Below, in pieces: positions 1 to 64,000 of a stretch of DNA of 64,000 nt. The position numbers were made by a program, and so were the translations under genes. Position 1 is the stretch's first letter. The number at the start of each line of letters is the position of its first letter. The stretch is taken from NCBI GenBank assembly GCA_001939945.1, contig MOEB01000011.1, positions 1-64,000 of the forward strand, written 5' to 3'. The stretch comes from Aerophototrophica crusticola. GTDB taxonomy: Bacteria; Pseudomonadota; Alphaproteobacteria; Azospirillales; Azospirillaceae. The notes beneath the pieces were generated by a model. It saw only the letters and a list, made by a program, of their open reading frames with translations, did not search any database and had not been told where the DNA came from.

Positions 1-1127
1 GGGGCCGCGGCGGGGGTGGCGGCGTTGGCCGTGCCGGGGCCGGCGGAGGCCACGGGCGTGCCGCTGCCCTGGCGAGGCGCCTCCTGCCGCGGCCGGAAGC
101 GCAGGGCCTGGGAGGGGACGCGCAGGGTCTTGTCCTTCTCGCCGATGACGATGTCCAGCTTGGCGGTCAGGCCGGGCAGCAGCTTTTCCCCCGGGTTGGG
201 GGCGGCGACCACCACGGTGTAGGTGACGACGTTCTGCACTTCCTTGGGCGATTTGCGGATCTGCTGCACCCGGCCGATGAAGCGCTGGCCGGGGAAGGCG
301 TCCACGCTGAAGCGCACCAGCTGCTCCGGCCGCACCCGGCCGATGTCCGCCTCGTCCACCCGCGCCTCCACCTCCATCTCGGACAGGTTGCTGGCGATGG
401 TGAACAGGGTCGGGGCCTGCAGGCTGGCGGCCACGGTCTGGCCCGGCTCCACCTCCCGGCTGATGACGATGCCGTCGATGGGGGAACGGATAATGGTCCG
501 TTCCACGTCGATCTTCGCCTGGGCCAGGGTGGCTTCCTGCTGCGCCACGGTGGCGCGGGCATTGGCGAGCTGGGCCTTGGCCAGGTCCAGTTCCACCGCC
601 GCGGTGTCGAGGGTCGTCTTGGCGGTGTCGAAGTCCCGTTCCGAAAGGTTGCCGGCGGCACGCAGGGCCTTGCGGCGGGTGAAGTCGCGCTGGCTGTCGG
701 CCAGCTTCAGCTCCGCCCGGCGGACGGAGGCCTCCTGCTCCATCACCCGGGCCTTGGCCACCTCGAGCTGCGCGGAGTTCTGGCGCACCCGGGATTCGTA
801 GGTGGAGGGGTCGATGCGGGCCAGCACGGCATCCTTGGCGACGCTGCTGTTGTAGTCCACCAGCACCTCCAGGACCTGGCCGGAAAGCTGGGAGCCCACC
901 ACGACACTGTTGGCGGCCTGGACCGTGCCCGAGGTGGAGACGGCGCTGGTGATCGGCCCCTCCTCCACCGGCGCCAGCTTGTAGGTGACGGGCGGCGGCG
1001 CGTCGGACCCCCGCCAGTTCCAGACGGCGAAGCCGATGCCGGCAACCAGCAGGGCGGCGGTGATGAGCAGGGTCTTGCGTGACAAGGGTGGGGCCTCGGG
1101 CTCTCTGTCCGGCGTCGGGGGCGCCAT
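1..1127 (-). CDS. HlyD/MacA-type efflux periplasmic adaptor subunit (C-terminus outside window)
   Basis: The minus-strand frame opens at 1127 (MAPPTPDREPEAPPLSRK) and runs off the left edge, so at least 375 residues are present and the C-terminus is missing. A single N-terminal membrane anchor (about residues 18-36, TLLITAALLVAGIGFAVW) is followed by a biotinyl-lipoyl-like region and a long helical hairpin. Next comes a beta-barrel segment ending in a stretch that includes VVVAAPNPGEKLLPGLTAKL, typical of the membrane-proximal part of MacA-like adaptors. Such adaptors bridge an inner-membrane pump (MacB-type ABC or RND) to an outer-membrane channel. The pump would lie left of the window. The family call rests on overall pattern; the substrate is unknown. 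Confidence 0.8.
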   Translation of the reverse strand, partial: MAPPTPDREPEAPPLSRKTLLITAALLVAGIGFAVWNWRGSDAPPPVTYKLAPVEEGPITSAVSTSGTVQAANSVVVGSQLSGQVLEVLVDYNSSVAKDAVLARIDPSTYESRVRQNSAQLEVAKARVMEQEASVRRAELKLADSQRDFTRRKALRAAGNLSERDFDTAKTTLDTAAVELDLAKAQLANARATVAQQEATLAQAKIDVERTIIRSPIDGIVISREVEPGQTVAASLQAPTLFTIASNLSEMEVEARVDEADIGRVRPEQLVRFSVDAFPGQRFIGRVQQIRKSPKEVQNVVTYTVVVAAPNPGEKLLPGLTAKLDIVIGEKDKTLRVPSQALRFRPRQEAPRQGSGTPVASAGPGTANAATPAAA

Positions 1128-1294
1128 GCCCGACCCATTAATGGTAATCCGTGCCGAAATGATGACAGGATGGCGCCGTACCTTACACGCGGCAGCTTTC
1201 CGAAACCTGCGCTGTTGCACCCGTTAATTCGGTGTCATAAGGGGCACCAAAGCGACGCGGGCCTTCCAGGACCGACCCGTTCCGCCAGAGAGAG

Positions 1295-2344
1295 ATGATG
1301 TCCTCCCAGCATCCGGACCCCACGAAGCCCATCGCCTTCCGCGGCGCCACCGAGGCCGTGGTCCTGTCCGTGGTGCTGCCCATGCACAATGAGGAGGGCA
1401 GCATCCCCGCCCTGTTCGCCCGGCTGCAACCGGTGCTGGAGCGGGTGGGACTGCCCTATGAGGTGATCTGCGTCGACGACGGCTCCGGCGACGGCACCTG
1501 GGACATGCTGCTGGCCATGCGCGCCCGCAACCTGCGGGTCAAGCTGCTGCGCTTCAGCCGCAATTTCGGCAAGGAAGTCGCCATGTCGGCCGGGCTGCGC
1601 CAAGCTGGCGGCCGGGCCGTGGTGCTGATGGACAGCGACCTGCAACACCCGCCGGAGCTGATCGAGACCTTCGTCGCCCGCTGGCAGGCGGGTGCCCAGA
1701 TGGTCTATGGCGTGCGCCAGGACCGCGCCACGGATGGCTGGCTGCGCCGCACCCTGACCCGCGCCTTCTACGGCACCCTGGACCGGCTGTCGGAGGTGGA
1801 CCTGCCGCGGGACGCCGGGGATTTCCGGCTGATGGACCGGGTGGTGGTGGACGCGCTGAACGCCATGCCGGAGCGCACCCGCTTCATGAAGGGGCTCTAC
1901 AGCTGGGTCGGCTTCCGGCAGGAGGCGGTGCCGTTCGAGGTGGCGGACCGCCATGCGGGCAGCAGCAAGTTCAGCCTGTGGCGCCTGATGCGCTTCGCCC
2001 TGGACGGCTTCGCCAGCTTCAGCACGGTGCCCCTGCGCATGTGGTCCTGGCTGGGCTTGGCGGTGGCGGCCCTGTCGGGCCTGTACGGGGTCTGGATCAT
2101 GGCCAAGACCCTGGTCTACGGCGTGGACGTGCCGGGCTATGCGTCGCTGATGGTGGCCACGCTGTTCCTGGGCGGGGTGCAGCTGATCTGCCTGGGCGTG
2201 CTGGGCGACTATGTCGGCCGCATCTTCACCGAGGTGAAGGGCCGCCCGCTCTATCTGGTGGGGGAGAGCCACGGCCTGTCCCCCCGCCAGGAGGAAGCCC
2301 GCAGCGAGCCCCCGGCCGAGCTGCGCGGCGGTTTGGCCCCGTAA
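1295..2344 (+). CDS. Family 2 glycosyltransferase (DPM1/ArnC/GtrB-like), polyprenyl-phosphate sugar synthase
   Basis: This 349-residue protein has a GT-A fold start (VVLPMHNEEGSIPALFARLQ, about residues 27-46). The nucleotide-sugar site shows CVDDGSGDGTWD, and the metal motif is VLMDSDLQHPPE near residue 110. Two hydrophobic helices near residues 240-265 and 275-305 place the C-terminus in the membrane, as in GtrB/ArnC-type enzymes. These transfer a sugar from a nucleotide donor to undecaprenyl/polyprenyl phosphate on the cytoplasmic face. The next gene, 16 bp downstream, is a multi-spanning transferase that could use the lipid-linked sugar, so the two probably form one operon. Donor and acceptor cannot be read from sequence. 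Confidence 0.85.
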   Translation: MMSSQHPDPTKPIAFRGATEAVVLSVVLPMHNEEGSIPALFARLQPVLERVGLPYEVICVDDGSGDGTWDMLLAMRARNLRVKLLRFSRNFGKEVAMSAGLRQAGGRAVVLMDSDLQHPPELIETFVARWQAGAQMVYGVRQDRATDGWLRRTLTRAFYGTLDRLSEVDLPRDAGDFRLMDRVVVDALNAMPERTRFMKGLYSWVGFRQEAVPFEVADRHAGSSKFSLWRLMRFALDGFASFSTVPLRMWSWLGLAVAALSGLYGVWIMAKTLVYGVDVPGYASLMVATLFLGGVQLICLGVLGDYVGRIFTEVKGRPLYLVGESHGLSPRQEEARSEPPAELRGGLAP

Positions 2345-2360
2345 GGCAAGGCCAAGCGCC

Positions 2361-3944
2361 ATGACGGAGCAGGCGTGGGGCCGGTGGGGGCGCGTGCTGC
2401 TCATCCTCGGGCTGGTCGCGGTGGTCGCCACTTTCCGCGGCTATGGCATCAGTTGGGACGAGCCGCTGCACCTGGAATATGGCCGGCGGGCCCTGGAATG
2501 GTACCTGACCCTGGGCCAGGACCGCGGCGTGTTCGAGTACCAGAACCTCTACCTTTACGGCGCGGCGTATGACACGGCCGCCACGGCCCTGGGGGAATTG
2601 CTGCCGCTGGACCCCTATGCGGGCCGCCGCCTGCTGGGCGGGCTGGTGGGGCTGGCCGGGTTGCTGGCCGTGTTCAAGCTGGGGCGGGAGCTGGCGGGGC
2701 CGCGGGCCGGGACCCTGGCGGTGCTGCTGCTTGTCCTGACACCGCTCTGGATGGGCCACGCCTTCGCCAACCCCAAGGACGTGCCCTTCGCCGTGGCTGG
2801 CGCCTGGTGCACCCTGTACCAGATCCGCATCCTGCGGTCCCTGCCCCGGCCGGCCTGGAGGGACCTGGTCGGGTTGGGCGTCGCCCTGGGCTGCGCCCTT
2901 GGCATCCGCGTGGGCGGGGTGATCCTGCTGGCGCCCCTGGCGCTGGGGGGGCCGGTCTGGCTGGCGCAGGCGGCGCGGCGGCAGGGGATCGGGACGGAAC
3001 TGGCGCGGGCTGTGGGCATGGCGGCGGCAAGGCTGCTGCCGGCCCTGCTGCTGGCCTGGGCGGTGATGGTGGCGGCTTGGCCCTGGGCCCAGCTCGACCC
3101 GTTGGGCAACCCCGTGCGGGCCTTGACGGAGTTCTCAAGCTTCCCCCTGGACTTCACCTTCCGCTTCGCCGGGCAGGAGCTGCGGACGACGGACCTGCCC
3201 TGGTGGTACGTGCCGGCAGGGTTCGGGGTGAAGCTGCCCCTGCTGGTCATCGCCGCGCTTGGCGGTGCCCTGGGCTGGGCCTTGGCAGGGCTGGCCCGCG
3301 GGAACCTCCGGCCCGAGCGGATCGGCCTGGGGGCGGCCGTGCTGTTGCCCCCGGCCGTGGTGATGGTGACCGACGCGGTGCTGTATGACGGCATCCGGCA
3401 CCTGCTGTTCCTGCTGCCGGTGCTGGCGGTTGCCGCCGCCCTGGCCCTGGACCGGGCCTTGGGCCTGCTGCCGGAGCGGCGGGCCTGGATCGGGCCGACG
3501 GTGCTGGCAGGCTGGGCCGCGGCCATGCTGGTCGACATGGCCCGGCTGCACCCCTATGAGGCAGTCTGGTACAACGCCCTGGCCGGCGGCGTGCGCGGCG
3601 CCGATGGGCGCTATGAGCTGGATTATTGGGGCACCGCCCTGTCGGAGGCGGCCCGCATCCTGTCACGGGACATCGTGCGGGCCGAGGGGGCGGAGGCGAT
3701 CACCAGGCCATATCGGGTGCGGGTCTGCGGCCCCCACGAGTCCGCCCTGTACTACCTGCCGCCCCGCTGGCGCGCCCCGCCGGACGGCCAGGGCCCCGTG
3801 GACTTCTATGTCAGCTTCACCCGCAGCCCCTGCCCGGACGCCCCTAAGGGTCCGGAGATCGTGCGTGTCGAGCGCATGGGGGTGACCTTGGCCTATGTGC
3901 TGGACCTGCGGGCCAAGCCGCTGCCAGCGGCGGGCGGGCGCTGA
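2361..3944 (+). CDS. Multi-spanning GT39/ArnT-like glycosyltransferase
   Basis: A 527-residue polytopic membrane protein with about ten hydrophobic helices. The first periplasmic loop carries the acidic pair seen in PMT/ArnT-type enzymes (ISWDEPLHLEYGRRALEW, about residues 30-47). GT-C transferases of this type move a sugar from a polyprenyl-phosphate carrier to a periplasmic acceptor (protein, lipid A or cell-surface polymer). Its location 16 bp after a polyprenyl-phosphate sugar synthase fits that pairing. The C-terminal 150 residues are soluble and include YYLPPRWRAPP. Family assignment is from the WDE loop and topology; the acceptor is unknown. Confidence 0.75.
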   Translation: MTEQAWGRWGRVLLILGLVAVVATFRGYGISWDEPLHLEYGRRALEWYLTLGQDRGVFEYQNLYLYGAAYDTAATALGELLPLDPYAGRRLLGGLVGLAGLLAVFKLGRELAGPRAGTLAVLLLVLTPLWMGHAFANPKDVPFAVAGAWCTLYQIRILRSLPRPAWRDLVGLGVALGCALGIRVGGVILLAPLALGGPVWLAQAARRQGIGTELARAVGMAAARLLPALLLAWAVMVAAWPWAQLDPLGNPVRALTEFSSFPLDFTFRFAGQELRTTDLPWWYVPAGFGVKLPLLVIAALGGALGWALAGLARGNLRPERIGLGAAVLLPPAVVMVTDAVLYDGIRHLLFLLPVLAVAAALALDRALGLLPERRAWIGPTVLAGWAAAMLVDMARLHPYEAVWYNALAGGVRGADGRYELDYWGTALSEAARILSRDIVRAEGAEAITRPYRVRVCGPHESALYYLPPRWRAPPDGQGPVDFYVSFTRSPCPDAPKGPEIVRVERMGVTLAYVLDLRAKPLPAAGGR

Positions 3945-3978
3945 CGCGGGTTCCGGCATCCCGGGCCCGCCCTCCCCC

Positions 3979-5943
3979 TCAACCCTTCCGCCCTTTCGCC
4001 GGCTTCTGTTCCTGCTTCGGCTTGTCCTCCGCCTGCTGGATCAGGCTGCGGCAGGGGCTATCCTCACCGCCGCCCGTCTCCAGGAAGGGGATGATCGCGG
4101 CGAGCGGCGTCAACAGAACGCCCAGCGCAACGGCGGCCGCACCCTTGGCGGCCGCATTCTCCGCCTCCACCCCCAGCTTCGGGTTGGCCCAGGTGCCACC
4201 GAAGGTGACCGGCATGCGGGCGGCCAGGGGGCTGGGGTCCTTCGGGTAGGCCTCTATCCGGCCGTCCAGCGTCTCCTTGCCCAGGTGGCTGGTGATGTTG
4301 CCGGCGATGTTGGTGTCCGTGGTGTCGAAGACGAGGGTCTTGGTCTTCAGCAGCCCGTCCTTCACGTCCAAGTCCGCCACCAGGCAGCGCACGCCCACCG
4401 GCTCGTCCCCGCCGATCAGGTCGCCCAGGGCCTCGGCGATGTCCACGCCCGCCGCCTCCACCAGCAGGTGGCTGACCTTGCCGCCCTCCATGACCATCAC
4501 GATCTCCCCGTCGGCGGCGCCCAGGATGCCCGACAGGGATTTCCCTGACCCGGCCAGCTTCACGCGGCCGCCGATGGTGCCCTCCGTCTCGTCCTCGAAG
4601 CGGGTGCCGGCGAAGAAGGGCTTCAGGCCCACGCCCTGGATGCCGATGTCGAACCGGCCCACCGGCGTCTCCTTGCTACCGTCCAGGACGGCGCTGCCGG
4701 CGATGCGTCCGACCTCCGCCGTCATCTTCAGCGGGTCCATGCGGGCCACCCCGTCCTTGAGGCTGAGGTGGAAGGCCACATCCTTCAGCGGCAGCACCGG
4801 CACCTGCACGTCGCCGCCGGTGAAGCCCACCTCCATGTCCGCCGCCTTCAGCCGGTCCAGCGCCACCGGCGTATCGGGGACGAGCTGCCCGTCGGCACCC
4901 GCCGGCTCGTTCTGCTTCTGCGCGCTGTCGGCGGTCATGCCGATCAGGCCGCCCAGGTCCTGGAGGCGGAGCTTCTGGGATTTCAGTTCCGCCTTGATCA
5001 GGGGGCGCACGTCCCGCGGCTCCAGGGTCACCCAGCCGGACAGGTCGCTCTGCCCCACCCGGCCCTTCAGGTCGCGCACGGCCCAAAGCTCCCCCTCCCG
5101 GCGGATATGGCCCTCCAGGGCGTATTTGTCGGTGATGGGGGTGGGGATGCCGAACAGGGGGAAGATCTCCGCCAGGTTCGGGCCTTCCAGCATCAGGCCC
5201 AGATTGGGGCCCTGGAGCTGGACCGGGTCCTCGAAGGTGCCGCCGATCTCCGCCCGCGTGCCGCCGGCGCGGACCTTGATGTCGATGGGATAGGGCTCTT
5301 CGGATTCGCGCAGGGCCAGCAGGGGCCCGGCGGTGACCTCCACCTTCAGCGGCTTGCCGGCCAGGTTCCCCTCACCGGTGAGCTGGAGCGCGTCGTCACC
5401 CCCGTCCCCCGCCACGGTGGCGATGCGACTGGTGACGTTCGCCTGCTTGGCCTGGTCCTTGTAGGTGAGCAGCCCCTCCTCGATGGCGATGCGGCCGATC
5501 AGGGGGAACTCCCCCCGGTCCTCTGGCGCCGCCGCCTGCCCGGCCTCATCCGCCGCGGCGCCCTCGAAGCGCCAGTTGCCGGTGCCCTCCTGGCTTTTCT
5601 CCAGCAGCACCTTGGGCCGGGTCACCACCAGTTCCGGCAGGGCCAGGCGCCCGCGCAACAGGTCCGACAGGCTGACCACGGCGCGCACCTGCTCGATGTC
5701 GGCCATCAGCGGCTCGCTGCCCCAGGGGGCGTTGGCCACGGTGATCCCCCGCAGGGTCACCACCGGGTGCCAGGACCAGTCCACATGCAGGCCCTGGATG
5801 CCCACCTGCCGGCCCGTCACCTGGCTGGCCCTCTCCGCCGCCCAGCCGGCCGCCCGGTCCCAGGGGAAGAGCGCCACGCCCACCACCACCAGGGCCACCA
5901 GCCCCACCAGCACGCCCAACACCCACTTCAGGACCCGGCCCAT
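3979..5943 (-). CDS. AsmA family protein
   Basis: A 654-residue protein with one N-terminal transmembrane helix (KWVLGVLVGLVALVVVGVAL, residues 5-24) followed by long repetitive beta-rich periplasmic sequence. It has AsmA signatures: GRQVGIQGLHVDWSWHP near the N-terminus, LKVEVTAGPLLALRESEEPY in the middle, and a C-terminal AsmA_2-type half with LDGRIEAYPKDPSPLAARMP. AsmA-like proteins form lipid-transfer bridges between the inner and outer membranes and affect outer-membrane homeostasis. The start at 5943 (MGRVLKWV) was chosen because the 25 upstream in-frame residues are hydrophilic and lie before the membrane anchor. The gene is convergent with the glycosyltransferase pair. Confidence 0.85.
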   Translation of the reverse strand: MGRVLKWVLGVLVGLVALVVVGVALFPWDRAAGWAAERASQVTGRQVGIQGLHVDWSWHPVVTLRGITVANAPWGSEPLMADIEQVRAVVSLSDLLRGRLALPELVVTRPKVLLEKSQEGTGNWRFEGAAADEAGQAAAPEDRGEFPLIGRIAIEEGLLTYKDQAKQANVTSRIATVAGDGGDDALQLTGEGNLAGKPLKVEVTAGPLLALRESEEPYPIDIKVRAGGTRAEIGGTFEDPVQLQGPNLGLMLEGPNLAEIFPLFGIPTPITDKYALEGHIRREGELWAVRDLKGRVGQSDLSGWVTLEPRDVRPLIKAELKSQKLRLQDLGGLIGMTADSAQKQNEPAGADGQLVPDTPVALDRLKAADMEVGFTGGDVQVPVLPLKDVAFHLSLKDGVARMDPLKMTAEVGRIAGSAVLDGSKETPVGRFDIGIQGVGLKPFFAGTRFEDETEGTIGGRVKLAGSGKSLSGILGAADGEIVMVMEGGKVSHLLVEAAGVDIAEALGDLIGGDEPVGVRCLVADLDVKDGLLKTKTLVFDTTDTNIAGNITSHLGKETLDGRIEAYPKDPSPLAARMPVTFGGTWANPKLGVEAENAAAKGAAAVALGVLLTPLAAIIPFLETGGGEDSPCRSLIQQAEDKPKQEQKPAKGRKG

Positions 5944-6124
5944 GCCCCGTGTTCCCCTGTCCTGGAATTGATTCGAAGTCGAGGGAATCCAACCGGGGCC
6001 GAGACAGAGGGTTCCCACTTGCGCCGACCACCTACCCCCAATGGCGACACGGCAAAGGAGCCGGGTCCGGATCGCGGATCACGGTGTTCTAATGTCCCCA
6101 ACGGACAAAGAAGGAGGAAACGGG

Positions 6125-6274
6125 ATGCTGGGCCATACCCTGTACGCCAAGCAGCTGAACCTGGAGCCCCGCTGGACGCGCCAAAACACCCGCGGCACGA
6201 GCCGGGGCGACGGTCTGTTCGGGATGGTTTTGCGGATGTTGGTCTCGGCTTCAGTCGTAAATGGACGTGGCTAG
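6125..6274 (+). CDS. Small ORF running across the left transposon end (hypothetical, altered C-terminus)
   Basis: A 49-residue ORF preceded by a strong Shine-Dalgarno (AAGGAGG at 6111-6117, 7 bases before ATG). No family is recognised. The reading frame crosses the 5-bp duplication at 6238-6242 and the left transposon terminus at 6243, so its last 11 or so residues (VSASVVNGRG end) are encoded by the transposon. Joining 6242 to 19226, the inferred pre-insertion sequence, gives an ORF ending MVLRMLGLR at a TGA: 42 residues in all. Insertion therefore probably only swapped the C-terminal tail. The ribosome binding site is the main support; it may instead be non-coding. Confidence 0.45.
   Translation: MLGHTLYAKQLNLEPRWTRQNTRGTSRGDGLFGMVLRMLVSASVVNGRG
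6238..6242. repeat. 5-bp target-site duplication GTTGG, left copy
   Basis: GTTGG immediately precedes the left terminus at 6243 and is repeated directly after the right terminus at 19221-19225. Five-base duplications are the rule for Tn7-like insertion. Confidence 0.8.
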
Positions 6275-6500
6275 GCTGAATCGGGCCGAAAGGCGAAGGG
6301 TTGCTGTAAGGAAATTCTGAGGGTTCGTGTTAGAAAACCGTCATTTCCGCAGAGTTCACATAAGTAATCCAGCACCTCTGCCCAGCCGGCACCTTACCCA
6401 GCTGGTACGGCGCTGCCTGCCCGATTGACTACTCCCGCATAAACCTTTGACCGACAAGGCACCAGCCCTCCCAGAATTCAGCGAAGCTGGAGCCCGCACC
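6243..6500. repeat. Left transposon end with repeated TnsB-like sites; no gene before 6501
   Basis: The terminal repeat (6243-6264) contains TTCAGTCGTAAATGG at 6250-6264. Further inward come GTGTTAGAAAACCG (6327-6340) and CACATAAGTAATCC (6357-6370). They share a GT(A)-AAA-CCG/TGG core with sites in the right end. The segment GTTCGTGTTAGAAAACCG matches GTTCGTGCGAGTAAACCG of the right end at 15 of 18 positions. No convincing gene is seen between 6275 and 6500. Confidence 0.7.
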
Positions 6501-6683
6501 ATGGAAACCACCTGCGCCCACTGCCGCTACTGGGACGGCCACCCCGACCACCGCCGCGGCACCTGCCGCCAAGCCGCGCCGCGCGCCCATGTCACGGGAG
6601 TCGGTGCCGAGTTGGATGTACAGGCGATCTGGCCGCTGACGAGTGCTGATGATTGGTGCGGACAGTATCGGGAACGACAATGA
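6501..6683 (+). CDS. Small cysteine-rich protein (CxxC, unknown function), transposon cargo
   Basis: A 60-residue protein from ATG 6501; an in-frame TTG at 6447 would add 18 residues. It has four cysteines in the pattern CAHCRYWDG ... GTCRQAAPRA ... WPLTSADDWCGQY. Two close cysteines at the N-terminus, one in the middle and one in a C-terminal DWCG box suggest a small metal-binding or disulfide fold. Similar short proteins occur widely in phages and mobile DNA without an assigned role. It is the outermost gene of the left cargo, alone and not in an operon. Function unknown. Confidence 0.6.
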   Translation: METTCAHCRYWDGHPDHRRGTCRQAAPRAHVTGVGAELDVQAIWPLTSADDWCGQYRERQ

Positions 6684-6720
6684 ACTTCACGCGCCTTAAA
6701 ACGCCAGGCAATTAACATCA

Positions 6721-6889
6721 ACGTTGCAGCGGTAGCCTGAGGTGGGCGGCCTTGGCGATGGCTTGATGGGCCCCTCGCCATGTCGACCAGGTTTTAGGCA
6801 GGGCCCGCTCGTCCGGCGCAGGGCGTCCTCCAGCACCCAGGTGCCGTAAACGCTGTCGGCCTCCGCCCAGGCGAACGGCTCCCCCGCCG
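6721..6889 (-). pseudogene. IS701-type transposase remnant, inverted partner of 13805-13972
   Basis: Read on the minus strand this stretch encodes, with interruptions, GEPFAWAEADSVYGTWVLEDALRRT-like sequence. That matches the region around the second catalytic aspartate of IS701-family transposases, where GVPFAWV-DSVYG is typical. It is near-identical in inverted orientation to 13805-13972. The frame is broken and no full ORF or terminal repeat is visible, so this is a dead fragment. Confidence 0.65.
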
Positions 6890-7086
6890 CAAAGGCCCAG
6901 TGCAGCTGGCCCGCGACCTACCCAAAGCGGCAAAATGTTTCACCAGAAGGCGGAGGTCGATGCCAACCCGGCATCGCCCCGGGCTGGCGGGGGCGCCGGC
7001 TATTGCGGGGGGCAAAGACAGTGGCGCACAGGAACGTCGGCCCCGCCACGCAGGAGGCGCCAATCCCGGGAGACGCTCCCTCATGC

Positions 7087-8880
7087 TCAGCTGGCGACCA
7101 CCTCGAGCAAAGAATAATCATGGTCGCGAGCCTCTCGGGCCACGAATTCTCCGAATGCAGCTAGCATCTGGTTTGATAGAGGCTCAATGGCCCGCGATAC
7201 ACGCGTGACCGGATATGTTATGGCGCCCTTGGAGAACGAACCAAGAAACCGTAAGCTGCTAGACATCGCCAGACTTGGCATCCGCCACTTTCCAAACTCT
7301 TTCGCTGCATCGGCGCCGTGGCGGCGCTCGAAATCCTCGACTTCGCGAATAATCTTAGAATATCTGCTTTGCAAAAGGCCTGCTCTCTTTACCCAGGACA
7401 GATGATAAAAGGCATCAGGGTCTGGAGATTTGTCTTTCTCGACCTTACAGGCACCATCATCATTGAGGACACTTAAGTCTAGAACTTCTAGATTGGCAAC
7501 TGTTGCCTCGCTGAATCTCACTATTGCTTGGAGATCGCCGCCCGAATTGACATGAGGCAAACTGAAAAAATTGACACCCTTCTTGTCTTCAGGCGTTGTC
7601 GACACATCAAGCATTGTGAGCGGCGCCAGAAACGCTATCTTAAAATTGTTCTCCCTACTCCGCTTCCCGTCCTTGCGCACCATCAGGTCACAAGGTTGGC
7701 CAATCAGAACATACCTTTGAGTGTCGGCGCCACTGCCCACCTCAAAAATATCGCCGTTCCTGACAGGCTCATGGCAGGGATTAATATTTCCTCCGTCGTC
7801 GAACAACTCGTCATGGCGAAGCTTTCGGAGGCGAACCAGCGAGTGATTGGTTCCCCCACGATCCACGTCGGCAATCGCGCGCGCCTGCTTGGCACTGTCC
7901 TGCATCTTCCTGCGCCGGTCCTGCGTGAGGAAAGCGCTTCTCGCGCTTGCCCGGTGGAGGATGAGGTAAACGCGCTGAATAGTTTCGATTTCAGCTACAC
8001 CGTCCTTGTCTGAAGACTTGAGGACAATGTGCTCAAAGTCGATTGGGTCGATGTCCCGGAACGAGTCCAGCGCACTTTTCAGTGCAATCGCGAAGTTCTC
8101 CTCAGCAACTTCTTTTATCTCTTCGCAGTATATATTCAACACTGTCCTTCTGATAGAACGGAAAAAATTCTCCCCTGCTCGAACATTCTTTTTTGAGAGA
8201 GCCATGAAGTGTTTCAACTTCAGCCCCGCTTCATTATCATTCGCAAGTTTGCGCCATTTTCCAATCTCATCATTTGCTTCAATAGTGTGAGACAATATAC
8301 CACAAAAAAAGTTCTTCCCGAATTTTTCCGGATGTCTTGAAACAAGACTGCGAATGATGTCCACTCCTGTCCGGAAGGTTCTTGCAGAAGGCAATGTGGC
8401 CGTGCCTAGTTCCTGGTCGAACAGGAACAACGTGCGGGACTCATGCGAACACGAGCCTAGGTAGCCGTCAGCTGCGCTTTCCCATTCAGCGGGCGTCAAC
8501 CTAGCTAGGTGTATGTTCTCGGGCAGCCATGCCTCAACCTGGGACAGTACCGCCGCATCACTCTCGCCGTCGGTCAGATCAGCTGTAAGGGCGGCCACGG
8601 TCTTGAGCTGGTCGGGCGTAGCCTCGCTGAGCGCGCGCAGTAGTTGGTCAGTCCAGTTCTCATCCGGCTCGTCAAAGGGAACTGATGACAGTATGGCACG
8701 AAGCTTTTGCCTCCGTCCCTCGTCGCCTTCTTGGGACAGAAAAACCCGTGTCACGTCGGACGGTCCAGGGATCCGCTCATACTCGTCGTCAACGATGACG
8801 ACGGTCTTGATCTTGAGTTTTGTGAACAGCTCGCCAAGCTTCTGACGGCCCTCTATCCACTTATCCGTCTCAGCAGTCAT
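7087..8880 (-). CDS. Receiver-like protein of unknown function, third gene of the cargo module
   Basis: 597 residues; the start ATG at 8880 overlaps the upstream stop by 4 bp (ATGA), implying coupled translation. The N-terminus looks like a response-regulator receiver: beta-1 with an acidic cluster (KTVVIVDDEYERIPG, D31/D32/E33), then LFLFDQELG with a candidate phospho-acceptor D155, and a following FFCGILSHTIE strand. About 110 residues are inserted between the acidic cluster and D155, far more than in normal receivers. The remaining 390 residues match nothing I recognise. They include a YVLIGQPCDLMVRKDGKR segment around residue 390 and a charged helical C-terminus. No DNA-binding or nuclease motif is evident. 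Given its partner with a kinase-like ATPase, it may be the signal acceptor or effector (inference). Confidence 0.8.
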   Translation of the reverse strand: MTAETDKWIEGRQKLGELFTKLKIKTVVIVDDEYERIPGPSDVTRVFLSQEGDEGRRQKLRAILSSVPFDEPDENWTDQLLRALSEATPDQLKTVAALTADLTDGESDAAVLSQVEAWLPENIHLARLTPAEWESAADGYLGSCSHESRTLFLFDQELGTATLPSARTFRTGVDIIRSLVSRHPEKFGKNFFCGILSHTIEANDEIGKWRKLANDNEAGLKLKHFMALSKKNVRAGENFFRSIRRTVLNIYCEEIKEVAEENFAIALKSALDSFRDIDPIDFEHIVLKSSDKDGVAEIETIQRVYLILHRASARSAFLTQDRRRKMQDSAKQARAIADVDRGGTNHSLVRLRKLRHDELFDDGGNINPCHEPVRNGDIFEVGSGADTQRYVLIGQPCDLMVRKDGKRSRENNFKIAFLAPLTMLDVSTTPEDKKGVNFFSLPHVNSGGDLQAIVRFSEATVANLEVLDLSVLNDDGACKVEKDKSPDPDAFYHLSWVKRAGLLQSRYSKIIREVEDFERRHGADAAKEFGKWRMPSLAMSSSLRFLGSFSKGAITYPVTRVSRAIEPLSNQMLAAFGEFVAREARDHDYSLLEVVAS

Positions 8881-11432
8881 TTCTTACCCATCCCTTCGGG
8901 AGCCGCGCCGGACAAATCCATCTGGAACACATAGCGTCGCCCAAACGAGTTTCGGCGGTGAAGCAGTACCAGAGTTCCGCCGAGCGACTCCAAAATCTGA
9001 CTACAGATGAACAGTCCCAAGCCCCGTCCTTCGTTCCGCGGCTTCAACGTTACGAACGGTTCGAACAAGGTATCCTCCACTGCCGGATCCACACCAGTTC
9101 CACTATCCCATATCTGTACCATCATAGGGCTATAAAGAACATGAATGCAACCTGGCGTGCCGCCCGCCGTAGCCAAATTTTGCCTAACCCAATATTCAGA
9201 GTTCATTATCAAATTATCAAACACTTGCATGAGCTTGCCACGGTTCGCGTTAAGTTCAAAATTTTCACTCTCCGAGGAAATATGCAAGACAAGTTCCGAT
9301 GCCTGCCATCTCTCATCGTGATAATTCTTGATATCTGCCACAAAACTTGCAATATCGAATCTTTCGGTTACATCACGTTTGTATCTCAGGGATGGCGATA
9401 AGTGGCTTACTTGGCGAGAAAGTGCGTTCGCGGAGGCGATAACGTCCATGGCGTATAGACGGAGTTCGACGTTTTCCGGCTTTGCTTTCTGCGCCTTGTT
9501 CATGGCGCCCTTTGCCCGGCTCACAACCCTATCGGCTATGTTTTCGATTTCATGGGTCAGCGCTTCCGCGATCAGGCCCAGGCTCGCGAGTTCGCTGAAA
9601 TCGGTTATTCTCTGCTGCAACATCGCAATGCGGGGCGTCACGTGCTGGGCCAAGGCCACGAGTTGTTCCGCCTGAGGCCTCAAGGAGGCGGCGTCTGACA
9701 AAGCCGCACGGGTCTGAGCCAGTGTTGTCTCCAAGTCAGCCATCAAGGCGTGTAGCCTTTCGGGGTCCATCCCAAGCAGTGGTCGCTGGCGGATGTCCTC
9801 CACCAAAGCAGACACCCTTGCCTGCAGAGGCTGCACCTTGGCTTGAACAGCTGCCGCCGAGGAAGAAAATCGGTCCAGATGACCAGTGGCGGCGGACGCG
9901 AATTCAGTCATGGCTGAAGCGTCTAGCAAATCAACTGGCGTTGGCAAACACTCAGCCTTGAAGGCTAAATATCCGCGCCTTACCCATTCGTGAAACTGAT
10001 TAATCACCGATACAGCATGAGAGTGGATTTTGAAAAAGTTTCGGGAATAGGGATTGTCGATGAAACCTTCTCTGTCTGTCTTCTCACGTAAGCTTCGGTT
10101 ATGCTTCTCGGATATCAGGACGTAGCCGAGCGTGTTGTTTGGCCTCAACCCATACCAGGAGCTGCCGCTAGTTTGGGCGGCGCCAAGCTTCAGCCAGTCG
10201 TTTTGGTCTACCCCATAAGGCCGGACTCCAAACCCGTCCCGGAAAACCTTGACGCCTGCATGAATTTTCACCAGGGATCTGAGGGTGCTGTCAGATAGAG
10301 TGGAAACATCACGCATGCCGCCGGCGCCTAAGTTGCGCAGCGAATACTCGGCGAATTCGGATCGAAATGGTCCCGGGTCGGCAACGATGACGTCTTTGGC
10401 ACCCCTACTGTCGGAAACATCCTCCGCCAGGCTCGGTTTCAAAGACGCCAGCGCGACCTCATAGCTGAAGCTCAAAAAATCAGGGCGCCCGCCTTCATAG
10501 CGGTAGCCAACAAATGGCGCCTTGGACTTCCAATGGCTGAGAAAATCGAAGAACCTACGCCCGGAGTCCGACAAAACGTTTTTTTCAAAAAACACATCAT
10601 CCGAGGCATTCGCCTGGAACTTTGCAAGCCTTACCCGACCATCTAGCTCAATTCTGCCACTTGAAAAGCGTAGGCTGTAGACCGCTACAGCCGCTGCCCT
10701 GACCTCCCTAGACAAGGGGGCGAGATCCACCGGCCTGTTGTTTATGGTTACCGTCACCGAGAACGGCTTAATCTCCTCGTAGGGCGCCACTATTTGTGCC
10801 AGCTTGTTGCTAAGGGTGACGAGATCATCGCCAACCCAAACGGCAGGGTTCTTCAGACCCGATATTACGAGGGTTGCCCCATGTGGCCGCTTAAAAATTT
10901 TTGGCTGCTTGTGGCGGACCTCGACCTCGGTAAGCTTGGTGCCGGTACCGAACGAATCCCAACTGAAGCCGACATGGTTGACCTCCTCGGACCCCAACTT
11001 CCTCGTAACGATTTCTAAGTTTGCACCCAATTTTTGTGTGCTAAGGCGCCCGAGGCCCTTCTCGCCCAATGGGGTCCGCTTCTTTCGCTTTGTGACGACA
11101 CCAAGATCCTTCAGCTTGCCTTTCTCTGAAAGCGATATGGTTAGCCAGCCCCTACGCAGGTCGGCGAGACCCATGCCGTCGCCATCATCCTCAATCTTGA
11201 TGTAGCCTTTGGCGTCAGGGAAATAGGTTTCATGCTCGTCCGGACGGCCGTCAGTACTTATCTCGACCCTCACGTAGCTGGCATCGGCATCATAAGAATT
11301 CTTTATGAGCTCAACCAGGGCCGTTACTTCGTCGGATACCAGCTCGTCGCCAAGCTGGCGGACCACGTTGGCGCTGATGTCGAACCCGAGCTTCTCCCCG
11401 GCAGGCTGGGGGGACGCCAATTCCGGGGTCAT
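8877..11432 (-). CDS. Double GHKL ATPase: Hsp90/MutL-like N-terminus fused to a histidine-kinase-like C-terminus
   Basis: 851 residues. The N-terminal Bergerat fold has ELIKNSYDAD (41-50, N box), EDDGDGMG (81-88, G1) and PLGEKGLGRL (121-130, G2), the pattern of MORC/Hsp90-like sensors. The middle part is unassigned. Residues about 500-610 are helical and probably coiled-coil. From about 612 a second module appears: an H-box-like helix ALTHEIEN with H627, an N box (VFDNLIMNSE, 737-746), G1 (WDSGTGV, about 776) and G2 (RGLGLFICSQ, about 803), as in histidine kinases. No membrane segment is present, so it is cytoplasmic. It starts 1 bp after the methyltransferase gene and overlaps the receiver-like gene by 4 bp. 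A phosphorelay from H627 to the receiver-like partner is plausible but unproven. Confidence 0.88.
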   Translation of the reverse strand: MTPELASPQPAGEKLGFDISANVVRQLGDELVSDEVTALVELIKNSYDADASYVRVEISTDGRPDEHETYFPDAKGYIKIEDDGDGMGLADLRRGWLTISLSEKGKLKDLGVVTKRKKRTPLGEKGLGRLSTQKLGANLEIVTRKLGSEEVNHVGFSWDSFGTGTKLTEVEVRHKQPKIFKRPHGATLVISGLKNPAVWVGDDLVTLSNKLAQIVAPYEEIKPFSVTVTINNRPVDLAPLSREVRAAAVAVYSLRFSSGRIELDGRVRLAKFQANASDDVFFEKNVLSDSGRRFFDFLSHWKSKAPFVGYRYEGGRPDFLSFSYEVALASLKPSLAEDVSDSRGAKDVIVADPGPFRSEFAEYSLRNLGAGGMRDVSTLSDSTLRSLVKIHAGVKVFRDGFGVRPYGVDQNDWLKLGAAQTSGSSWYGLRPNNTLGYVLISEKHNRSLREKTDREGFIDNPYSRNFFKIHSHAVSVINQFHEWVRRGYLAFKAECLPTPVDLLDASAMTEFASAATGHLDRFSSSAAAVQAKVQPLQARVSALVEDIRQRPLLGMDPERLHALMADLETTLAQTRAALSDAASLRPQAEQLVALAQHVTPRIAMLQQRITDFSELASLGLIAEALTHEIENIADRVVSRAKGAMNKAQKAKPENVELRLYAMDVIASANALSRQVSHLSPSLRYKRDVTERFDIASFVADIKNYHDERWQASELVLHISSESENFELNANRGKLMQVFDNLIMNSEYWVRQNLATAGGTPGCIHVLYSPMMVQIWDSGTGVDPAVEDTLFEPFVTLKPRNEGRGLGLFICSQILESLGGTLVLLHRRNSFGRRYVFQMDLSGAAPEGMGKK

Positions 11433-11433
11433 T

Positions 11434-12828
11434 TCATTCTCCGTGCCTTAGCACAAGGATGTGCTCGCGCTTCATCGTTTCGCTGCTCGCGTTTCGGTTG
11501 GGCATACGCTTGTGCCGAATAACCCGCGTGAGTTCAGCAACGTAGGTGCAGCCCCTCGCCTCCAGAAGTTCCGTAATGATCTTGTCAGTAGGGATCGCGC
11601 ATCCACTGATGTTTCGGTTGCCTACCGTCCAGATGAGATAGGCATCCTGCTTCATCACCGAAAGCATGGAGTCGATTGCTAGCGTCACGTCTGCGTAGAA
11701 GGACATCAACCTTTGCCTGCCCGTGCCGCCGCTTGGTAGCTTTGCCCAAGCTTTCTTCAGCGCCCGACTTCCCTCCAGAAGCCTGCTAGGATCAGGTCGC
11801 TTCGCCGCCACCTTCCCGCCACCCAAGCTCCTTTGATCAATCTCGCGAGTAGACTTCAAGAAGTCGGGCGAAGCGCCCTCGTCTATGTCGGCAAGATCTA
11901 TCCAATTCAGAGGCAAGTAGGAGTGCTGGCCATAAGTTACGGTCGTCACATTGTCGCCGTAGGGAGGCGAGGTCATCATGAGGTCGAATTTCTTCTCGCT
12001 GCCCCATATGCCGCTCATCGTTTCCGTAGTGTCGGCGAGCTTCACCACCGTATCTCGTAAATACTTCCCAGCAGTAACGAACCCATTGTCATTAAGAGCT
12101 GCGCGGAAGCCTAAAAGCGATTTTGCGTTCTGTGCGGCCAGGCGTTCAAACTCGTCGATGGGGGACTGGTCCCTGCGATTGATGTCTTCCTCGGTACGAA
12201 CATGCAGCTTGTAAGTCGACGTCCGGTCATTGCTGGTCAGGCGAATGGTCTCTGCGAGGGTTGTCCATAGAAGCCTGCGCATCCACAGATTTGACTCGTT
12301 CCTGATTGATCGCCGCAACGCGGACAACTCAAGGGCGACTTCTTGCTTGAACCACTTTTCTCTGTTCGGCATGGCCGTTTCAACGACCTGGGATTTGTCG
12401 CCACGGGCGTCGGAGACTGCGCGCCGCACCTTCTCCGCGATGTCCGCATCCACCTCCCTTGCGGTCCGAAGCCGGCTGATCAGTACCGCCAGTGGGTTGA
12501 TGTCGTTTCCATGTACCGACATACCCAAGTGCATTCCGCTCACTAGGGACGTACCCGAGCCGCAAAACGGATCATATAAGGATATGCCTTCACGCTGGGA
12601 ACACACCACTGCCTCTAGCAGCCTACGCTGAACGATGGGGACCATCATCGCCGGGTATTGGAAAACCCGATGCCCGCTATCGGTACGGTCCCTGTTCGGT
12701 GGAGACCAAAGGTGCTCGTCGTCCTGCTTCTCGCGGAGCAAACTGCGGATGCGGAAATCGATTTTTCTGAAATCCTCCTTGACTGACACTGCCCTAGATG
12801 GCCCTAAATATTTGAATTGGAAATTCAT
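11434..12828 (-). CDS. DNA methyltransferase (TSPPY type), first gene of the cargo module
   Basis: 464 residues. The S-adenosylmethionine site is LYDPFCGSGTSLVSG (84-98, motif I), followed by GNDINPLA (108-115). The catalytic motif IV is MMTSPPYGD (284-292), as in N4-cytosine/N6-adenine amino-methyltransferases. The order I before IV is visible; no target recognition domain can be named. No restriction endonuclease gene is adjacent, so it is not a simple restriction-modification pair. The first gene of a tight operon with the double GHKL ATPase and the receiver-like protein, it probably marks self DNA or acts as a sensor (inference). Codon use and GC are clearly lower than in the flanking chromosome. 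Confidence 0.9.
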   Translation of the reverse strand: MNFQFKYLGPSRAVSVKEDFRKIDFRIRSLLREKQDDEHLWSPPNRDRTDSGHRVFQYPAMMVPIVQRRLLEAVVCSQREGISLYDPFCGSGTSLVSGMHLGMSVHGNDINPLAVLISRLRTAREVDADIAEKVRRAVSDARGDKSQVVETAMPNREKWFKQEVALELSALRRSIRNESNLWMRRLLWTTLAETIRLTSNDRTSTYKLHVRTEEDINRRDQSPIDEFERLAAQNAKSLLGFRAALNDNGFVTAGKYLRDTVVKLADTTETMSGIWGSEKKFDLMMTSPPYGDNVTTVTYGQHSYLPLNWIDLADIDEGASPDFLKSTREIDQRSLGGGKVAAKRPDPSRLLEGSRALKKAWAKLPSGGTGRQRLMSFYADVTLAIDSMLSVMKQDAYLIWTVGNRNISGCAIPTDKIITELLEARGCTYVAELTRVIRHKRMPNRNASSETMKREHILVLRHGE

Positions 12829-13191
12829 CTTGTTGAGTATCCAAAGGGTAATTTGAGCATTATTTCCATTTCGGCGCCACCACAGGAGGCCTAACAGACT
12901 TTAACAGGGAACTCGTGGTCAGGAAAGGACATATTCCCGCATCGGAGGTCCTTTGGACGGTGGCTGGGAGCCATCCACCGCCATAGGGTACGACCAAAGC
13001 CATTTCAGAGTACCGTTGCCAAAGCTGTGGCCAGCCCTCCCAGCGGGGACGGAGCATCATTGCCGGAGGAGCACCTGACGCGGAACGCTGTTGACAAATG
13101 CTTGTGACATTAATCTTCGTGGGAGGAACCCTGCCTTGCGGCGATCAGGGTTCGGTTTTGACTCGTCTCACTTGGCGCATGAGGAGGAGCG
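12829..13191. other. Promoter side of the cargo operon; no gene recognised
   Basis: 363 bp between the methyltransferase start and the small ORF at 13192. An open frame of 66 codons on the minus strand (12860-13060) has no ribosome site or recognisable product. In the plus direction a short stretch reads SEYRCQSCGQPSQRGR near 13005-13052, resembling a zinc-ribbon remnant, but the frame is not sustained. The promoter of the three-gene module must lie here; I see no clear -10/-35 pair. Confidence 0.4.
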
Positions 13192-13281
13192 ATGAATCAT
13201 CTGCACAATCCATCGGCGATAACGTCCTGGGCTTACAATGATCGTCTAAGGATCGCCTTTCAACTACTTCTATATTTATAA
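13192..13281 (+). CDS. 29-residue ORF or decayed gene start
   Basis: An ATG at 13192 follows a good Shine-Dalgarno (GAGGAGG at 13181-13187). The product is a short peptide with a hydrophobic end (IAFQLLLYL) that stops at 13281. A one-base shift near 13270 would let the frame continue as YIYKEPDLLIRRECRKR and on to 13333. It is therefore either a very small peptide or the broken 5' part of a gene. No homology is recognised. Confidence 0.3.
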   Translation: MNHLHNPSAITSWAYNDRLRIAFQLLLYL

Positions 13282-13308
13282 GGAGCCGGACTTGTTGATA
13301 AGGCGAGA

Positions 13309-13614
13309 GTGCCGGAAGCGGTCGACAAGATGTTGACAACTTGGGCGAATCGGAAAAAAGGTAGGCCAATGCGGACAATCACTTTAAAAGGCAGAGCTAT
13401 AGCGCTCCTCGGCGATCTTCCGGCATACGATTCAGATGAGCCGCATGATGAGAACCTATCCGCCAAGATGAAGGATTATGGGAGCGCGCTCATCGAGGAA
13501 GGGTTTTCGGTGATCCTGCCGTGCGGGACAGGTGGGTGGAGATATAGGAGGACAATCTCCGGTGAGGTGCTTTTGAGAGATACAGGATATTTTTCCGGCG
13601 GAGTACCGTACTAA
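13309..13614 (+). CDS. Hypothetical protein, possibly truncated by the IS701 remnant
   Basis: Up to 101 residues from GTG 13309; ATG at 13330 or 13369 are alternatives. The core reads GRAIALLGDLPAYDSDEP then KMKDYGSALIEEGFSVILPC. It is a mixed hydrophobic/acidic sequence with no signal peptide and no motif I can name. It ends 41 bp before the IS701-derived sequence, so the 3' part may have been lost. Lower GC agrees with the neighbouring cargo. It is transcribed away from the methyltransferase operon and could be a cargo-associated small regulator. Function unknown. Confidence 0.4.
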   Translation: MPEAVDKMLTTWANRKKGRPMRTITLKGRAIALLGDLPAYDSDEPHDENLSAKMKDYGSALIEEGFSVILPCGTGGWRYRRTISGEVLLRDTGYFSGGVPY

Positions 13615-13655
13615 TTGGTCCGGTCGCTTGCGCCGGTGGAGTCGCTTTCCGCACT

Positions 13656-13972
13656 TTGCAGTTCACCGCCTGGGCCTGTTTCAGGAGCATGCAGAAGGCC
13701 TGGGCCGAGCAGCCGGACCGCCTGGCCGCGGCGCGCATGCCGCAGGGTACGGCCTTCGCCACCCCGCCCGCTATCGCCGCGGGCATGCTGCGCCGGGCCG
13801 TCACGGCGGGGGAGCCGTTTGCCTGGGCGGAGGCCGACAGCATCTGCGGCACCTGGGAGCTGGAGGACGCCCTACGGCGGACGAGCCGGCCCTGGCCATC
13901 ACCTTGGTCGACATAGCGACGGGTCCATCAAGCCATCGCTAAGGCCGTTCACCTCAGGCTTCCGCTGCAACT
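13656..13972 (+). pseudogene. IS701-type transposase remnant, larger copy
   Basis: The plus frame 13656-13916 gives 86 residues, including KAWAEQPDRLAAARMPQGTA and AGEPFAWAEADSICGTWELE. These correspond to the central part of IS701-family DDE transposases (W-DP-R--A--P, FA-KP, AGVPFAW--DSVYG). The start, the catalytic C-terminal half and the terminal repeats are absent. The tail after the stop (to 13972) is also shared with the inverted copy at 6721-6889. It lies just beyond the tnsC stop codon. Confidence 0.65.
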
Positions 13973-13982
13973 TTGATGCTAG

Positions 13983-14882
13983 TCACCGCGCCGCTCGCCG
14001 CCTCTCGCTGGGCATCACCCACGGCACCTTGTCCAGCGTCTCCATGTCGATCACCTCGCGGCCGGTCTGGATGGCTACCTCGGCGGCGATGGACATCAGC
14101 TTGCAGGTTTCGCCGGTCAGGCCCTCGGCCATGCGGTGGATGCGGCTGACCAGGTCCTTGGAGCGGAAGGAGCTCTCCTCGCGCAGCTCCAGGCTCTTCA
14201 CGAAGCGGGAGACGAAGAGGCCGTACTCGGCGCTGATGGTCCAGCGGGGGATGCCGATCGGCTCGAAGCGGTTGCCCAGCTCCGGGCTGGTCTGGAAGAC
14301 GCGGACGGCGTCCTGGGTGCCCATGGCCACCACCGGGATGCGAAGCTCGTTGGACAGGCTCTTCAAGCTGTTCAGCACCATGATCCGCGAGTCGGGCTTG
14401 CCCACCAGCAGGTTGTTCACCTCGTCCACCACCAGCATGCGCGTGCCCACGGCCGGCAGCAGGTGCAGAATCTGGTCCCACTTGCCCTGGGCCCGGGTGG
14501 AGGTGCGGTAGGGCGCGTCCAGGGCGCGCAGGATGGAGTCGTAAAGGCCCACCAGGTCCGCGTAGGGCGGGGAGTGGCAGTAGACGACGGGCAGCTTGCC
14601 ATACTGCGGGTCGCCCTCCTGCGGGGTGACGTCGCGGATGAACTTCCTGGCCAGGGCGGTCTTGCCGTTGTTGGTGTCGGCGTAGATCAGGTTGCAGGGC
14701 GGCCGCGGCACCTCCGGGTGCTCGTACAGCCAGGCGAACCGGCGCAGGATCAGGCTGCCGGCCTCGTAGTCCACGTAGCGCGGGCTGCGGATGCGCAGCA
14801 GGCGGTGCTCCAGGTCCGGGGTGGCCGGGATCTCGAAGCCCAGGATGCCCTGGCGGGCGAACAGTTCCGGGGTGCTCACCAT
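13983..14882 (-). CDS. tnsC: TnsC/TniB-type transposition AAA+ ATPase
   Basis: 299 residues. Walker A is ADTNNGKTALARKF (from residue 68), the variant without the first glycine that is usual in TniB/TnsC proteins. Walker B is RMLVVDEVNNLL (148-159), with IPVVAMGTQDAVRVF as the sensor strand. TnsC-like ATPases polymerise on target DNA, couple the targeting protein (TniQ/TnsD) to the transposase and provide target immunity. The start overlaps the tnsB stop by 7 bp. It is the last gene of the tniQ-tnsA-tnsB-tnsC string. Confidence 0.92.
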   Translation of the reverse strand: MVSTPELFARQGILGFEIPATPDLEHRLLRIRSPRYVDYEAGSLILRRFAWLYEHPEVPRPPCNLIYADTNNGKTALARKFIRDVTPQEGDPQYGKLPVVYCHSPPYADLVGLYDSILRALDAPYRTSTRAQGKWDQILHLLPAVGTRMLVVDEVNNLLVGKPDSRIMVLNSLKSLSNELRIPVVAMGTQDAVRVFQTSPELGNRFEPIGIPRWTISAEYGLFVSRFVKSLELREESSFRSKDLVSRIHRMAEGLTGETCKLMSIAAEVAIQTGREVIDMETLDKVPWVMPSERRRAAR

Positions 14883-16852
14883 ATCTCCACCCCCTTGCTG
14901 ATCTCATCCTCGGGGAAGTCGAAGCTGTCGGACGGCGCCGCCGGTGCCTTGGCGGGGTTGTCCACCACGAGGGAGAGGTGCGGCTTGCCTCCCCTGCCCT
15001 TCCGGGGGGCCTGGGGCGCCGGCGCCGGGCCTACTGGGGCGGGCGGCGCCGCGGCGGTGATGCCGGGCGGGTCCAGGGTCAGGTCCTCCCGGTGCCGGCG
15101 CATCTCGTCCCGCTTGGCCCGCTGCCGGCGGACACGCTTCGTCTCCCGCTTGGCCCCGTCGGCGATCCGGTGCATGTCCTCGAACGCGGCAAAGATGGCG
15201 GCCTCGTCCTCCGCCTGCTTCCCCTGGCGTTCCAGCCAGTTCAGGGCCGCCTTGTATTCCCAGAGCGAGATGGAGGGCCGGCCATAGTCCCGGTACGGGA
15301 TCTCCACGTAATCCTTCAGCCCCGGGTCCAGGAAGTAGAGCTTGCTGATGTCCGTCGGGTCGCGGCGGACCTTGAACTTGCGCAGGCGGCTGCCCTCGCG
15401 GGACCGGACGTGCTGGGAGATCAGAGGGTCCCTGTACCAGATCTTGTCCCAGACGATCCCCTCCGGCTGCACCGTGCGCTCCGCGAAGGGCAGGAAGTCC
15501 AGCCGCAGGCGCCTTGGGTTGGCGATCGGGTCGGGCAGGCCGGTCGGCCGCTTCACCGTGCCGCCCCCGATGACGCCGTCATTCCAGCGGGCCAGGGGCG
15601 GCTGCTTGATCCCGTCATGGACCTTGTTGTGGTAGATGCCGACGATGAGGGTCAGCAGCCAGTGGCGCAACTCCGCCAGGGTCATGCAGGCCTTGCCGCT
15701 GGAGTCGTACTCGCCCCGTTTCTTGGGGTTGGAGAAGGTGGTTCCGGGCAGCGCGTGGATCTGCCCGCCCAGCGTGCCGCAGAGCCGCTCGATGTGGCCG
15801 CCATAGTGGGGCGTCTTGGGTGGGCGGAACTCGTAGAGGATGTCGTGCTCGTCCAGGGTGTCCCGGATCAGGTGGCTGCGGAAATCCTTGCCGTTGTCGG
15901 CGTGGACCATGCGGGGCTTGCCCCAGACCGGCCACTCCCCCTTAATCCCCAGCCGCTCCAGCTCCGCCTTCTTGTCCAGCATCCCATGGCAGAGGCAGAG
16001 CCCCACGGCGAATGCGCTCGGCCGGTCCAGGGACAGGTGGTAGCCGAACACCATCCGGCTGAACACGTCGATGGCCAGGGTCAGCCAGGGACGGCCGATC
16101 GGCAGACGCTGTTCCTCGTCCACCACGATGATGTCGAGGAGGGTGTGGTCGATCTGCACGACGGCCAGCGGGGCATCCGCGCCCGGGAACTCACCCTTCA
16201 CGGCGCCGAACTTGTCATGGGCGGCCTTCTTGCCCTGCCGCTTCAGCACCTTCTCCTGCGGTTCCAGCGCATCCAGCCGCGCCCGGATGGTCGAGGCATG
16301 GGGCTTGGGCAGCTTGGCGGCCCGGCAGCGCCGGTGGACCTCCTCGATCGTCCGCTGGCCATTCGGCTTCTGGTCGGTCAGGTAGAAATCCTTGATGACG
16401 CTGCTGATGACGGCCTCCACCTTCGGGTCCAGCAGCTTGGGCATCGGCTTGCCCCGCCGGCGGGGCGCCAGGTCGGACAGGAGCCGGCGGCCCTCGTAGG
16501 CCTTCATCCAGCGGTAGATGGTCGGGTAAGTCGTGCCGTGAGCCTCCGCCGCGGCACAGACCCGCTCATGGATCCCGGGCCCCTGGTGGGCCAGGAGCGG
16601 CTTGATGATGGAGAAGCGGCGCTTCGCCTCGGCTAGGTCGTCCGGGTGCAAGGCGTCCAGCAGGCGCCGCTCCGGGTTGGCGGAGGGCTTCGGTTCCGGC
16701 GCCGACAGCTCCCACACCGGGACGACATGCGGGTCGCCGCCGTTCGGGTCCTCCAGCAGCACGGAGGTGGCGGTCACCGCCTGCCCGACGCGGAAGATTT
16801 GGGACCGCCAGCGCACCAGGGACCCGGGCTTGTAGCTGATGCCGCCCGTCAT
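14876..16852 (-). CDS. tnsB: TnsB/TniA-type DDE transposase
   Basis: 658 residues. An N-terminal DNA-binding part has a helix-turn-helix-like stretch near 95-120 (THGTTYPTIYRWMKAYEG-like). It is followed by an integrase core with catalytic D235 (VVQIDHTLLD), D319 (MVHADNGKDF) and E355 (GGHIERLCGT). A Mu-transposase C-terminal beta-barrel and a basic, proline-rich tail that would contact TnsC follow. TnsB recognises the end repeats and joins the 3' ends to target DNA. Start ATG 16852 has a GGGGAGG ribosome site. All three catalytic residues are intact. Confidence 0.95.
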   Translation of the reverse strand: MTGGISYKPGSLVRWRSQIFRVGQAVTATSVLLEDPNGGDPHVVPVWELSAPEPKPSANPERRLLDALHPDDLAEAKRRFSIIKPLLAHQGPGIHERVCAAAEAHGTTYPTIYRWMKAYEGRRLLSDLAPRRRGKPMPKLLDPKVEAVISSVIKDFYLTDQKPNGQRTIEEVHRRCRAAKLPKPHASTIRARLDALEPQEKVLKRQGKKAAHDKFGAVKGEFPGADAPLAVVQIDHTLLDIIVVDEEQRLPIGRPWLTLAIDVFSRMVFGYHLSLDRPSAFAVGLCLCHGMLDKKAELERLGIKGEWPVWGKPRMVHADNGKDFRSHLIRDTLDEHDILYEFRPPKTPHYGGHIERLCGTLGGQIHALPGTTFSNPKKRGEYDSSGKACMTLAELRHWLLTLIVGIYHNKVHDGIKQPPLARWNDGVIGGGTVKRPTGLPDPIANPRRLRLDFLPFAERTVQPEGIVWDKIWYRDPLISQHVRSREGSRLRKFKVRRDPTDISKLYFLDPGLKDYVEIPYRDYGRPSISLWEYKAALNWLERQGKQAEDEAAIFAAFEDMHRIADGAKRETKRVRRQRAKRDEMRRHREDLTLDPPGITAAAPPAPVGPAPAPQAPRKGRGGKPHLSLVVDNPAKAPAAPSDSFDFPEDEISKGVEIW

Positions 16853-16874
16853 GGCGAAACCTCCCCGCAGATCA

Positions 16875-17516
16875 TCATGGGCTCCGTTCCCGGGGCAGGG
16901 TCAGTGGCGTGGTGGCGGCCACCGGCTGGTCGAGGTCGGCCGCAAGTTCCAGCCGTGCCACGAGCGTCCAGACGTCCGGCAGCAGGGCCGGGGCGCCTGC
17001 GGCACTCTCCGGGCCACTGGCAGCCAGCTCCCGCACCGTGAGCACCCGGGCCAACCGCACGGAGGCGATGAGCGCGTCCCGCCGGCCGGCAGGGACGGAC
17101 CTGTCCCGGTAGGGCAGCAGGAACTTCGCGTTCTCCAGCCGCGCGGTGCGGATCGCCTGTTCCGTCGCGACCTCGAATCGCCAGCCCATGTCGGCCGCAT
17201 AGGCCCGGGCCGCCGCGAAACGCGCCTCCAGCTCGCCGGCGAGGAGAGCCTTGTCGGTGGAATACTTCACCTCCACCAGCCTGGGCGGCCGGGCATCGCG
17301 GTAGGTCACCAGGAAATCCGGCACATAGCTGCCGCCCCCTGGCAGGCGGATGCGGACGGGCTGCTCCTCCAGCGTCGCGACAGCCAAGTCGAAACGCTGC
17401 AGCAGGGCGAAGTCGCGCTCCAGGGTGGACTCCACATCTACGCCCCGCCGGCCCGGCCCCATGGGCACCCGTCCCCCGACACTCCGATAGCACAAACCAA
17501 TCTTGCGAACGGGCAT
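16875..17516 (-). CDS. tnsA: TnsA-type endonuclease
   Basis: 213 residues from ATG 17516, which has GGAGG four bases upstream; a longer in-frame start exists at 17534. The restriction-endonuclease-like core has STLERDF (E33), YVPDFLVTY (D67) and LVEVKYS (E82, K84), matching the E-D-E/QxK pattern of TnsA. TnsA cuts the 5' strands at the transposon ends so that, with TnsB, the element is excised by cut-and-paste. The presence of TnsA separates this element from Tn5053/Tn402-type transposons. It lies 22 bp before tnsB. Confidence 0.9.
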   Translation of the reverse strand: MPVRKIGLCYRSVGGRVPMGPGRRGVDVESTLERDFALLQRFDLAVATLEEQPVRIRLPGGGSYVPDFLVTYRDARPPRLVEVKYSTDKALLAGELEARFAAARAYAADMGWRFEVATEQAIRTARLENAKFLLPYRDRSVPAGRRDALIASVRLARVLTVRELAASGPESAAGAPALLPDVWTLVARLELAADLDQPVAATTPLTLPRERSP

Positions 17517-17550
17517 ATACCCTCCAACCCCCAAGGGTTAATCACCCGTA

Positions 17551-18885
17551 TCATGATGTGCGTAAAGCGCTTCGCGTGCTTTCTTCGCGTGGCGCGGGAA
17601 GGTTGAGGCATTTGCGCAACAGACTATCCAGCCAGGGTCCCACGCCCTCTCCGGCGTTGTGGGCCGCGGCGCGGGCGGCTGCCTTCACCTCGGGCGACAC
17701 GCCGTCCAGCTTCCAGTACCGGCCCTCCCCCCAGCGCGCACCGTCGGTGGCAGGGTCGGCCAGGTCACTGATGGCCAGCAGCTTCGTCCCCATCAGGGCG
17801 ATGAGGTTCCGGTAGGTGCCGGGCCGGCCGGCGCCGGCGAGGACCTGCTTGGCGGCCAGAACCTCTTCTCGGTGTCCGGCCCGCTGCTCCCGGTCCAGGT
17901 GCCAGGCCACGGCGTCTGCCAGGGCGAAGGGCTGCCGGTCGCCATGGCGCTTGCGGATGTGGCTGCTGGCCAGCCCGACGGCCTTGCCGGCCGCGACGAA
18001 GCGATGGGGCCAGTCCTGCACCAGGTAGTGGGCCATGGCCAGCAGGATTGACCGCGGCCGGGGTGCCAGGTGGGCGATGTCCTTGACCCTGGGCACCGAC
18101 GCGGGCGGCAGGTCCAGGCCTGGCTCCCTCGCCGCCACCCAGCGGCGCAGGGCATAGGCGTGGGGGCCGCCGGCGAGGAGCCGCATCACGGCGGCCAGGA
18201 CGTCCAGGGCAGCGAAGGAATAGGTCGGGCCGTAAGCACCCAGGTCGACCCACCCCTCGCCCACAGCAGCCATCCAGGCGGCCTGGAGCGGGCCTGTGTC
18301 CACCGGGGGCGGCACCGATGCCCACCGCCGCGCGTCGCTGCCACAGGACCAGCAGCGGAAGCCAGAGCGGTTGTCCTGCTGGAGAAAGCCCAGCGGCTCG
18401 CCACAATCCCCGCAGCGGTCCACCAACAGGGCTCCGTGCGTGGCGCAGGTGGTGACGAAGGCCAGCCGCCAAGACAGCCTGAGGTGCGGCACCGGGTCGG
18501 TGGAGAGGCACTGGGGGCAGACCTGCTGCCCGAAGCAGCGTTTCCCGGCCTGACGCCCAGCAGGCGGGAGCCAGGGAAGGATGACACGGCCATCCGGGTC
18601 TTGCTCAAAGACCCGACCGGCCAAGCCTTGGAAGCTGGCAGCCCGGATCGCTTCAGCCTCAACCCCCGCGCCGTCGGACAGGGCGTGGATCAGGCCAGGC
18701 TCGGCGTGCCGGTCCAGGTCGGGGACGCTGTTGCCGCCCGCCGGCAGGCAGCAGCGGTAAAGGTCGCGCGGCCGGTGCCCATTGGCCGCGGCGACGCGGA
18801 CGAACCATGAGGTGAGCGATTCACCTGCAATCAGCTCCGGCCTGCCTGGCCACCGACCCGTTCGCCCCGCCATGCCAACCCCCAT
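17551..18885 (-). CDS. tniQ: TniQ/TnsD-type target-selection protein
   Basis: 444 residues. The N-terminal TniQ domain (LIAGESLTSWFVRVAAANGH, about 18-37) is followed by paired cysteines of a zinc ribbon (C123/C126, C147/H150, C158/C161, C178/C181). A helical C-terminal part contains helix-turn-helix-like stretches (KAVGLASSHIRKRHGDRQP). TnsD-like members bind a fixed att site. Given the insertion point beside tRNA-Phe, this protein probably recognises the tRNA-Phe 3' region (inference). The start may be 18885 or 18873; neither has a strong ribosome site. It is the first gene of the transposition string and lies next to the right end. Confidence 0.92.
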   Translation of the reverse strand: MGVGMAGRTGRWPGRPELIAGESLTSWFVRVAAANGHRPRDLYRCCLPAGGNSVPDLDRHAEPGLIHALSDGAGVEAEAIRAASFQGLAGRVFEQDPDGRVILPWLPPAGRQAGKRCFGQQVCPQCLSTDPVPHLRLSWRLAFVTTCATHGALLVDRCGDCGEPLGFLQQDNRSGFRCWSCGSDARRWASVPPPVDTGPLQAAWMAAVGEGWVDLGAYGPTYSFAALDVLAAVMRLLAGGPHAYALRRWVAAREPGLDLPPASVPRVKDIAHLAPRPRSILLAMAHYLVQDWPHRFVAAGKAVGLASSHIRKRHGDRQPFALADAVAWHLDREQRAGHREEVLAAKQVLAGAGRPGTYRNLIALMGTKLLAISDLADPATDGARWGEGRYWKLDGVSPEVKAAARAAAHNAGEGVGPWLDSLLRKCLNLPAPREESTRSALRTS

Positions 18886-19220
18886 CTGTGCGAGGCAGGA
18901 TCATGTATGCGGGCGCCGGGGCGCGTCCTCGGGGAAACAGCATACATCGGCATGCAGTTGAGGATGCCTGCCGCGGGAGCCGAACGCCGGGTGGCGGTAC
19001 CCAGGCTTTGCGGATCGTTCGTGTGAGTAAATGGATTCGGAGGGCGTCGTCATGCCCGTGCGCGCCAACGCGGCAAAACTGGCTTTCTTGCCGATCCGCG
19101 CTCGCTAAGCTGTTCAGATCGCAAGAAAATCGGGCGGCATGGAGAGTCGGTTTACTCGCACGAACGAGGCACCAAGTCCATTTACCAGCCGGTTTCTAGC
19201 AATTACGTCTGAAACCGACA
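18886..19220. repeat. Right transposon end with TnsB-like sites; no gene
   Basis: The outer terminus is at 19220. Inward on the minus strand come TTCAGACGTAATTG (about 19199-19212), CGGCTGGTAAATGG (19178-19191) and GTGCGAGTAAACCG (19148-19161). A further copy in the opposite orientation, GTGTGAGTAAATGG, lies at 19021-19034. The 17-mer at 19015-19031 is the inverse of 19151-19167 with one mismatch. No ORF is supported between 18886 and 19253; the tniQ promoter must lie here. Confidence 0.7.
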
Positions 19221-19225
19221 GTTGG
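19221..19225. repeat. 5-bp target-site duplication GTTGG, right copy
   Basis: Identical to 6238-6242 and directly adjacent to the right terminus at 19220. Confidence 0.8.
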
Positions 19226-19253
19226 GTCTACGCTGACCGCATCTTGCTGATCG

Positions 19254-19329
19254 TGGTGCCCAGGGGCGGAATCGAACCACCGACACGGGGATTTTCAGTC
19301 CCCTGCTCTACCAACTGAGCTACCTGGGC
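19254..19329 (-). tRNA. tRNA-Phe (GAA anticodon)
   Basis: Read on the minus strand it gives a complete 76-nt cloverleaf. The acceptor stem GCCCAGG pairs with CCTGGGC; the D arm is GCTC/GAGC. The anticodon stem-loop GGGGA-CTGAAAA-TCCCC carries anticodon GAA, and the T arm is GGTGG-TTCGATT-CCGCC. Discriminator A and CCA are encoded. Its 3' end lies 33 bp from the Tn7-like transposon, which was probably targeted to it. The gene itself is intact. Confidence 0.97.
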
Positions 19330-19460
19330 ACACCGCGATCAAACCGGGCTAAGCCGCTGGATTTCCTGGCTGCTTTGCCCCCCCACCGTCGTTCCGCCGT
19401 GGGCGGCGCCCGGTGAGGAGCGCGGTATAGACAAAAAATTTTGGGCTGTCCAGCACCTGA

Positions 19461-19673
19461 TTACGGGTCCTCATCGAATTTTTCAGCCCCGGCCTTGTCG
19501 TCCTGCTCCCCCGCCGGGACGCGGTAGACGCCGCCGAGCCAGCGGGACAGGTCCACGTCGGCGCAGCGCTTGGAACAGAAGGGCTTGGCCTCCGGCACGG
19601 CCGGGCGGCCGCAGATGGGGCAGGCGGATTTCTTCGGCCGGGCGTCGGCCAGGTTGATCGGGTCGGTGGGCAT
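19461..19673 (-). CDS. yacG: DNA gyrase inhibitor YacG (small zinc-finger protein)
   Basis: 70 residues starting MPTDPINLADARPKK. It has the YacG four-cysteine zinc site CPIC ... FCSKRCADVD followed by LSRWLGG, the typical core of the family. YacG binds GyrB and inhibits DNA gyrase in vitro. The acidic tail (AEKFDEDP) is family-typical. The start at 19673 is preferred over a longer frame because upstream residues are low-complexity. It lies 41 bp downstream of the RNase gene, in the same direction, as often found in alphaproteobacteria. Confidence 0.92.
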   Translation of the reverse strand: MPTDPINLADARPKKSACPICGRPAVPEAKPFCSKRCADVDLSRWLGGVYRVPAGEQDDKAGAEKFDEDP

Positions 19674-19713
19674 CGGGTCGGCAAACCTGGTGGGCGGGCG
19701 GGAAGGACGGGTG

Positions 19714-20907
19714 TCAGGCCGGGTCCGGCTCGGCGGCGCCCGGGCCGCCCGGCGCGCCGTCCAACAGGGCGGACAGGGGCGGGCCGCGGCGGGCACGGGT
19801 CAGCTCCACCAGCCCCAGCTTCGACATGCCATAGACATGGGTACCCGCGGGGTCGTCGGAAACCGCCGTGCTGAGCGCCTGGAGCACGGCTTCCCGGTCC
19901 CCGGCGCGGGACAGGCTGACGAAGTCCACCACCACGATGCCGCCCAAATTGCGCAGGCGGAGCTGGCGGGCAATCTCCCGGCAGGCGTCCAGGTTGGTGG
20001 CAAGGGCGTTGCCCCGCTCCCCCCCGTTCACGTCCACCACGGTCAGCGCCTCCGTCCGCTCGATCACCAGGGAGCCGCCTTGGGGCAGCGGCACCCGTGT
20101 GCCCAGCAGTTGGTGGATGGCCCCGTCCACGTCCCCTTCCTCGAACAGGGCGCCGGACCCCTTGTGGGGGGTGAGCAGGGGTTCCAGGTCCGGGGCGCGG
20201 GTACGGCACCAGGCGCGCACCTCTGCCAACAGGTCGGCGCCATCAACCCGGATCGAGTCCACCCCGGCGCCGGTCCATTCCACCAGCGCCCGTTCCGCGG
20301 CGGTGGGCGCAGGCCGCAAGGGGCGGGGCGGGCTGCCCTGTGCCAGCGCCTGGACGGCGTGCCAGTCGGCGAGGTGCGCCTCCGCCTCCTGCAACACCAG
20401 GCCGGGGTTGGCGCCCAGGGCGTCGGCGCGCAGGATCCAGCCGCCCTGGCGGGGCAGCGCGTCGGCCAGGAGCTGCTTCAGCCGCCCCACCTCCGGCCCC
20501 TTGCCCAGGCGGCGGGAGACGTGGAGCCCCTGCCCCAGCGGCGCGTGGACGACGAAGCGGCCGGGCAGGCTTACATCCATGGTGACGGTGGCGCCCTTGG
20601 CCCCGTGGGCGTCGGCCTTGACCTGGACGATGACGGTCTGGCCGGTGCGGAGGAGTTGGCCGATGCGGGCGTCACGTTTCCCGGGACGCACGTCGCTGGC
20701 ATTCAGCAGGGCCTGCTGCCGCTCCCCGATCTCCACGAAGGCGGCGTCCAGCCCGGCGGCGAGGCGGGTCACCTTGCCCAGCAGCACCGCGCCCAGCAGG
20801 GAGGGCCGGTCTTCCCGGTCGATGGTCAGGTCGGTCAGGGTCCCCCGCTCCAGCAAGGCGGCGCGGCGGAAGGGGCCGCGCCGGTCCAGCAGCAGGGTGC
20901 GGCTCAT
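19714..20907 (-). CDS. rng: Ribonuclease E/G family protein (RNase G-like)
   Basis: 397 residues, the size of a short RNase G without the long RNase E scaffold tail. An S1-like fold lies near residues 35-115 (LGKVTRLAAGLDAAFVEIG). The catalytic region contains VVDVNGGERGN and IVVVDFVSL, the magnesium-binding aspartates of the DNase I-like subdomain. The enzyme cuts single-stranded RNA endonucleolytically during rRNA and mRNA maturation. The Zn-link cysteine pair of full RNase E is not evident. Its stop overlaps the maf start region; maf, rng and yacG appear co-transcribed. Confidence 0.9.
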   Translation of the reverse strand: MSRTLLLDRRGPFRRAALLERGTLTDLTIDREDRPSLLGAVLLGKVTRLAAGLDAAFVEIGERQQALLNASDVRPGKRDARIGQLLRTGQTVIVQVKADAHGAKGATVTMDVSLPGRFVVHAPLGQGLHVSRRLGKGPEVGRLKQLLADALPRQGGWILRADALGANPGLVLQEAEAHLADWHAVQALAQGSPPRPLRPAPTAAERALVEWTGAGVDSIRVDGADLLAEVRAWCRTRAPDLEPLLTPHKGSGALFEEGDVDGAIHQLLGTRVPLPQGGSLVIERTEALTVVDVNGGERGNALATNLDACREIARQLRLRNLGGIVVVDFVSLSRAGDREAVLQALSTAVSDDPAGTHVYGMSKLGLVELTRARRGPPLSALLDGAPGGPGAAEPDPA

Positions 20908-21536
20908 GAGTCGGCCTTCAGGCCCAGCGGGTCGATGCCCGCGGCGCGGAGAAGTCCGCCCACCTCCGCCAAGGGCAGGCCGACGATGTTGGGATAGCTG
21001 CCGATCACCTCACGCACGAACAGGCTGGCGAGACCCTGGATGGCGTAGCCGCCGGCCTTGCCCTTCCATTCGCCGGAGCGGACATAGGCCTCGATCTCCT
21101 CCGCCCCCAGGGTGCGGAAGGCGACGACTGTCGTGACGGTTCGGGTCCAGGTGCGGCCGTCGGCGCCGATCAGGCAGACGCCGCCGAACACCTTGTGCCG
21201 GCGGCCGGACATCAGTTCCAGGCAGGCCTGTGCCTCCGCCGGCTCCTCCGTCTTGGGCAGGATGCGGCGGCCCACGCCCACCACCGTGTCGGCGGCCAGG
21301 ATGACGGAGCCCGGGTGGCGCGGGGCGACCTTGGCGGCCTTTTCCGCGGCCACGCGGCCGGCATAGGGGCCGGGAAGCTCCCCCTTCAGCGGGGTCTCAT
21401 CAATGTCGGCGGGGTCGATGGCGTCGGGCACCAGCCCGATCTGGGCCAACAGGTCGCGGCGGCGCGGCGAACTGCTGGCCAGCACGAATCGCGGGCGGCC
21501 CGGGTGGTTCAGCCCTGGAATCGTGCCGGCTTTCAT
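20904..21536 (-). CDS. maf: Maf-like nucleoside triphosphate pyrophosphatase
   Basis: 210 residues. The family start FVLASSSPRRRDLLAQIGL (about 17-35), the central ILAADTVV motif with catalytic aspartate, and the C-terminal GKAGGYAIQGLASLFV motif are all present. Maf/YhdE enzymes hydrolyse dTTP/UTP or modified pyrimidine nucleotides and limit misincorporation. The stop overlaps the rng start by 4 bp (20904-20907). It lies between infA and the RNase gene, a conserved alphaproteobacterial arrangement. Confidence 0.95.
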   Translation of the reverse strand: MKAGTIPGLNHPGRPRFVLASSSPRRRDLLAQIGLVPDAIDPADIDETPLKGELPGPYAGRVAAEKAAKVAPRHPGSVILAADTVVGVGRRILPKTEEPAEAQACLELMSGRRHKVFGGVCLIGADGRTWTRTVTTVVAFRTLGAEEIEAYVRSGEWKGKAGGYAIQGLASLFVREVIGSYPNIVGLPLAEVGGLLRAAGIDPLGLKADS

Positions 21537-21550
21537 GGGCAGCGGCCCGC

Positions 21551-21769
21551 TTACTTGAAGCGGAAGGTGATGCGGCCCTTGGTCAGGTCGTACGGCGTCA
21601 TCTCGACGTTGACGCGGTCACCAGCCAGCACGCGGATGCGGTTCTTACGCATCTTGCCCGAGGTATGGGCCAGCACTTCATGGTTGTTATCGAGCTTCAC
21701 ACGGAACATCGCGTTGGGCAGCAGTTCGGTCACCGTGCCGGAAAACTCGATCAGATCTTCCTTCGCCAT
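21551..21769 (-). CDS. infA: Translation initiation factor IF-1
   Basis: 72 residues, the exact family size, beginning [20 protein letters not shown]. It has the single S1/OB fold ([20 protein letters not shown], then [20 protein letters not shown]). IF-1 sits in the A site of the 30S subunit during initiation. Immediately upstream of maf (14 bp), so probably one transcript. Confidence 0.98.
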
Positions 21770-21892
21770 CTCTTCCTGTAAACCCGGGTGGAAAGGCGGG
21801 CAAATAGGTGATTGGCCCGTGAGTTCCGGTCAAGTGTTTTAAAAGCATGGATGCGCAACCTTCCCCTTTCGGCGAGGGCTGTGCCGGGGACG

Positions 21893-21998
21893 ACACGGGG
21901 GCCCGGTTCCTTCTCCCTGGGGAGGGGGGAGGTTCCGACGAACCCACCTCCCTCACCCGCCTCGCTTCGCTCGGCACCCTCTCCCCCGGGAGAGGGAA
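21893..21998. repeat. Dispersed palindromic intergenic repeat (type CTCACCCGCCTCGCT)
   Basis: The gap before infA and after the VOC gene holds CTCACCCGCCTCGCTTCG followed by CTCTCCCCCGGGAGAGGG. A closely similar block with CTCACCCGCCTCGCTGCG lies at 54703-54785. Such units are repeated intergenic palindromes; no gene is seen. Confidence 0.6.
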
Positions 21999-21999
21999 C

Positions 22000-22383
22000 T
22001 CACCCCGCCTTCTTCATCACGAAGGCGTTCAGCTTGTTGCCGTCGGGGTCGCGGAAATAGGCGGCGTAGAAGCCGCCCTGTTCGCCGCGGTAGCCGGGCT
22101 TGCCCTCGCAGGTGCCGCCGTGGGACAGGGCGATGTCGTACAGCCGGTCCACCTGCTCCGTGCTGTTGGCCTCGAACGCCACCATGACGCCGTTGCCGAT
22201 GGTAGCGGGCTTGCCATCATAGGGCTTCATCAGGCAGACGCCGGCAGCGCCGCCTGCCTCACCCCAGGCGATGCCGCCGGGCCATTCCATCATCCGGCCG
22301 GTGCCCAATTCCTTGGCGATGGCGTCATAGAAGGGCGCACCGCGCTCCAGGTCGTTGGTGCCAAGCGTGACATAGCCGATCAT
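22000..22383 (-). CDS. VOC (glyoxalase/bleomycin-resistance fold) family protein
   Basis: 127 residues, a single VOC domain of two beta-alpha-beta-beta-beta units. It begins MIGYVTLGTNDLERGAPFYD with a metal-type first strand. The C-terminus GGFYAAYFRDPDGNKLNAFV has the usual DPDGN motif. Members range from metal-dependent lyases to resistance proteins; the substrate cannot be deduced. It stands alone, with no operon partner. Confidence 0.85.
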   Translation of the reverse strand: MIGYVTLGTNDLERGAPFYDAIAKELGTGRMMEWPGGIAWGEAGGAAGVCLMKPYDGKPATIGNGVMVAFEANSTEQVDRLYDIALSHGGTCEGKPGYRGEQGGFYAAYFRDPDGNKLNAFVMKKAG

Positions 22384-22460
22384 GGTTCCGTTCCCCCAAA
22401 TTCGATCTGGTTATGTCGGAACAATACGTGAACAGACAACTGCCTGTCCAGGGGGGAAAA

Positions 22461-22476
22461 CTTTCGAATTCGAAAG
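22461..22476. repeat. 16-bp palindrome CTTTCGAATTCGAAAG, copy 1
   Basis: Perfect self-complementary 16-mer in the 232-bp gap between the binding-protein gene and the VOC gene. Other copies are at 36673 (one base different), 43090 and 59243. Confidence 0.7.
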
Positions 22477-22537
22477 TGCCTTTGGCGCTTTCCTCAGGTG
22501 CTCCCCTCTTGGGGGGCCGGGGCAAGCTCCGCCACAG

Positions 22538-22613
22538 CAGCGGCTTGGCTTGGGCGGGCACGGGCTCGCGCAAGCCAAGCCGCTGGGACGTGTTTACAGT
22601 AAGCGTAAACACG
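22538..22613. terminator. Two strong hairpins downstream of the binding-protein gene
   Basis: CAGCGGCTTGGCTTG (22538-22552) is exactly repeated inverted at 22571-22585 (15-bp stem, 18-base loop). CGTGTTTAC (22589-22597) is repeated inverted at 22605-22613. The second hairpin begins 2 bases past the stop of the minus-strand gene ending at 22616. They may terminate its transcript; no T-run is clear. Confidence 0.5.
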
Positions 22614-22615
22614 CC

Positions 22616-23470
22616 CTAATCCACCCCGAACAGGCGTCGCACCCATCCCTCCCCCTCATGCCGGGCGGTGGCGGGGTCGCCGGCGATGAGGTGGTGCAGC
22701 CAGGCGAGGCCGGCGAGGCGGTTGATGCCGGGGGGCCGGTCCAGCCAGGGGAACGGCAATGCCGGGGCGGCGGCGACATGGTCCTGGCGGAGGGCCGGCA
22801 AGTCGGCAAGGGCCGGGTTGGCCCGGAGTGCGGCAGGGGCGGCGGGGTCCAGGGTGACGATCCAGTCCGGGGCGAAGGCCGCGAGGTCCGCGGGACCCAA
22901 AGGCACCAGCAGGCCCGGCCCCGCGGCGGGCGGCAGGGCGGCGCCCAAATGGGCGAACAGCTCCCGCGCCAGGGCGCCCTCCGCCGGGGTCTCCAGCCCG
23001 TCGGGGCCGCAGCCGTAATGGATGCGGCAGCCGTTGAGGGCACCGGCGGTGGCGGCGAGCAGGGCAGCCGCGGCTTCCGCCAGGCTTTCGGCACGATCCG
23101 CCACGCCCAACGCCCGTCCCAGGGCGCGGACGCTGTCCGGCAGGGCGGCGAGGCGGCCGTCCAGGGTTAGGAACCCGGCCCCGGCTGCGGCGGCCAGGGC
23201 GCGGAGCCGGTCCGATTCGGCCGGGTCGGGGCTGCCCACATCCAGCACCAGGGTGGCCCCGACGGCACGGATGGCCCCTTGCCCCACCCCGCGCCGGAGG
23301 CGGGGGACGGTGGGCAGGTCGCGGACAACGGCGGGCAGCAGGACCGCCTGCTCTGCCGCCAGGGGGCGGGTCCAGCCGGCCAGGGCCCCGGGGGCCAGGG
23401 CACAGGCCAGCACCGCGGCGGGATGGCCGGCGGGGTAGATCCGGTGTGGGGCGGGAGGGTCGGTGGGCAT
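22616..23470 (-). CDS. FecB/BtuF-like substrate-binding-domain protein next to the tungstate operon
   Basis: 284 residues from ATG 23470; a longer frame to 23548 exists. The fold pattern fits a type III periplasmic binding protein: VRAVGATLVLDVGSPDPAES near residues 65-85, a long linking helix (AAAALLAATAGALNGCRIHY), and WIVTLDPAAPAALRANPALA in the second lobe. The C-terminal RPPGINRLAGLAWLHHLI resembles metal-chelate binding proteins. No signal peptide is seen, which is odd for an exported protein. It is divergent from tupB with a 107-bp shared promoter region, so it may take part in metal oxyanion uptake (inference). Confidence 0.6.
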   Translation of the reverse strand: MPTDPPAPHRIYPAGHPAAVLACALAPGALAGWTRPLAAEQAVLLPAVVRDLPTVPRLRRGVGQGAIRAVGATLVLDVGSPDPAESDRLRALAAAAGAGFLTLDGRLAALPDSVRALGRALGVADRAESLAEAAAALLAATAGALNGCRIHYGCGPDGLETPAEGALARELFAHLGAALPPAAGPGLLVPLGPADLAAFAPDWIVTLDPAAPAALRANPALADLPALRQDHVAAAPALPFPWLDRPPGINRLAGLAWLHHLIAGDPATARHEGEGWVRRLFGVD

Positions 23471-23577
23471 GGTCGGCGGCAGCCTAGGCCGAAGGGCGAC
23501 GGTGTTCCAGGGTTGAGACAACTTGCATCCTCTCCAGCGGAACTGCAAAATCCTGCATCCTTTACCGGAGAGGCGGG

Positions 23578-24273
23578 ATGGAGGCGTTGGGGGCGGCGGT
23601 GGGGTTGATCCTGGCGGGGGACGGCGAGTTGCTGTCCATCGTCGGCCTGTCCCTGCGCGTGACGCTGATGGCCCTGGCGCTGGCCTGCGCCGTGGGGCTG
23701 CCCCTGGGCGCCCTGCTGGGGATCAGCCGTTTCCCGGGGCGAGGGGCGGTGATCGTGCTGGTCAACGCCCTGATGGGGCTGCCGCCTGTGGTGGCGGGGC
23801 TGCTGGTCTATCTGCTGCTGTCGCGCAGCGGGCCTCTGGGAGACCTGGGCCTGCTGTTCACGCCCACGGCCATGGTGGTGGCGCAGACGGTACTGGTGCT
23901 GCCCATCGTCACCGCCGTGACCCGGCAGGTGGTGGAAGACCTCTGGGCCGAGTATGGGGAGCAGTTGCGGTCCTTGGGCTCCGGCCGGGTGCGGGCCGTG
24001 CCGACGTTGCTGTGGGACGCGCGCTATTCCCTCGCCACCGGGGTGCTGGCCGGGTTCGGGCGGGCCAGTGCCGAGGTGGGGGCCGTGCTCATCGTGGGCG
24101 GCAACATCGCCGGCCATACGAGGACCATGACCACCAGCATCGCGCTGGAGACGGCCAAGGGCAATTTGGCCCTGGCGCTTGGGTTGGGCATCATCCTGCT
24201 GGGCTTGGCGCTGGCCATCAACGGGGCGGCCTTTGCCCTGTCCGCCGCCGCCCGGCGCGCGGCCGCGGCGTGA
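23578..24273 (+). CDS. tupB: Tungstate ABC transporter permease TupB
   Basis: 231 residues with about six hydrophobic helices and one binding-protein-dependent transport domain. The EAA loop is RQVVEDLWAEYGEQLRSLGS (about residues 122-141), contacting the ATPase. Typical TupB sequence follows: FGRASAEVGAVLIVGGNIAG, with the mutated-looking GNI motif common to Tup/Wtp permeases. It forms the inner-membrane channel for tungstate with TupC and TupA directly downstream. Divergent from the binding-protein-like gene. Start ATG at 23578 follows GGAGAGGCGGG. Confidence 0.92.
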   Translation: MEALGAAVGLILAGDGELLSIVGLSLRVTLMALALACAVGLPLGALLGISRFPGRGAVIVLVNALMGLPPVVAGLLVYLLLSRSGPLGDLGLLFTPTAMVVAQTVLVLPIVTAVTRQVVEDLWAEYGEQLRSLGSGRVRAVPTLLWDARYSLATGVLAGFGRASAEVGAVLIVGGNIAGHTRTMTTSIALETAKGNLALALGLGIILLGLALAINGAAFALSAAARRAAAA

Positions 24274-24275
24274 CC

Positions 24276-25004
24276 ATGCGCGCCACCCCGTCCCTGCTGC
24301 CACTGGCCCTGGACCGCGTGGGATTCCGCGTGGGCGGCGACTGGCTTGTGCGGGACATGAGCTTCAGCGTGGCGGGCACGGGGCGCACCCTGCTGCTGGG
24401 ACCCAATGGGGCGGGCAAGAGCGTGACCTTGCGCCTGTGCCACGGGCTGCTATCGCCGACGGAAGGAACCGTGCGCTGGGCGGCGGGACAGCCCTGCCCG
24501 CCGGGGCCGGGGCGGCATGCCATGGTCTTCCAGAAGCCGGTCTTGCTGCGCCGGTCGGCGCGGGAGAACCTGCTGCACGCCCTGTCCCTGGCCGGGCTGC
24601 ATGCCCAGGCGGCGGGGGAGCGGGCGGACATGGCGCTGGAGCGGTTCCAGCTTGCCCCCCTGGCCCACCGGCCCGCCCGGGTGCTGTCGGGCGGGGAGCA
24701 GCAGCGGCTGGCCATCGCCCGGGCCTGGGCGGTGCAGCCGCAACTGCTGTTCCTGGACGAGCCCACGTCCCACCTGGACCCGGCCTCCACCCGCGCCATC
24801 GAGCTGGCGCTGGACCTGTTCCGGGCAGAGGGGACAGCCGTGCTGATGACCACCCACGACCTGGCCCAGGCCCGCCGGCTGGCGGACCGGGTGCTGTTCC
24901 TGCACCGCGGCCGGCTGCTGGAAGACCGGCCCGCCGCCGCGTTCTTCACTGATCCCCACACGCGAGAGGCCGCCGCGTACCTGCGCGGCGAGCTGCTGGA
25001 CTGA
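24276..25004 (+). CDS. tupC: Tungstate ABC transporter ATP-binding protein TupC
   Basis: 242 residues. Walker A is LLGPNGAGKSVTL (about 39-51), the Q loop FQKPVLL, the signature LSGGEQQRLAIARA, Walker B LLFLDEPTSHLD, and the H-loop MTTHDLAQ. All sites are intact. The ATG is 2 bases after the tupB stop; a GTG overlapping that stop (24270) is a possible alternative. It energises tungstate import through TupB. Confidence 0.93.
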   Translation: MRATPSLLPLALDRVGFRVGGDWLVRDMSFSVAGTGRTLLLGPNGAGKSVTLRLCHGLLSPTEGTVRWAAGQPCPPGPGRHAMVFQKPVLLRRSARENLLHALSLAGLHAQAAGERADMALERFQLAPLAHRPARVLSGGEQQRLAIARAWAVQPQLLFLDEPTSHLDPASTRAIELALDLFRAEGTAVLMTTHDLAQARRLADRVLFLHRGRLLEDRPAAAFFTDPHTREAAAYLRGELLD

Positions 25005-25027
25005 CGACAAACGAGGAGGAAGCGCCC

Positions 25028-25849
25028 TTGTCCCTGACCCGCCGCGTCCTGTTGGGCCTTGCCGTTGCCGCCGGCCTGGCCGCCCCCGCCCTGGCGCAGG
25101 ACAAGCCCTTCATCACCGTCGCCAGCACGACGAGCACGGAGGCATCCGGCCTGTTCAAGCACCTGCTGCCCGATTTCACCAAGAAGACGGGGATCGAGGT
25201 GCGGGTGGTAGCCCAGGGTACCGGCCAGGCCATCCAGACCGCCAAGGACGGCAACGCGGACGTGGTGCTGGTCCATGACAAGAAGGCTGAAGAGCAGTTC
25301 GTCGCCGACGGCTTCGGGGTGAGGCGGTTCGACGTGATGTACAACGACTTCATCCTGGTGGGTCCGAAGTCCGACCCGGCTAAGGTGAAGGGGACCAAGG
25401 ACATCGTCGCCGCCCTGAAAGCGGTGGAGGCCGCCAAGGCGCCCTTCGCGTCCCGCGGGGACGACAGCGGCACCGACCGGGCGGAGAAGCGGTTCTGGAA
25501 GGAAGCGGGCATCGCGCCCAAGGGCGACTGGTACCGGGAGCTGGGCGCCGGCATGGGCCAGACCTTGAACACCGCCGCGGGCATGAATGCCTATACCCTG
25601 GCCGACCGCGGCACCTGGCTGGGCTTCAGCAACCGCCAGGACCTTGTGGTCGCCGTGGAGGGGGACAAGAAGCTGTTCAACCAGTACGGCGTCATCGCCG
25701 TGAACCCGGGCAGACACCCCCACGTGAAGGCCAAGCAGGCGCAGGCCTTCGTGGACTGGTTGATCTCCAAGGACGGACAGGCCACCATCGCCGCTTACAA
25801 GATCGGCGGCGAGCAGCTTTTCTTCCCCAACGCCGCCGCGGGGTCATGA
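25028..25849 (+). CDS. tupA: Tungstate-binding periplasmic protein TupA
   Basis: 273 residues starting with TTG 25028 after an AGGAGGAAGCG ribosome site. A Sec signal peptide (LTRRVLLGLAVAAGLAAPALAQ) is followed by the mature start DKPFITVASTTSTEASGLF. The TTST motif is the oxyanion-binding signature of TupA. Further markers are DVVLVHDKKAEEQFVADGFG and FASRGDDSGTDRAEKRFW, also typical. TupA binds tungstate with very high selectivity over molybdate. The gene order tupB-tupC-tupA differs from the common A-B-C order. Confidence 0.93.
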   Translation: MSLTRRVLLGLAVAAGLAAPALAQDKPFITVASTTSTEASGLFKHLLPDFTKKTGIEVRVVAQGTGQAIQTAKDGNADVVLVHDKKAEEQFVADGFGVRRFDVMYNDFILVGPKSDPAKVKGTKDIVAALKAVEAAKAPFASRGDDSGTDRAEKRFWKEAGIAPKGDWYRELGAGMGQTLNTAAGMNAYTLADRGTWLGFSNRQDLVVAVEGDKKLFNQYGVIAVNPGRHPHVKAKQAQAFVDWLISKDGQATIAAYKIGGEQLFFPNAAAGS

Positions 25850-25859
25850 CGGGAGCAGC

Positions 25860-26759
25860 ATGGCGGAGACGTCCGATTACCTGACGGTGCGGGAGGTCGC
25901 GGACCTGCTGCGCCTCAAGGAACGCAAGGTCTATGACCTGGTGAAGGAAGGGCGCATCCCCTGCCTGAAGGTCACGGGCAAGTGGCTGTTCCCCCGCGCC
26001 CGGGTGGAGCAATGGATCGCCGCCGGCCGGCCCGCGGAGTCGCCCGCCCCCGCCGCGATGTCGGCCCGGCCCGGGATCGTGGCGGGCAGCCGCGACCCCT
26101 GGCTGGACTGGTGCATCGCCGAGTCCGGCTGCGGCCTCGCCACCCGGGGCGGCGGCAGCTTGGTCGGGCTAGACGCGGTGTTGAAGGGGGAGGCTTTGGC
26201 CGCCGGCCTGCACCTGCTGGACCCCGCCAGCGGCGACTACAACCAGCCCTACGTCGCCGGCCGCGACGGCACGGACGGGCTGGTCCTGGTGGAATGGGCC
26301 CGGCGGGAACAGGGCCTGGTCCTGCCGCCGGGCAACCCGCTGGGCATCGCCGGGGTGGCCGATCTGGTGGCGAAGCGCGCCCGCGTCGCCCAACGCCCGG
26401 CCACCGCCGGGGCCGCCGTGCTGTTGCAGAGCCTGCTAGCCCTGGAGGGGCGCTCCGTCACCGACCTGACCCTGGTGGACCCGCCGCATGCGACCGGGTT
26501 CGAGCTGGGCTTGGCCGTGCTGGACGGAAGGGCGGACGCGGGCTTGGCAACCCGGGCCGTTGCAAGGCGCCTGCACCTGGACTTCCTGCCCCTGCGCTGG
26601 GAACGCTTCGACCTGCTGCTGCCCCGCCGCGACTGGTTCGAGCCCCCGTTCCAGACCCTGCTGCGCTTCGCCCGGTCAGGGGTCGCACAGGCCAAGGCGG
26701 CGGATTTGTCAGGCTATGACCTGTCCGGGCACGGGATGGTCTGGTGGAACGGGGCGTGA
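25860..26759 (+). CDS. HTH regulator with oxyanion-binding-like domain
   Basis: 299 residues. The N-terminus is an excisionase/MerR-type HTH (YLTVREVADLLRLKERKVYDLVKEGRIP, residues 7-34). After a Pro-Ala linker, residues 70-295 resemble a PBP-like domain of the molybdate-binding kind found in putative ModE-like one-component regulators. It begins VAGSRDPWLDWCIAESGCGL and contains GSLVGLDAVLKGEA and DAGLATRAVARRLHLDFLPL. It lies 10 bp after tupA, in the same operon, so it probably senses tungstate or molybdate and controls the tup genes. The operator is unknown. Confidence 0.85.
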   Translation: MAETSDYLTVREVADLLRLKERKVYDLVKEGRIPCLKVTGKWLFPRARVEQWIAAGRPAESPAPAAMSARPGIVAGSRDPWLDWCIAESGCGLATRGGGSLVGLDAVLKGEALAAGLHLLDPASGDYNQPYVAGRDGTDGLVLVEWARREQGLVLPPGNPLGIAGVADLVAKRARVAQRPATAGAAVLLQSLLALEGRSVTDLTLVDPPHATGFELGLAVLDGRADAGLATRAVARRLHLDFLPLRWERFDLLLPRRDWFEPPFQTLLRFARSGVAQAKAADLSGYDLSGHGMVWWNGA

Positions 26760-26852
26760 GGCGCGCCAACCTTCCCTGCCCCTCGCCTGTTGCATCCGTC
26801 AGCCTATCATAGTGTCCTGCGCCGTCAGCGCGACCGTGCCGGAGGGGGTGAC

Positions 26853-27749
26853 GTGGCCGTCAGCAGTGATTTCCTGTCGGAGTTCATCATCCGGCCCAAC
26901 CCGGAGGACCCGCGCCTGACCGAGGTGGTGCGGGGTGTCGACCAGACCGGGGCGGCCGTGGACACGGCCGTGACGGTGGAGCGGCCGTTGACCCTGTACC
27001 TGAACGGGCAGGAGATCGTCACCATGATGACGATCGGCGACCACCCGGAATACCTGGCGCTGGGCTACCTGCTGAACCAGAACATGCTGCGGGCCGACGA
27101 CAATGTAACGGCCATCCAGTTCGACGAGGAGCTGGACGTGGTGGTGGTCCGCACCGATCGGCGGACCGACTTCGAGGAGAAGCTGAAGAAGAAGACCCTC
27201 ACCTCGGGCTGTGCCCAGGGCACCGCCTTCGGCGACCTGATGGAGCGGTTCGAGCAGGTGGCGCTGGCGGAGGACGCGGTGCTGCGGACCTCCTGGCTTT
27301 ACGCCCTGCTGCACAAGGTGAACACCGCGCCCAGCCTGTACCTGGCCGCGGGCGCCATCCATGGTTGCCTGCTGGCGCAAGGGGACCGGCCACTGGTCTA
27401 TATGGAGGATGTCGGCCGGCACAACGCCGTGGACAAGATCGCCGGCTGGATGTTCCAGAACCGGGTCCCGCCGGACGACAAGATCTTCTACACGACAGGC
27501 CGGCTGACGTCGGAGATGGTGATCAAGACCGTGCAGATGGGCATCCCAATCCTGGTCAGCCGCAGCGGCTTCACCGCCTGGGGCGTGCAGTTGGCGCGGC
27601 AGGCGGGGTTGACGCTGGTGGGCCGGGCCCGGGGCAAGCGCTTCGTGGCCCTGTCGGGGGAACACCGCATCGTCTTCGACGCGGACCCGACCTATTCCGA
27701 GGAAGAGGCGGCCAGGCACCGCCGCAAGGGGGCGCGGGATGAGGACTGA
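26853..27749 (+). CDS. fdhD: Formate dehydrogenase accessory sulfurtransferase FdhD
   Basis: 298 residues from GTG 26853, which has GGAGG 7 bases upstream; an ATG at 26790 gives a longer frame without support. Family markers are LTLYLNGQEIVTMMTIGDHP, GYLLNQNMLR, LTSGCAQGTAFGD with the catalytic cysteine, and VGRHNAVDKIAG. The C-terminal ILVSRSGFTAWGVQLARQAG is also characteristic. FdhD passes sulfur from the desulfurase IscS to the Mo/W-bis-MGD cofactor of formate dehydrogenase. Following the tungstate genes, it suggests a W-dependent formate dehydrogenase. It overlaps mobA by 11 bp. Confidence 0.95.
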   Translation: MAVSSDFLSEFIIRPNPEDPRLTEVVRGVDQTGAAVDTAVTVERPLTLYLNGQEIVTMMTIGDHPEYLALGYLLNQNMLRADDNVTAIQFDEELDVVVVRTDRRTDFEEKLKKKTLTSGCAQGTAFGDLMERFEQVALAEDAVLRTSWLYALLHKVNTAPSLYLAAGAIHGCLLAQGDRPLVYMEDVGRHNAVDKIAGWMFQNRVPPDDKIFYTTGRLTSEMVIKTVQMGIPILVSRSGFTAWGVQLARQAGLTLVGRARGKRFVALSGEHRIVFDADPTYSEEEAARHRRKGARDED

Positions 27750-28422
27750 CGGGACGCGGGTGGCCGGCGTGCTGCTGGCGGGCGGCCTTGCCCGGCGCAT
27801 GGGCGGCGGCGACAAGGGCCTGCAACGGGTGGGCGGCAAGCCCATCCTGCAAAGGGTGGTGGAGCGGGTGCGGCCGCAGGTGGAGCTTCTGCTGCTGAAC
27901 GCCAACGGCGACCCGGCCCGGTTCGCGGAACTGCCCTACCTGAAAGGCATGCCCGTGGTGCCGGACGGCATCGAGGGGTATGCCGGGCCCTTGGCGGGCG
28001 TCCTGGCGGGGCTGGACTGGCTAGCGGACAACGCGCCGGACATCACCGACCTGCTGAGCATCCCCACCGACTGTCCCTTCATCCCGAAGGATCTGCGCGA
28101 CCACATGGTGGGCGCGCGGGACGGGGCCGGGGCGCAACTGGCCTGCGCCCGGTCCGGCCCGGTGGCGGACCCCGGCGACGGCAGCACGGAAGACGGTTGG
28201 CAGGCCCACCCGGTGGTCGGGCTGTGGCCCGTGGCCCTGCGACATGAGCTGCGCCACGCCATGGTCGGCGAGGGCCTGCGCAAGATCGACGCCTGGACGG
28301 CGCGCTACCCCCTGGCCTATGCGGACTTCCGGGACGAGCCGGTAGACCCCTTCTTCAACGCCAACACGCCCGAGGACGTGGCGGAGGCGGACCGCCTGGC
28401 GGCGGAGTGCCCGGGGTTGTAG
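27739..28422 (+). CDS. mobA: Molybdenum cofactor guanylyltransferase MobA
   Basis: 227 residues. The nucleotide-binding start is VAGVLLAGGLARRMGGGDKGL (residues 8-28), the MobA signature. GIEGYAGPLAGVLAGLDW and LLSIPTDCPFIPKDL follow, with the metal aspartate. MobA attaches GMP to Mo/W-pterin to give MGD. An internal stretch (SGPVADPGDGSTEDGWQAHPV) is slightly longer than in E. coli MobA. Coupled to fdhD by an 11-bp overlap, it ends the tungsten/formate dehydrogenase maturation operon. Confidence 0.93.
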   Translation: MRTDGTRVAGVLLAGGLARRMGGGDKGLQRVGGKPILQRVVERVRPQVELLLLNANGDPARFAELPYLKGMPVVPDGIEGYAGPLAGVLAGLDWLADNAPDITDLLSIPTDCPFIPKDLRDHMVGARDGAGAQLACARSGPVADPGDGSTEDGWQAHPVVGLWPVALRHELRHAMVGEGLRKIDAWTARYPLAYADFRDEPVDPFFNANTPEDVAEADRLAAECPGL

Positions 28423-28509
28423 CCGGGGGGCGCGCCTTCCTTCCTGATCGCCGCCATCCGGGCGAAATCCCAAGCCCTCAGTCCGCAACAACTCCCGACT
28501 CACTTGCTT

Positions 28510-28598
28510 CCCCTGCGAAAGCAGGGGCCCACAGTTCTTCAACCGGAGAGACGTTGGACGATGGGACAAAAACCGTGGGCCCCTACTTTCGCAGGGGA
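28510..28598. repeat. Inverted dispersed repeat (CCCC-GCGAA-GGGG family), copy 1
   Basis: CCCCTGCGAAAGCAGGGG with CCCACAGTTCTT is mirrored about 60 bases later by CCGTGGGCCCCTACTTTCGC. Related units lie at 29131-29217 and 44248-44335. The gap 28423-28680 holds no gene. Confidence 0.65.
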
Positions 28599-28680
28599 GG
28601 CGGTTGGGCCTGGGATAGGCCGATGTGCCCAGACATGGACGTGTCACGGCGAAGGCCGGGGGGTACGACCTATGGATGCC

Positions 28681-29061
28681 TCAAACCGGCCGCACGCTGA
28701 CCACCTTGAAGGGCCGCTGCTCCCCGTCATGTTCGGTGACGGAGACGTACTCGCCCTCCACGAAGCGGTGGCGGTCGAATTTGAAGATGGGCTCGTCGTC
28801 CTCGGCGTCCATGCCTTCATAGTGGAAGTACCAGCCGCTGCCGCGGTGGACCAGATGGCCGTGCTCCTCCGGCTCGGCGGCCCAGAAGCGGCGGACGGTG
28901 CAGCGGTCGCGACCCTGCTGCCAGCCTTCCTTGTCCAGGTGGCCCTCCGCGTCCAGCGGGGCCATGAACTCATACCCGCGGTCGGACGCGCCCAGCGGGA
29001 AACCCTGCATGCGGGCCAGTTCCAGGCGGATCTTCTGCAAGCCCAAGGATTCCTCCATCAT
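28681..29061 (-). CDS. Conserved hypothetical protein (alphaproteobacterial type)
   Basis: 126 residues from ATG 29061 (MMEESLGLQKIRLELARM); an in-frame extension to 29133 has no support. The protein is rich in aromatic and acidic residues, with no signal peptide or membrane helix. Recognisable blocks are GYEFMAPLDAEGHLDKEGW, RRFWAAEPEEHGHLVHRG and HRFVEGEYVSVTEHDG. I have seen similar layouts in Rhodospirillales hypothetical proteins but know no function. It is monocistronic and convergent with mobA. Confidence 0.7.
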   Translation of the reverse strand: MMEESLGLQKIRLELARMQGFPLGASDRGYEFMAPLDAEGHLDKEGWQQGRDRCTVRRFWAAEPEEHGHLVHRGSGWYFHYEGMDAEDDEPIFKFDRHRFVEGEYVSVTEHDGEQRPFKVVSVRPV

Positions 29062-29130
29062 TCTTCTTGTTGGCAACCGGTTTTGCGTGGCCGCGGTTCC
29101 GTCAAGGGCTCCCGGCCGAATGGGATGCCC

Positions 29131-29217
29131 CACCCGCGAAGACGGGTGTCCACGGATTTCAACCCCGGTGACGGCGGGGGCCAGGTCAAGAACTGTGGAC
29201 CCCCGCCGTCACTGGGC
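29131..29217. repeat. Inverted dispersed repeat, copy 2
   Basis: CACCCGCGAAGACGGGTGTC followed by CACGGATTTC, and mirrored by AAGAACTGTGGACCCCCGCC from 29188. Same family as 28510-28598 and 44248-44335. Confidence 0.6.
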
Positions 29218-29244
29218 AGGCACGAAGTGGTCGCCCCCGGCGGC

Positions 29245-30111
29245 TCAGTGCGCCATCAGCACGGGGATCTGGGCATGGCCCAGCACGTGGCGGGTGACGC
29301 CGCCCAGGATCAGTTCCCGCAGGCGGGAATGGCCGTAGCCACCCATGACCAGCAGGTCCGCCCCGGCGCCCAGGGCGGTGCGCAGCAGGGCGGCCCCCAC
29401 CGCCTCACCCCGCACCTCCACCGTCTGGGCCTGGGCGCGCACGCCGTTCCAGGCCAGGTAGTCCAGCAGGTCGCGGGCGGCGGAACCGGCGGTCTTGCCC
29501 GTCTCTGCCGTCAGCACCACCACCTGGTCCGCGGCGCAGAGCACCGGAAGCGCCAGCGCCACGGCGCGGGTGGCCTCCGCGCTGCCGTTCCAGGCCACGG
29601 CCACGCGCCGCGCCACCACCTCCGGACCGGACGGGGGCGCCACCACCAGGGGCCGGGCGGAGCCCATCAGGCAGGCCTCCAGCGCCAGGACGATGGCCGT
29701 GTCACGGTCGCCGGAAACGCTGGGGAAGATCGTGACGTCGGAGACGCGGGCCGCGGTGACGACCGCGTCTTCCGGGATGCCGTCCGCCTCATGGAAGCTG
29801 GCGGTGATGCCGCCGGGCCCGGACGGATGCTCCGCGACCACGGCCCCGGCCTGGGCCACCGCCGCGTCGAACAGGGCGCGCGCCTGGGTCAGGCGCTGGC
29901 TGTTCTCCTGCTCCATCACCTTCATGATGTCGCTGACCATCATGCCGGACACCCCCTCCCCCACCATGGGGATGGCGTTGCGGGGGTCGGGCTGCGGGAC
30001 CAGCACGGCCACGTGGCCATCGCGCTGGCGGGCGAGGGCGAAGGCGGTGGCCAGGGCGGCGGTGTCGCCGGGGCTGCCGCCCAACACGCACAGGATCTTG
30101 CGGAATGCCAT
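29245..30111 (-). CDS. Universal stress protein with two Usp domains
   Basis: 288 residues from ATG 30111 with GAGGGGAAA just before it. The first Usp domain (1-140) is degenerate, starting MAFRKILCVLGGSPGDTAAL. The second (about 160-288) ends MGGYGHSRLRELILGGVTRHVLGHAQIPVLMAH, with the ATP-binding G-x2-G-x9-G(S/T) pattern. It is therefore probably nucleotide-binding in the C-terminal half. A perfect TTGA-N6-TCAA box lies 62 bp upstream, suggesting induction at low oxygen. Confidence 0.93.
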   Translation of the reverse strand: MAFRKILCVLGGSPGDTAALATAFALARQRDGHVAVLVPQPDPRNAIPMVGEGVSGMMVSDIMKVMEQENSQRLTQARALFDAAVAQAGAVVAEHPSGPGGITASFHEADGIPEDAVVTAARVSDVTIFPSVSGDRDTAIVLALEACLMGSARPLVVAPPSGPEVVARRVAVAWNGSAEATRAVALALPVLCAADQVVVLTAETGKTAGSAARDLLDYLAWNGVRAQAQTVEVRGEAVGAALLRTALGAGADLLVMGGYGHSRLRELILGGVTRHVLGHAQIPVLMAH

Positions 30112-30172
30112 TTTCCCCTCCCGGGTCAGCCGTTCATTGGGTGAACGGTATGACAGGAGGCGCTTCCCGGCA

Positions 30173-30186
30173 TTGACGTGCGTCAA
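30173..30186. promoter_or_regulatory. FNR/FixK-like operator upstream of the universal stress protein
   Basis: TTGACGTGCGTCAA is a perfect palindrome matching the CRP/FNR-family consensus TTGA-N6-TCAA. It is 62 bp before the start codon of the stress protein, within a 101-bp gap. Confidence 0.65.
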
Positions 30187-30212
30187 GAGGGGCAGGCTAC
30201 CCCACCGGGGTA

Positions 30213-31832
30213 TCAGCTTGATGTGGAAACCAGTCGGGCGGCCACGGCCGCCACCTCCCCCGCCGGGCCGTTGGCGGCGATGACCTCCCACCGCATCTCC
30301 CCCAGGTCGTAGGCGGCCTGGCGGCGGACGACGGCGGCATCGGCGTCGGAGGCATCGTGCTGGCGGTCAGTGACCCGCCGGATCTGGGTGGCTTGGTCCG
30401 CCACCAGCCAAAGGCCGGTGAAGGCCACCCCGGCGGTGCGGGCGGCGGACTCGATGGCCGCCCGCTCCTCCGGCCGTGCATAGACGGCGTCGCAGACCAC
30501 GGCGTGGCGGCCCTCCAGCGCCAACCCGGCACGGCCGGCCAGTTCGCCATAGACCCGCTCGGTCACCGCGGGGGCATAGGCGGTGGGGGGAAGGTGGTCC
30601 TCCTCCCCCACGCCGGCCAAGTGCTTGCGCAGAACGTCGCTGCGCAGGATGACGGCGCCGGGGGCGGGCCCCAGGGTCGGGGCCAGGTGGCGGGCGAGCG
30701 TGGTCTTGCCCGTGCCGGACAGGCCGCCGATAGCCACCAGCCGTGCCGGCGGCGGGGAAAGCAGCGCGGCGGCGAGGTCCAGGTAGGTGGTGGCTTCCTT
30801 GCCCAGGCCCGATGCCTTGGCCGCATCCTGCTGGGTGCGGCAGGCGGCGGCGGACAGGTGGGCGCGGATGCCCGCCCGGATCGCCATGAACAGGGGCAGC
30901 AGCGACAGGCCGGACAGGTCGCCGGTCAGTTCCAGGTAGCGGTTGAACAGGGCGTTGGCCTGGGGACGGAGCTTCCGGTGCTCCAGGTCCATCAGCAGGA
31001 AGGCGAGGTCGTACAGCACGTCGGAGACGGCCAGCCGCTCATCGAATTCGATGCAGTCAAAGGGGACGGGGCGGCCATCCTGCATCACGATGTTGCGGAG
31101 ATGCAGGTCGCCATGGCAGTGGCGGACATAGCCGGCGTCCCGCCGCCGGTCCAGCAGGTCGTGCCCGGCCGCCAGGGCCCGGTCCAGCCGCCGCGCCACC
31201 CGGTCCACCATGGCGGCGGCGAACAGCTCGGGATAGCGGCGCAGCTCCATCACCACGCCGTCGGCAAGGCGCTTCACCTCATCCGCCCCACCCCCGGCGG
31301 GCCGGGGCTCCGCCGCCTCATGGAAGCCGGCCACCACCTCCGCGCAGGTGCGGGCCAGCTCTTCGGTCAGGGTGCCCGCGTCGGCCATGCGGTCCAGCAG
31401 GTCGTGCTGGTCGAAGCGGCGCATGACGACGACATAGTCGACCACACCCGCGCCGTCCTCCGGCGCGACCTCCACCAACCGCAGGGCGCCGCCCGGATCG
31501 GCCATGACGGCGCCGACGCCCAGATAGAGGTCGGGGGCGGTGCGGCGGTTCAGCGCCACCTCCGCCCGGCAGGCGGTCCGGCGCTTTTCCAGCGTGGAGA
31601 AATCCAGGAAGGGGAACCTGACGGCCCGCTTCAGCTTGTAGCCCCTGTCACCGGCCAGGAAAACGCTGGCGCCATGGGTATCGAACCGGTCCACCGGCTG
31701 CCCGCCATGGGTGGCGGGATCGGCCAACAGAGCGAAGACGGGGGCCTGCCCCGCCTCCCCGTCAGGGGCGGACATGGTGGTGGCCCGTATGCGGGCCCTG
31801 GGCATCCGTTCCAGGGGCGAGATGTCGTCCAT
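30213..31832 (-). CDS. Fused aminoglycoside-phosphotransferase-like / gluconate-kinase-like protein
   Basis: 539 residues. The N-terminal APH-like domain contains YVRHCHGDLHLRNIVMQDG (catalytic HGDLHxxN) and PFDCIEFDERL (metal aspartate). The C-terminal P-loop kinase domain starts AIGGLSGTGKTTLARHLAP. Such COG2187-COG0645 fusions are common but biochemically undefined; they probably phosphorylate a small molecule. The start may instead be ATG 31775 (MSAPDGEAGQ). It is divergent from ppc with about 165 bp between. Confidence 0.88.
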   Translation of the reverse strand: MDDISPLERMPRARIRATTMSAPDGEAGQAPVFALLADPATHGGQPVDRFDTHGASVFLAGDRGYKLKRAVRFPFLDFSTLEKRRTACRAEVALNRRTAPDLYLGVGAVMADPGGALRLVEVAPEDGAGVVDYVVVMRRFDQHDLLDRMADAGTLTEELARTCAEVVAGFHEAAEPRPAGGGADEVKRLADGVVMELRRYPELFAAAMVDRVARRLDRALAAGHDLLDRRRDAGYVRHCHGDLHLRNIVMQDGRPVPFDCIEFDERLAVSDVLYDLAFLLMDLEHRKLRPQANALFNRYLELTGDLSGLSLLPLFMAIRAGIRAHLSAAACRTQQDAAKASGLGKEATTYLDLAAALLSPPPARLVAIGGLSGTGKTTLARHLAPTLGPAPGAVILRSDVLRKHLAGVGEEDHLPPTAYAPAVTERVYGELAGRAGLALEGRHAVVCDAVYARPEERAAIESAARTAGVAFTGLWLVADQATQIRRVTDRQHDASDADAAVVRRQAAYDLGEMRWEVIAANGPAGEVAAVAARLVSTSS

Positions 31833-31998
31833 GGGCAGCCACCCTACACAGGTTCCATGACATTTCGCAGAACGTCCCCGCCATGCAAGAAACGATCATC
31901 CACATGCCCCTAAACGAATTGACAAGGGTTAACCCAGAGCCCCACCCTGCGATGCTGCGTCGCAGCACGAACGTTTCGTCTGTAACGGAATTACCCCC

Positions 31999-34900
31999 AT
32001 GCCGCTGGACAAGCCGTCCGCCGTCGCCGCCGTCCCGTCCCCCGACCGCGACCTGCTGGCCACCGTCGCCGGCAAGGGCCCGTTGCTGACAACCACCACA
32101 ACCCAGTTCACGCCGCCCAAATCCCTGGATGTCCAGGGCCTGGCGGCAGAGCTGGCCGGGATGCTGGACCGTTTCGGGTCCGAGACGGCCCATGACCCCT
32201 TGGCCAACCCGGTCCTGCTGCTGGCGCTTGAGCTGTCCCGCCGCCTGCGGGCCGGCAGCCTGGAGCCCGGCGCGCTGGAGCAGCTGGTCCAGTTCCTGAG
32301 CGTGGAGGGCACCCTGGCCCGCGCCGCCCGGTTAGGCCGTTACCTCGGGGAGGCGGCACCGGAAGCCAACGAGGCCAAGCTTGAGGCCCTGGTGGAGACC
32401 CTGGCCGTGGGGCCGGACGGCACGCCGGTGCCCTTCGAGTCGTTCCGGGCCCAGGCGGAGCGGGAAATCTTCGGCATCGTCATCACCGCCCACCCCACCT
32501 TCAACCTGGCCGCCCCCCAGATGCAGGCCCTTGCCTGCCTCGCCACCGGCCGGGACGACAAGGGCAAGCCCCTGGGCCCCACGGCACGGGAGGCCTTCGT
32601 CCGCCGCCTGGCCACCGCCCCGCACGTGCCGGAGGAGATGACGCTGGAGCGGGAGCATGGGCTGTCGCTGGACGCGATCTCCAACATCCAGGCGGCCCTG
32701 CGCACCCTGTACCGGGCCGTGCTGCGGGTGGCCCGCCGCCGCTACCCGGAGCAGTGGACGAGCCTGCGCCCCCGCCTGCTGACCGTGGCGAGCTGGGTGG
32801 GCTATGACCTGGACGGCCGCAGCGACATCCGCTGGAGCGACACGCTGGCCAAGCGCCTGCTGGTGCAGCAGCGGCAGCTCCGCTTCTACCTGGCGGAGAT
32901 CAAGGCTGTCCGCACCGCGGCGCCGGACCTGGAGGATTTGCGCCACACGCTGGCGCTGATCGAGTCCCGCCTTGCCCTGGCCCTGAACCAGGTGACGGAT
33001 GAGGTGACGGTGTTCGGCGGCGGTCAGGCCGCCGACATGAAGCAGCTCCGCACCACCGCCAAGCGCATGGCGGAGGGGCTGCCCCTGCGCCTGGTGGACG
33101 CGGCGGAGGCCATCGAGTTCCTGGACCGGGCCGTGCGGCTGGCCGCCGGGCTGGAGGGCGACAAGGCCCTGGCCGTGGTGGAACGGCTGGCCGTTCTGCG
33201 GGCGGAGCTGGCGACCCTGGGGCTGGGCATGGCCCACACCCATGTGCGGATCAACGCCACCCAGGTGCACAACGCCATCCGCAAGCAGGTGGGGTTGGAG
33301 ACATCGCCGGACGACCCGCGCTACCGCCAGTCCTACCTGACCACCCTGACGGAGCTGCTGGACCGGGTGGAGCCGGTGAGCATCAACTTCGGCAGCATCG
33401 TGGCTGAACGGACCAGCGCCAAGCGGCTGTTCATGCTGGTCGCCACCATGCTGCGCTACGCCGACCGCACGGCCCCCGTCCGCTTCCTGATCGCGGAGAC
33501 GGAAAGCGCCTTCACCGTGCTGACGGCGCTTTATTACGCCAAGCTGTTCGGGGTGGAGGACCGGCTGGACATCAGCCCCCTGTTCGAGACGGAACGCGCC
33601 CTGGAGGTGGGCAGCCGCATCATCGAGCAGCTGCTGGACAACCCCCATTACCGCGACTATGTCCGCGCCCGCGGCCGGCTGTGCATCCAGACCGGCTATT
33701 CCGACGCCGGCCGCTACCTGGGCCAGACCCCGGCGGGCGCCAGCATCGAGCGGCTGCGCCTGCGCATCCTGCGCCTGTTCACCCGCCACGGCTTGAGCGG
33801 CGTGCAGCTGGTCATCTTCGACACCCATGGCGAAAGCATCGGCCGCGGCGGCCATCCCGGCGGGTTCCGCGACCGGCTGGCCTATGTCAGCCCGCCCGCG
33901 ACGCTGGCCTTCGCCGCCAAGCACGGCATCGAGCTGAAGCAGGAGGTGAGCTTCCAGGGCGGCGACGGGTTCCTGTACTTCATGACCCCGGCATCGGCCC
34001 TGGCGTCCGTGACCCGGATCATGGAGTACATGCTGGGCACCTACGTCCAGGCCCCGGCCCTGCTGGCCAAGGGTACCGGCCAGCCCGACCCGGAGCATGA
34101 CCGCTTCTATGCCGAAGGCGATTACATCCGGGAGTTCTTCACCACGGTGAAGGCCTTCCAGGTGGGGCTGGTGCAGGACCCCAACTATGGCGCCCTGCTG
34201 GCGGCCTTCGGCACCAACCTGCTGTACCCGTCGGGCAGCCGGGCCATCAAGCGGCAGCATGACGGCGCGCCGGACGAGTCGGCGGAGACCATGGCCGCCC
34301 AGTTCCGGGCCATCCCCCACAACGCCATCCTGCAGCAGTTGGGCCTGGCCGCGAACAGCCTGTCCGGGGTGGGGGAAGCCATCGACCGCGACCCCGACCG
34401 GTTCCGCAGCCTCTATGCCGCCTCCCCCCGCTTCCGGGAGCTGCTGGGCATGGTGCAGTACGCCGTGTCCATCGCCTGCCCGGAGGCGCTGAAGGCCTAT
34501 GTGGACACGCTGGACCCCGGCCACTGGCTGGCCCGGGCGGCCCGCACCACCGACCCGGTGGAGGCGGACGAGCTGCGCGCCGTGGCGGCATTGCTGGAGG
34601 AAAGCCCGACCCATTCCCGCCTGATCCGGGTGTTCCGCAAGCTGTACCGCGACTATGGCCTGCTGGTGCAACAGCTGGGCAAGGCCAACGCCCTGCCCCC
34701 GGCGGACCCGGAGCTGAAGACAGGCATCCAGGTGCTGCACGCGGTGCGGCTGGCCCTGACGCATGAGATCTACCGCCACGCCACCCACGTGCCCCAGTTC
34801 AGCAGCCAGCACGGCATCACCCGCAAGCGGCTGGTGACCCGGCTGCTGCACCTGGACGTACCCTGGGCCCTGGACACCCTGGCCAACATTTTCCCCATGC

Positions 34901-35073
34901 GGGGCGAGTCGGGACCGGAGGAGGATTTCGGCGAGCCCGCCACCTATGTCAGCGACGAGAGCCAGGATTACAGCCAGGAGAACCTGCGCATCTTCCGGCC
35001 CATCGCCTCGCTCTATGAGCTGGTCCGGCGCACGGGGAACGCGCTGACCCAGCGATTCGGCTTCTTCGGCTGA
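31999..35073 (+). CDS. ppc: Divergent phosphoenolpyruvate carboxylase
   Basis: 1024 residues, longer than the usual 880-930. The PEPC motifs are present but altered. VITAHPTFNL (about 161-170) stands where TAHPTE is normal. TGYSDAGRYLG (about 564) replaces GYSDSxKDGG. THGESIGRGGHPGG (about 609) corresponds to GRGGGP. FQGGDG (about 652) corresponds to TxQGE. YPSGSRAIKRQ (about 742) corresponds to IGSRPxKR. The catalytic His is kept. PEPC makes oxaloacetate from PEP and bicarbonate. The substitutions around the active site make activity plausible but not certain. A TTGACA at 31919-31924 may be its -35 box. Confidence 0.85.
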   Translation: MPLDKPSAVAAVPSPDRDLLATVAGKGPLLTTTTTQFTPPKSLDVQGLAAELAGMLDRFGSETAHDPLANPVLLLALELSRRLRAGSLEPGALEQLVQFLSVEGTLARAARLGRYLGEAAPEANEAKLEALVETLAVGPDGTPVPFESFRAQAEREIFGIVITAHPTFNLAAPQMQALACLATGRDDKGKPLGPTAREAFVRRLATAPHVPEEMTLEREHGLSLDAISNIQAALRTLYRAVLRVARRRYPEQWTSLRPRLLTVASWVGYDLDGRSDIRWSDTLAKRLLVQQRQLRFYLAEIKAVRTAAPDLEDLRHTLALIESRLALALNQVTDEVTVFGGGQAADMKQLRTTAKRMAEGLPLRLVDAAEAIEFLDRAVRLAAGLEGDKALAVVERLAVLRAELATLGLGMAHTHVRINATQVHNAIRKQVGLETSPDDPRYRQSYLTTLTELLDRVEPVSINFGSIVAERTSAKRLFMLVATMLRYADRTAPVRFLIAETESAFTVLTALYYAKLFGVEDRLDISPLFETERALEVGSRIIEQLLDNPHYRDYVRARGRLCIQTGYSDAGRYLGQTPAGASIERLRLRILRLFTRHGLSGVQLVIFDTHGESIGRGGHPGGFRDRLAYVSPPATLAFAAKHGIELKQEVSFQGGDGFLYFMTPASALASVTRIMEYMLGTYVQAPALLAKGTGQPDPEHDRFYAEGDYIREFFTTVKAFQVGLVQDPNYGALLAAFGTNLLYPSGSRAIKRQHDGAPDESAETMAAQFRAIPHNAILQQLGLAANSLSGVGEAIDRDPDRFRSLYAASPRFRELLGMVQYAVSIACPEALKAYVDTLDPGHWLARAARTTDPVEADELRAVAALLEESPTHSRLIRVFRKLYRDYGLLVQQLGKANALPPADPELKTGIQVLHAVRLALTHEIYRHATHVPQFSSQHGITRKRLVTRLLHLDVPWALDTLANIFPMRGESGPEEDFGEPATYVSDESQDYSQENLRIFRPIASLYELVRRTGNALTQRFGFFG

Positions 35074-35250
35074 CATACACCTGTCCGGGAGCCCCGGCGG
35101 CAGGCCCATTCGGCCCGCCGTTCGGGGCGTTCCCTAGCCGGACCGTGGGGTTTTCCCCGCCCGGTCGGGCGACCCCGTACAATGACATTGCGGCGCATGT
35201 GGGTTCATGCGTAAAGCAGGTGAGTTCCTGACGACGTTAAGGACCTGCCG

Positions 35251-35787
35251 GTGAAGCCTGCCGCCCGCGTGATGCTCCTCGCCGCCTGCCTGACGACCGG
35301 AACCCTGGCGGCGGCCGAGGCACAGGCGGCACAGCCCGCCCTCGTCTCCTTCGGTGCCGGCAAGTTCGACACGTCGGACAACGACCCCAAGAACAGCGCC
35401 ACCGACTTCCGGCTGGAATACCGGTTCGGCGACGACACGGACCTGATCGATTTCGGGTCCGGCATCGCCCTGCGCCCCTGGGTCGGGGTGGAGCTGACCA
35501 CCGACGGCATGAAGTACGCCCTGGGCGGGCTGCTGTTGGACATCCCGATCGGCCCGCTGGTCATCACCCCCAGCTTCGGCGCCGGTGCCTTCTACCGCGG
35601 GGCCGGCAAGGACCTGGGGTCATGGGTGGAGTTCCGCTCCACCATCGAGGTCGGCTACCGCTTCGACAACGGCATGCGGATCAGCGCCGCCTATGGCCAT
35701 ATCTCCAACGCCGGGATCACCGACGACAACCCGGGGGCGGAGATCGGCACCGTCTACCTGCACATCCCTGCCGACCTGCTGTTCTGA
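35251..35787 (+). CDS. PagL-like lipid A 3-O-deacylase / acyloxyacyl hydrolase family
   Basis: 178 residues from GTG 35251 with a signal peptide cleaved after about AEAQA (residues 23-27). The mature part has alternating beta strands of an eight-stranded outer-membrane barrel. Near the C-terminus is YGHISNAGITDDNPGAE, the PagL His-x-Ser-Asn catalytic box, and the chain ends with an aromatic residue (LLF). PagL removes the 3-position acyl chain from lipid A and changes outer-membrane properties. Monocistronic. Confidence 0.85.
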   Translation: MKPAARVMLLAACLTTGTLAAAEAQAAQPALVSFGAGKFDTSDNDPKNSATDFRLEYRFGDDTDLIDFGSGIALRPWVGVELTTDGMKYALGGLLLDIPIGPLVITPSFGAGAFYRGAGKDLGSWVEFRSTIEVGYRFDNGMRISAAYGHISNAGITDDNPGAEIGTVYLHIPADLLF

Positions 35788-35865
35788 GCCGGTGGCGTTG
35801 CGGCGGGGGCCGGCGCGGGCCTATGCTGGGGTCCCCTTCTCCGCCCCGGTAAGGCCACGCCGCCC

Positions 35866-36423
35866 ATGCCCCGTACGCCCCTGCCGCTGAGCCTGGAGGA
35901 CAGCCCCTTCGCGGCCAAGGCCCTGGTCGCCCTGCTGGGGAGCTGGGCGATCGCCGCGTCGGCCTGGGTGCAGGTGCCCATGTACCCGGTGCCCATGACC
36001 ATGCAGACATTCGCCGTGCTGGTGGTGGGGGCGTTGGGCGGTTGGCGGTTGGGCGCGGCCACCCTGGCCCTGTACCTGGCCCAAGGCTTCGTGGGCATGC
36101 CGATGCTGGCGGGTGGGGCGGGAGGGCCGCAATACTTCATGGGCCCGACGGCGGGTTACCTGCTGGCCTTTCCCGCCGCGGCTGCCCTGGCCGGGTTCCT
36201 GGCCGAGCGGGGCTGGAACCGGCGCTGGCCGACCCTGCTGGCCGGCTTCCTGCTGGGCCATGGGGTGATCCTGGCAGGCGGCGCCGCCTGGCTGGCGACG
36301 CTGAAAGGCTGGGAGGTGGCGCTGACGGCCGGCGTGGCCCCGTTCCTGGCCGCCACCGTGCTGAAATCCGCCCTCGCCGCCGCGACGGTGAAGGCAGTGG
36401 ACCGGCTGCGCAAGGCGGGGTGA
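35866..36423 (+). CDS. bioY: Biotin transporter BioY
   Basis: 185 residues with six hydrophobic helices. BioY markers are VQVPMYPVPMTMQTFAVL, where the substrate-facing loop PVPMTxQ is diagnostic, ALYLAQGFVGMPMLAGGAGG, and GPTAGYLLAFPAAAALAGFL. It is the S-component of a biotin ECF transporter. No bioM/bioN is adjacent, so it may work alone or with a shared energising module. Start ATG 35866. Confidence 0.93.
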   Translation: MPRTPLPLSLEDSPFAAKALVALLGSWAIAASAWVQVPMYPVPMTMQTFAVLVVGALGGWRLGAATLALYLAQGFVGMPMLAGGAGGPQYFMGPTAGYLLAFPAAAALAGFLAERGWNRRWPTLLAGFLLGHGVILAGGAAWLATLKGWEVALTAGVAPFLAATVLKSALAAATVKAVDRLRKAG

Positions 36424-36672
36424 GCCTGCTCCTGCCGCGTTGCGCGACGGGAAAGGTGGTGGGGGACGCAGAGGACACAGAGGGCCGCAAAGGACGCTGA
36501 GAAGGCATTACTGGCCAGGGGAATGCCCTTCGCGACCATCGCCGTCGGTCACGCGGGTGAGGCAGGGGGGAACGTCGTCGCGGCACCGACCCTCGGTGTC
36601 CTCTGCGACCCTCTGCGTCCTCTGCGTTCCAATGACCCACGCCGAATGCTGCCTCGCGGGGCAGAGGACGAA
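36424..36672. repeat. Gap with an imperfect inverted repeat (GCAGAGGACACAGAGGG type)
   Basis: GACGCAGAGGACACAGAGGG from 36465 is mirrored by CCCTCTGCGTCCTCTGCG near 36609-36626, a common dispersed intergenic repeat. No gene is supported between bioY and the small membrane protein. Confidence 0.55.
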
Positions 36673-36688
36673 TTTTCGAATTCGAAAG
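36673..36688. repeat. TTTTCGAATTCGAAAG palindrome, copy 2
   Basis: Fourteen central bases are identical to the other copies; the first base is T instead of C. It starts 7 bp past the stop codon of the small membrane protein (minus strand). Confidence 0.7.
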
Positions 36689-36694
36689 CCAGCC

Positions 36695-36877
36695 TCAGAA
36701 CTCCACGATCACCCGCAGCATCCGCCGCAGCAGCAGGGCCAGGGTGGCACCCAGCAGCAGGCCCAGGGGCTGGCCCATGACCATGTCCGTCACCATGCCC
36801 CACACCACGCCGCCGCCCGCCCAGGCAAGCAGGTCGCCCCGCGCCGCCGCCAGGTTTGTCTCTTCCAACAGGAACAT
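36695..36877 (-). CDS. Small membrane protein, unknown function
   Basis: 60 residues: a short hydrophilic start, a glycine-rich helix (WAGGGVVWGMVTDMVMG) and a second hydrophobic helix (LGLLLGATLALLLRRMLRVI), so it probably spans the membrane twice. The start ATG 36877 has GGGAGAGG upstream. No family recognised. Confidence 0.6.
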   Translation of the reverse strand: MFLLEETNLAAARGDLLAWAGGGVVWGMVTDMVMGQPLGLLLGATLALLLRRMLRVIVEF

Positions 36878-37044
36878 GGGCCTCTCCCGCCATATCGCGG
36901 GCTGAGGCTAGCGGCCAAGGGTTGCCGGGAGGTTACCGGCATGATCCGCATTCCGGTGTATGCGAGATCTTAACCAACCGTTCACCTGGCGCTCCCTAAT
37001 CATACCGTCGGAAAAGCTACCACTTATGGGCAGGGGGCGAAGCC

Positions 37045-37212
37045 GTGAGCATCGAGGACCTGGAAGACCTCCGCCGGGACCTGCTGGCCAAGTCCGCCGA
37101 GATGCGGTCGGAGGCGGAGCGTGTGGCGCCCGACCAGCCGGAGGAGGCGGCGCATCTGCGCCGCATCGCCGACCGGCTGGAAGTCTATATGCGGGATTAT
37201 CTGGAGGCCTGA
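37045..37212 (+). CDS. Small acidic helical protein, hypothetical
   Basis: 55 residues from GTG 37045 (SIEDLEDLRRDLLAKSAEM ... RRIADRLEVYMRDYLEA) with a purine-rich ribosome site (CAGGGGGCGAAG). It is almost all charged helix with heptad-like leucines, suggesting a coiled coil. It ends 9 bp before the converging stop of the sensor kinase. Good codon use supports a real gene; function unknown. Confidence 0.55.
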   Translation: MSIEDLEDLRRDLLAKSAEMRSEAERVAPDQPEEAAHLRRIADRLEVYMRDYLEA

Positions 37213-37221
37213 CGGCCCCCT

Positions 37222-40131
37222 TCACGCGGCGCTGACACGCCGGTCCGCCACCGCCGCCTCGATGGCGCGGCGCAGTTCCCGGGCCAGGATGGGCTTGTGC
37301 AGGATGCCGAAGCCGCTGCGCTCCGTCTCCGCGATCCGGGCGGGGTCGGTGTCGCCGGTCAGGATCAGGGCCGGCACCTCCCGCCCCATCAGCAGGAACA
37401 GGGACCGGATCACGTCCGGGCCGGTCTTGCCGTCGCGCAGGCGGTAATCGGCCAGGATCAGGTCCGGTGGCTTGTCCGACTGGGCCAGCCGGTCGATGGC
37501 TTGGCGCTCGCTGTTGGCAGCGAGCACTTGGTAACCCCAGCTTTCCAGCATGGTGGCCAGGCCCATCAGGATGATGGCCTCGTCATCCACCACCATCACC
37601 GTGCCGCGGCAGGTATTGCCGTCGGTGGTGGGGCGGGGCTGGATGCGGATCTCGGCAGGCACGGTGGGGACCTCCAGGCTGAACAGGCTGCCACGGCCGG
37701 GCCGTGACCGAAGGATCAACGGATGGGCGAGCAAAACGGACAATCGCCGTACGATCGCCAACCCCAAACCCAGCCCCTGGTCACGGTCCCGCTCGCTGTT
37801 GGAGACTTGCACGAACTCTTCGAAGATTTCCCGTTGCCGGTTCAGCGGGATGCCGATGCCCGTGTCCACCACTTGCACCTGGACGCGGCCCGCCCGGTGG
37901 CGGCAGCCCACCAGGATGCCGCCCCGGTCGGTGTAGCGGATGGCATTCTCGATCAGGTTGCGCAGCATGCGTTCCAGCAGCGACGGGTCGCTGCGCACCC
38001 AGGCCCTGGTGGGGACCACATGCAGCCGCAGCCCTTTCTGGGCCGCCCGCGGGCAATATTCGGCGGCCAGTTGGCGCAGCAGCGGGTCCAGGGCGAAGCG
38101 GCCCACCTTCGGCGTGATGACGCCTGAATCGAGGCGGGAGATATCCAGCAGCCCGTCCAGCAGCCGCTTCAGGGCCTCCGCCGATTTCTGCAGGTGCTCC
38201 ACCAGCACCCCCTCCGGCCGGCCATGCAACTTTTCCGCCAGGGCGCCGGCGAAGAGGAACAGGGACTGGACGGGCTGGCGCAGATCATGGCTGGCCGCGG
38301 CCAGGAACTTGGTCTTAGAGAGGTTGGCCCGCTCCGCCTCTTCCTTGGCGTCCTGCAGGTCGCGCTCCATGCGCTTGCGGTCGGTGATGTCCAGGTTCAG
38401 GCCGGAAATCTGCAGGGGGTGGCCATCCGGCCCATAGGTGACCCGGCCGACGCTGGACATCCAGCGGATGCCCAGGTCCGGGTGGGTGATGCGGAACTCC
38501 GTGGCGAAGTCCTCCCGCCGCGCGGCCAGGTTTTCCCGCATGGTGGCACGCATGACCGGCTCGTCGTCCGGATGGATCAGGGCCAGCCACTGGATCATGT
38601 TGGGGCTGGGCTGGTCCGGGTCCAGGCCATAGAGGGCGAAGGTCTCCGCCGACCAGACGGTGGTGCCGCTGGCCAGGTCCAGGTGCCAGGTGCCGGCCTT
38701 CGCGGCGGCCAGGGCAAGGCGCAGCCGTTCCCGGCTTTCCTCCAGGGCGGCCGCGGAGTCGCGCTGCTCCGTCACGTCGGTGTTGGTGCCGAACCAGAGA
38801 GCGACCTTGCCATTCGCGTCATACAGGGGCCGGGCGCGGGTCAGGAACCAGCGCCATTCCCCGCTGGCGGAACGCATGACGAAGGTCTCTTCCCACGGCT
38901 CGCCCTTGGCCCAGGCCTGCTTCAGGCGCTCCACCACGCCGGCCACGTGGTCCGGGTGGTGGACGGCGGTCCAGCCCCAGCCTTCCATCTGTTCCGGGGT
39001 GGTGCCGGTGAAGTCGTACCAACGCTGGTTGTACCAGAAGATGTGCCCCTCGGGCCGGGCCATCCAGGCGAGCTGGGGGATGGCGTTGGCCATGGTGCGG
39101 AAGCGCAGCTCGCTTTCCCGCAGGGAGGTCTCCATGGCCTTGCGCATGCCGATGTCCTGGACCACGGCGATGTAGCGCAGGGGCTTCCCGTCACGGTCCC
39201 GCTCCAGCGAGACGGTGACATGGGCCCAGATGGTAGAGCCGTCCTTGCGCAGGTAGCGCTTCTCCACCCCATAGGTCGGAATGCGGCCGGCCAGCAGGGC
39301 ACGGGCCATGCGCCGTTCCGGCGCGCGGTCGTCCGGGTGGGTCAGGGAGGCCAAGTCCTTGCACAGCAACTCCGCCTCCGAATAGCCCAGCAGGGCGCAG
39401 AGGCGGGCGTTCACCCGTTCCCAGCGGCCATCCAGGCCGACCAGCACGACCCCCACCGCCGCCTGCTCGAACACGGCGCGGGACCGGGCCTCACTGGCGC
39501 GGAGGTCGGCGGCGACGCGCAGCCTTTCCCGCACCACGGCCAGATGGGCCGCCACCGTCTCCAGCAGGTGCAGATCCTCGGTGTCGAAGCTCTCCCGCCG
39601 GCGGCTGCCGAAGCCCAGCACGCCCAGAAGCTCGCCGCCGCCCCCGATCAGGGGAAAGCCGGCATAGGCCCGCAGGCCGGCGTCACGGGCCGCCTTGAGC
39701 TGCGGCTCGGTGGTCAGTTGCACATGGTCCAGGACCAAGCGCTTCCGCGTCTCCGCCACCACCCCGCACAGGCGGTTGCCATAGTCGATGGCGTTGAGTT
39801 CGCGGGCCAGGCGGTCGGACACGCCATGCACCCAGCCCAGCCGCAGGCGGCGGGTGGCGTCGTCGGCCACGTAGCTGAAGCAGATATCCAGCCCCAGCAG
39901 GTCCTTGGCGGCGGTGACGAAGGGGCGCAGCACGTCATCGGGCTCGTCGGCCACCAGCAGGCCGCCGGCCATGTCGGCCAGCAGCTTCAGCCGCGCCGCC
40001 CGGCGGGCCAGCGCCGGGTTGGCGCGGCCGCGCATGCGCGTCGTCGGCAGGCGGACGCCGCCTGCCATGGACGCCAGGAAAGACCGGAGCGACGCTAGGC
40101 CACGCATGCTGGTCCCAACAGAGCAAGGCAT
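37222..40131 (-). CDS. Hybrid sensor histidine kinase (GAF-PAS-PAS-PAS-HisKA-HATPase-REC)
   Basis: About 969 residues from ATG 40131; 40107 is possible. There is no membrane anchor. Order: a GAF domain (LKLLADMAGGLLVADEPDDV), then three PAS domains (FEQAAVGVVLVGLDGRWERV; ANAIPQLAWMARPEGHIFWY; LALAAAKAGTWHLDLASGTT). HisKA follows with the phospho-accepting His in FLAAASHDLRQPVQSL, then HATPase_c (NLIENAIRYTDRGG; GLGLGLAIVRRLS) and a C-terminal receiver with aspartate in DLILADYRLRDGKTG. It is a soluble multi-input kinase. No response regulator is adjacent. Confidence 0.92.
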   Translation of the reverse strand: MPCSVGTSMRGLASLRSFLASMAGGVRLPTTRMRGRANPALARRAARLKLLADMAGGLLVADEPDDVLRPFVTAAKDLLGLDICFSYVADDATRRLRLGWVHGVSDRLARELNAIDYGNRLCGVVAETRKRLVLDHVQLTTEPQLKAARDAGLRAYAGFPLIGGGGELLGVLGFGSRRRESFDTEDLHLLETVAAHLAVVRERLRVAADLRASEARSRAVFEQAAVGVVLVGLDGRWERVNARLCALLGYSEAELLCKDLASLTHPDDRAPERRMARALLAGRIPTYGVEKRYLRKDGSTIWAHVTVSLERDRDGKPLRYIAVVQDIGMRKAMETSLRESELRFRTMANAIPQLAWMARPEGHIFWYNQRWYDFTGTTPEQMEGWGWTAVHHPDHVAGVVERLKQAWAKGEPWEETFVMRSASGEWRWFLTRARPLYDANGKVALWFGTNTDVTEQRDSAAALEESRERLRLALAAAKAGTWHLDLASGTTVWSAETFALYGLDPDQPSPNMIQWLALIHPDDEPVMRATMRENLAARREDFATEFRITHPDLGIRWMSSVGRVTYGPDGHPLQISGLNLDITDRKRMERDLQDAKEEAERANLSKTKFLAAASHDLRQPVQSLFLFAGALAEKLHGRPEGVLVEHLQKSAEALKRLLDGLLDISRLDSGVITPKVGRFALDPLLRQLAAEYCPRAAQKGLRLHVVPTRAWVRSDPSLLERMLRNLIENAIRYTDRGGILVGCRHRAGRVQVQVVDTGIGIPLNRQREIFEEFVQVSNSERDRDQGLGLGLAIVRRLSVLLAHPLILRSRPGRGSLFSLEVPTVPAEIRIQPRPTTDGNTCRGTVMVVDDEAIILMGLATMLESWGYQVLAANSERQAIDRLAQSDKPPDLILADYRLRDGKTGPDVIRSLFLLMGREVPALILTGDTDPARIAETERSGFGILHKPILARELRRAIEAAVADRRVSAA

Positions 40132-40398
40132 GTTGCCGCCGGGCGACCGCCGCACGGATCGGCAACGAATGCCCCGCGAATCTCGGTCCGGTATGGTAAA
40201 GCACCTGTTAAGGCAGGGGGGCCGACAGGGGCGGGCAGAGGGATTACTCCCCCCTCGCAAATGGCCCCCGGACATTGGGGCGGATTTGCCGGGACTTTAC
40301 TTCGGAACTGTCCGGATATTCAGCAAAGCCACGGCGGTTGCAGGTCGGGAGCCTGACAGACCGGTCTACCTGCTATCGCGTCATCGTCTGAGGGGAAG

Positions 40399-40474
<76 letters not shown>

Positions 40475-40498
40475 ACTTTGGCCGGGGCGGGATGGGGA

Positions 40499-40574
<76 letters not shown>

Positions 40575-40598
40575 ACTTTGGCCGGGGCGGGATGGGGA

Positions 40599-40674
<76 letters not shown>

Positions 40675-41027
40675 AGCCCCATCGCCCGTCTCCGGACAAC
40701 ACGCCCGCGGCACATGGCGCCGTTCGCGTGCCCGCAGCGATCTGGATCGTTGCGAGGCGCGCGGTATAGCAAAGCCCGCCGGGCTTGTCGATAGGGTGAT
40801 TGCGGGAAATTGATCCCGCCCGATGGGGGCAGGCATTGCGCCCAGGGCATGGACCGCCGCCTGCCCTGCCCCGCCCCGCCCCCGCGGCGGCGCCGGGCCT
40901 TGCCCAAAAACTGCCGCAGTTCAGGTGCTAAGGATCACTGTTCCCGTCCCCCCGTTGTGCCCATATGGTCACGGGAGTGGGGGATGTGGCCGGCCTGCGG
41001 GCGGCCCTGTCGAGAGGAGCACGGTCC

Positions 41028-41549
41028 ATGATGTCTCGTCGCGCCCGGGCGTGGCGGCCCGGTTTCCTGAAGGTCGCGGCGTTGGGCCTGGCGGTGGCGG
41101 GGCTTTCCGCCTGCGCCAACCCGCAGGCCGACCAGGCCTTGTACGCCCAGCAGGCCTTCGTCGGCATGCCCAAGCAAACCTTGCTGTCCTGCGCCGGCGT
41201 GCCGGACAGGCAGGCGGCGATGGATAACCTGGAATACTATACCTACAACAGCCAGCGGATCACCTCGACCACCACGCCCAGCCCGCGCTTCGGGTTCGGC
41301 TATGGCCACGGGTTCGGTTACCATCCCTGGTACGGCGGCTATGGCGGCTTCGGCTGGCCGGAGACGACAGAGATCGAGTCCCGCGACTGCCAGGCCACCT
41401 TCACCCTGAAGAACGGCACGGTGCAGCAGCTCATCTATGGCGGCGCCAGTGACGGCCCGTCGGGCCGGTTGGGCCAGTGCTACCGGATCGTGGAGAACTG
41501 CCTTGCCCTGATCCCGCAACAGGCCCAGCCCGCCGCGGCGACGCGCTGA
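41028..41549 (+). CDS. Lipoprotein of unknown function with Gly/Tyr-rich loop
   Basis: 173 residues from ATG 41028 (GAGGAGC ribosome site). The signal ends in a lipobox (AVAGLSAC), so it should be lipidated at Cys28. The mature part has a BamE/SmpA-like motif ALYAQQAFVGMPKQTLLSCA, then a Gly-Phe-Tyr-rich segment (GFGYGHGFGYHPWYGGYGG) and a C-terminal beta part with two further cysteines. It is probably anchored in the outer membrane. The precise role is not known. Confidence 0.8.
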   Translation: MMSRRARAWRPGFLKVAALGLAVAGLSACANPQADQALYAQQAFVGMPKQTLLSCAGVPDRQAAMDNLEYYTYNSQRITSTTTPSPRFGFGYGHGFGYHPWYGGYGGFGWPETTEIESRDCQATFTLKNGTVQQLIYGGASDGPSGRLGQCYRIVENCLALIPQQAQPAAATR

Positions 41550-41576
41550 AGCCGGGACACCGGGGTACGACATGCC

Positions 41577-41605
41577 AAGGCGGCCGGCCTGTCCGGCCGC
41601 CTTTT
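41577..41605 (+). terminator. Rho-independent terminator after the lipoprotein gene
   Basis: AAGGCGGCCGG (41577-41587) pairs with CCGGCCGCCTT, followed by TTTT, 28 bp past the stop codon. Confidence 0.85.
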
Positions 41606-41780
41606 CCTTTGCTGATCAAGGGCTTTTCAGGTCCGGCCGTCGGGGGTGCCCCGAACGGTGAAAAATCGTCCGATAGACCGAAGCCCCTTGCGCGTGCGGC
41701 GCAACATCCATTCTGCTGGGATGGAGCGGGGTTGGCCCCTTGCTGCGGGCCGCCCCCGCCTTGGCAACAAGGAGGGGACG

Positions 41781-42215
41781 ATGCACGTCGCGGCGGTTCT
41801 GAAGAACAAGGGCTCCACCATCATCACGACCCGGCCGGAGGAACCGATCGGGACCGTGGCCCAGCTCCTCCATGTCAACCGCATCGGCGCGGTCCTGGTG
41901 GTGGACGCCAAGGGGGAGATCGCGGGCATCATCTCCGAACGCGACATCGTGCGCGGCCTGGCCAGCCATGGGGCGGCGGTGCTGGACATGCCGGTGTCCT
42001 CCCTGATGACCAGGAAGGTGGTGCATTGCGCCCCCACCGACACGGTGGCATCGGTCATGGGGCTGATGACATCCGGCCGCTTCCGCCACCTGCCCGTGCT
42101 GGAGCAGGGCCGGCTGGTGGGCGTGATCAGCATCGGCGACGTGGTCAAGCACCGGCTGGAGGAATACACCCAGGAGGTGGAGAGCCTGCGCGACTACGTG
42201 TCCGGCAAGGCCTGA
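41781..42215 (+). CDS. CBS-domain protein
   Basis: 144 residues from ATG 41781 (AAGGAGGGG upstream). Two CBS motifs form one Bateman module: IGTVAQLLHVNRIGAVLVVD with GIISERDIVRGLA, and DTVASVMGLMTSGRFRHLPV with GVISIGDVVKHRLEE. Such stand-alone proteins bind adenine nucleotides and act as energy sensors; the target is unknown. Monocistronic, with its own terminator. Confidence 0.92.
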   Translation: MHVAAVLKNKGSTIITTRPEEPIGTVAQLLHVNRIGAVLVVDAKGEIAGIISERDIVRGLASHGAAVLDMPVSSLMTRKVVHCAPTDTVASVMGLMTSGRFRHLPVLEQGRLVGVISIGDVVKHRLEEYTQEVESLRDYVSGKA

Positions 42216-42252
42216 CAGCCCGCCGCGGCCGGGCCGGGAAGTACTGGCGCCA

Positions 42253-42284
42253 GGGCGCCGTCCCCGCCGGGGCGGCGCCCTTTG
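42253..42284 (+). terminator. Rho-independent terminator after the CBS gene
   Basis: GGGCGCCG (42253-42260) pairs with CGGCGCCC (42273-42280) and is followed by TTT. Confidence 0.75.
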
Positions 42285-42382
42285 CTTTGCCGGGAAACGG
42301 GTTGTGCGATCCCTCACATCCCCGGGCTGTTGGCGTGGTTAACGTCCGCCATCCCGTCCGATTCCCCGAGAGGACCCGCCCC

Positions 42383-43084
42383 ATGGCCATCGAGCTCTAC
42401 GTCTGGCCCACGCCCAACGGCCACAAGATTTCCATCGCCCTGGAGGAGATGGGCCTGGACTACACCGTCCACCCCATCGACATCGGCAAGGGCGCGCAGT
42501 TCGACCCCGCCTTCCTGAAGATCAGCCCCAACAACCGCATGCCGGCCATCGTCGACCCGGACGGGCCGGGCGGCAAGCCTATCAGCCTGTTCGAATCCGG
42601 TGCCATCCTGGTCTATCTGGCGGACAAATCCGGCAAGTTCCGGCCGCAGGACCCCGCCACCTGGTACACCCACCTGCAATGGCTGATGTGGCAGATGGGT
42701 GGCGTAGGGCCCATGTTCGGGCAGGCCGGCCACTTCATGTTCTATGCGCCGGAAAAGGTGCAGTACGGCATCGACCGCTACGGGCTGGAGGCCAAGCGGC
42801 TGATGCGGGTGGCGAACACCCGCCTGGGTGAGGCCCGGTTCCTGGGCGGCGAGGAGTACGGCATCGCCGACATGGCCAGCTTCCCCTGGCTGCGCCTGCA
42901 TGAGCGTTATGGCGTCGTCACAGCCGAATACCCCAACGTGAAGCGCTGGATCGACGAGATCGAGGCACGGCCTGCCGTGCAGCGCGGCCTGGAGCTGCTG
43001 AAGGACAACGCCCGAAAGCCCGGCCAAGCCCTGACCGACGAGGAGCGGGAGAACATGTTCGGCAAGGGAAAGCAGGGCGGCTGA
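42383..43084 (+). CDS. Glutathione S-transferase family protein (YfcG/YghU-like)
   Basis: 233 residues. An N-terminal thioredoxin fold (ELYVWPTPNGHKISIALEEM) continues with the glutathione site NNRMPAIVDPDGP and LFESGAILVYLAD. A C-terminal all-helical domain (WLMWQMGGVGPMFGQAGHF, EYGIADMASFPW) follows. The TxNG start and the GPMxGQ stretch match the nu-class disulfide-reducing members YfcG/YghU rather than classical detoxifying GSTs. Stand-alone gene. Confidence 0.93.
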   Translation: MAIELYVWPTPNGHKISIALEEMGLDYTVHPIDIGKGAQFDPAFLKISPNNRMPAIVDPDGPGGKPISLFESGAILVYLADKSGKFRPQDPATWYTHLQWLMWQMGGVGPMFGQAGHFMFYAPEKVQYGIDRYGLEAKRLMRVANTRLGEARFLGGEEYGIADMASFPWLRLHERYGVVTAEYPNVKRWIDEIEARPAVQRGLELLKDNARKPGQALTDEERENMFGKGKQGG

Positions 43085-43085
43085 C

Positions 43086-43113
43086 GCCACTTTCGAATTC
43101 GAAAGTGGCTTTT
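43086..43113. terminator. Perfect hairpin containing the CTTTCGAATTCGAAAG palindrome, with T-run (copy 3)
   Basis: The palindrome at 43090-43105 is extended by GCCA/TGGC to a fully self-complementary 24-mer followed by TTTT. It lies 1 bp after the GST stop and 17 bp before the stop of the converging MotB-like gene. It should terminate the GST transcript. Confidence 0.75.
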
Positions 43114-43129
43114 GCTGGCGGACCCGCGC

Positions 43130-44194
43130 CTAACGGCTGTCCACCTTGATCTCCAGCCGCCGGTTGCGGGCCAGCGCGTCGGGCGCGGTGCCTGTGTCCA
43201 GCGGCTGGAACTCCCCGAAACCGGTGGCGGCGAGGCGTTCAGGCGGGATGCCCTGTTCCGCCAGGAACTTCACCACGCTGGTGGCCCGGGCGGTGGACAG
43301 TTCCCAGTTGCTGGGGAAGCGGCCGCTCCGGATCGGCACCACGTCCGTGTGGCCGTCCACCCGCAGGATCCAGTTGATGTCCGGCGGCAACTTGGCGGCG
43401 ATGTCCTTCAGCGTCGTGGCCAGGGCCGCCAAACGCTGCCGCCCCGCCTCCCCCAGCTCGGCGCTGCCGGATTCGAACAGCAGCTCCGACTGGAAGACGA
43501 AACGGTCGCCGACGATCCGCACGTCTTCCCGGTTGCCCAGCACGTCGCGCAGGCGGCCGAAGAACTCCGACCGGAAGCGGGCCAGTTCCGATACCTTGCC
43601 GGCCAGGGCGGCGTTCAGCCGTTTGCCGAGGTCGGCGATCTGCACGTCCTGTTCCCGCGCCTTCTTCTCCGACGCGTCCAGCAAGGCGGCCAGCTCCTGG
43701 AGCTGCTGGCGCAGGGCCGCTACCTGTTGGTTCAGCAACTCCACCTGCGCCCGCGCCTCGGCACTCAGCTTGCGCTCGCCCTCCAGCTCCTGGGTGAGCT
43801 GGGCTTGGCGCTGCGACGCCTCCCCCTCCAGCCGGGCGGCGTTGGCCGCCAGGGCGTCCCGTTCCGCGCCCAGGGCGTTGAGCTGGGCCTGCAGCGCCTC
43901 GTTCTGGCCCAGGGTGCTGCGCAGCCGCTCGGTCAGGGTGGTGAGGTCGGCCTGGAGCTTGGCGGAGTTGTCCTTTTCCAGCGCCAGCAGGTCCGCCAAC
44001 TGGGCGATGCGGGCGGACAGGGACGCCACCTCCCGGTCCCGGCCCTGGAGGGCGTTGGACAGATAGAACTGGGCGACGACGAAGACCATCAGCAGGAAGA
44101 CGACAACCATCACCAGGCTGGACAGGGCGTCCACCCAGCCCGGCCAGATATCGACCTGCCCGCTGCGTCCGTTGCGTCTACTCCAGGCGGACAT
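43130..44194 (-). CDS. MotB/OmpA-like peptidoglycan-binding protein
   Basis: 354 residues. One N-terminal transmembrane helix (DALSSLVMVVVFLLMVFVVA, about 22-41) is followed by a long coiled coil (50-200) and a C-terminal OmpA domain (SELLFESGSAELGEAGRQRL; VDGHTDVVPI; RATSVVKFLAEQGIPPERL; NRRLEIKVDSR). This is the stator-like B subunit partner of the MotA/ExbB-like gene 174 bp upstream. No flagellar genes are nearby, so an envelope function is more likely than motility. The Asp in the membrane helix of MotB (D32) is replaced by a D at the helix border. Confidence 0.88.
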   Translation of the reverse strand: MSAWSRRNGRSGQVDIWPGWVDALSSLVMVVVFLLMVFVVAQFYLSNALQGRDREVASLSARIAQLADLLALEKDNSAKLQADLTTLTERLRSTLGQNEALQAQLNALGAERDALAANAARLEGEASQRQAQLTQELEGERKLSAEARAQVELLNQQVAALRQQLQELAALLDASEKKAREQDVQIADLGKRLNAALAGKVSELARFRSEFFGRLRDVLGNREDVRIVGDRFVFQSELLFESGSAELGEAGRQRLAALATTLKDIAAKLPPDINWILRVDGHTDVVPIRSGRFPSNWELSTARATSVVKFLAEQGIPPERLAATGFGEFQPLDTGTAPDALARNRRLEIKVDSR

Positions 44195-44247
44195 GGGGTC
44201 AGGTCCCTTTGCCGGTCGCTACCCGGTCACCCCAGCCTGAACCGCTT

Positions 44248-44335
44248 CCCCCGCGAAGGCGGGGGTCCACGGTTTTTGACCCCTTACACGCGTGACCCAT
44301 TGCAAAAGAACTGTGGGCCCCCGCCTTCGCGGGGG
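44248..44335. repeat. Inverted dispersed repeat, copy 3
   Basis: CCCCCGCGAAGGCGGGGG followed by TCCACGG, mirrored by CTGTGGGCCCCCGCCTTCGC. It separates the two stator-like genes. Same family as 28510-28598 and 29131-29217. Confidence 0.7.
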
Positions 44336-44368
44336 AGACAAGGGAGGTGCGGCGGCGATGCCCACGCA

Positions 44369-45586
44369 TCACTGCCCCTCCCCCAAGGCCGCGATGGTGC
44401 GGGCCAGGATCTTGATTTCGTTGCGGATTTCCTGGGTGGACTGGAGCCGACCCTGGCTCGTCTCCTCCAGCAGGCGGGCGGTGTAGAGTTCCAGGTTGCG
44501 GATGTGGGTGCGGGTGGCCTCGTCCAGGCCCATGTTCACGCCGCCATGCATGGCGTCCGCCAGCTTCTGGAGCACGGGCCGCATTTCCAGGTTGCTCTCC
44601 GCCAGCCGGACCATGAGCTGCTGCTCCATCCGCATCTGGTCGGTCAAGGCGGCGATGCGCTCCGTCAACTGGCCCAGCTGGGCGTTCTGGGTGCGGCGGC
44701 CATCTTCCGCCGAGGCCATCGTGTATTGCAGCCGCTCGATGTTCTCCGCGGTCTGCTCCAGCAGGGCCTGGAGGTAGGCGGGGACGGAGCCGCCCTCCCC
44801 CGTCTCGGCGATGGCGCCGCTGGACAGGCGGGTGGCGCCGGCCAGCCAGTCCTCAAGGTCCATGTAGAAGCGGTTCTGCGCCTGCCCCGCCTGGAGTTCC
44901 AGGAAGCCCAGGACCAGGGAGCCGGCGAGGCCGAAGAGGGACGAGCTGAAGGCCGTGCCCATGCCTGCCAGGGGAGCCGCCAAGCCCTGTTGCAGGTTGC
45001 TGAACACCCGACCCACGTCGGCGTCGGCGAAGCTGAGGGAGCCGATGACCCCGCCGATGGAGGACACCGTGCCCAGCAGGCCCCAGAAGGTGCCGAGCAG
45101 GCCGAGGAAGATCAGCAGGCCGATCAGGTAGCGGCTGATCTCCTTGCCCTCATCCAGCCGGGCGCCGACGCCGTCGAGGATGGAGCGGGTGGCGATGGCC
45201 GACAGGGTGAAGCGGCCCTGCCTTTCCCCCAGCATGCGCGCCATGGGCGCCAGCAGTCGGGGGGCGGTCGTCGGGGCATGGCCGGCGCGGAAGGCTTCCA
45301 GCCAGTCGATCTCCGGCCGCAGGGTCAGCACCTGGCGGAAGATGAAGATGACGCCCAGCACCAGGGTGAACAGGATCAGCCCGTTCAGGCCGGGATTGGC
45401 CAGGAAGGCAGACTGGATGGCCGGGAACAGCACGGCCGCCACTGCCAGGACGATGGCCAGGAACCCCACCATCCGGGTCAGGAACCGGCCGGGCCGCGAC
45501 AGGGGCGGCAAGGGCTGCGGCGCTTCCTGCCCGCGGCGGGCGGCGGTGAAGGAGGGCGTCTGCGGGGCGGCGGGCGGCGGGGTCAT
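44369..45586 (-). CDS. MotA/TolQ/ExbB-like proton-channel family protein
   Basis: 405 residues with three hydrophobic segments: FLTRMVGFLAIVLAVAAVLF (about 35-54), GLNGLILFTLVLGVIFIFRQ and RYLIGLLIFLGLLGTFWGLL. The last, with VSSIGGVIGSLSFADADVGR and AAPLAGMGTAFSSSLFGLAG, is the conserved channel region of the MotA/TolQ/ExbB superfamily. A C-terminal cytoplasmic coiled coil of about 150 residues follows. It is presumably the A subunit of an ion-driven complex with the MotB-like protein. It overlaps the OmpA-like gene by 4 bp. Confidence 0.88.
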   Translation of the reverse strand: MTPPPAAPQTPSFTAARRGQEAPQPLPPLSRPGRFLTRMVGFLAIVLAVAAVLFPAIQSAFLANPGLNGLILFTLVLGVIFIFRQVLTLRPEIDWLEAFRAGHAPTTAPRLLAPMARMLGERQGRFTLSAIATRSILDGVGARLDEGKEISRYLIGLLIFLGLLGTFWGLLGTVSSIGGVIGSLSFADADVGRVFSNLQQGLAAPLAGMGTAFSSSLFGLAGSLVLGFLELQAGQAQNRFYMDLEDWLAGATRLSSGAIAETGEGGSVPAYLQALLEQTAENIERLQYTMASAEDGRRTQNAQLGQLTERIAALTDQMRMEQQLMVRLAESNLEMRPVLQKLADAMHGGVNMGLDEATRTHIRNLELYTARLLEETSQGRLQSTQEIRNEIKILARTIAALGEGQ

Positions 45587-46305
45587 GGGCGGAACACCAG
45601 GTCCACGCGGTCGGCATTGGCGGGGGCGACGGCACCGGGCGGGGTGCCCACGTCGCGGGCGAAGACCACCAGCCGTTCCCGGTCGATGCCCCGGGCGATC
45701 AACTGTTCCCGCACCGCCCGGGCGCGTAGCAGGGCAAGGCGGCGAGCCGCCGTCTCCTTCTCCGGGAAGGCCGAGGCGTAGGCGCGCAGTTCCAACCGTT
45801 CTGCCGGGCGGGCGGCGAGGCGGGCGGCGATGCCGTCCAGCAAGGCCTTGGCGTCCTGGGCCGGCGCCTCCGCGTTGGGGGCGAAGGGCAGGCTGAGTTG
45901 GCTGACGCCGGTGAACTGGGCCGGCATCTCCCCCTGCGGCGGCTTCGCATCCACCCGCGGCGGCAGCTCCGCCATGGCGGGCGGCGGGAAGGCGGACAGG
46001 TCGGGCGGGGCCGGGATGGTGACGGCGATGTCGGGCTTGGCAGGGGTCGGCAGGGGCTGGCCGCGGGGGACGCGCGGCGCCGGCCGGGGCAGCGCCTGCC
46101 CGTTCGGCAGCACCTCGGCCGGGCGCTCCGGGGTGCGGCTTTCCGGCTGGGGAGCCTGGGTGGCCTGCGCCGGGGGAGTCTGTCCCTGTGCGGCGGGCGC
46201 GGCGAGCCCGGCCGCCAGCAGCAGGGCGGCGGCCAGGGCGTGGCGATGGGAGGTCGTCTTCGTCTGCACGGTCCCGATCAGGCCCCTGAATTGTGGCCCT
46301 GTCAT
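45583..46305 (-). CDS. Secreted OmpA-like domain protein with proline-rich linker
   Basis: 240 residues. A signal peptide (HALAAALLLAAGLAAPAAQG) is followed by about 100 proline/alanine-rich residues. The C-terminal OmpA-like fold is LSLPFAPNAEAPAQDAKALL; RLELRAYASAFPEKETAARR; VREQLIARGIDRERLVVFAR. The peptidoglycan-contacting motif is weak. It is the first gene of a three-gene unit with the MotA-like and MotB-like genes (4-bp overlap), suggesting a periplasmic partner of that complex. Confidence 0.8.
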   Translation of the reverse strand: MTGPQFRGLIGTVQTKTTSHRHALAAALLLAAGLAAPAAQGQTPPAQATQAPQPESRTPERPAEVLPNGQALPRPAPRVPRGQPLPTPAKPDIAVTIPAPPDLSAFPPPAMAELPPRVDAKPPQGEMPAQFTGVSQLSLPFAPNAEAPAQDAKALLDGIAARLAARPAERLELRAYASAFPEKETAARRLALLRARAVREQLIARGIDRERLVVFARDVGTPPGAVAPANADRVDLVFRP

Positions 46306-46397
46306 GTCGGGCCCCGATGGTTCGCGGACGCGACCTTATCGGAGCGGGATGACGGATGGAACCCCGGGGAAATGGTTATCGCCCCGGGGCGCCCCGC

Positions 46398-47240
46398 TCA
46401 CCCCGCCTTCGGCACGGGGGCAGCGGCCGGCTTGGCGGCCTTGGGCTTGCCGGCATTGCGCAGCAACAGGGCCAGGGAGGGGTGCAGGTAGGGGTTGGCC
46501 GCCAGGATGCTGGCGCCGCCGGCCGGGTTCTTGCCGGGGCCGATCTCGCTGACATAACCGCCGGCCTCGCTGACCAGGATCACGCCGGCCGCCACGTCCC
46601 AGGGCTTCAGGTTCGTCTCCCAGAAGCCGTCGAAGCGGCCCGCCGCCACGAAGGCAAGGTCCAGGGCCGCCGAGCCGAAGCGGCGGATACCCGACACCTG
46701 GCCCATGATCGCCTCAAGCTGGGCGATGAACTCCGGCCCGTTGCCGTGGCCCTTGAAGGGGATGCCGGTGGCGATCAGCGAGTCGGCCAGGTCGCGACGG
46801 CCGGAGACGCGCAGACGGCGGTTGTTCAGGAAGGCACCGGCCCCCTTCTCCGCCACGAACATCTCGTCATACACCGGCTGGTAGATGACGCCGGCCACGA
46901 TCTCCCCCTCCCGCTCCAGGGCGACGGAGATGGCCCAGTGGGGCAGGCCGTGCAGGAAGTTGGTGGTGCCGTCCAGGGGGTCGACGATGAAGCGGTTGGC
47001 CGTGTCCTTGCCGACGACCTCCCCCGTCTCCTCCATCAGCAGGCCGAAGTCCGGCCGCACCTTCTGGAGTTCCTCGCGCAGGATGCGCTCCGCCTTCTGG
47101 TCGGCGGTGGAGACGAAGTCCGCCGGGCCCTTGCGGGAGACTTGGAGCTGCTCCACCTCGCCGAAGTCGCGCAGGATGGCCTTGCCGGCCTTCTCCGCCG
47201 CACGGGCCATGACGTTGAGCAGTGCCGAACGGGCAGCCAT
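46398..47240 (-). CDS. suhB: Inositol-1-monophosphatase family enzyme (SuhB-like)
   Basis: 280 residues. Metal-binding motifs are LMEETG (E of site 1), FIVDPLDGTTNFLHGLPHWA (DPLDGT, sites 1 and 2) and NLKPWDVAAGVILVSEAGGY (the third aspartate). The enzyme removes phosphate from myo-inositol 1-phosphate and related sugars; SuhB also associates with rRNA antitermination complexes in some bacteria. The start at 47240 is favoured over GTG 47249. A 30-residue Ala/Pro/Lys tail is extra. Confidence 0.93.
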   Translation of the reverse strand: MAARSALLNVMARAAEKAGKAILRDFGEVEQLQVSRKGPADFVSTADQKAERILREELQKVRPDFGLLMEETGEVVGKDTANRFIVDPLDGTTNFLHGLPHWAISVALEREGEIVAGVIYQPVYDEMFVAEKGAGAFLNNRRLRVSGRRDLADSLIATGIPFKGHGNGPEFIAQLEAIMGQVSGIRRFGSAALDLAFVAAGRFDGFWETNLKPWDVAAGVILVSEAGGYVSEIGPGKNPAGGASILAANPYLHPSLALLLRNAGKPKAAKPAAAPVPKAG

Positions 47241-47378
47241 GGGGATCACTCCACCTTCAAGGGATCGACGATGTGCAAGAACCGGGACGGCGGGCGGATG
47301 ACCCTGCCCCGAAAAGACGGCGCCCGCGCATCACACGCGGGCGCCCATGTAACCGGTAGACGGAGACGGCGCGGGACC

Positions 47379-47945
47379 TCAGTCCTTGGCGCGCTCCAGG
47401 TACTCGCCCGTCTCGATGTTCACGACGATGCGGGTGCCGGACTCGATGTGGGGCGGCACCAGCACGCGGGCGCCGTTCTCCAGCACCGCGGGCTTGTAGG
47501 AAGAGGAAGCGGTCTGCCCCTTCACGACGGGGTCGGCCTCGGTGATCATCAGGGTGGTGGTCTGCGGCAGCTCCACCGTCAGGGGCGTGCCCTCGAACGA
47601 CTGGACCTTCACCTCCATGTTCTCCTGGAGGAAGATCTTGCCGTCGCCGATCAGCTCACCCGGGATGGTGACCTGCTCGAAGGTCTCCTTGTCCATGAAG
47701 GTGTACTGGTCGCCCTCGGCGAACAGGAAGGTCATCTCCTGGTCGTCCAGGCGGGCGCGCTCCACCGTTTCCTGGGTGCGGAAGCGCTCGATGTTCTTGT
47801 TGCCGGTCTTCACGTCCTTCATCTCAAGCTGGATGAAGGCACCGCCCTTGCCAGGCTGCACGATCTGCGTGCCAGTGATGACATAGAGCTTGCCGTTATG
47901 CTCAAGGATGTGGCCCTTGCGCATGGTGTTCGCGTTGACCTTCAT
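47379..47945 (-). CDS. efp: Elongation factor P
   Basis: 188 residues starting MKVNANTMRKGHILEHNGKL. The three domains are complete. The modified lysine lies in QPGKGGAFIQLEMKD, and the C-terminal signature is GARVLVPPHIESGTRIVVNI. EF-P relieves stalling at consecutive prolines. No epmA/epmB is in the window. It is followed after 139 bp by suhB in the same direction. Confidence 0.97.
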   Translation of the reverse strand: MKVNANTMRKGHILEHNGKLYVITGTQIVQPGKGGAFIQLEMKDVKTGNKNIERFRTQETVERARLDDQEMTFLFAEGDQYTFMDKETFEQVTIPGELIGDGKIFLQENMEVKVQSFEGTPLTVELPQTTTLMITEADPVVKGQTASSSYKPAVLENGARVLVPPHIESGTRIVVNIETGEYLERAKD

Positions 47946-48062
47946 GGCACTCGTCTCGACAGAGATTTCAAAAGCGGCGCGGACCCTACCAGCAACGCCA
48001 GCGGCCTGCAAATGCCTTGATCCGCCTAGGCCGCATGGGCAACCGGCGGGATGTGCAGGCGT

Positions 48063-48425
48063 TCAGCGCCGGCCGCCGACAGCACGGCGCACCAGGTCGG
48101 GGTCCTCCGCGATGACCTTGAGCAACGTGGCCGCGGCAGTATCCGGCTCCGCCCTGTGCTGTTCCCAGTCACGGAGGAGGTGGACATTCAACCCGAACTG
48201 CCGGGCAAACTCCTCCTGGGTCAAGCCAAGGCGGTCGCGCAACGCTTCCACATCGGGCAACGGGGACATGCCGACGAACCCAGCCGCATCCAGCGTGGAA
48301 AGGTCCGGCGCCTCGTCCGGGTCATCGGCGATCATGCGGTCGATGTCATCGTCCGTGAAGCCGGACGCCTTGGCTGGGTCGGCCGGCCGCGCTTGCCGGA
48401 CCTCTTCACGGGAAAAAAGCCGCAT
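48063..48425 (-). CDS. Antitoxin with XRE-type HTH, partner of BrnT
   Basis: 120 residues. A charged N-terminal half (DDDIDRMIADDPDEAPDLST) probably wraps the toxin. The C-terminal HTH is LGLTQEEFARQFGLNVHLLRDWEQHRAEPD (about 67-96). Its start lies inside the toxin gene (20-bp overlap), the usual coupled order toxin then antitoxin for brnTA. It likely represses its own operon. Confidence 0.85.
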   Translation of the reverse strand: MRLFSREEVRQARPADPAKASGFTDDDIDRMIADDPDEAPDLSTLDAAGFVGMSPLPDVEALRDRLGLTQEEFARQFGLNVHLLRDWEQHRAEPDTAAATLLKVIAEDPDLVRRAVGGRR

Positions 48426-48693
48426 GGATCTCCCGCTCCTTCCGCTTTGCCGGCCTTGCCGAGATCATCCAGCGGACGGCTTCGCCGGCCAAATCCTGCC
48501 GCCACGTATAAACGACGACAAGGGTCAGGCTGCCCGTCCGCCCAAGGGCGATGATCCGCTCCTCGCCGTAATCCCGCCGCCGGTCGACGACCTCGACGGT
48601 ATCCCCGTCGAAAATGCCCGCCGCGACCAGGAACCCGAATCCGCGTTCCTGCTCGTTCTTCTGGCACTTCGCCGGATCGAAGCCGACAAGCAT
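48406..48693 (-). CDS. brnT: BrnT-family (DUF497) ribonuclease toxin
   Basis: 95 residues. The family pattern GFDPAKCQKNEQERGFGFLV, then VVDRRRDYGEERIIALGRTG and RWMISARPAKRKEREIHAAF, is nearly complete. BrnT is a small RelE-like endoribonuclease. In the first motif the usual WDxxK-N-KHG is changed (FDPAK-Q-N-RG), which may affect activity. The start ATG 48693 was chosen to match family length. Confidence 0.85.
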   Translation of the reverse strand: MLVGFDPAKCQKNEQERGFGFLVAAGIFDGDTVEVVDRRRDYGEERIIALGRTGSLTLVVVYTWRQDLAGEAVRWMISARPAKRKEREIHAAFFP

Positions 48694-48781
48694 GCTCGTA
48701 CTATAGGTGGGACGACCTTGGTGGACAAGGCAAGGGCCCTGCCGACAGGATGAACGTGACCATGGGGCGTTTCCAGGGTTG

Positions 48782-49075
48782 ATGGAACCGACAAGGGAGG
48801 CTGCCATCCATTTCGCCGACAACAAACCCCGTAGCCGCTTCGAGCTCCAGGTGGACGGCGGCACCGTCTTCGCCGACTACCGCCGCGGCCCCGGGCTGGT
48901 GGAGATCACCCATGTGGAGGCGCCGCCGGCCCTCCGCGGCACCGGCCTGGCCGGCAAGCTGATGGAGGGGGTGGCGCAGGCGGCCCGGCGGGAAGGCCTG
49001 CGCATCCGGCCGCTGTGCGGGTACGCGTACGCCTGGATGCGGCGGCACAAGGAGCACCGCGACCTGCTGGCCTGA
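48782..49075 (+). CDS. Small GNAT-type N-acetyltransferase (YidJ/YjdJ-like)
   Basis: 97 residues, a minimal GNAT fold. EITHVEAPPALRGTGLAGKL carries the acetyl-CoA-binding R-G-x-G-x-A-G turn, followed by REGLRIRPLCGYAYAWMRRH. The family is widespread and of unknown substrate. It lies 13 bp before the alpha/beta hydrolase and is probably co-transcribed with it. Confidence 0.85.
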   Translation: MEPTREAAIHFADNKPRSRFELQVDGGTVFADYRRGPGLVEITHVEAPPALRGTGLAGKLMEGVAQAARREGLRIRPLCGYAYAWMRRHKEHRDLLA

Positions 49076-49088
49076 AGGAGGTGACAGG

Positions 49089-50099
49089 ATGAGAGGGATG
49101 ACGCCGGCCGCCCTGGCGCTGGCCGCGATGGTGGGGCTTGGCGCCCTGCCGTCCGTGGCGCAACAGCCCGCCTATGGGCCCCAACTGGAAGGGTTCGAGT
49201 ATCCCCACCCGCTGAAGCGCTTCGCCCTGGACAGCCAGGGGCAGGGCCTTTCCATGGGCTATATGGACGTGGCGCCGACCGGCACGCCCAACGGCCGGAC
49301 CATCGTGCTGCTGCACGGCAAGAACTTCTGCGCCGCCACCTGGGAGGCGACCATCGCCGTGCTGTCCCGGGCCGGCTACCGGGTGGTGGCGCCGGACCAG
49401 GTGGGTTTCTGCACCTCTGCCAAGCCGAAGGGCTACCAGTTCAGCCTGGCCCAGCTCGCCGCCAACACGCGGGCGCTGCTGGCCAGCCTGGGGTTGGAGC
49501 GGACCCTGGTGATGGGCCATTCCATGGGCGGCATGCTGGCCATGCGCTATGCCCTGCAATACCCGGACGCGGTGGAGCGGTTGCTGCTGGTCAACCCCAT
49601 CGGGTTGGAGGACTGGCAGGCCGAGGGCGTGCCCTACGCCACCCTCGACCAGCTTTACCAGCAGGAGCTGAAGACCGACGCGGCCAGCATCAAGGCCTAC
49701 CAGAGCCGCTTCTACTATGATGGCCAATGGAAGCCCGAGTACGACCGCTGGGTCACCATGGCCGCCGGCCTCTATGCCGGGCCGGGCAAGCAGGCGGTGG
49801 CCTGGAACCAGGCGCAGACGTCGGAGATGATCTTCACCCAGCCGGTGGTGCATGAGTTGGGCCGGCTGAAGCCGCCCACCACCCTGTTCATCGGCGGCAA
49901 GGACCGCACCGCCCCCGGCGCCAACCGCGCGGCGAAAGAGGTGCAGGCCAGGCTGGGCGACTATCCGGAACTGGGCCGCCGCGCGGCGGGGCGCATCCCG
50001 AACGCCACCCTGGTCCCCTTCCCCGACTTGGGCCACTCCCCCCAGGTGGAGGCGCCGGACCGGTTCCATGGGGAGCTGCTGGAGGCGCTGGGGCGCTGA
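49089..50099 (+). CDS. Secreted alpha/beta-fold hydrolase
   Basis: 336 residues from ATG 49089 with AAGGAGGTGACAGG. A signal peptide is followed by an alpha/beta hydrolase fold: the oxyanion loop VLLHGKNFCAATWE, the nucleophile elbow VMGHSMGGMLAM (Ser at about 155), an acidic residue in FIGGKDRTAPGA, and His in PDLGHSPQVEAP. All triad positions are filled. It is a lipase/esterase-like enzyme of unknown substrate, presumably periplasmic. Confidence 0.9.
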   Translation: MRGMTPAALALAAMVGLGALPSVAQQPAYGPQLEGFEYPHPLKRFALDSQGQGLSMGYMDVAPTGTPNGRTIVLLHGKNFCAATWEATIAVLSRAGYRVVAPDQVGFCTSAKPKGYQFSLAQLAANTRALLASLGLERTLVMGHSMGGMLAMRYALQYPDAVERLLLVNPIGLEDWQAEGVPYATLDQLYQQELKTDAASIKAYQSRFYYDGQWKPEYDRWVTMAAGLYAGPGKQAVAWNQAQTSEMIFTQPVVHELGRLKPPTTLFIGGKDRTAPGANRAAKEVQARLGDYPELGRRAAGRIPNATLVPFPDLGHSPQVEAPDRFHGELLEALGR

Positions 50100-50118
50100 G
50101 GGCCGCTTGCCGGGCCCC

Positions 50119-50463
50119 TCACTCGATCCCGGCCAGCACCGCCAGCTTGCCCCTGACCTCCCGCAGAACATCCACCGGCACCGCGGCGCCCACCGGGCGG
50201 ACGGGGCGGGCCAGTGTGTCGATGCTGCGGACATGGCTGGTCAGGATTTCCCCCTGGATCGGCAGCCCCTCCGGCAGGACGACGCTGGAGCCGAAGGGGC
50301 GGATGCGGGACGTGATGGGGCAGACGATGGCGAAGCGGCTGGCATCCCAGAACGCCGCGGGAGAGATGACAAGGGCCGGGCGGCGCCCTCCTTGTTCCCG
50401 CCCCGGGCGGGGGTCGAAGTCGGTCCAGACCAGATCACCCGCCTCGGGCCGGAACTCGCTCAC
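50119..50463 (-). CDS. mazF: MazF/PemK-type endoribonuclease toxin
   Basis: 114 residues from GTG 50463, which overlaps the antitoxin stop by 4 bp. The PemK/MazF core is AGDLVWTDFDPRPGREQGGR then RPALVISPAAFWD and VCPITSRI; the C-terminal DQVRSID-like stretch reads SHVRSIDTLARPV. MazF-type enzymes cut mRNA at short sequences. All conserved positions appear intact. Confidence 0.93.
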   Translation of the reverse strand: MSEFRPEAGDLVWTDFDPRPGREQGGRRPALVISPAAFWDASRFAIVCPITSRIRPFGSSVVLPEGLPIQGEILTSHVRSIDTLARPVRPVGAAVPVDVLREVRGKLAVLAGIE

Positions 50464-50702
50464 TCCACAGACTCCCGGCCCTGGTCGTCGCCCCAGTCGA
50501 AGGCGTCGCCCATTGCCTCCGGCGTCATGCCGGCCAGGAGGTCGGCCAAGGCATAGCGGGGCTTGGGCGTGGAGATGACGATCCGACCGTCCTCCACCAC
50601 CATGTCTACCCGACTGCCTTCCGCCAGTCCCACGGCGCTGGCGATGTCCCGCGGCACCCGGACGCCAAGGCTGTTGCCCCAACGGGCGACCTGCACCTGC
50701 AT
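50460..50702 (-). CDS. mazE: MazE-type AbrB-fold antitoxin
   Basis: 80 residues. The swapped-hairpin AbrB fold is MQVQVARWGNSLGVRVPRDI with VGLAEGSRVDMVVEDGRIVI. The acidic C-terminal tail (MTPEAMGDAFDWGDDQGRES) would insert into MazF. It is first in the mazEF unit. The start at 50702 is set by the family's beginning. Confidence 0.93.
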   Translation of the reverse strand: MQVQVARWGNSLGVRVPRDIASAVGLAEGSRVDMVVEDGRIVISTPKPRYALADLLAGMTPEAMGDAFDWGDDQGRESVE

Positions 50703-50886
50703 GGCGACCTCCGTCACGTATATCCGGCGTATATCCTGGACATGGCGCAGGGGCTCGGCAAGCCCATCGGTGGCAGAGGGGCACCCTTGATGGCACCCCA
50801 GCGGTCGTTTAGGGTGCCCCCCGCGTTTCGGCTGAACAGCGCACCGGCAAACGGGCCGGCCGAGGCGGGGAACGGGGCGGGGGAGC

Positions 50887-51819
50887 ATGGACGGAGCGGT
50901 CGCGCTGGGGACATTCCTCCAGCACCTGATCAACGGCCTCACGCTGGGGGCCATCTATGGGTTGATCGCCATCGGCTACACGATGGTCTATGGCATCATC
51001 CGCATGATCAACTTCGCCCATGGCGAGATCTACATGGTCGGCGCCTTCGTGGCCGTGACGGCGTTCACGCTGCTGGCGGTGCTGGGCATCACGGCGGTGC
51101 CGCTGGCCCTGGTGATCGTGTTGCTGGTGGCCATCCTGTTCACCGCCGCCTATGGCTGGACGGTGGAACGCATCGCCTACCGCCCCCTGCGCGGGGCGCC
51201 GAAGCTGGCGCCGCTGATCAGCGCTATCGGCATGTCCATCCTGCTGCAGAACTACGTGATGCTGACGCAGGGCGCGCGGCCCAAGCCGCTGCCGCCCGTG
51301 CTGACCGGCGGCATCACCCTGTGGCAGGGGGAGGGCTTCTCCCTCGGCATCACCTACATCCAGCTGTTCATCATCCTGCTGACCGTCGCGCTGATGACGG
51401 GCTTCACCCTGCTGATCACCCGCACCGCCCTGGGCCGCGCCCAGCGGGCGTGCGAGCAGGACCGGACCATGGCAGGCCTGCTGGGCATCAACGTGGACCG
51501 CACCATCAGCATGACCTTCGTCATGGGGGCGAGCCTGGCGGCCGTGGCCGGGGTGCTGGTGACCATGTATTACGGGGTGATCGACTTCTATATCGGCTTC
51601 CTGGCGGGGATGAAGGCCTTCACCGCCGCGGTGCTGGGCGGCATCGGCAGCCTGCCGGGCGCCATGCTTGGCGGCCTGCTGATCGGACTGATCGAGGCGT
51701 TCTTCACCGGCTATGTCAGCGGCGCCTACAAGGACGTGGCCGCCTTCTCCATCCTGATCCTGGTGCTGGTGCTGCGGCCCACGGGCCTGCTGGGCCGGCC
51801 GGACATCGAGAAGGTGTGA
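50887..51819 (+). CDS. livH: Branched-chain amino acid ABC transporter permease LivH
   Basis: 310 residues with eight hydrophobic segments. Family motifs are LQHLINGLTLGAIYGLIAIG, YTMVYGIIRMINFAHGEIYM and GRAQRACEQDRTMAGLLGIN (EAA-like loop). It is the first gene of livHMGF. No livJ/K binding protein is nearby, so the periplasmic component must be encoded elsewhere. Confidence 0.95.
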   Translation: MDGAVALGTFLQHLINGLTLGAIYGLIAIGYTMVYGIIRMINFAHGEIYMVGAFVAVTAFTLLAVLGITAVPLALVIVLLVAILFTAAYGWTVERIAYRPLRGAPKLAPLISAIGMSILLQNYVMLTQGARPKPLPPVLTGGITLWQGEGFSLGITYIQLFIILLTVALMTGFTLLITRTALGRAQRACEQDRTMAGLLGINVDRTISMTFVMGASLAAVAGVLVTMYYGVIDFYIGFLAGMKAFTAAVLGGIGSLPGAMLGGLLIGLIEAFFTGYVSGAYKDVAAFSILILVLVLRPTGLLGRPDIEKV

Positions 51820-51829
51820 GGGCCGGCCC

Positions 51830-53131
51830 ATGACGACACAAACCCTCACCCACCGCGCCCCCGCCCTGCTGAAGGACGCCGCCGTCGCGGCCCTGCTGGC
51901 GCTGGTGCTGTCCATCCCCTTCATCGGCCTGTACACGGCCAACAGCGACCAGGGCCAGGGTTTGGCGGTGCTGAGCCGCTGGCACTGGGTCGGCTATGTG
52001 GTGGCCATCGTCTTCGTCGGGCGGCTGCTGTTCAGTCTGGCGGGCGACGCCCTGGCCCGGCGCCGCATGCGCAACGCCGGCAAGAAGCCGCTGGTCTCCA
52101 TCGCCATGGGCCACACGCTGGGCCGGGCGTTCATCGTGCTGGCCCTGCTGTTCGCCGTCACCCTGCCCTTCATGCCCTACAGCGACCGGTACGTGCTGGA
52201 CCTCGGCATGACGGTGCTCATCTACATCATGCTCGCCATGGGGCTGAACGTGACGGTGGGGCTGGCGGGGCTGCTGGATTTGGGCTTCGTGGCCTTCTAC
52301 GCCATCGGCGCCTATACCTTCGCCCTGATGAGCACGGTGTTCGGCCTGGGCTTCTGGATCTGCCTGCCCCTGTCGGGGCTGGTGGCCGCGGCCTTCGGCG
52401 TGCTGCTGAGCCTGCCCATCCTGCGGCTGCGCGGCGATTACCTAGCCATCGTGACGTTGGGCTTCGGCGAGATCACCCGCATCGTCCTGCTGAACTGGCA
52501 GAGCCTGACCGGCGGCCCCAACGGCGTGTCCGGCATCCCCCGCCCCACCCTGTTCGGCATGAGCTTCGACCGCCGCCCGCCGGAGGGGCTGTCCAGCTTC
52601 CATGAGGTGACGGGGATCGAGTTCAGCAGCGAGCACCGGCTGATGTTCCTGTACTTCATCATCCTGGGTCTCGTCCTGCTGGCGAGCTGGGTGGTGTGGA
52701 AGCTGCGCCGCCTGCCCATCGGCCGGTCGTGGGAGGCGCTGCGGGAGGATGAGATCGCCTGCCGCTCCCTGGGCATCAACCCGACCGCCAGCAAGGTCAG
52801 CGCCTATGCCACCGGCGCGCTGCTGGGCGGGTTCGCCGGCTGCTTCTTCGCCGCCCGCCAGGGCTTCGTCAGCCCGGAGAGCTTCGGCTTCATCGAGTCT
52901 GCCTTGATCCTGGCCATCGTGGTGCTGGGCGGCATGGGCAGCCAGGTGGGCGTGGTGATCGCCAGCCTGTTCATCGTGCTGCTGCCGGAGTTCGCGCGGG
53001 AGTTCGCGGACTACCGCATGCTGCTGTTCGGCGCGGCCATGATCCTGATCATGGTCTGGCGGCCCGGCGGCCTGCTGAGCAACCGGGAGCCGACCCTGAA
53101 ACTTTCCAGCCTGAAGGGGGCCGGGCCATGA
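51830..53131 (+). CDS. livM: Branched-chain amino acid ABC transporter permease LivM
   Basis: 433 residues, with the extra N-terminal 120 residues (several helices) seen in long LivM proteins. The core is LNVTVGLAGLLDLGFVAFYA, RGDYLAIVTLGFGEITRIVL and GRSWEALREDEIACRSLGIN (EAA loop). It forms the pore with LivH. Start ATG 10 bp after livH; overlaps livG by 4 bp. Confidence 0.95.
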   Translation: MTTQTLTHRAPALLKDAAVAALLALVLSIPFIGLYTANSDQGQGLAVLSRWHWVGYVVAIVFVGRLLFSLAGDALARRRMRNAGKKPLVSIAMGHTLGRAFIVLALLFAVTLPFMPYSDRYVLDLGMTVLIYIMLAMGLNVTVGLAGLLDLGFVAFYAIGAYTFALMSTVFGLGFWICLPLSGLVAAAFGVLLSLPILRLRGDYLAIVTLGFGEITRIVLLNWQSLTGGPNGVSGIPRPTLFGMSFDRRPPEGLSSFHEVTGIEFSSEHRLMFLYFIILGLVLLASWVVWKLRRLPIGRSWEALREDEIACRSLGINPTASKVSAYATGALLGGFAGCFFAARQGFVSPESFGFIESALILAIVVLGGMGSQVGVVIASLFIVLLPEFAREFADYRMLLFGAAMILIMVWRPGGLLSNREPTLKLSSLKGAGP

Positions 53132-53985
53132 ACAGCGCGCTGCCCCTGCTGGAGGTTTCCGGCCTGACCATGCGCTTCGGCGGGCTGGTGGCGGTGGACG
53201 GGGTGGGGCTGACCGCCCGCACCGGCGACATCACCGCCCTGATCGGCCCCAACGGCGCCGGCAAGACCACCATCTTCAACTGCCTGACCGGCTTCTACAA
53301 GCCCACGTCGGGCCGCCTGCTGCTGCGCCACCCCAGCCGGGGCGAGGTGGAGTTGCAGCGCCTGCCCGGCTTCCAGGTGGCCCGCCACGGGGTGGTTCGC
53401 ACCTTCCAGAACATCCGCCTGTTCCCCCGCATGACCGTGCTGGAGAACCTGATGGTGGCCCAGCATGTGGGGCTGATGGCCAAGTCAGGCTTTTCCATCG
53501 CCGGGCTGTTGGGCCTGTCCGGCTGGCGCAGTGCCGAGAAGGGCGCCATCGACAAGGCCCGGCTGTGGCTGGACCGGCTGGAGCTGACCCGCGTGGCGGA
53601 CGAGGAGGCGGGCAACCTGTCCTATGGCATGCAGCGCCGGGTGGAGATCGCCCGCGCCATGGCCACCGACCCCCTGCTGCTGTGCCTGGACGAGCCCGCC
53701 GCCGGCCTGAACCCGCGGGAGACGGCGGCGCTGGGTGAGCTGCTGCTGTCCATCCGGGAGCAGTTCGGCATCGGCATCCTGCTGATCGAGCACGACATGA
53801 GCCTTGTCATGCGCATCTCCGACCAGGTCCATGTGGTGGAGTATGGCCGCAAGATCGCCGAGGGCACCCCCGACCAGGTCCGCAACGACGAGCGGGTGAT
53901 CAAGGCCTATCTGGGCGAGCCGGAGGAGGAAGAGATGCCGGCCGAGGTGGCCCAGGACCTCAACATCGGGGAGGCCCGGCCATGA
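53128..53985 (+). CDS. livG: Branched-chain amino acid ABC transporter ATPase LivG
   Basis: 285 residues. Walker A is LIGPNGAGKTTIFN, the signature region LSYGMQRRVEIARAMA (LSYG variant normal in LivG), Walker B LLLCLDEPAAGLNP, and the H-loop IEHDMSLV. The C-terminus has an acidic extension (EPEEEEMPAEVAQD). It overlaps livM and livF by 4 bp each. Confidence 0.96.
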   Translation: MNSALPLLEVSGLTMRFGGLVAVDGVGLTARTGDITALIGPNGAGKTTIFNCLTGFYKPTSGRLLLRHPSRGEVELQRLPGFQVARHGVVRTFQNIRLFPRMTVLENLMVAQHVGLMAKSGFSIAGLLGLSGWRSAEKGAIDKARLWLDRLELTRVADEEAGNLSYGMQRRVEIARAMATDPLLLCLDEPAAGLNPRETAALGELLLSIREQFGIGILLIEHDMSLVMRISDQVHVVEYGRKIAEGTPDQVRNDERVIKAYLGEPEEEEMPAEVAQDLNIGEARP

Positions 53986-54701
53986 GCCTGCTGACCCTGA
54001 AGGGCGTGCGCACCAACTATGGCCCCATCGAGGCCCTGCGCGGCGTGGATGTGGAGGTGAACCAAGGGGAGATCGTCACCCTGATCGGGGCCAATGGCGC
54101 CGGCAAGTCCACCCTGCTGATGACCATCTGCGGCCAGCCCCGCCCGTCCGCCGGGACCATCACCTATGAGGGGCGGGTGATCAACGACCTGCCCCCGCAT
54201 GAGACGGCGAAGCTGGGCATCGCCCAGGTGCCGGAGGGGCGGCGCATCTTCCCGCGCATGACCGTGTTCGAGAACCTGCAACTGGGCGCCACCCTGGCGG
54301 ACCCGCAGCACTTCGAGACGGACCTCGCCTATTGCCTGGACCTGTTCCCCATCCTGAAACAGCGCCGCGACCAGCGCGCCGGCACCCTGTCGGGCGGGGA
54401 GCAGCAGATGCTGGCCATCAGCCGCGCCTTGATGGGCCGCCCGCGGCTGCTGCTGCTGGATGAGCCTTCCCTGGGCCTCGCGCCCCTGATCATCCGCCGC
54501 ATCTTCGACGTCATCGCCGACCTGAACCGCACCCGCGGCATGACCATCCTGCTGGTGGAACAGAACGCCTACCACGCCCTGAAGCTGGCCCACCGGGCCT
54601 ATGTGCTGCAACAGGGGCTGGTGGTGATGCAGGGCGGCGGCAAGGAGCTGCTGGCCAACCCGGAAGTCCGGGCGGCGTACCTGGAGGGCGGGGCGCATTA
54701 G
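53982..54701 (+). CDS. livF: Branched-chain amino acid ABC transporter ATPase LivF
   Basis: 239 residues. Walker A LIGANGAGKSTLLM, signature LSGGEQQMLAISRALM, Walker B LLLLDEPSLGLAP and H-loop VEQNAYHA are complete. It closes the livHMGF operon. Confidence 0.96.
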   Translation: MSLLTLKGVRTNYGPIEALRGVDVEVNQGEIVTLIGANGAGKSTLLMTICGQPRPSAGTITYEGRVINDLPPHETAKLGIAQVPEGRRIFPRMTVFENLQLGATLADPQHFETDLAYCLDLFPILKQRRDQRAGTLSGGEQQMLAISRALMGRPRLLLLDEPSLGLAPLIIRRIFDVIADLNRTRGMTILLVEQNAYHALKLAHRAYVLQQGLVVMQGGGKELLANPEVRAAYLEGGAH

Positions 54702-54702
54702 T

Positions 54703-54785
54703 TTCCCTCTCTCCCCAGGGAGAGGGCGGGATTCTTGCTGCTCCCACCGCTCTCACCCGCCTCGCTGCGCTCGGCTCCCTCACCC
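54703..54785. repeat. Dispersed palindromic repeat (type CTCACCCGCCTCGCT), second copy
   Basis: CCCTCTCTCCCCAGGGAGAG and CTCACCCGCCTCGCTGCG resemble the block at 21893-21998. It lies between converging livF and the chemotaxis receptor. Confidence 0.6.
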
Positions 54786-56852
54786 CGCGTTCAGCGCCGC
54801 CACGAAGCGATGGACCTGGCCGCGCAAATCGTCCAGGCGCTTCTCCAGGGCGGCGATGCGTTCCAGCAGGCCGCCGGCGGATTCCCCGCCCGCCTGGGCA
54901 GTGTCGGCCACGGTGCGGACATTGTGCTGCAGTTCGGCGGTGCCGCTGGCGGCCTCGGCCACGGCGCGGCTGATCTCTCCGGTGGCGGCGTTCTGCTCCT
55001 CCACCGCGGCGGCGATGCTGGAGCTGATCTGGCTGACGTTCTGGATCACCCGGGCGATGCCGTTGATCTCCTGCGCCGCCTCCCCGGTCGAAGCCTGGAT
55101 GGCCTGGACCTGGGCGGAAATCTCCCCCGTGGCGCGGGCGGTCTGGTTGGCCAGGCTCTTCACCTCGTTGGCGACGACGGCGAAGCCCTTGCCGGCCTCC
55201 CCCGCCCTCGCCGCCTCGATGGTGGCGTTCAGGGCCAGCAGGTTGGTCTGGGCGGCGATGTCGCTGATCAGGGTGACCACGTCGCCGATACGCTGGGCCG
55301 CCTCCACCAGGCCGGAGACCTTCTGCACGGTTTCCGCCGCCCGGTTCGCCGCCTCATCCGCCACATGGCTGGAGTTCTGGGCCTGGGTGCTGATCTCCCG
55401 GATGCTGGCGGCCAGTTCCTCCACCGCCGCGGCCACGGTCTGCACGTTGTTGCTGACCAAGTCCGCCGCGTGGGCGGAGGCGGTGCTGAGGCTGGCGTTG
55501 TGGCCGGCCCGGTCGGCCAGGTCGTTGGCGGCCCCGGCCATCACCTCCGCGGTCTCGGCGACCCCGGTGATGACGCAGCCCACCTCCGCGTCGAAAGAGG
55601 CAGCGATGGCCTTCCGGGCCTCCACCTTCTCCCGCTCGGCCCGCGCCTGGGATTCGGCCTGCTCCGCCTCCATGCGGCGCTTGCCCTGGGCCTCTTCCTT
55701 GAATTTCTCCACCGTGGCGGCCATGCGGCCGATCTCATCCTGCCGGTCCAAGGCCGGGACCGCCACCGTCAGGTCACCCCCCGCCAGCCGCTGCATGGCC
55801 CCGGTCATGGCCAGGATCGGGCCGCTGAGGTTGTTCGCCACCCAGAGCAGCACGCCGGCACCCGCCAGCAGGGTCAGCAGCCCCACCAGCATCAGCCCGT
55901 TGCGGGTGGCGATGGCCTCCGCCAGCATGGCGTCCTCCGGCACCACCAGCCCGAAGGCCCAGGTGGTGGCGATGCCGGGGAAGCGCACCGGCACCATGAC
56001 CAGCAGCGAGTCGCCGCCGCCCCGCGGGTCCGTGACCATGCGGCGCATGGTCTCCCCACCCGATGCGGTGGCGAGGGCGTCCTTGAAGATCTGTTCCTGT
56101 ACCGGCTTGCCCACCTGGGCGCCGTCCGGGTGGGCCACCCACTGGCCGTCGGCGCTGAGCAGCACGGCATAGCCGGCGCCGAACGGCTTGATGCGGGACA
56201 GCACCTCCCCCACCGTCTGCATGGTCACGTCGATGGTGACGACGCCGCGGGCCACCCCGTCCTTGTCCAGAACGGGGGCGGAGGCGGTGGTCATCAGAAC
56301 CTCCTTGCCCTCCACGGCGTAGAGGTAGGGCGGGGTCACCACCAGCCGCTTTTCGGAAAGGACCCGCTGGTACCACTCGTTGGTGGCCTTGGGGTCGGAC
56401 ATGTCCAGGGGTTCGTAGCCGATCCCGTCGGCCTTGCGGAAATAATAGGGGGCGAACCGGCCCTTGGCGTCGCTGGCCGGATGGCCGACGAAGGGCGTGT
56501 CGTCCCCTTCCGGCCAGTTGGGCTCGAACCCGATGGCGGCACCGAAGAAGCGGGCGTCCGTGACCAGGCCGGCCCGGGCGACATCCACCATCGCGTCGCG
56601 CTTGCCCTGCCCGGACTTCAGCATGTTGGACATGCTCCCGCCCAGGGTGCGGGCGGTCACCAGGGCCCGGCCCACCGTGTCATGCACCACCTGGGAGGAG
56701 GCGCGGGCCTCCTGTTCCATCAGCACCTCGGCCGCCCGACGGGCGTCCGCCATCTGGGCGACGGTGGCGTAGCCGACCAGGGCCGCGATGCCCAGAAGGA
56801 ACACGGCCAGGACGGACAACAGGATTTGCAGGCGTATGGACAGGCGGCTCAT
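54780..56852 (-). CDS. Methyl-accepting chemotaxis protein with dCache-type sensor
   Basis: 690 residues from ATG 56852 (MSRLSIRLQ). A first transmembrane helix ([20 protein letters not shown]) is followed by a large periplasmic dCache-like domain ([40 protein letters not shown]), a second helix ([20 protein letters not shown]), HAMP and the signalling hairpin. The hairpin tip contains [20 protein letters not shown]. No CheR-binding pentapeptide is seen. The ligand is unknown. There are no che genes nearby. Confidence 0.94.
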
Positions 56853-56951
56853 CCGCAGGCTCCGGGTAGTCGGGAGGACCTGCACATACGATACAGTGCA
56901 ATTATCTAAAGTGTTACCTATTTTCGGGAAGGATTGCCGGTCGCGACCTTT

Positions 56952-58763
56952 TCACTCGGCAGCGCTGCGGTCGAACTGCAAGGCCGCCAGCCGGGCATAG
57001 AGCCCCTCCTGCCGCACCAGCTCCGCATGGGTGCCGGAGGCCACCACCCTGCCCTGCTCCATCACCACGATGCGGTCGGCGTTGACGACGGTGGCCAGGC
57101 GGTGGGCGATGATCAGGGTGGTGCGGTCGCGCATCAGCTCTTCCAGCGCCTGCTGGACCAGCCGCTCGCTCTCTGCGTCCAGGGCGCTGGTGGCCTCGTC
57201 CAGCAGCAGGACCGGTGGGTTGCGCAGGATGGCGCGGGCGATGGCCACGCGCTGGCGCTGGCCGCCGGACAGGCGGACACCCTTCTCGCCCAGGAAGGTA
57301 TGCAGCCCCTCCGGCAGGGCCTCCAGGAAGTCCAGGGCGTGGGCGGCGCGGGCGGCCTCCCGCACCTCCGCGTCGGTGGCATCGGGGCGGCCGTACCGGA
57401 TGTTCTCCATGGCGTCCGCGGAGAAGATCACCGGGTCTTGGGGCACCAGGCCCAGCCGGGCGCGGACATCGCGCGGGTCGGCCCGGCGCACGTCCACCCC
57501 GTCCAGCCGCACCAGCCCGGCCTGCGGGTCGTAGAAGCGGAGCAGGAGCTGGAACACCGTGCTCTTGCCGGCACCGCTGGGGCCGACCAGGGCCACTGTC
57601 TCCCCCGGCTTCACGTCGAGGGTGAAATCCTCCAGCGCGGCCCAGTCCGGCCGGGACGGGTAGTGGAAGCTAACCCGCTCGAAGCTGACGGCCCCCTGGG
57701 GGGGCACGGGCAGGGGCAGCGGGTCGGCGGGGGCCTGGATGTCCGCCTGGATGGAAAGCAGGTCGAACAGCCGTTCCGTGGCGCCGGCGGCGCGGGCCAG
57801 TTCCCCCATGATCTCTGAAAGCGCCCCGACGGCGCCGGCCACGACGATAGCGTAGAAGACGAAGGCGCTCAGCTCACCCGCGCTGATCCGGCCGGCCAGC
57901 ACGTCATGCCCGCCCACCCACAGGATCACGCCGATGGCGCCGAAGACCAGCGTGATCACCAGCATGGTCATGAAGGCGCGGACACGGATGCGCTTCACCG
58001 CGGTGTCCACCGCCCCTTCCACCGTGCCGGCGAAGCGGCGGCGCTCCATGTCTTCGCGCACATAGGCCTGGACGGTGCGGATGCCGGTCAGCACCTCGTC
58101 CACCGTGCTGCCCACGTCGGCCACCCGGTCCTGGCTGGCCCGGGACAGGACGCGGAGCTTGCGGCCGAAGATGATGATGGGCACCACCACCAGCGGCACC
58201 ACCAGCAGCACCAGGCCGGTCAGCTTGGCGCTGGTCAGCATCAGCATGACCAGGCCGCCGATCAGGGTCAGGGTGTTGCGCAGCGCGATGGAGACGCTGG
58301 AGCCCACCACCCCCTGCAGCAGGGTGGTGTCGGTGGTCAGGCGGGACAGGATCTCCCCGGTCTTCGTCGTCTCGAAGAAGCCGGGGGACAGGCCGACGAT
58401 GTGGTCGAAGACCCGCTTGCGCAGGTCCGCCACCACCCGTTCCCCGACCCAGGACACCATATAGAAACGGGTGTAGGTGCTGACTGCCAGCAGGCCCACC
58501 ACCCCCAGCATCACCAGCAGGGCCTGGTCCAGCAGGGCGGCGTTGCCCGCGGCGAAGCCTTCGTCCACCAGGGCCCTCAGCCCCTGCCCCAGCCCCAACA
58601 CCGTGCCGGCGGCGAACAGCAGCGCGATGCTGGCCAGCGCGATCTGCCGCCAATAGGGCTTCAGGTAGGGCAACAGTTGGCGCAGCGGCCGCAGGTCCCG
58701 CCGCTTGGTCTCGGCAGAATCCTTGATGGCATCATTGGCCGGGGTGGGTTCGCGGAACACCAA
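56952..58763 (-). CDS. MsbA-like ABC exporter (fused membrane and ATPase domains)
   Basis: 603 residues. Six transmembrane helices (about 35-310) are followed by an ATPase domain with VALVGPSGAGKSTVFQLLLR, LSGGQRQRVAIARAILRNPP and VLLLDEATSALDAESE. It works as a homodimer; the substrate could be lipid or drug. The start is uncertain: TTG 58763 or GTG 58760, with no clear ribosome site. Homologues sit next to rpmE in related genomes (recollection), which fits the divergent rpmE here. Confidence 0.9.
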   Translation of the reverse strand: MVFREPTPANDAIKDSAETKRRDLRPLRQLLPYLKPYWRQIALASIALLFAAGTVLGLGQGLRALVDEGFAAGNAALLDQALLVMLGVVGLLAVSTYTRFYMVSWVGERVVADLRKRVFDHIVGLSPGFFETTKTGEILSRLTTDTTLLQGVVGSSVSIALRNTLTLIGGLVMLMLTSAKLTGLVLLVVPLVVVPIIIFGRKLRVLSRASQDRVADVGSTVDEVLTGIRTVQAYVREDMERRRFAGTVEGAVDTAVKRIRVRAFMTMLVITLVFGAIGVILWVGGHDVLAGRISAGELSAFVFYAIVVAGAVGALSEIMGELARAAGATERLFDLLSIQADIQAPADPLPLPVPPQGAVSFERVSFHYPSRPDWAALEDFTLDVKPGETVALVGPSGAGKSTVFQLLLRFYDPQAGLVRLDGVDVRRADPRDVRARLGLVPQDPVIFSADAMENIRYGRPDATDAEVREAARAAHALDFLEALPEGLHTFLGEKGVRLSGGQRQRVAIARAILRNPPVLLLDEATSALDAESERLVQQALEELMRDRTTLIIAHRLATVVNADRIVVMEQGRVVASGTHAELVRQEGLYARLAALQFDRSAAE

Positions 58764-59011
58764 AGCGGGGACTCCGGGGGCGCTGGTCGGACAGGGACTC
58801 GGGTCGTCCGTACCGTCCTAGCCCCAGCCGGGCGGCGGGGCAACAGTTCCGCAGTCGCAGGATGGGAAAGCGGCCCTTTGCCCCCCTGTCCCGGCCACCC
58901 CCGCCCCGCATGCCACCCCTTCCCGGCCACAGGCTGGCGCCCGCGCCCGGGGGGTTGCGGAGGTGGGGCAAGTTGTATATAAGGCGCGCTTCTTTCTGAG
59001 GACCGCCGATC

Positions 59012-59236
59012 ATGCCGAAAGCCGATATCCACCCCGACTACCATGAGATCAATGTCGTCATGACCGACGGCACGACCTTCAAGACCCGTTCCACCTGGGG
59101 CAAGCCGGGCGACACCATGCGCCTGGACATCGACACCAAGTCCCACCCGGCTTGGACGGGCGTGCAGAAGCTGTTGGACACCGGCGGCCAGATCGCCAAG
59201 TTCAACAAGCGCTTCCAGAGCTTCGGCCTGAAGTAA
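59012..59236 (+). CDS. rpmE: Ribosomal protein L31
   Basis: 74 residues starting [20 protein letters not shown], ending RFQSFGLK. The cysteines of the zinc-binding C+ form are absent, so this is the zinc-free (C-) type. A TATATA at 58976-58981 may be a -10 box and TGAGGACC the ribosome site. The gap 58764-59011 contains no gene. Confidence 0.97.
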
Positions 59237-59242
59237 GCTGCG

Positions 59243-59258
59243 CTTTCGAATTCGAAAG
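59243..59258. repeat. CTTTCGAATTCGAAAG palindrome, copy 4
   Basis: Exact 16-mer starting 7 bp after the rpmE stop codon, directly in front of the rpmE terminator stem. Confidence 0.75.
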
Positions 59259-59288
59259 GGCGCCGCGGGTAACCGCCGGCGCCCTTTT
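59258..59288 (+). terminator. Rho-independent terminator of rpmE
   Basis: GGGCGCCG (59258-59265) pairs with CGGCGCCC (59277-59284), followed by TTTT. Confidence 0.85.
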
Positions 59289-59339
59289 CGTGTTTGCGGC
59301 ATATCGCTGCTTTGCCGCTTGCCGGCGCCAATCCTCCCC

Positions 59340-59741
59340 TCACGCCACGTTCCGCCTTACCATGTCCTCCAGCCGGGACACGCGCATATAGAGGCTGTGG
59401 CTGCGTTCCAGCAGGGATCGGATGCCCGTGGGCAGGGATTCGTTCTCCGGCCCGCTGGGGTCGGTGCAGACCAGTCCGCCGGACAGGGCGAAGTCCTCCC
59501 CCACCGCCTGGGCGGCGGTCAGTTCCCCCGCATGCACGGCCTTCTGGGCCAGCAGCCAGGCCATGACCTGGGTGAGCCGGCTGGTGACGCGCATGGATTC
59601 GTAGGAGACCTGGAGCCGCAGCGGCGGGGCCAGGCCGCGGGTGTCGTTGGCTTCCTGGTAGGCGACATAGTTCCGCGCCTCGACCAGGAGGGCCATGGTC
59701 TCGTCATACAGCTTGGTGAAGAAGGCGGTCGGACCGTTCAC
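59340..59741 (-). CDS. DUF1465 / RcdA-like cell-cycle adaptor
   Basis: 133 residues from GTG 59741 (GGAAGGGG upstream). Helical sequence FFTKLYDETMALLVEARNYV, SYESMRVTSRLTQVMAWLLA and SHSLYMRVSRLEDMV matches DUF1465. In Caulobacter the family member RcdA is an adaptor for ClpXP degradation of CtrA, so a role in cell-cycle proteolysis is likely (by family). It converges with rpmE. Confidence 0.85.
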   Translation of the reverse strand: MNGPTAFFTKLYDETMALLVEARNYVAYQEANDTRGLAPPLRLQVSYESMRVTSRLTQVMAWLLAQKAVHAGELTAAQAVGEDFALSGGLVCTDPSGPENESLPTGIRSLLERSHSLYMRVSRLEDMVRRNVA

Positions 59742-60021
59742 GCGGCACCCCTTCCGCCGGGGCGACGGCCCCAGCCCTTGGGTTGTGATGGTAGAGGCTA
59801 ACACCCCGCGGGCGCAACCGCTCCCGACGCAGGCGGCGATGCCACAGGCGGCGCGGACGTCGCGGGTCGGGGTGCCCGACCGGATCGGGATTTCGCCGCA
59901 CGGGCACCCCTTGACGGCCTGGAAGGCGCTTCCTACCTAGGGGGCGTGGCAGGGACGCCCGATCGGGGTCCCATCAGGCCACACCAGACGGGGCCGGCCA
60001 GCGCTGGGGGCCCCGGGACAT

Positions 60022-60044
60022 GTATCGCTTCTTGCGGAGGATAC
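60022..60044 (+). promoter_or_regulatory. Putative RNA thermometer (ROSE-like hairpin) masking the hsp20 ribosome site
   Basis: GTATC (60022-60026) pairs with GATAC (60040-60044). After one bulged G, CTTC (60028-60031) pairs with GGAG (60036-60039) around a TTGC loop. The Shine-Dalgarno GGAGGA lies inside the stem, 6 bases before ATG. A bulged G opposite a paired ribosome site is the hallmark of ROSE elements in alphaproteobacterial small heat-shock genes. Confidence 0.6.
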
Positions 60045-60046
60045 CC

Positions 60047-60508
60047 ATGCGTACCTATGACCTGTCGCCCCTGTTCCGTTCCACCGTCGGTTTCGACCGG
60101 ATGACCCGGCTTCTGGAGACCGCGCTGAGTGGCGAGGACAACGGCAACTCCTACCCCCCGTACAACATCGAGAAGCTGGGTGACGACCAGTACCGCGTGA
60201 CCATGGCCGTGGCCGGCTTCCGGCCCGAGGACCTGGAGATTACCGCGCACCCGAACCTGCTGGTCATCCAGGGCAAGGCGAAGGAGCAGGAGGGCGGGAC
60301 CTTCCTGCACCGTGGCATCGCCGGCCGCGCGTTCGAGCGCCGCTTCCAGCTGGCCGACCATATCCGGGTGAACGGTGCCGCCCTGGAGAACGGCCTGCTG
60401 CATGTGGAGCTGTTGCGTGAGGTGCCCGAGGCCATGAAGCCCCGGACCATCAAGATCAACACCGGCGCCCCCGTGGCCGCCCCGCAGATCGAGGCGAAGG
60501 CGGCCTGA
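60047..60508 (+). CDS. Small heat-shock protein Hsp20
   Basis: 153 residues from ATG 60047 (MRTYDLSPLFRSTVGFDRMT, the IbpA-like beginning). The alpha-crystallin domain runs about 40-125: YNIEKLGDDQYRVTMAVAGF, DLEITAHPNLLVIQGKAK, then AFERRFQLADHIRVNGAALE. The C-terminal I-x-I-type anchor is IKINTG. It holds unfolding proteins in oligomers. The upstream in-frame ATG 60020 lies in the thermometer hairpin and is not used in this reading. Confidence 0.95.
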   Translation: MRTYDLSPLFRSTVGFDRMTRLLETALSGEDNGNSYPPYNIEKLGDDQYRVTMAVAGFRPEDLEITAHPNLLVIQGKAKEQEGGTFLHRGIAGRAFERRFQLADHIRVNGAALENGLLHVELLREVPEAMKPRTIKINTGAPVAAPQIEAKAA

Positions 60509-60631
60509 GGCCGCCCCCTCAAACGCCGGGCGGTCGCTCCGCTCCCTTGGCTTGCGCGGACACGTGTCCGCGGGCCCGCGGTCGCGGGCCTTGAGGCAAG
60601 GGTAGGTGCAGCGTCGGGCGCACAAATTATA

Positions 60632-60661
60632 AAGGGCCGCGGTCAGTGCCGCGGCCCTTTT
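60632..60661 (+). terminator. Rho-independent terminator after hsp20
   Basis: GGGCCGCGG (60634-60642) pairs with CCGCGGCCC (60649-60657), followed by TTTT; 124 bp past the stop. Confidence 0.8.
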
Positions 60662-60774
60662 GCTGTTACCAGCGCTTTTGAAGCCCCGCCCGTTCAACCC
60701 GTACGGACATGACGGGACGGTATGCAGGCGACGCAGGGCCGTCAAGCCGAAAACTCACGTTTTGCAGGGCTCTG

Positions 60775-61635
60775 TCAGAAATCTGTCATTGTTGCAGGAC
60801 GGCCACGGGCCTCGCCGTGGGTGAAGGCGATGGTCCCGGCCTGGACCGTGGCGCCACGGGACAGCCGGTCATGCACCGCGTCGGCAAGGCGAAGCATCTC
60901 CGCCCGCGGCAACTCCCCCACCAACGCATAGGCCAGGTTGTCGTCCAGCCAGGTGAACATCACCTGCTCCCCCCGGCGGCGATAGCTGACGCTGGCCTCC
61001 CGCGGGCCGGTGGGGCGGCCCACCAGGACGGACAAGCGTCGCCCGGTGCCGTCGCCATAGATCAGTTGCGCCGCGTCCTCCACGCCCACGCGCACGGGGC
61101 GGATGCCCTCCAGGATCCAGCCCAGGCGGCGCAGGTCAGGGCCCCGCCCTTGGGTCAGGGCGGCCAAGGTGGCGCCATTGCCGCGCCCCGTCGTGATCAG
61201 GTGGACCCGTTCCGCCGCCCGGGCGAAGCGGGCGACGCCGTCCTCCGTCCGGTTGTCCGGCAGGGTGGAGCCCGCCAGGGCCCCGGTGACCAGCAGGGCC
61301 AGCCCCGCCGCCATGGCGGGCAGCCGCCTGGTCCCGCCCACCCTGGCCAGGGCCGCCTTCACCTTGGCGGAGCGGCCCTTGGGGCCTGCCAGGGACGCGG
61401 CCTCCGCCTCCCAGGCCGGGTCGGCGCCCGCGGCCGGGCCGGCGGCGAACAGCAGGCGCAGGGCCCGGTTCTGCTCACGCCAGGTCGCCACCTCCGCCGC
61501 CGCCGCGGGGTTCAGCTCCAGGTAGGCCTTGACCGCGGGCAGCCGGTCGCGGGCCAGCAGCCCGTCGGCATAGGCGTGCAACTCCTCCTCCGTCACGGGA
61601 CGGGGTGGTGCCGGCGGGCCGCGGCGGATGATCAC
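60775..61635 (-). CDS. Membrane-bound anti-sigma factor
   Basis: 286 residues. The N-terminal anti-sigma region VTEEELHAYADGLLARDRLP (about 14-33, the usual EELHAYVDGxL motif) comes before a single transmembrane helix (AMAAGLALLVTGALAGSTL, about 107-125). A periplasmic domain of about 160 residues follows (GWILEGIRPVRVGVEDAAQL; QVMFTWLDDNLAYALVGELP). No zinc-binding H-x3-C-x2-C is seen. It overlaps the sigma gene by 4 bp and should hold it at the membrane until a signal arrives. Confidence 0.88.
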   Translation of the reverse strand: MIIRRGPPAPPRPVTEEELHAYADGLLARDRLPAVKAYLELNPAAAAEVATWREQNRALRLLFAAGPAAGADPAWEAEAASLAGPKGRSAKVKAALARVGGTRRLPAMAAGLALLVTGALAGSTLPDNRTEDGVARFARAAERVHLITTGRGNGATLAALTQGRGPDLRRLGWILEGIRPVRVGVEDAAQLIYGDGTGRRLSVLVGRPTGPREASVSYRRRGEQVMFTWLDDNLAYALVGELPRAEMLRLADAVHDRLSRGATVQAGTIAFTHGEARGRPATMTDF

Positions 61636-62138
61636 TTCACCCTCCGCAGGCGCGGTCGCTCGCCCAAGAGGTGGCGGCGCAGGGTTTCCCGCGCCCGGGA
61701 CAGGCGGCTCATCACCGTGCCGGCGGGGATGCCCAGCACCTGGGCCACCTGGTCGTAACGCAACCCCTCCAGCGCCACCAGCAGCAACACCTGGCGCTGC
61801 TCCGCCGGCAGGGTGGCGAGGCCGCGGGCCATGTCGCGCAGCTCGATCCGGTTGTCCTGGTCGGCCGGACAGGGGATGTCGCCGAGCACCGTGTCATCCA
61901 CCGGCGACTCCGGCCGCGCCACCCGCTGGCGCACCTGGTTGGCGTGGACATTGTGCATGATGGTGAACAGCCAGGCGCGCAGGTTGCTGCCCGCGCGGAA
62001 CCGGTCCGCCCGCGACAGGGCCCGCGCCACGCTGTCCTGGACCAGGTCCTCCGCCTCATGCCCGTTGCGGGAAAGCCGCCGCGCGTAGCAGCGCAACGGC
62101 CCGAGATGCTCGCCGATATGCCGCTGCAGCTGGTCCAC
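61632..62138 (-). CDS. ECF RNA polymerase sigma factor
   Basis: 168 residues from GTG 62138 with GGAGGGGGAG upstream; an ATG at 62177 adds 13 residues. Region 2 is LGPLRCYARRLSRNGHEAED with DLVQDSVARAL and LRAWLFTIMHNVHANQVR. Region 4 is LATLPAEQRQVLLLVALEGL with YDQVAQVLGIPAGTVMSRLS. It directs transcription of a small stress regulon controlled by the adjacent anti-sigma factor. Confidence 0.93.
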   Translation of the reverse strand: MDQLQRHIGEHLGPLRCYARRLSRNGHEAEDLVQDSVARALSRADRFRAGSNLRAWLFTIMHNVHANQVRQRVARPESPVDDTVLGDIPCPADQDNRIELRDMARGLATLPAEQRQVLLLVALEGLRYDQVAQVLGIPAGTVMSRLSRARETLRRHLLGERPRLRRVK

Positions 62139-62238
62139 GCTCCCCCTCCGCCCCCGTTTTCCCTGACGGGTGAACACGGGGGAGCGGCGGGGGTTTCACG
62201 GGCGAAGGAGGCTGGTTACCTATTCGGGTGTAGGAGGC

Positions 62239-64000
62239 CTACGCCTTCTCCTTCGCGTACCCGATGCCCTTCAGGGCCTGGCCGATCTCGTCCAGGATGA
62301 TCGGGTCGTCGATGGTGGCGGGCATCTTCCAGGGTTCCGCATCGGCGATCTTCTGCATGGTGCCGCGCAGGATCTTGCCGGAGCGGGTCTTGGGCAGGCG
62401 GTCCACCACGATGGCCTGCTTGAAGGCGGCCACGGGGCCGATCTCATCCCGGACCTTCTTCACCAGCTCCTTGCAGATGGTGTCGTGGTCCTTGGTGACG
62501 CCGGCCTTCAGCACGACGAAGCCCAGGGGCAACTGGCCCTTCAGCTCGTCCGCCACGCCGATCACGGCGCATTCCGCCACGTCGGGGTGGCCGGCCAGCA
62601 CCTCTTCCATGCCGCCGGTGGACAGGCGGTGGCCGGCGACGTTGATGATGTCGTCGGTGCGGGCCATGACGTGGATGTAGCCGTCGCTGTCGATGAAGCC
62701 CGCGTCGGCCGTCTGGTAGTAGCCGGGGTATTCGGCCAGGTAGCTGTTCCTGAACCGGTCCTCCGCGTTCCACAGGGTCGGCAGGGTGCCCGGCGGCAGG
62801 GGCAGCTTGGCGACGATGGCGCCGATGTCGCCCTTGGGCACCTCATGACCGTCGGCGGCCAGGACCCGGATGTCCCAGCCCGGCAAGGGCTTGCAGGTGC
62901 TGCCGTACTTCACGGGGAAGAGTTCCAGGCCCAGCGGGTTGCCGGCGATGGGCCAGCCCGTCTCCGTCTGCCACCAATGGTCGATGACGGGGACCTTCAG
63001 GTTCCGCTCCGCCCACTGGATGGTGTCGGGGTCCGACCGCTCCCCCGCCAGGAACAGGGCGCGGAAACAGGACAGGTCGTACTTGCCCAGCAGTTCCGCG
63101 TTCGGGTCGTCGCGCTTGATGGCGCGGAAGGCGGTGGGGGCGGTGAACAGGGTCTGGATGCCGTACTCGTTGATCATGCGCCAGAAGGCGCCGGCATCGG
63201 GCGTGCCCACCGGCTTGCCCTCATAGACCACGGTGGTGCAGCCGTGCAGCAGCGGGGCATAGACGATGTAGCTGTGACCCACCACCCAGCCCACGTCCGA
63301 CGCGGCCCAGAACACCTCCCCCGGCTTGACGCCGTAGAAATGCTCCATGGTCCATTTCAGGGCCACGGCATGGCCGCCATTGTCACGCACCACGCCCTTG
63401 GGCTGGCCCGTGGTGCCCGAGGTATAGAGGACGTAGAGGGGGTCCGTCGCCTTCACCGGCACGCAGTCCGCGGGCTGGGCGGCGGCCACGGCCGCTTCCC
63501 AGTCCACGTCGCGGGGGGCGACCAGCTCCGCCTCCGCCTGCGGGCGCTTCAGCACCACGCAATGGTCGGGCTTGTGGGTGGACTGCTCGATGGCGCTGTC
63601 CAGCATGGGCTTGTACTTCACCACCCGCCCGGGCTCGATGCCGCAGGAGGCGGAGACGATCACCTTGGGCTTGGCGTCGTTGATGCGGGTGGCCAGCTCA
63701 TGCGGGGCGAAGCCGCCGAAGACGACGCTGTGCACGGCGCCCAACCGGGCGCAGGCCAGCATGGCCACCAGCGCTTCCGGCACCATGGGCATGTAGACGA
63801 TGACCCGGTCGCCCTTTTCCACGCCCAGGTTCCTGAGGGCGCCGGCGAACAGGGCCACCTGGTCCCGCAGCTCGCGATAGGTCAGGGTGCGCTTGGTCTC
63901 GGTGACGGGGCTGTCATAGATGATGGCCGCCTGGTCGGCGCGCCCGCCTTCCACATGGCGGTCCAGCGCGTTCCAGCATGTGTTCAGCTCCCCCCCGCTG
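62239..64000 (-). CDS. prpE: Propionyl-CoA synthetase PrpE (N-terminus outside window)
   Basis: At least 586 residues; the frame is open at 64000 and continues with ELNTCWNALDRHVEGGRADQ, typical of the region some 45 residues into PrpE, so only a short N-terminus is missing. Adenylate-forming motifs are YVLYTSGTTGQPKGVVRDNG (about A3), HWWQTETGWPI (A5), YYQTADAGFIDSDGYIHVMA (A7-A8) and RSGKILRGTM (A10, with the catalytic lysine that is often acetylated). It activates propionate to propionyl-CoA. No prpBCD genes are seen here. Confidence 0.93.
   Translation of the reverse strand, partial: SGGELNTCWNALDRHVEGGRADQAAIIYDSPVTETKRTLTYRELRDQVALFAGALRNLGVEKGDRVIVYMPMVPEALVAMLACARLGAVHSVVFGGFAPHELATRINDAKPKVIVSASCGIEPGRVVKYKPMLDSAIEQSTHKPDHCVVLKRPQAEAELVAPRDVDWEAAVAAAQPADCVPVKATDPLYVLYTSGTTGQPKGVVRDNGGHAVALKWTMEHFYGVKPGEVFWAASDVGWVVGHSYIVYAPLLHGCTTVVYEGKPVGTPDAGAFWRMINEYGIQTLFTAPTAFRAIKRDDPNAELLGKYDLSCFRALFLAGERSDPDTIQWAERNLKVPVIDHWWQTETGWPIAGNPLGLELFPVKYGSTCKPLPGWDIRVLAADGHEVPKGDIGAIVAKLPLPPGTLPTLWNAEDRFRNSYLAEYPGYYQTADAGFIDSDGYIHVMARTDDIINVAGHRLSTGGMEEVLAGHPDVAECAVIGVADELKGQLPLGFVVLKAGVTKDHDTICKELVKKVRDEIGPVAAFKQAIVVDRLPKTRSGKILRGTMQKIADAEPWKMPATIDDPIILDEIGQALKGIGYAKEKA

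Follow-up and report, generated by a model that had tools for sequence, protein, structure and literature searches.

The three genes at positions 7087–12828 of the Aerophototrophica crusticola window (the whole 64,000-nucleotide stretch analyzed), which encode a DNA methyltransferase, a double-GHKL kinase, and a receiver protein, form a co-inherited unit carried by a Tn7-like element. The observation is real; a chance arrangement is ruled out because conservation of the set spans several phyla. Judging from the sequences of the trio and its relatives, it is probably an antivirus system. We give about an even chance to a more specific reading, in which the trio would be a mobile, modification-linked immune operon that carries out restriction through a two-component phosphorelay.

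Gene order, mobility, and neighborhood of the trio

All three genes lie on the minus strand: that of the DNA methyltransferase (11434–12828; 464 amino acids [aa]), that of the double-GHKL protein (8877–11432; 851 aa), which comprises a MORC/SMCHD1-like ATPase, HisKA-like helices, and a kinase ATPase, and that of the receiver protein (7087–8880; 597 aa), described from conservation and a structure model (pLDDT 82.1). As the initial annotation had claimed, the genes are coupled, with a 1-bp gap at 11433 between the methyltransferase and kinase genes and a 4-bp overlap (8877–8880) between the kinase and receiver genes, and their GC content (53 to 55%) is lower than that of the surroundings (about 70%).

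Their description as cargo of a Tn7-like transposon also held. Matching inverted ends and a 5-bp target site duplication, GTTGG (left copy, 6238–6242; right copy, 19221–19225), delimit an element of 12,978 bp (6243–19220), of which the trio is the sole recognizable cargo. The element has four Tn7-like genes, all on the minus strand: a TniB/TnsC-type ATPase (13983–14882; PF05621, E = 2e-59), a TnsB-type transposase (14876–16852; PADLOC TnsB, E = 4.3e-39; Mu-transpos_C), a TnsA-type endonuclease (16875–17534; PF08722, E = 3.3e-13), and a TniQ target selector (17551–18885; PF06527, E = 2.7e-25). A tRNA-Phe gene (19254–19329, minus strand; ARAGORN and Rfam), 28 bp past the right duplication, is likely the target mark, and an empty insertion site was seen in one congener (G007). 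A guessed transposon-end pattern was dropped, its matches being no more frequent than chance.

The three genes co-occur elsewhere, a point on which the initial annotation had staked its proposal. In a receiver search, 12 of 17 loci carried the trio in the same order, the remaining loci being cut by contig ends or having deletions. It also occurs on two plasmids and is spread sporadically over several phyla, with adjacent kinase and receiver genes in the window and in its relatives. Caulobacter sp. Root655 and Hymenobacter monticola are among the carriers of a copy. The distance matrices of the three proteins agree (rho, 0.93 to 0.98; Mantel p, 0.001; 15 operons). Viral contigs yielded no relatives of the receiver, and a search of phage records with its C-terminal part was likewise negative. 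Two fusions, one joining kinase to receiver with loss of the kinase ATPase (L033) and one joining methylase to the receiver C terminus (L032), might have pointed to interaction but were discounted because both look like internal deletions.

Flanking open reading frames (ORFs) match models of Gabija, TmtA, PD-T7-1, PD-T7-5, DrmD, ThsB, DRT, and restriction-modification (R-M) systems, and Thoeris is among the flank genes. These models are among the 25 listed of 125 matched model families. The scan covered 76 ORFs hand-picked out of 153; L014, L015, L032, and L039 were excluded, as were ORFs at contig ends or distant from the module and a small number of others. Two of the flank matches are to the transposase TnsB, and mad3 was matched in the control as well. 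This control, drawn from the rest of the window, matched one family; it is small and comes from a single genome (33 of 34 ORFs). For the immune-operon reading, we count the conserved order, the matching trees, the Tn7-like carriage, and the defense flanks in favor and the small, one-genome control against.

Carriage on a transposon here and on plasmids in relatives could also reflect an addiction module of the element: once the operon was lost and methylation became diluted, self-attack would follow, so that the element is kept in the population. The R-M addiction layout consists of a methyltransferase plus an effector, which counts for this explanation. Yet the relatives have defense neighbors, and we regard addiction as very improbable; it would moreover be compatible with a role of the operon in immunity.

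Methyltransferase and double-GHKL kinase

The methyltransferase matches generic PADLOC MTase_II models (E = 2.6e-79) and Pfam UPF0020 (E = 7e-7). Motif I, DPFCGSGT (residues 86 to 93), is followed by TSPPY (residues 286 to 290) in this amino-type enzyme, and no Pfam match to the C5 methylase family PF00145 was obtained. Both motifs are unchanged in 14/14 aligned methyltransferases, which bears out the earlier description of a TSPPY enzyme. Models and motifs together agree with the DNA methyltransferase component of a type II R-M system, as a predicted activity. It could instead be a stand-alone marker serving another purpose, which we count against restriction by phosphorelay.

The 851-aa protein does contain the two Bergerat folds first attributed to it, since Pfam HATPase_c_3 (residues 37 to 154, E = 5e-16) and HATPase_c (PF02518, E = 1.6e-15; residues 732 to 838, positions 8919–9239, minus strand) both match. 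Its N-terminal GHKL ATPase (residues 17 to 236; 10725–11384, minus strand) matches NCBIfam NF050001 (E = 1.5e-19) over the N-terminal part only and with 70 bits, far under the 550-bit cutoff. The closest relatives of this ATPase by profile are the ATPases of BbrUII/HgiDII-type restriction enzymes, and its best matches in fold comparison include SMCHD1, MutL, and Hsp90. H627 (codon 9552–9554, minus strand), proposed earlier as the H-box histidine, aligns with the H-box of ZraS and LvrB and is invariant in 13/13 kinases. The H-box and both ATP sites are intact, and the PADLOC 2.0.0 matches of the kinase are partial. Both the intact residues and the restriction-like ATPase favor an immune operon.

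The receiver and its C-terminal domain

The third protein had been called receiver-like, and its conserved residues agree. The receiver domain (residues 24 to 230; 8191–8811, minus strand), delimited from modeled secondary structure and conserved residues, has strands at 24 to 30, 124 to 128, 149 to 155, 191 to 197, and 226 to 229 and a helical insert at 40 to 118; D155 (codon 8416–8418, minus strand), at the end of strand 3, is the predicted phosphoacceptor from the model and from conservation. Sixteen receivers were aligned, and the 15 that span the domain all have D32, D155, and K230, with D (14 sequences) or E (one) at position 31 and S or T at position 197. The two-component residue set is thus complete, from the H-box His and kinase ATPase motifs to the receiver DD/D/T-S/K.

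Such a complete pair might be regulatory, a two-component system for tuning either DNA methylation or some separate R-M system. Its kinase would sense the state of methylation or of nucleotides, and its receiver would adjust transcription or methyltransferase activity and would not be an effector. PMC8011034 (2021) proposes signaling in the control of R-M systems for a related class. However, no Pfam domain matched the receiver, nor does it have a known DNA-binding output domain, and the sporadic distribution and Tn7-like carriage fit an accessory function better than host gene regulation. We consider this explanation unlikely.

The C terminus forms a putative output domain (residues 360 to 597; 7090–7803, minus strand) in which Gly376, Asp377, Gln395, Cys397, Asp398, Arg402, and Arg407 are unchanged in 16/16 receivers, a pattern resembling that of an active site or a site of tight binding. 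The domain is new here and is absent from Pfam. Four receiver families, including that of the window, can hardly be aligned, yet they seem to have in common this one C-terminal domain with its invariant Gly and Cys-Asp. Foldseek with the receiver gave no match of any kind at E ≤ 0.001 in PDB or BFVD, and hence no nuclease or toxin fold, and a PADLOC 2.0.0 search with the receiver gave no match. A MazF/PemK-like output domain, prompted by a weak Foldseek match (rank 48) and by eye, was rejected: in profile comparison, residues 368 to 500 gave P values of 0.05 to 0.09 against 22 PemK-family segments, one of which (L068) may be out of frame, and an unrelated N-terminal control gave 0.012.

The motif pattern for the domain was adjusted after the sequences had been viewed; its first version matched 10/16 window-family rows and 2/255 controls, and its final version matched 28/29 family proteins, 1/255 controls, and 1/5800 shuffles. 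A profile search, the sole test on sequences not used in defining the domain, found four further loci, all adjoining double-GHKL kinases, and three of the four useful new-locus matches are receivers like those of PF19192 (Response_reg_2). Support for a link to PF19192 receivers comes from hmmsearch in one direction. With a profile of nine PF19192 proteins, eight family proteins scored above the best of 255 controls, the window receiver itself (E = 1.7) falling below the two best controls (0.55 and 0.85); in the reverse search, the window-family profile recovered one PF19192 protein clearly (0.011) and no more. A Rhizobiales profile performed weakly (best, 0.024). When window and PF19192 receivers were compared by profile over their whole length, the result was not significant. 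Per-domain comparison gave P values of 0.003 and 0.06 for the C termini and 0.008 and 0.17 for the N termini, versus 0.24 to 0.8 for crossed controls; these values are at most suggestive of a link.

The flanks have no recurrent fourth gene (none in more than 3 of 20 regions compared), so a classical restriction enzyme is missing, and domain and fold searches, which cover known folds, recognized no nuclease in the three proteins. The receiver may be an adaptor that, once phosphorylated, enlists or licenses a nuclease, either of the host or encoded elsewhere, for example, a Vsr-like enzyme. The C-terminal domain has no recognized enzyme fold, and some relatives (L055 and L118) have Vsr genes next to them, as PMC8011034 states for its class. 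The lack of a recurrent neighbor argues against an adaptor, as do the seven invariant C-terminal residues, and we find it rather unlikely.

In the immune operon that we propose, the methyltransferase would mark host DNA at some sequence, and the MORC/MutL-like ATPase would occupy the usual sensor position of the kinase. Unmarked foreign DNA, which we infer to be the trigger, would engage an ATP-driven clamp and lead to autophosphorylation of the kinase on H627. The phosphate would pass to D155 of the receiver, and the C-terminal Cys-Asp domain thus freed would serve as the effector, acting on the invader or shutting the cell down. The absence of a nuclease or toxin fold in the receiver and of a recurrent fourth gene counts against this mechanism; the C-terminal domain in common counts for it, as do the topology and residues of the receiver domain, the constant methylase of the PF19192 class, and the VcSduA precedent described below. 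More tentatively, the Gly...Pro-x-Cys-Asp domain, on which receivers of four families converge, could act as an effector gated by phosphorylation throughout a whole class of restriction-like immune systems, the relay replacing the endonuclease and the methylase (C5, amino, or N6) being interchangeable; we consider this possible but doubtful. If the immune-operon model is right, phosphorelay acts on self/nonself decisions from DNA modification in bacteria, restriction is joined to signal transduction, and MORC-like ATPases gain a sensing role in bacteria. With Gly376, Cys397, Asp398, Arg402, and Arg407 and the profile, the class becomes testable and easier to find.

Relation to known systems

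The initial annotation had presented a new defense-type module. A co-inherited mobile unit among defense genes, with all expected phosphorelay residues, stands; a composition new in kind does not, because PMC8011034 had described receivers of the Response_reg_2 type linked to kinases with HATPase_c_3 + HEF_HK + HATPase_c, frequently next to a C5 methylase, and had related these pairs to R-M and paraMORC ATPases. By sequence comparison, the trio is a divergent branch of this kind with another methylase class. The window kinase likewise has HATPase_c_3 and HATPase_c around the phosphoacceptor helix and adjacent receiver and DNA methylase genes; it is homologous end to end to the kinases of the class (hhalign, 100%; E = 4.5e-52), and the receivers have the C-terminal domain in common. 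In contrast, Pfam PF19191 (HEF_HK) did not match the window kinase at E ≤ 0.1 (two control kinases did match), and PF19192 matched 0/16 window-family receivers at E ≤ 1 (two control receivers matched). A C5 methylase adjoins the kinase/receiver pair in 8/8 PF19192-class loci found, whereas that of the window is of the amino type. A figure legend of PMC13092281 (2026) names HATPase and REC among the domains of predicted, unvalidated defense systems. No tested function of the Response_reg_2/HEF_HK class turned up in the literature searched, and PADLOC 2.0.0 gave no system model matching the three-gene set.

Detocs follows a kinase-to-receiver logic with the effector on the receiver, like that proposed for the window trio. 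To our knowledge, it has neither a methyltransferase nor a MORC-like ATPase; no Detocs-named model is among the PADLOC 2.0.0 matches listed for the three proteins, although that release may lack such models.

BbrUII/HgiDII restriction enzymes are similar to the window N-terminal ATPase over residues 17 to 236 and have a restriction nuclease part, which the window kinase lacks; the methylases that accompany them, M.HgiDII and M.BbrUII, belong to the C5 class according to PMC5867850. In the paraMORC ATPases of R-M operons (PMC2292703, 2008), including the Shedu-type VcSduA (PMC12137116, 2025), an N-terminal GHKL ATPase is found beside DNA methylases, as here. Phage defense by VcSduA, a paraMORC3-type GHKL-ATPase protein, requires its ATPase and nuclease residues, according to PMC12137116. 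We propose the same logic of ATPase-controlled defense for the trio; where paraMORC proteins have a nuclease or another C-terminal domain, the window protein has a histidine kinase in its place, paired with a receiver.

Genomic setting of the operon

The trio comprises genes for a DNA methyltransferase (11434–12828), a double-GHKL kinase of 851 residues (8877–11432) and a receiver of 597 residues (7087–8880), all on the minus strand. They are closely coupled, with a 1-bp gap followed by a 4-bp overlap; the ORF coordinates thus agree with the initial annotation in position and spacing, and its claim of a lower GC content also holds (53–55% in the trio stretch versus 70% in its surroundings; the assembly totals 6.06 Mb over 328 contigs).

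That the trio is cargo of a Tn7-like transposon is borne out by genes for TniB (13983–14882), TnsB (14876–16852), TnsA (16875–17534) and TniQ (17551–18885). Since the element ends match each other in inverted orientation and a 5-bp duplication, GTTGG, lies at both flanks (6238–6242 and 19221–19225), we assign the element to 6243–19220. The trio is its sole recognised cargo. The 3' end of a tRNA-Phe gene is 28 bp from the element; in congener G007, about 200 bp or less separates tRNA-Phe from an AsmA gene (53% identity to its counterpart left of the element), and this interval contains no element. The remaining congeners are uninformative on the empty site, as AsmA is absent from the short stretch compared. 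Inside the transposon, two inverted remnants (6713–6915 and 13778–13981; 82–86% identical) bracket the operon, and a third, partial copy occurs at G000:C30:3207-3385. Judged by eye, these look like fragments of a transposase; a Pfam scan of one frame of the remnant region (13628–13942) returned no match. Caulobacter sp. Root655 (L030) and a Phenylobacterium MAG (L023) likewise have TnsB relatives close to the trio. Elsewhere, the window holds a PemK/MazF-type toxin match outside the transposon (50137–50442, minus; PF02452, E 1.3e-18) and three tandem tRNA-Lys(CTT) genes (40399–40674).

Predicted activities of the three proteins

The methyltransferase is matched over almost its full length by PADLOC MTase_II models, and motif I, which precedes TSPPY, is invariant together with it in all 14 aligned methyltransferases, consistent with the DNA methyltransferase predicted initially from sequence. 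Its top PDB profile match is a tRNA methyltransferase; N4-cytosine and N6-adenine DNA enzymes appear as later matches of low significance. For the kinase, the proposed two Bergerat folds and H-box found support on several sides: H627-E628 coincides with the ZraS and LvrB H-box, the residues checked at both ATP sites are kept in 13/13 kinases (save one Gly that is Ala in three), and Foldseek matched its model (pLDDT 71.5, pTM 0.50; aligned ranges not given) best to the SMCHD1 ATPase module (E 3.4e-11), ZraS, MutL and Hsp90. The N-terminal ATPase also shows similarity to restriction enzymes of the BbrUII/HgiDII type (NCBIfam E 1.5e-19, well short of the family cut-off). The receiver model (pLDDT 82.1, pTM 0.64) shows five strands of receiver type, the first followed by a large helical insert, and it places the conserved D31/D32, D155, S/T197 and K230 at strand ends, the usual receiver active-site positions. 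Topology and residues accord with the receiver-like assignment. Pfam gave no covering family for 16 receiver members (12 families, one member each, best E 0.0048), and Foldseek of the model against PDB and BFVD gave no match at E<=0.001.

The trio is best read as an immune operon linked to DNA modification, in which the methylase would mark self DNA; the MORC-like ATPase would replace the kinase sensor and probably clamp DNA; phosphate would be carried by H627 and then D155; and a C-terminal Cys-Asp domain of the receiver would be the acting part. The data establish the anatomy, the co-inheritance and the conservation; we infer trigger, signalling direction and effector activity within this scheme. 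Alternatively, the trio may be a regulator of methylation or an addiction module, or the receiver may be an adaptor. The defence-gene neighbourhood of the family backs the immune reading, as support rather than proof: 76 flanking ORFs, of 153 listed, scanned with PADLOC at E<=1e-10 matched models of Gabija, TmtA, PD-T7-1, PD-T7-5, DrmD, ThsB, DRT and type II R-M, versus a single model family (mad3) in 33 control ORFs taken elsewhere in the window.

Recurrence and co-inheritance

Four aligned receiver proteins, used as query against genome contigs, yielded 17 loci. The initial annotation would have been undermined had the genes not co-occurred elsewhere; the methyltransferase-kinase-receiver order, on one strand and as separate genes, is kept in 12 of the 17, and Rhizobium etli Mim1 and Hymenobacter monticola also carry the trio on plasmids. 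Three other loci (L026, L037, L039) are truncated close to contig ends, L032 lacks the kinase, and L033 has a kinase-receiver fusion that has lost the kinase ATPase domain. The in-frame fusions, at L033 7640–11440 and, joining methyltransferase to receiver C terminus, at L032 8414–10678, look like internal deletions. Pairwise distances of the three proteins agree across 15 operons (rho 0.98, 0.93 and 0.95; Mantel p 0.001 each) and within nine alphaproteobacterial operons (rho 0.88, 0.83 and 0.87): the genes are inherited together.

By record title, hosts of the 17 loci include alpha- and betaproteobacteria, Aliifodinibius and Micromonospora, together with MAGs named as Armatimonadetes, Lentisphaerae, Holophagaceae, Planctomycetota and Acidimicrobiia. 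Distribution is sporadic. The methyltransferase was found in 4/385 genomes of the class (two with the operon, one contig-edge fragment and one distant relative whose partners are absent within the 11 kb examined), the receiver in 2/82 genomes of the order, and the kinase in 1/398 genomes of a phylum sample scored at two candidate places per genome. On the Hymenobacter plasmid (NZ_CP094538.1), the receiver relative (L015 14560–16356) carries a cytochrome P450 annotation that is probably wrong. Klebsiella variicola plasmid pBM374-1 (L017 4706–8271) apparently carries a disrupted relative in which the methylase is of a third class: an N-6 DNA methylase (PF02384) is followed by a double-GHKL region whose annotation splits it into several short genes.

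Relationship to the Response_reg_2/HEF_HK class

PF19192 (Response_reg_2) occurs in 8/299 genomes searched, and a C5 methylase adjoins the PF19192 pair in 8/8 loci of the same layout (upstream in seven, downstream in one). PF19192 matched none of the 16 window-family receivers, nor did PF19191 (HEF_HK) match the window kinase; both profiles matched two known pairs used as a positive control.

Four receiver groups, namely the window family, PF19192, two Rhizobiaceae plasmid proteins and a Campylobacter plasmid protein (L019), scarcely align as whole proteins. They share a C-terminal pattern of Gly-x-[Ile/Val/Leu], a hydrophobic strand and then usually [Gln/Thr]-Pro-x-Cys-Asp; when 22 of the 29 segments are aligned, Gly376, Cys397, Asp398 and a Gly further along show no variation. 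Searched against family proteins and 255 control ORFs, a profile from nine PF19192 proteins placed eight proteins ahead of the best control (0.55): the Campylobacter protein (E 1.2e-5), five window-family members, among them L031 (1.1e-4) and L035 (1.9e-3), and the two Rhizobiaceae proteins. The window receiver itself did not rise above the controls (E 1.7). Reverse profile searches were weak. A joint profile matched 8 of 289 genomes, two of them carrying the already known window-type operon. Four of the other six matches lie beside a double-GHKL kinase (three PF19192-like receivers, one further type), with a C5 methylase in all three whose neighbour gene was scanned. The last two are a remnant, lacking a kinase within the stretch examined, and a probable chance match (E 8.5e-4). 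The Rhizobiaceae proteins (L016 8376–10418, L021 7989–10031; 680 residues, annotated hypothetical) adjoin a double-GHKL kinase and have a VDD start, a PACDL motif and no Pfam match; no methylase is annotated within the stretches viewed. At L118 5696–11971 (genome G632), a C5 methylase and double-GHKL kinase accompany a 207-residue receiver ORF, a 141-residue Cys-Asp-domain ORF and Vsr, receiver and output domain being divided between two frames. Because the available text of PMC8011034 reports Response_reg_2 proteins without any other known domain, the C-terminal domain appears not to be described there.

Our literature search on the combination, to which subscription papers were mostly out of reach, recognised no experimental study of this system. 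PMC2292703 describes paraMORCs in R-M operons, and a figure legend on predicted systems in PMC13092281 names HATPase and REC. The claim of a new composition is not supported as regards kind. The kinases of the window branch and of the PF19192 class, known beside C5 methylases from PMC8011034, are homologous over their whole length, yet the window branch has a different methylase, and its receivers and kinase lie outside the PF19192 and PF19191 definitions. By these sequence comparisons, the trio is thus placed as a sister branch of the published class rather than a member of the class as Pfam defines it.
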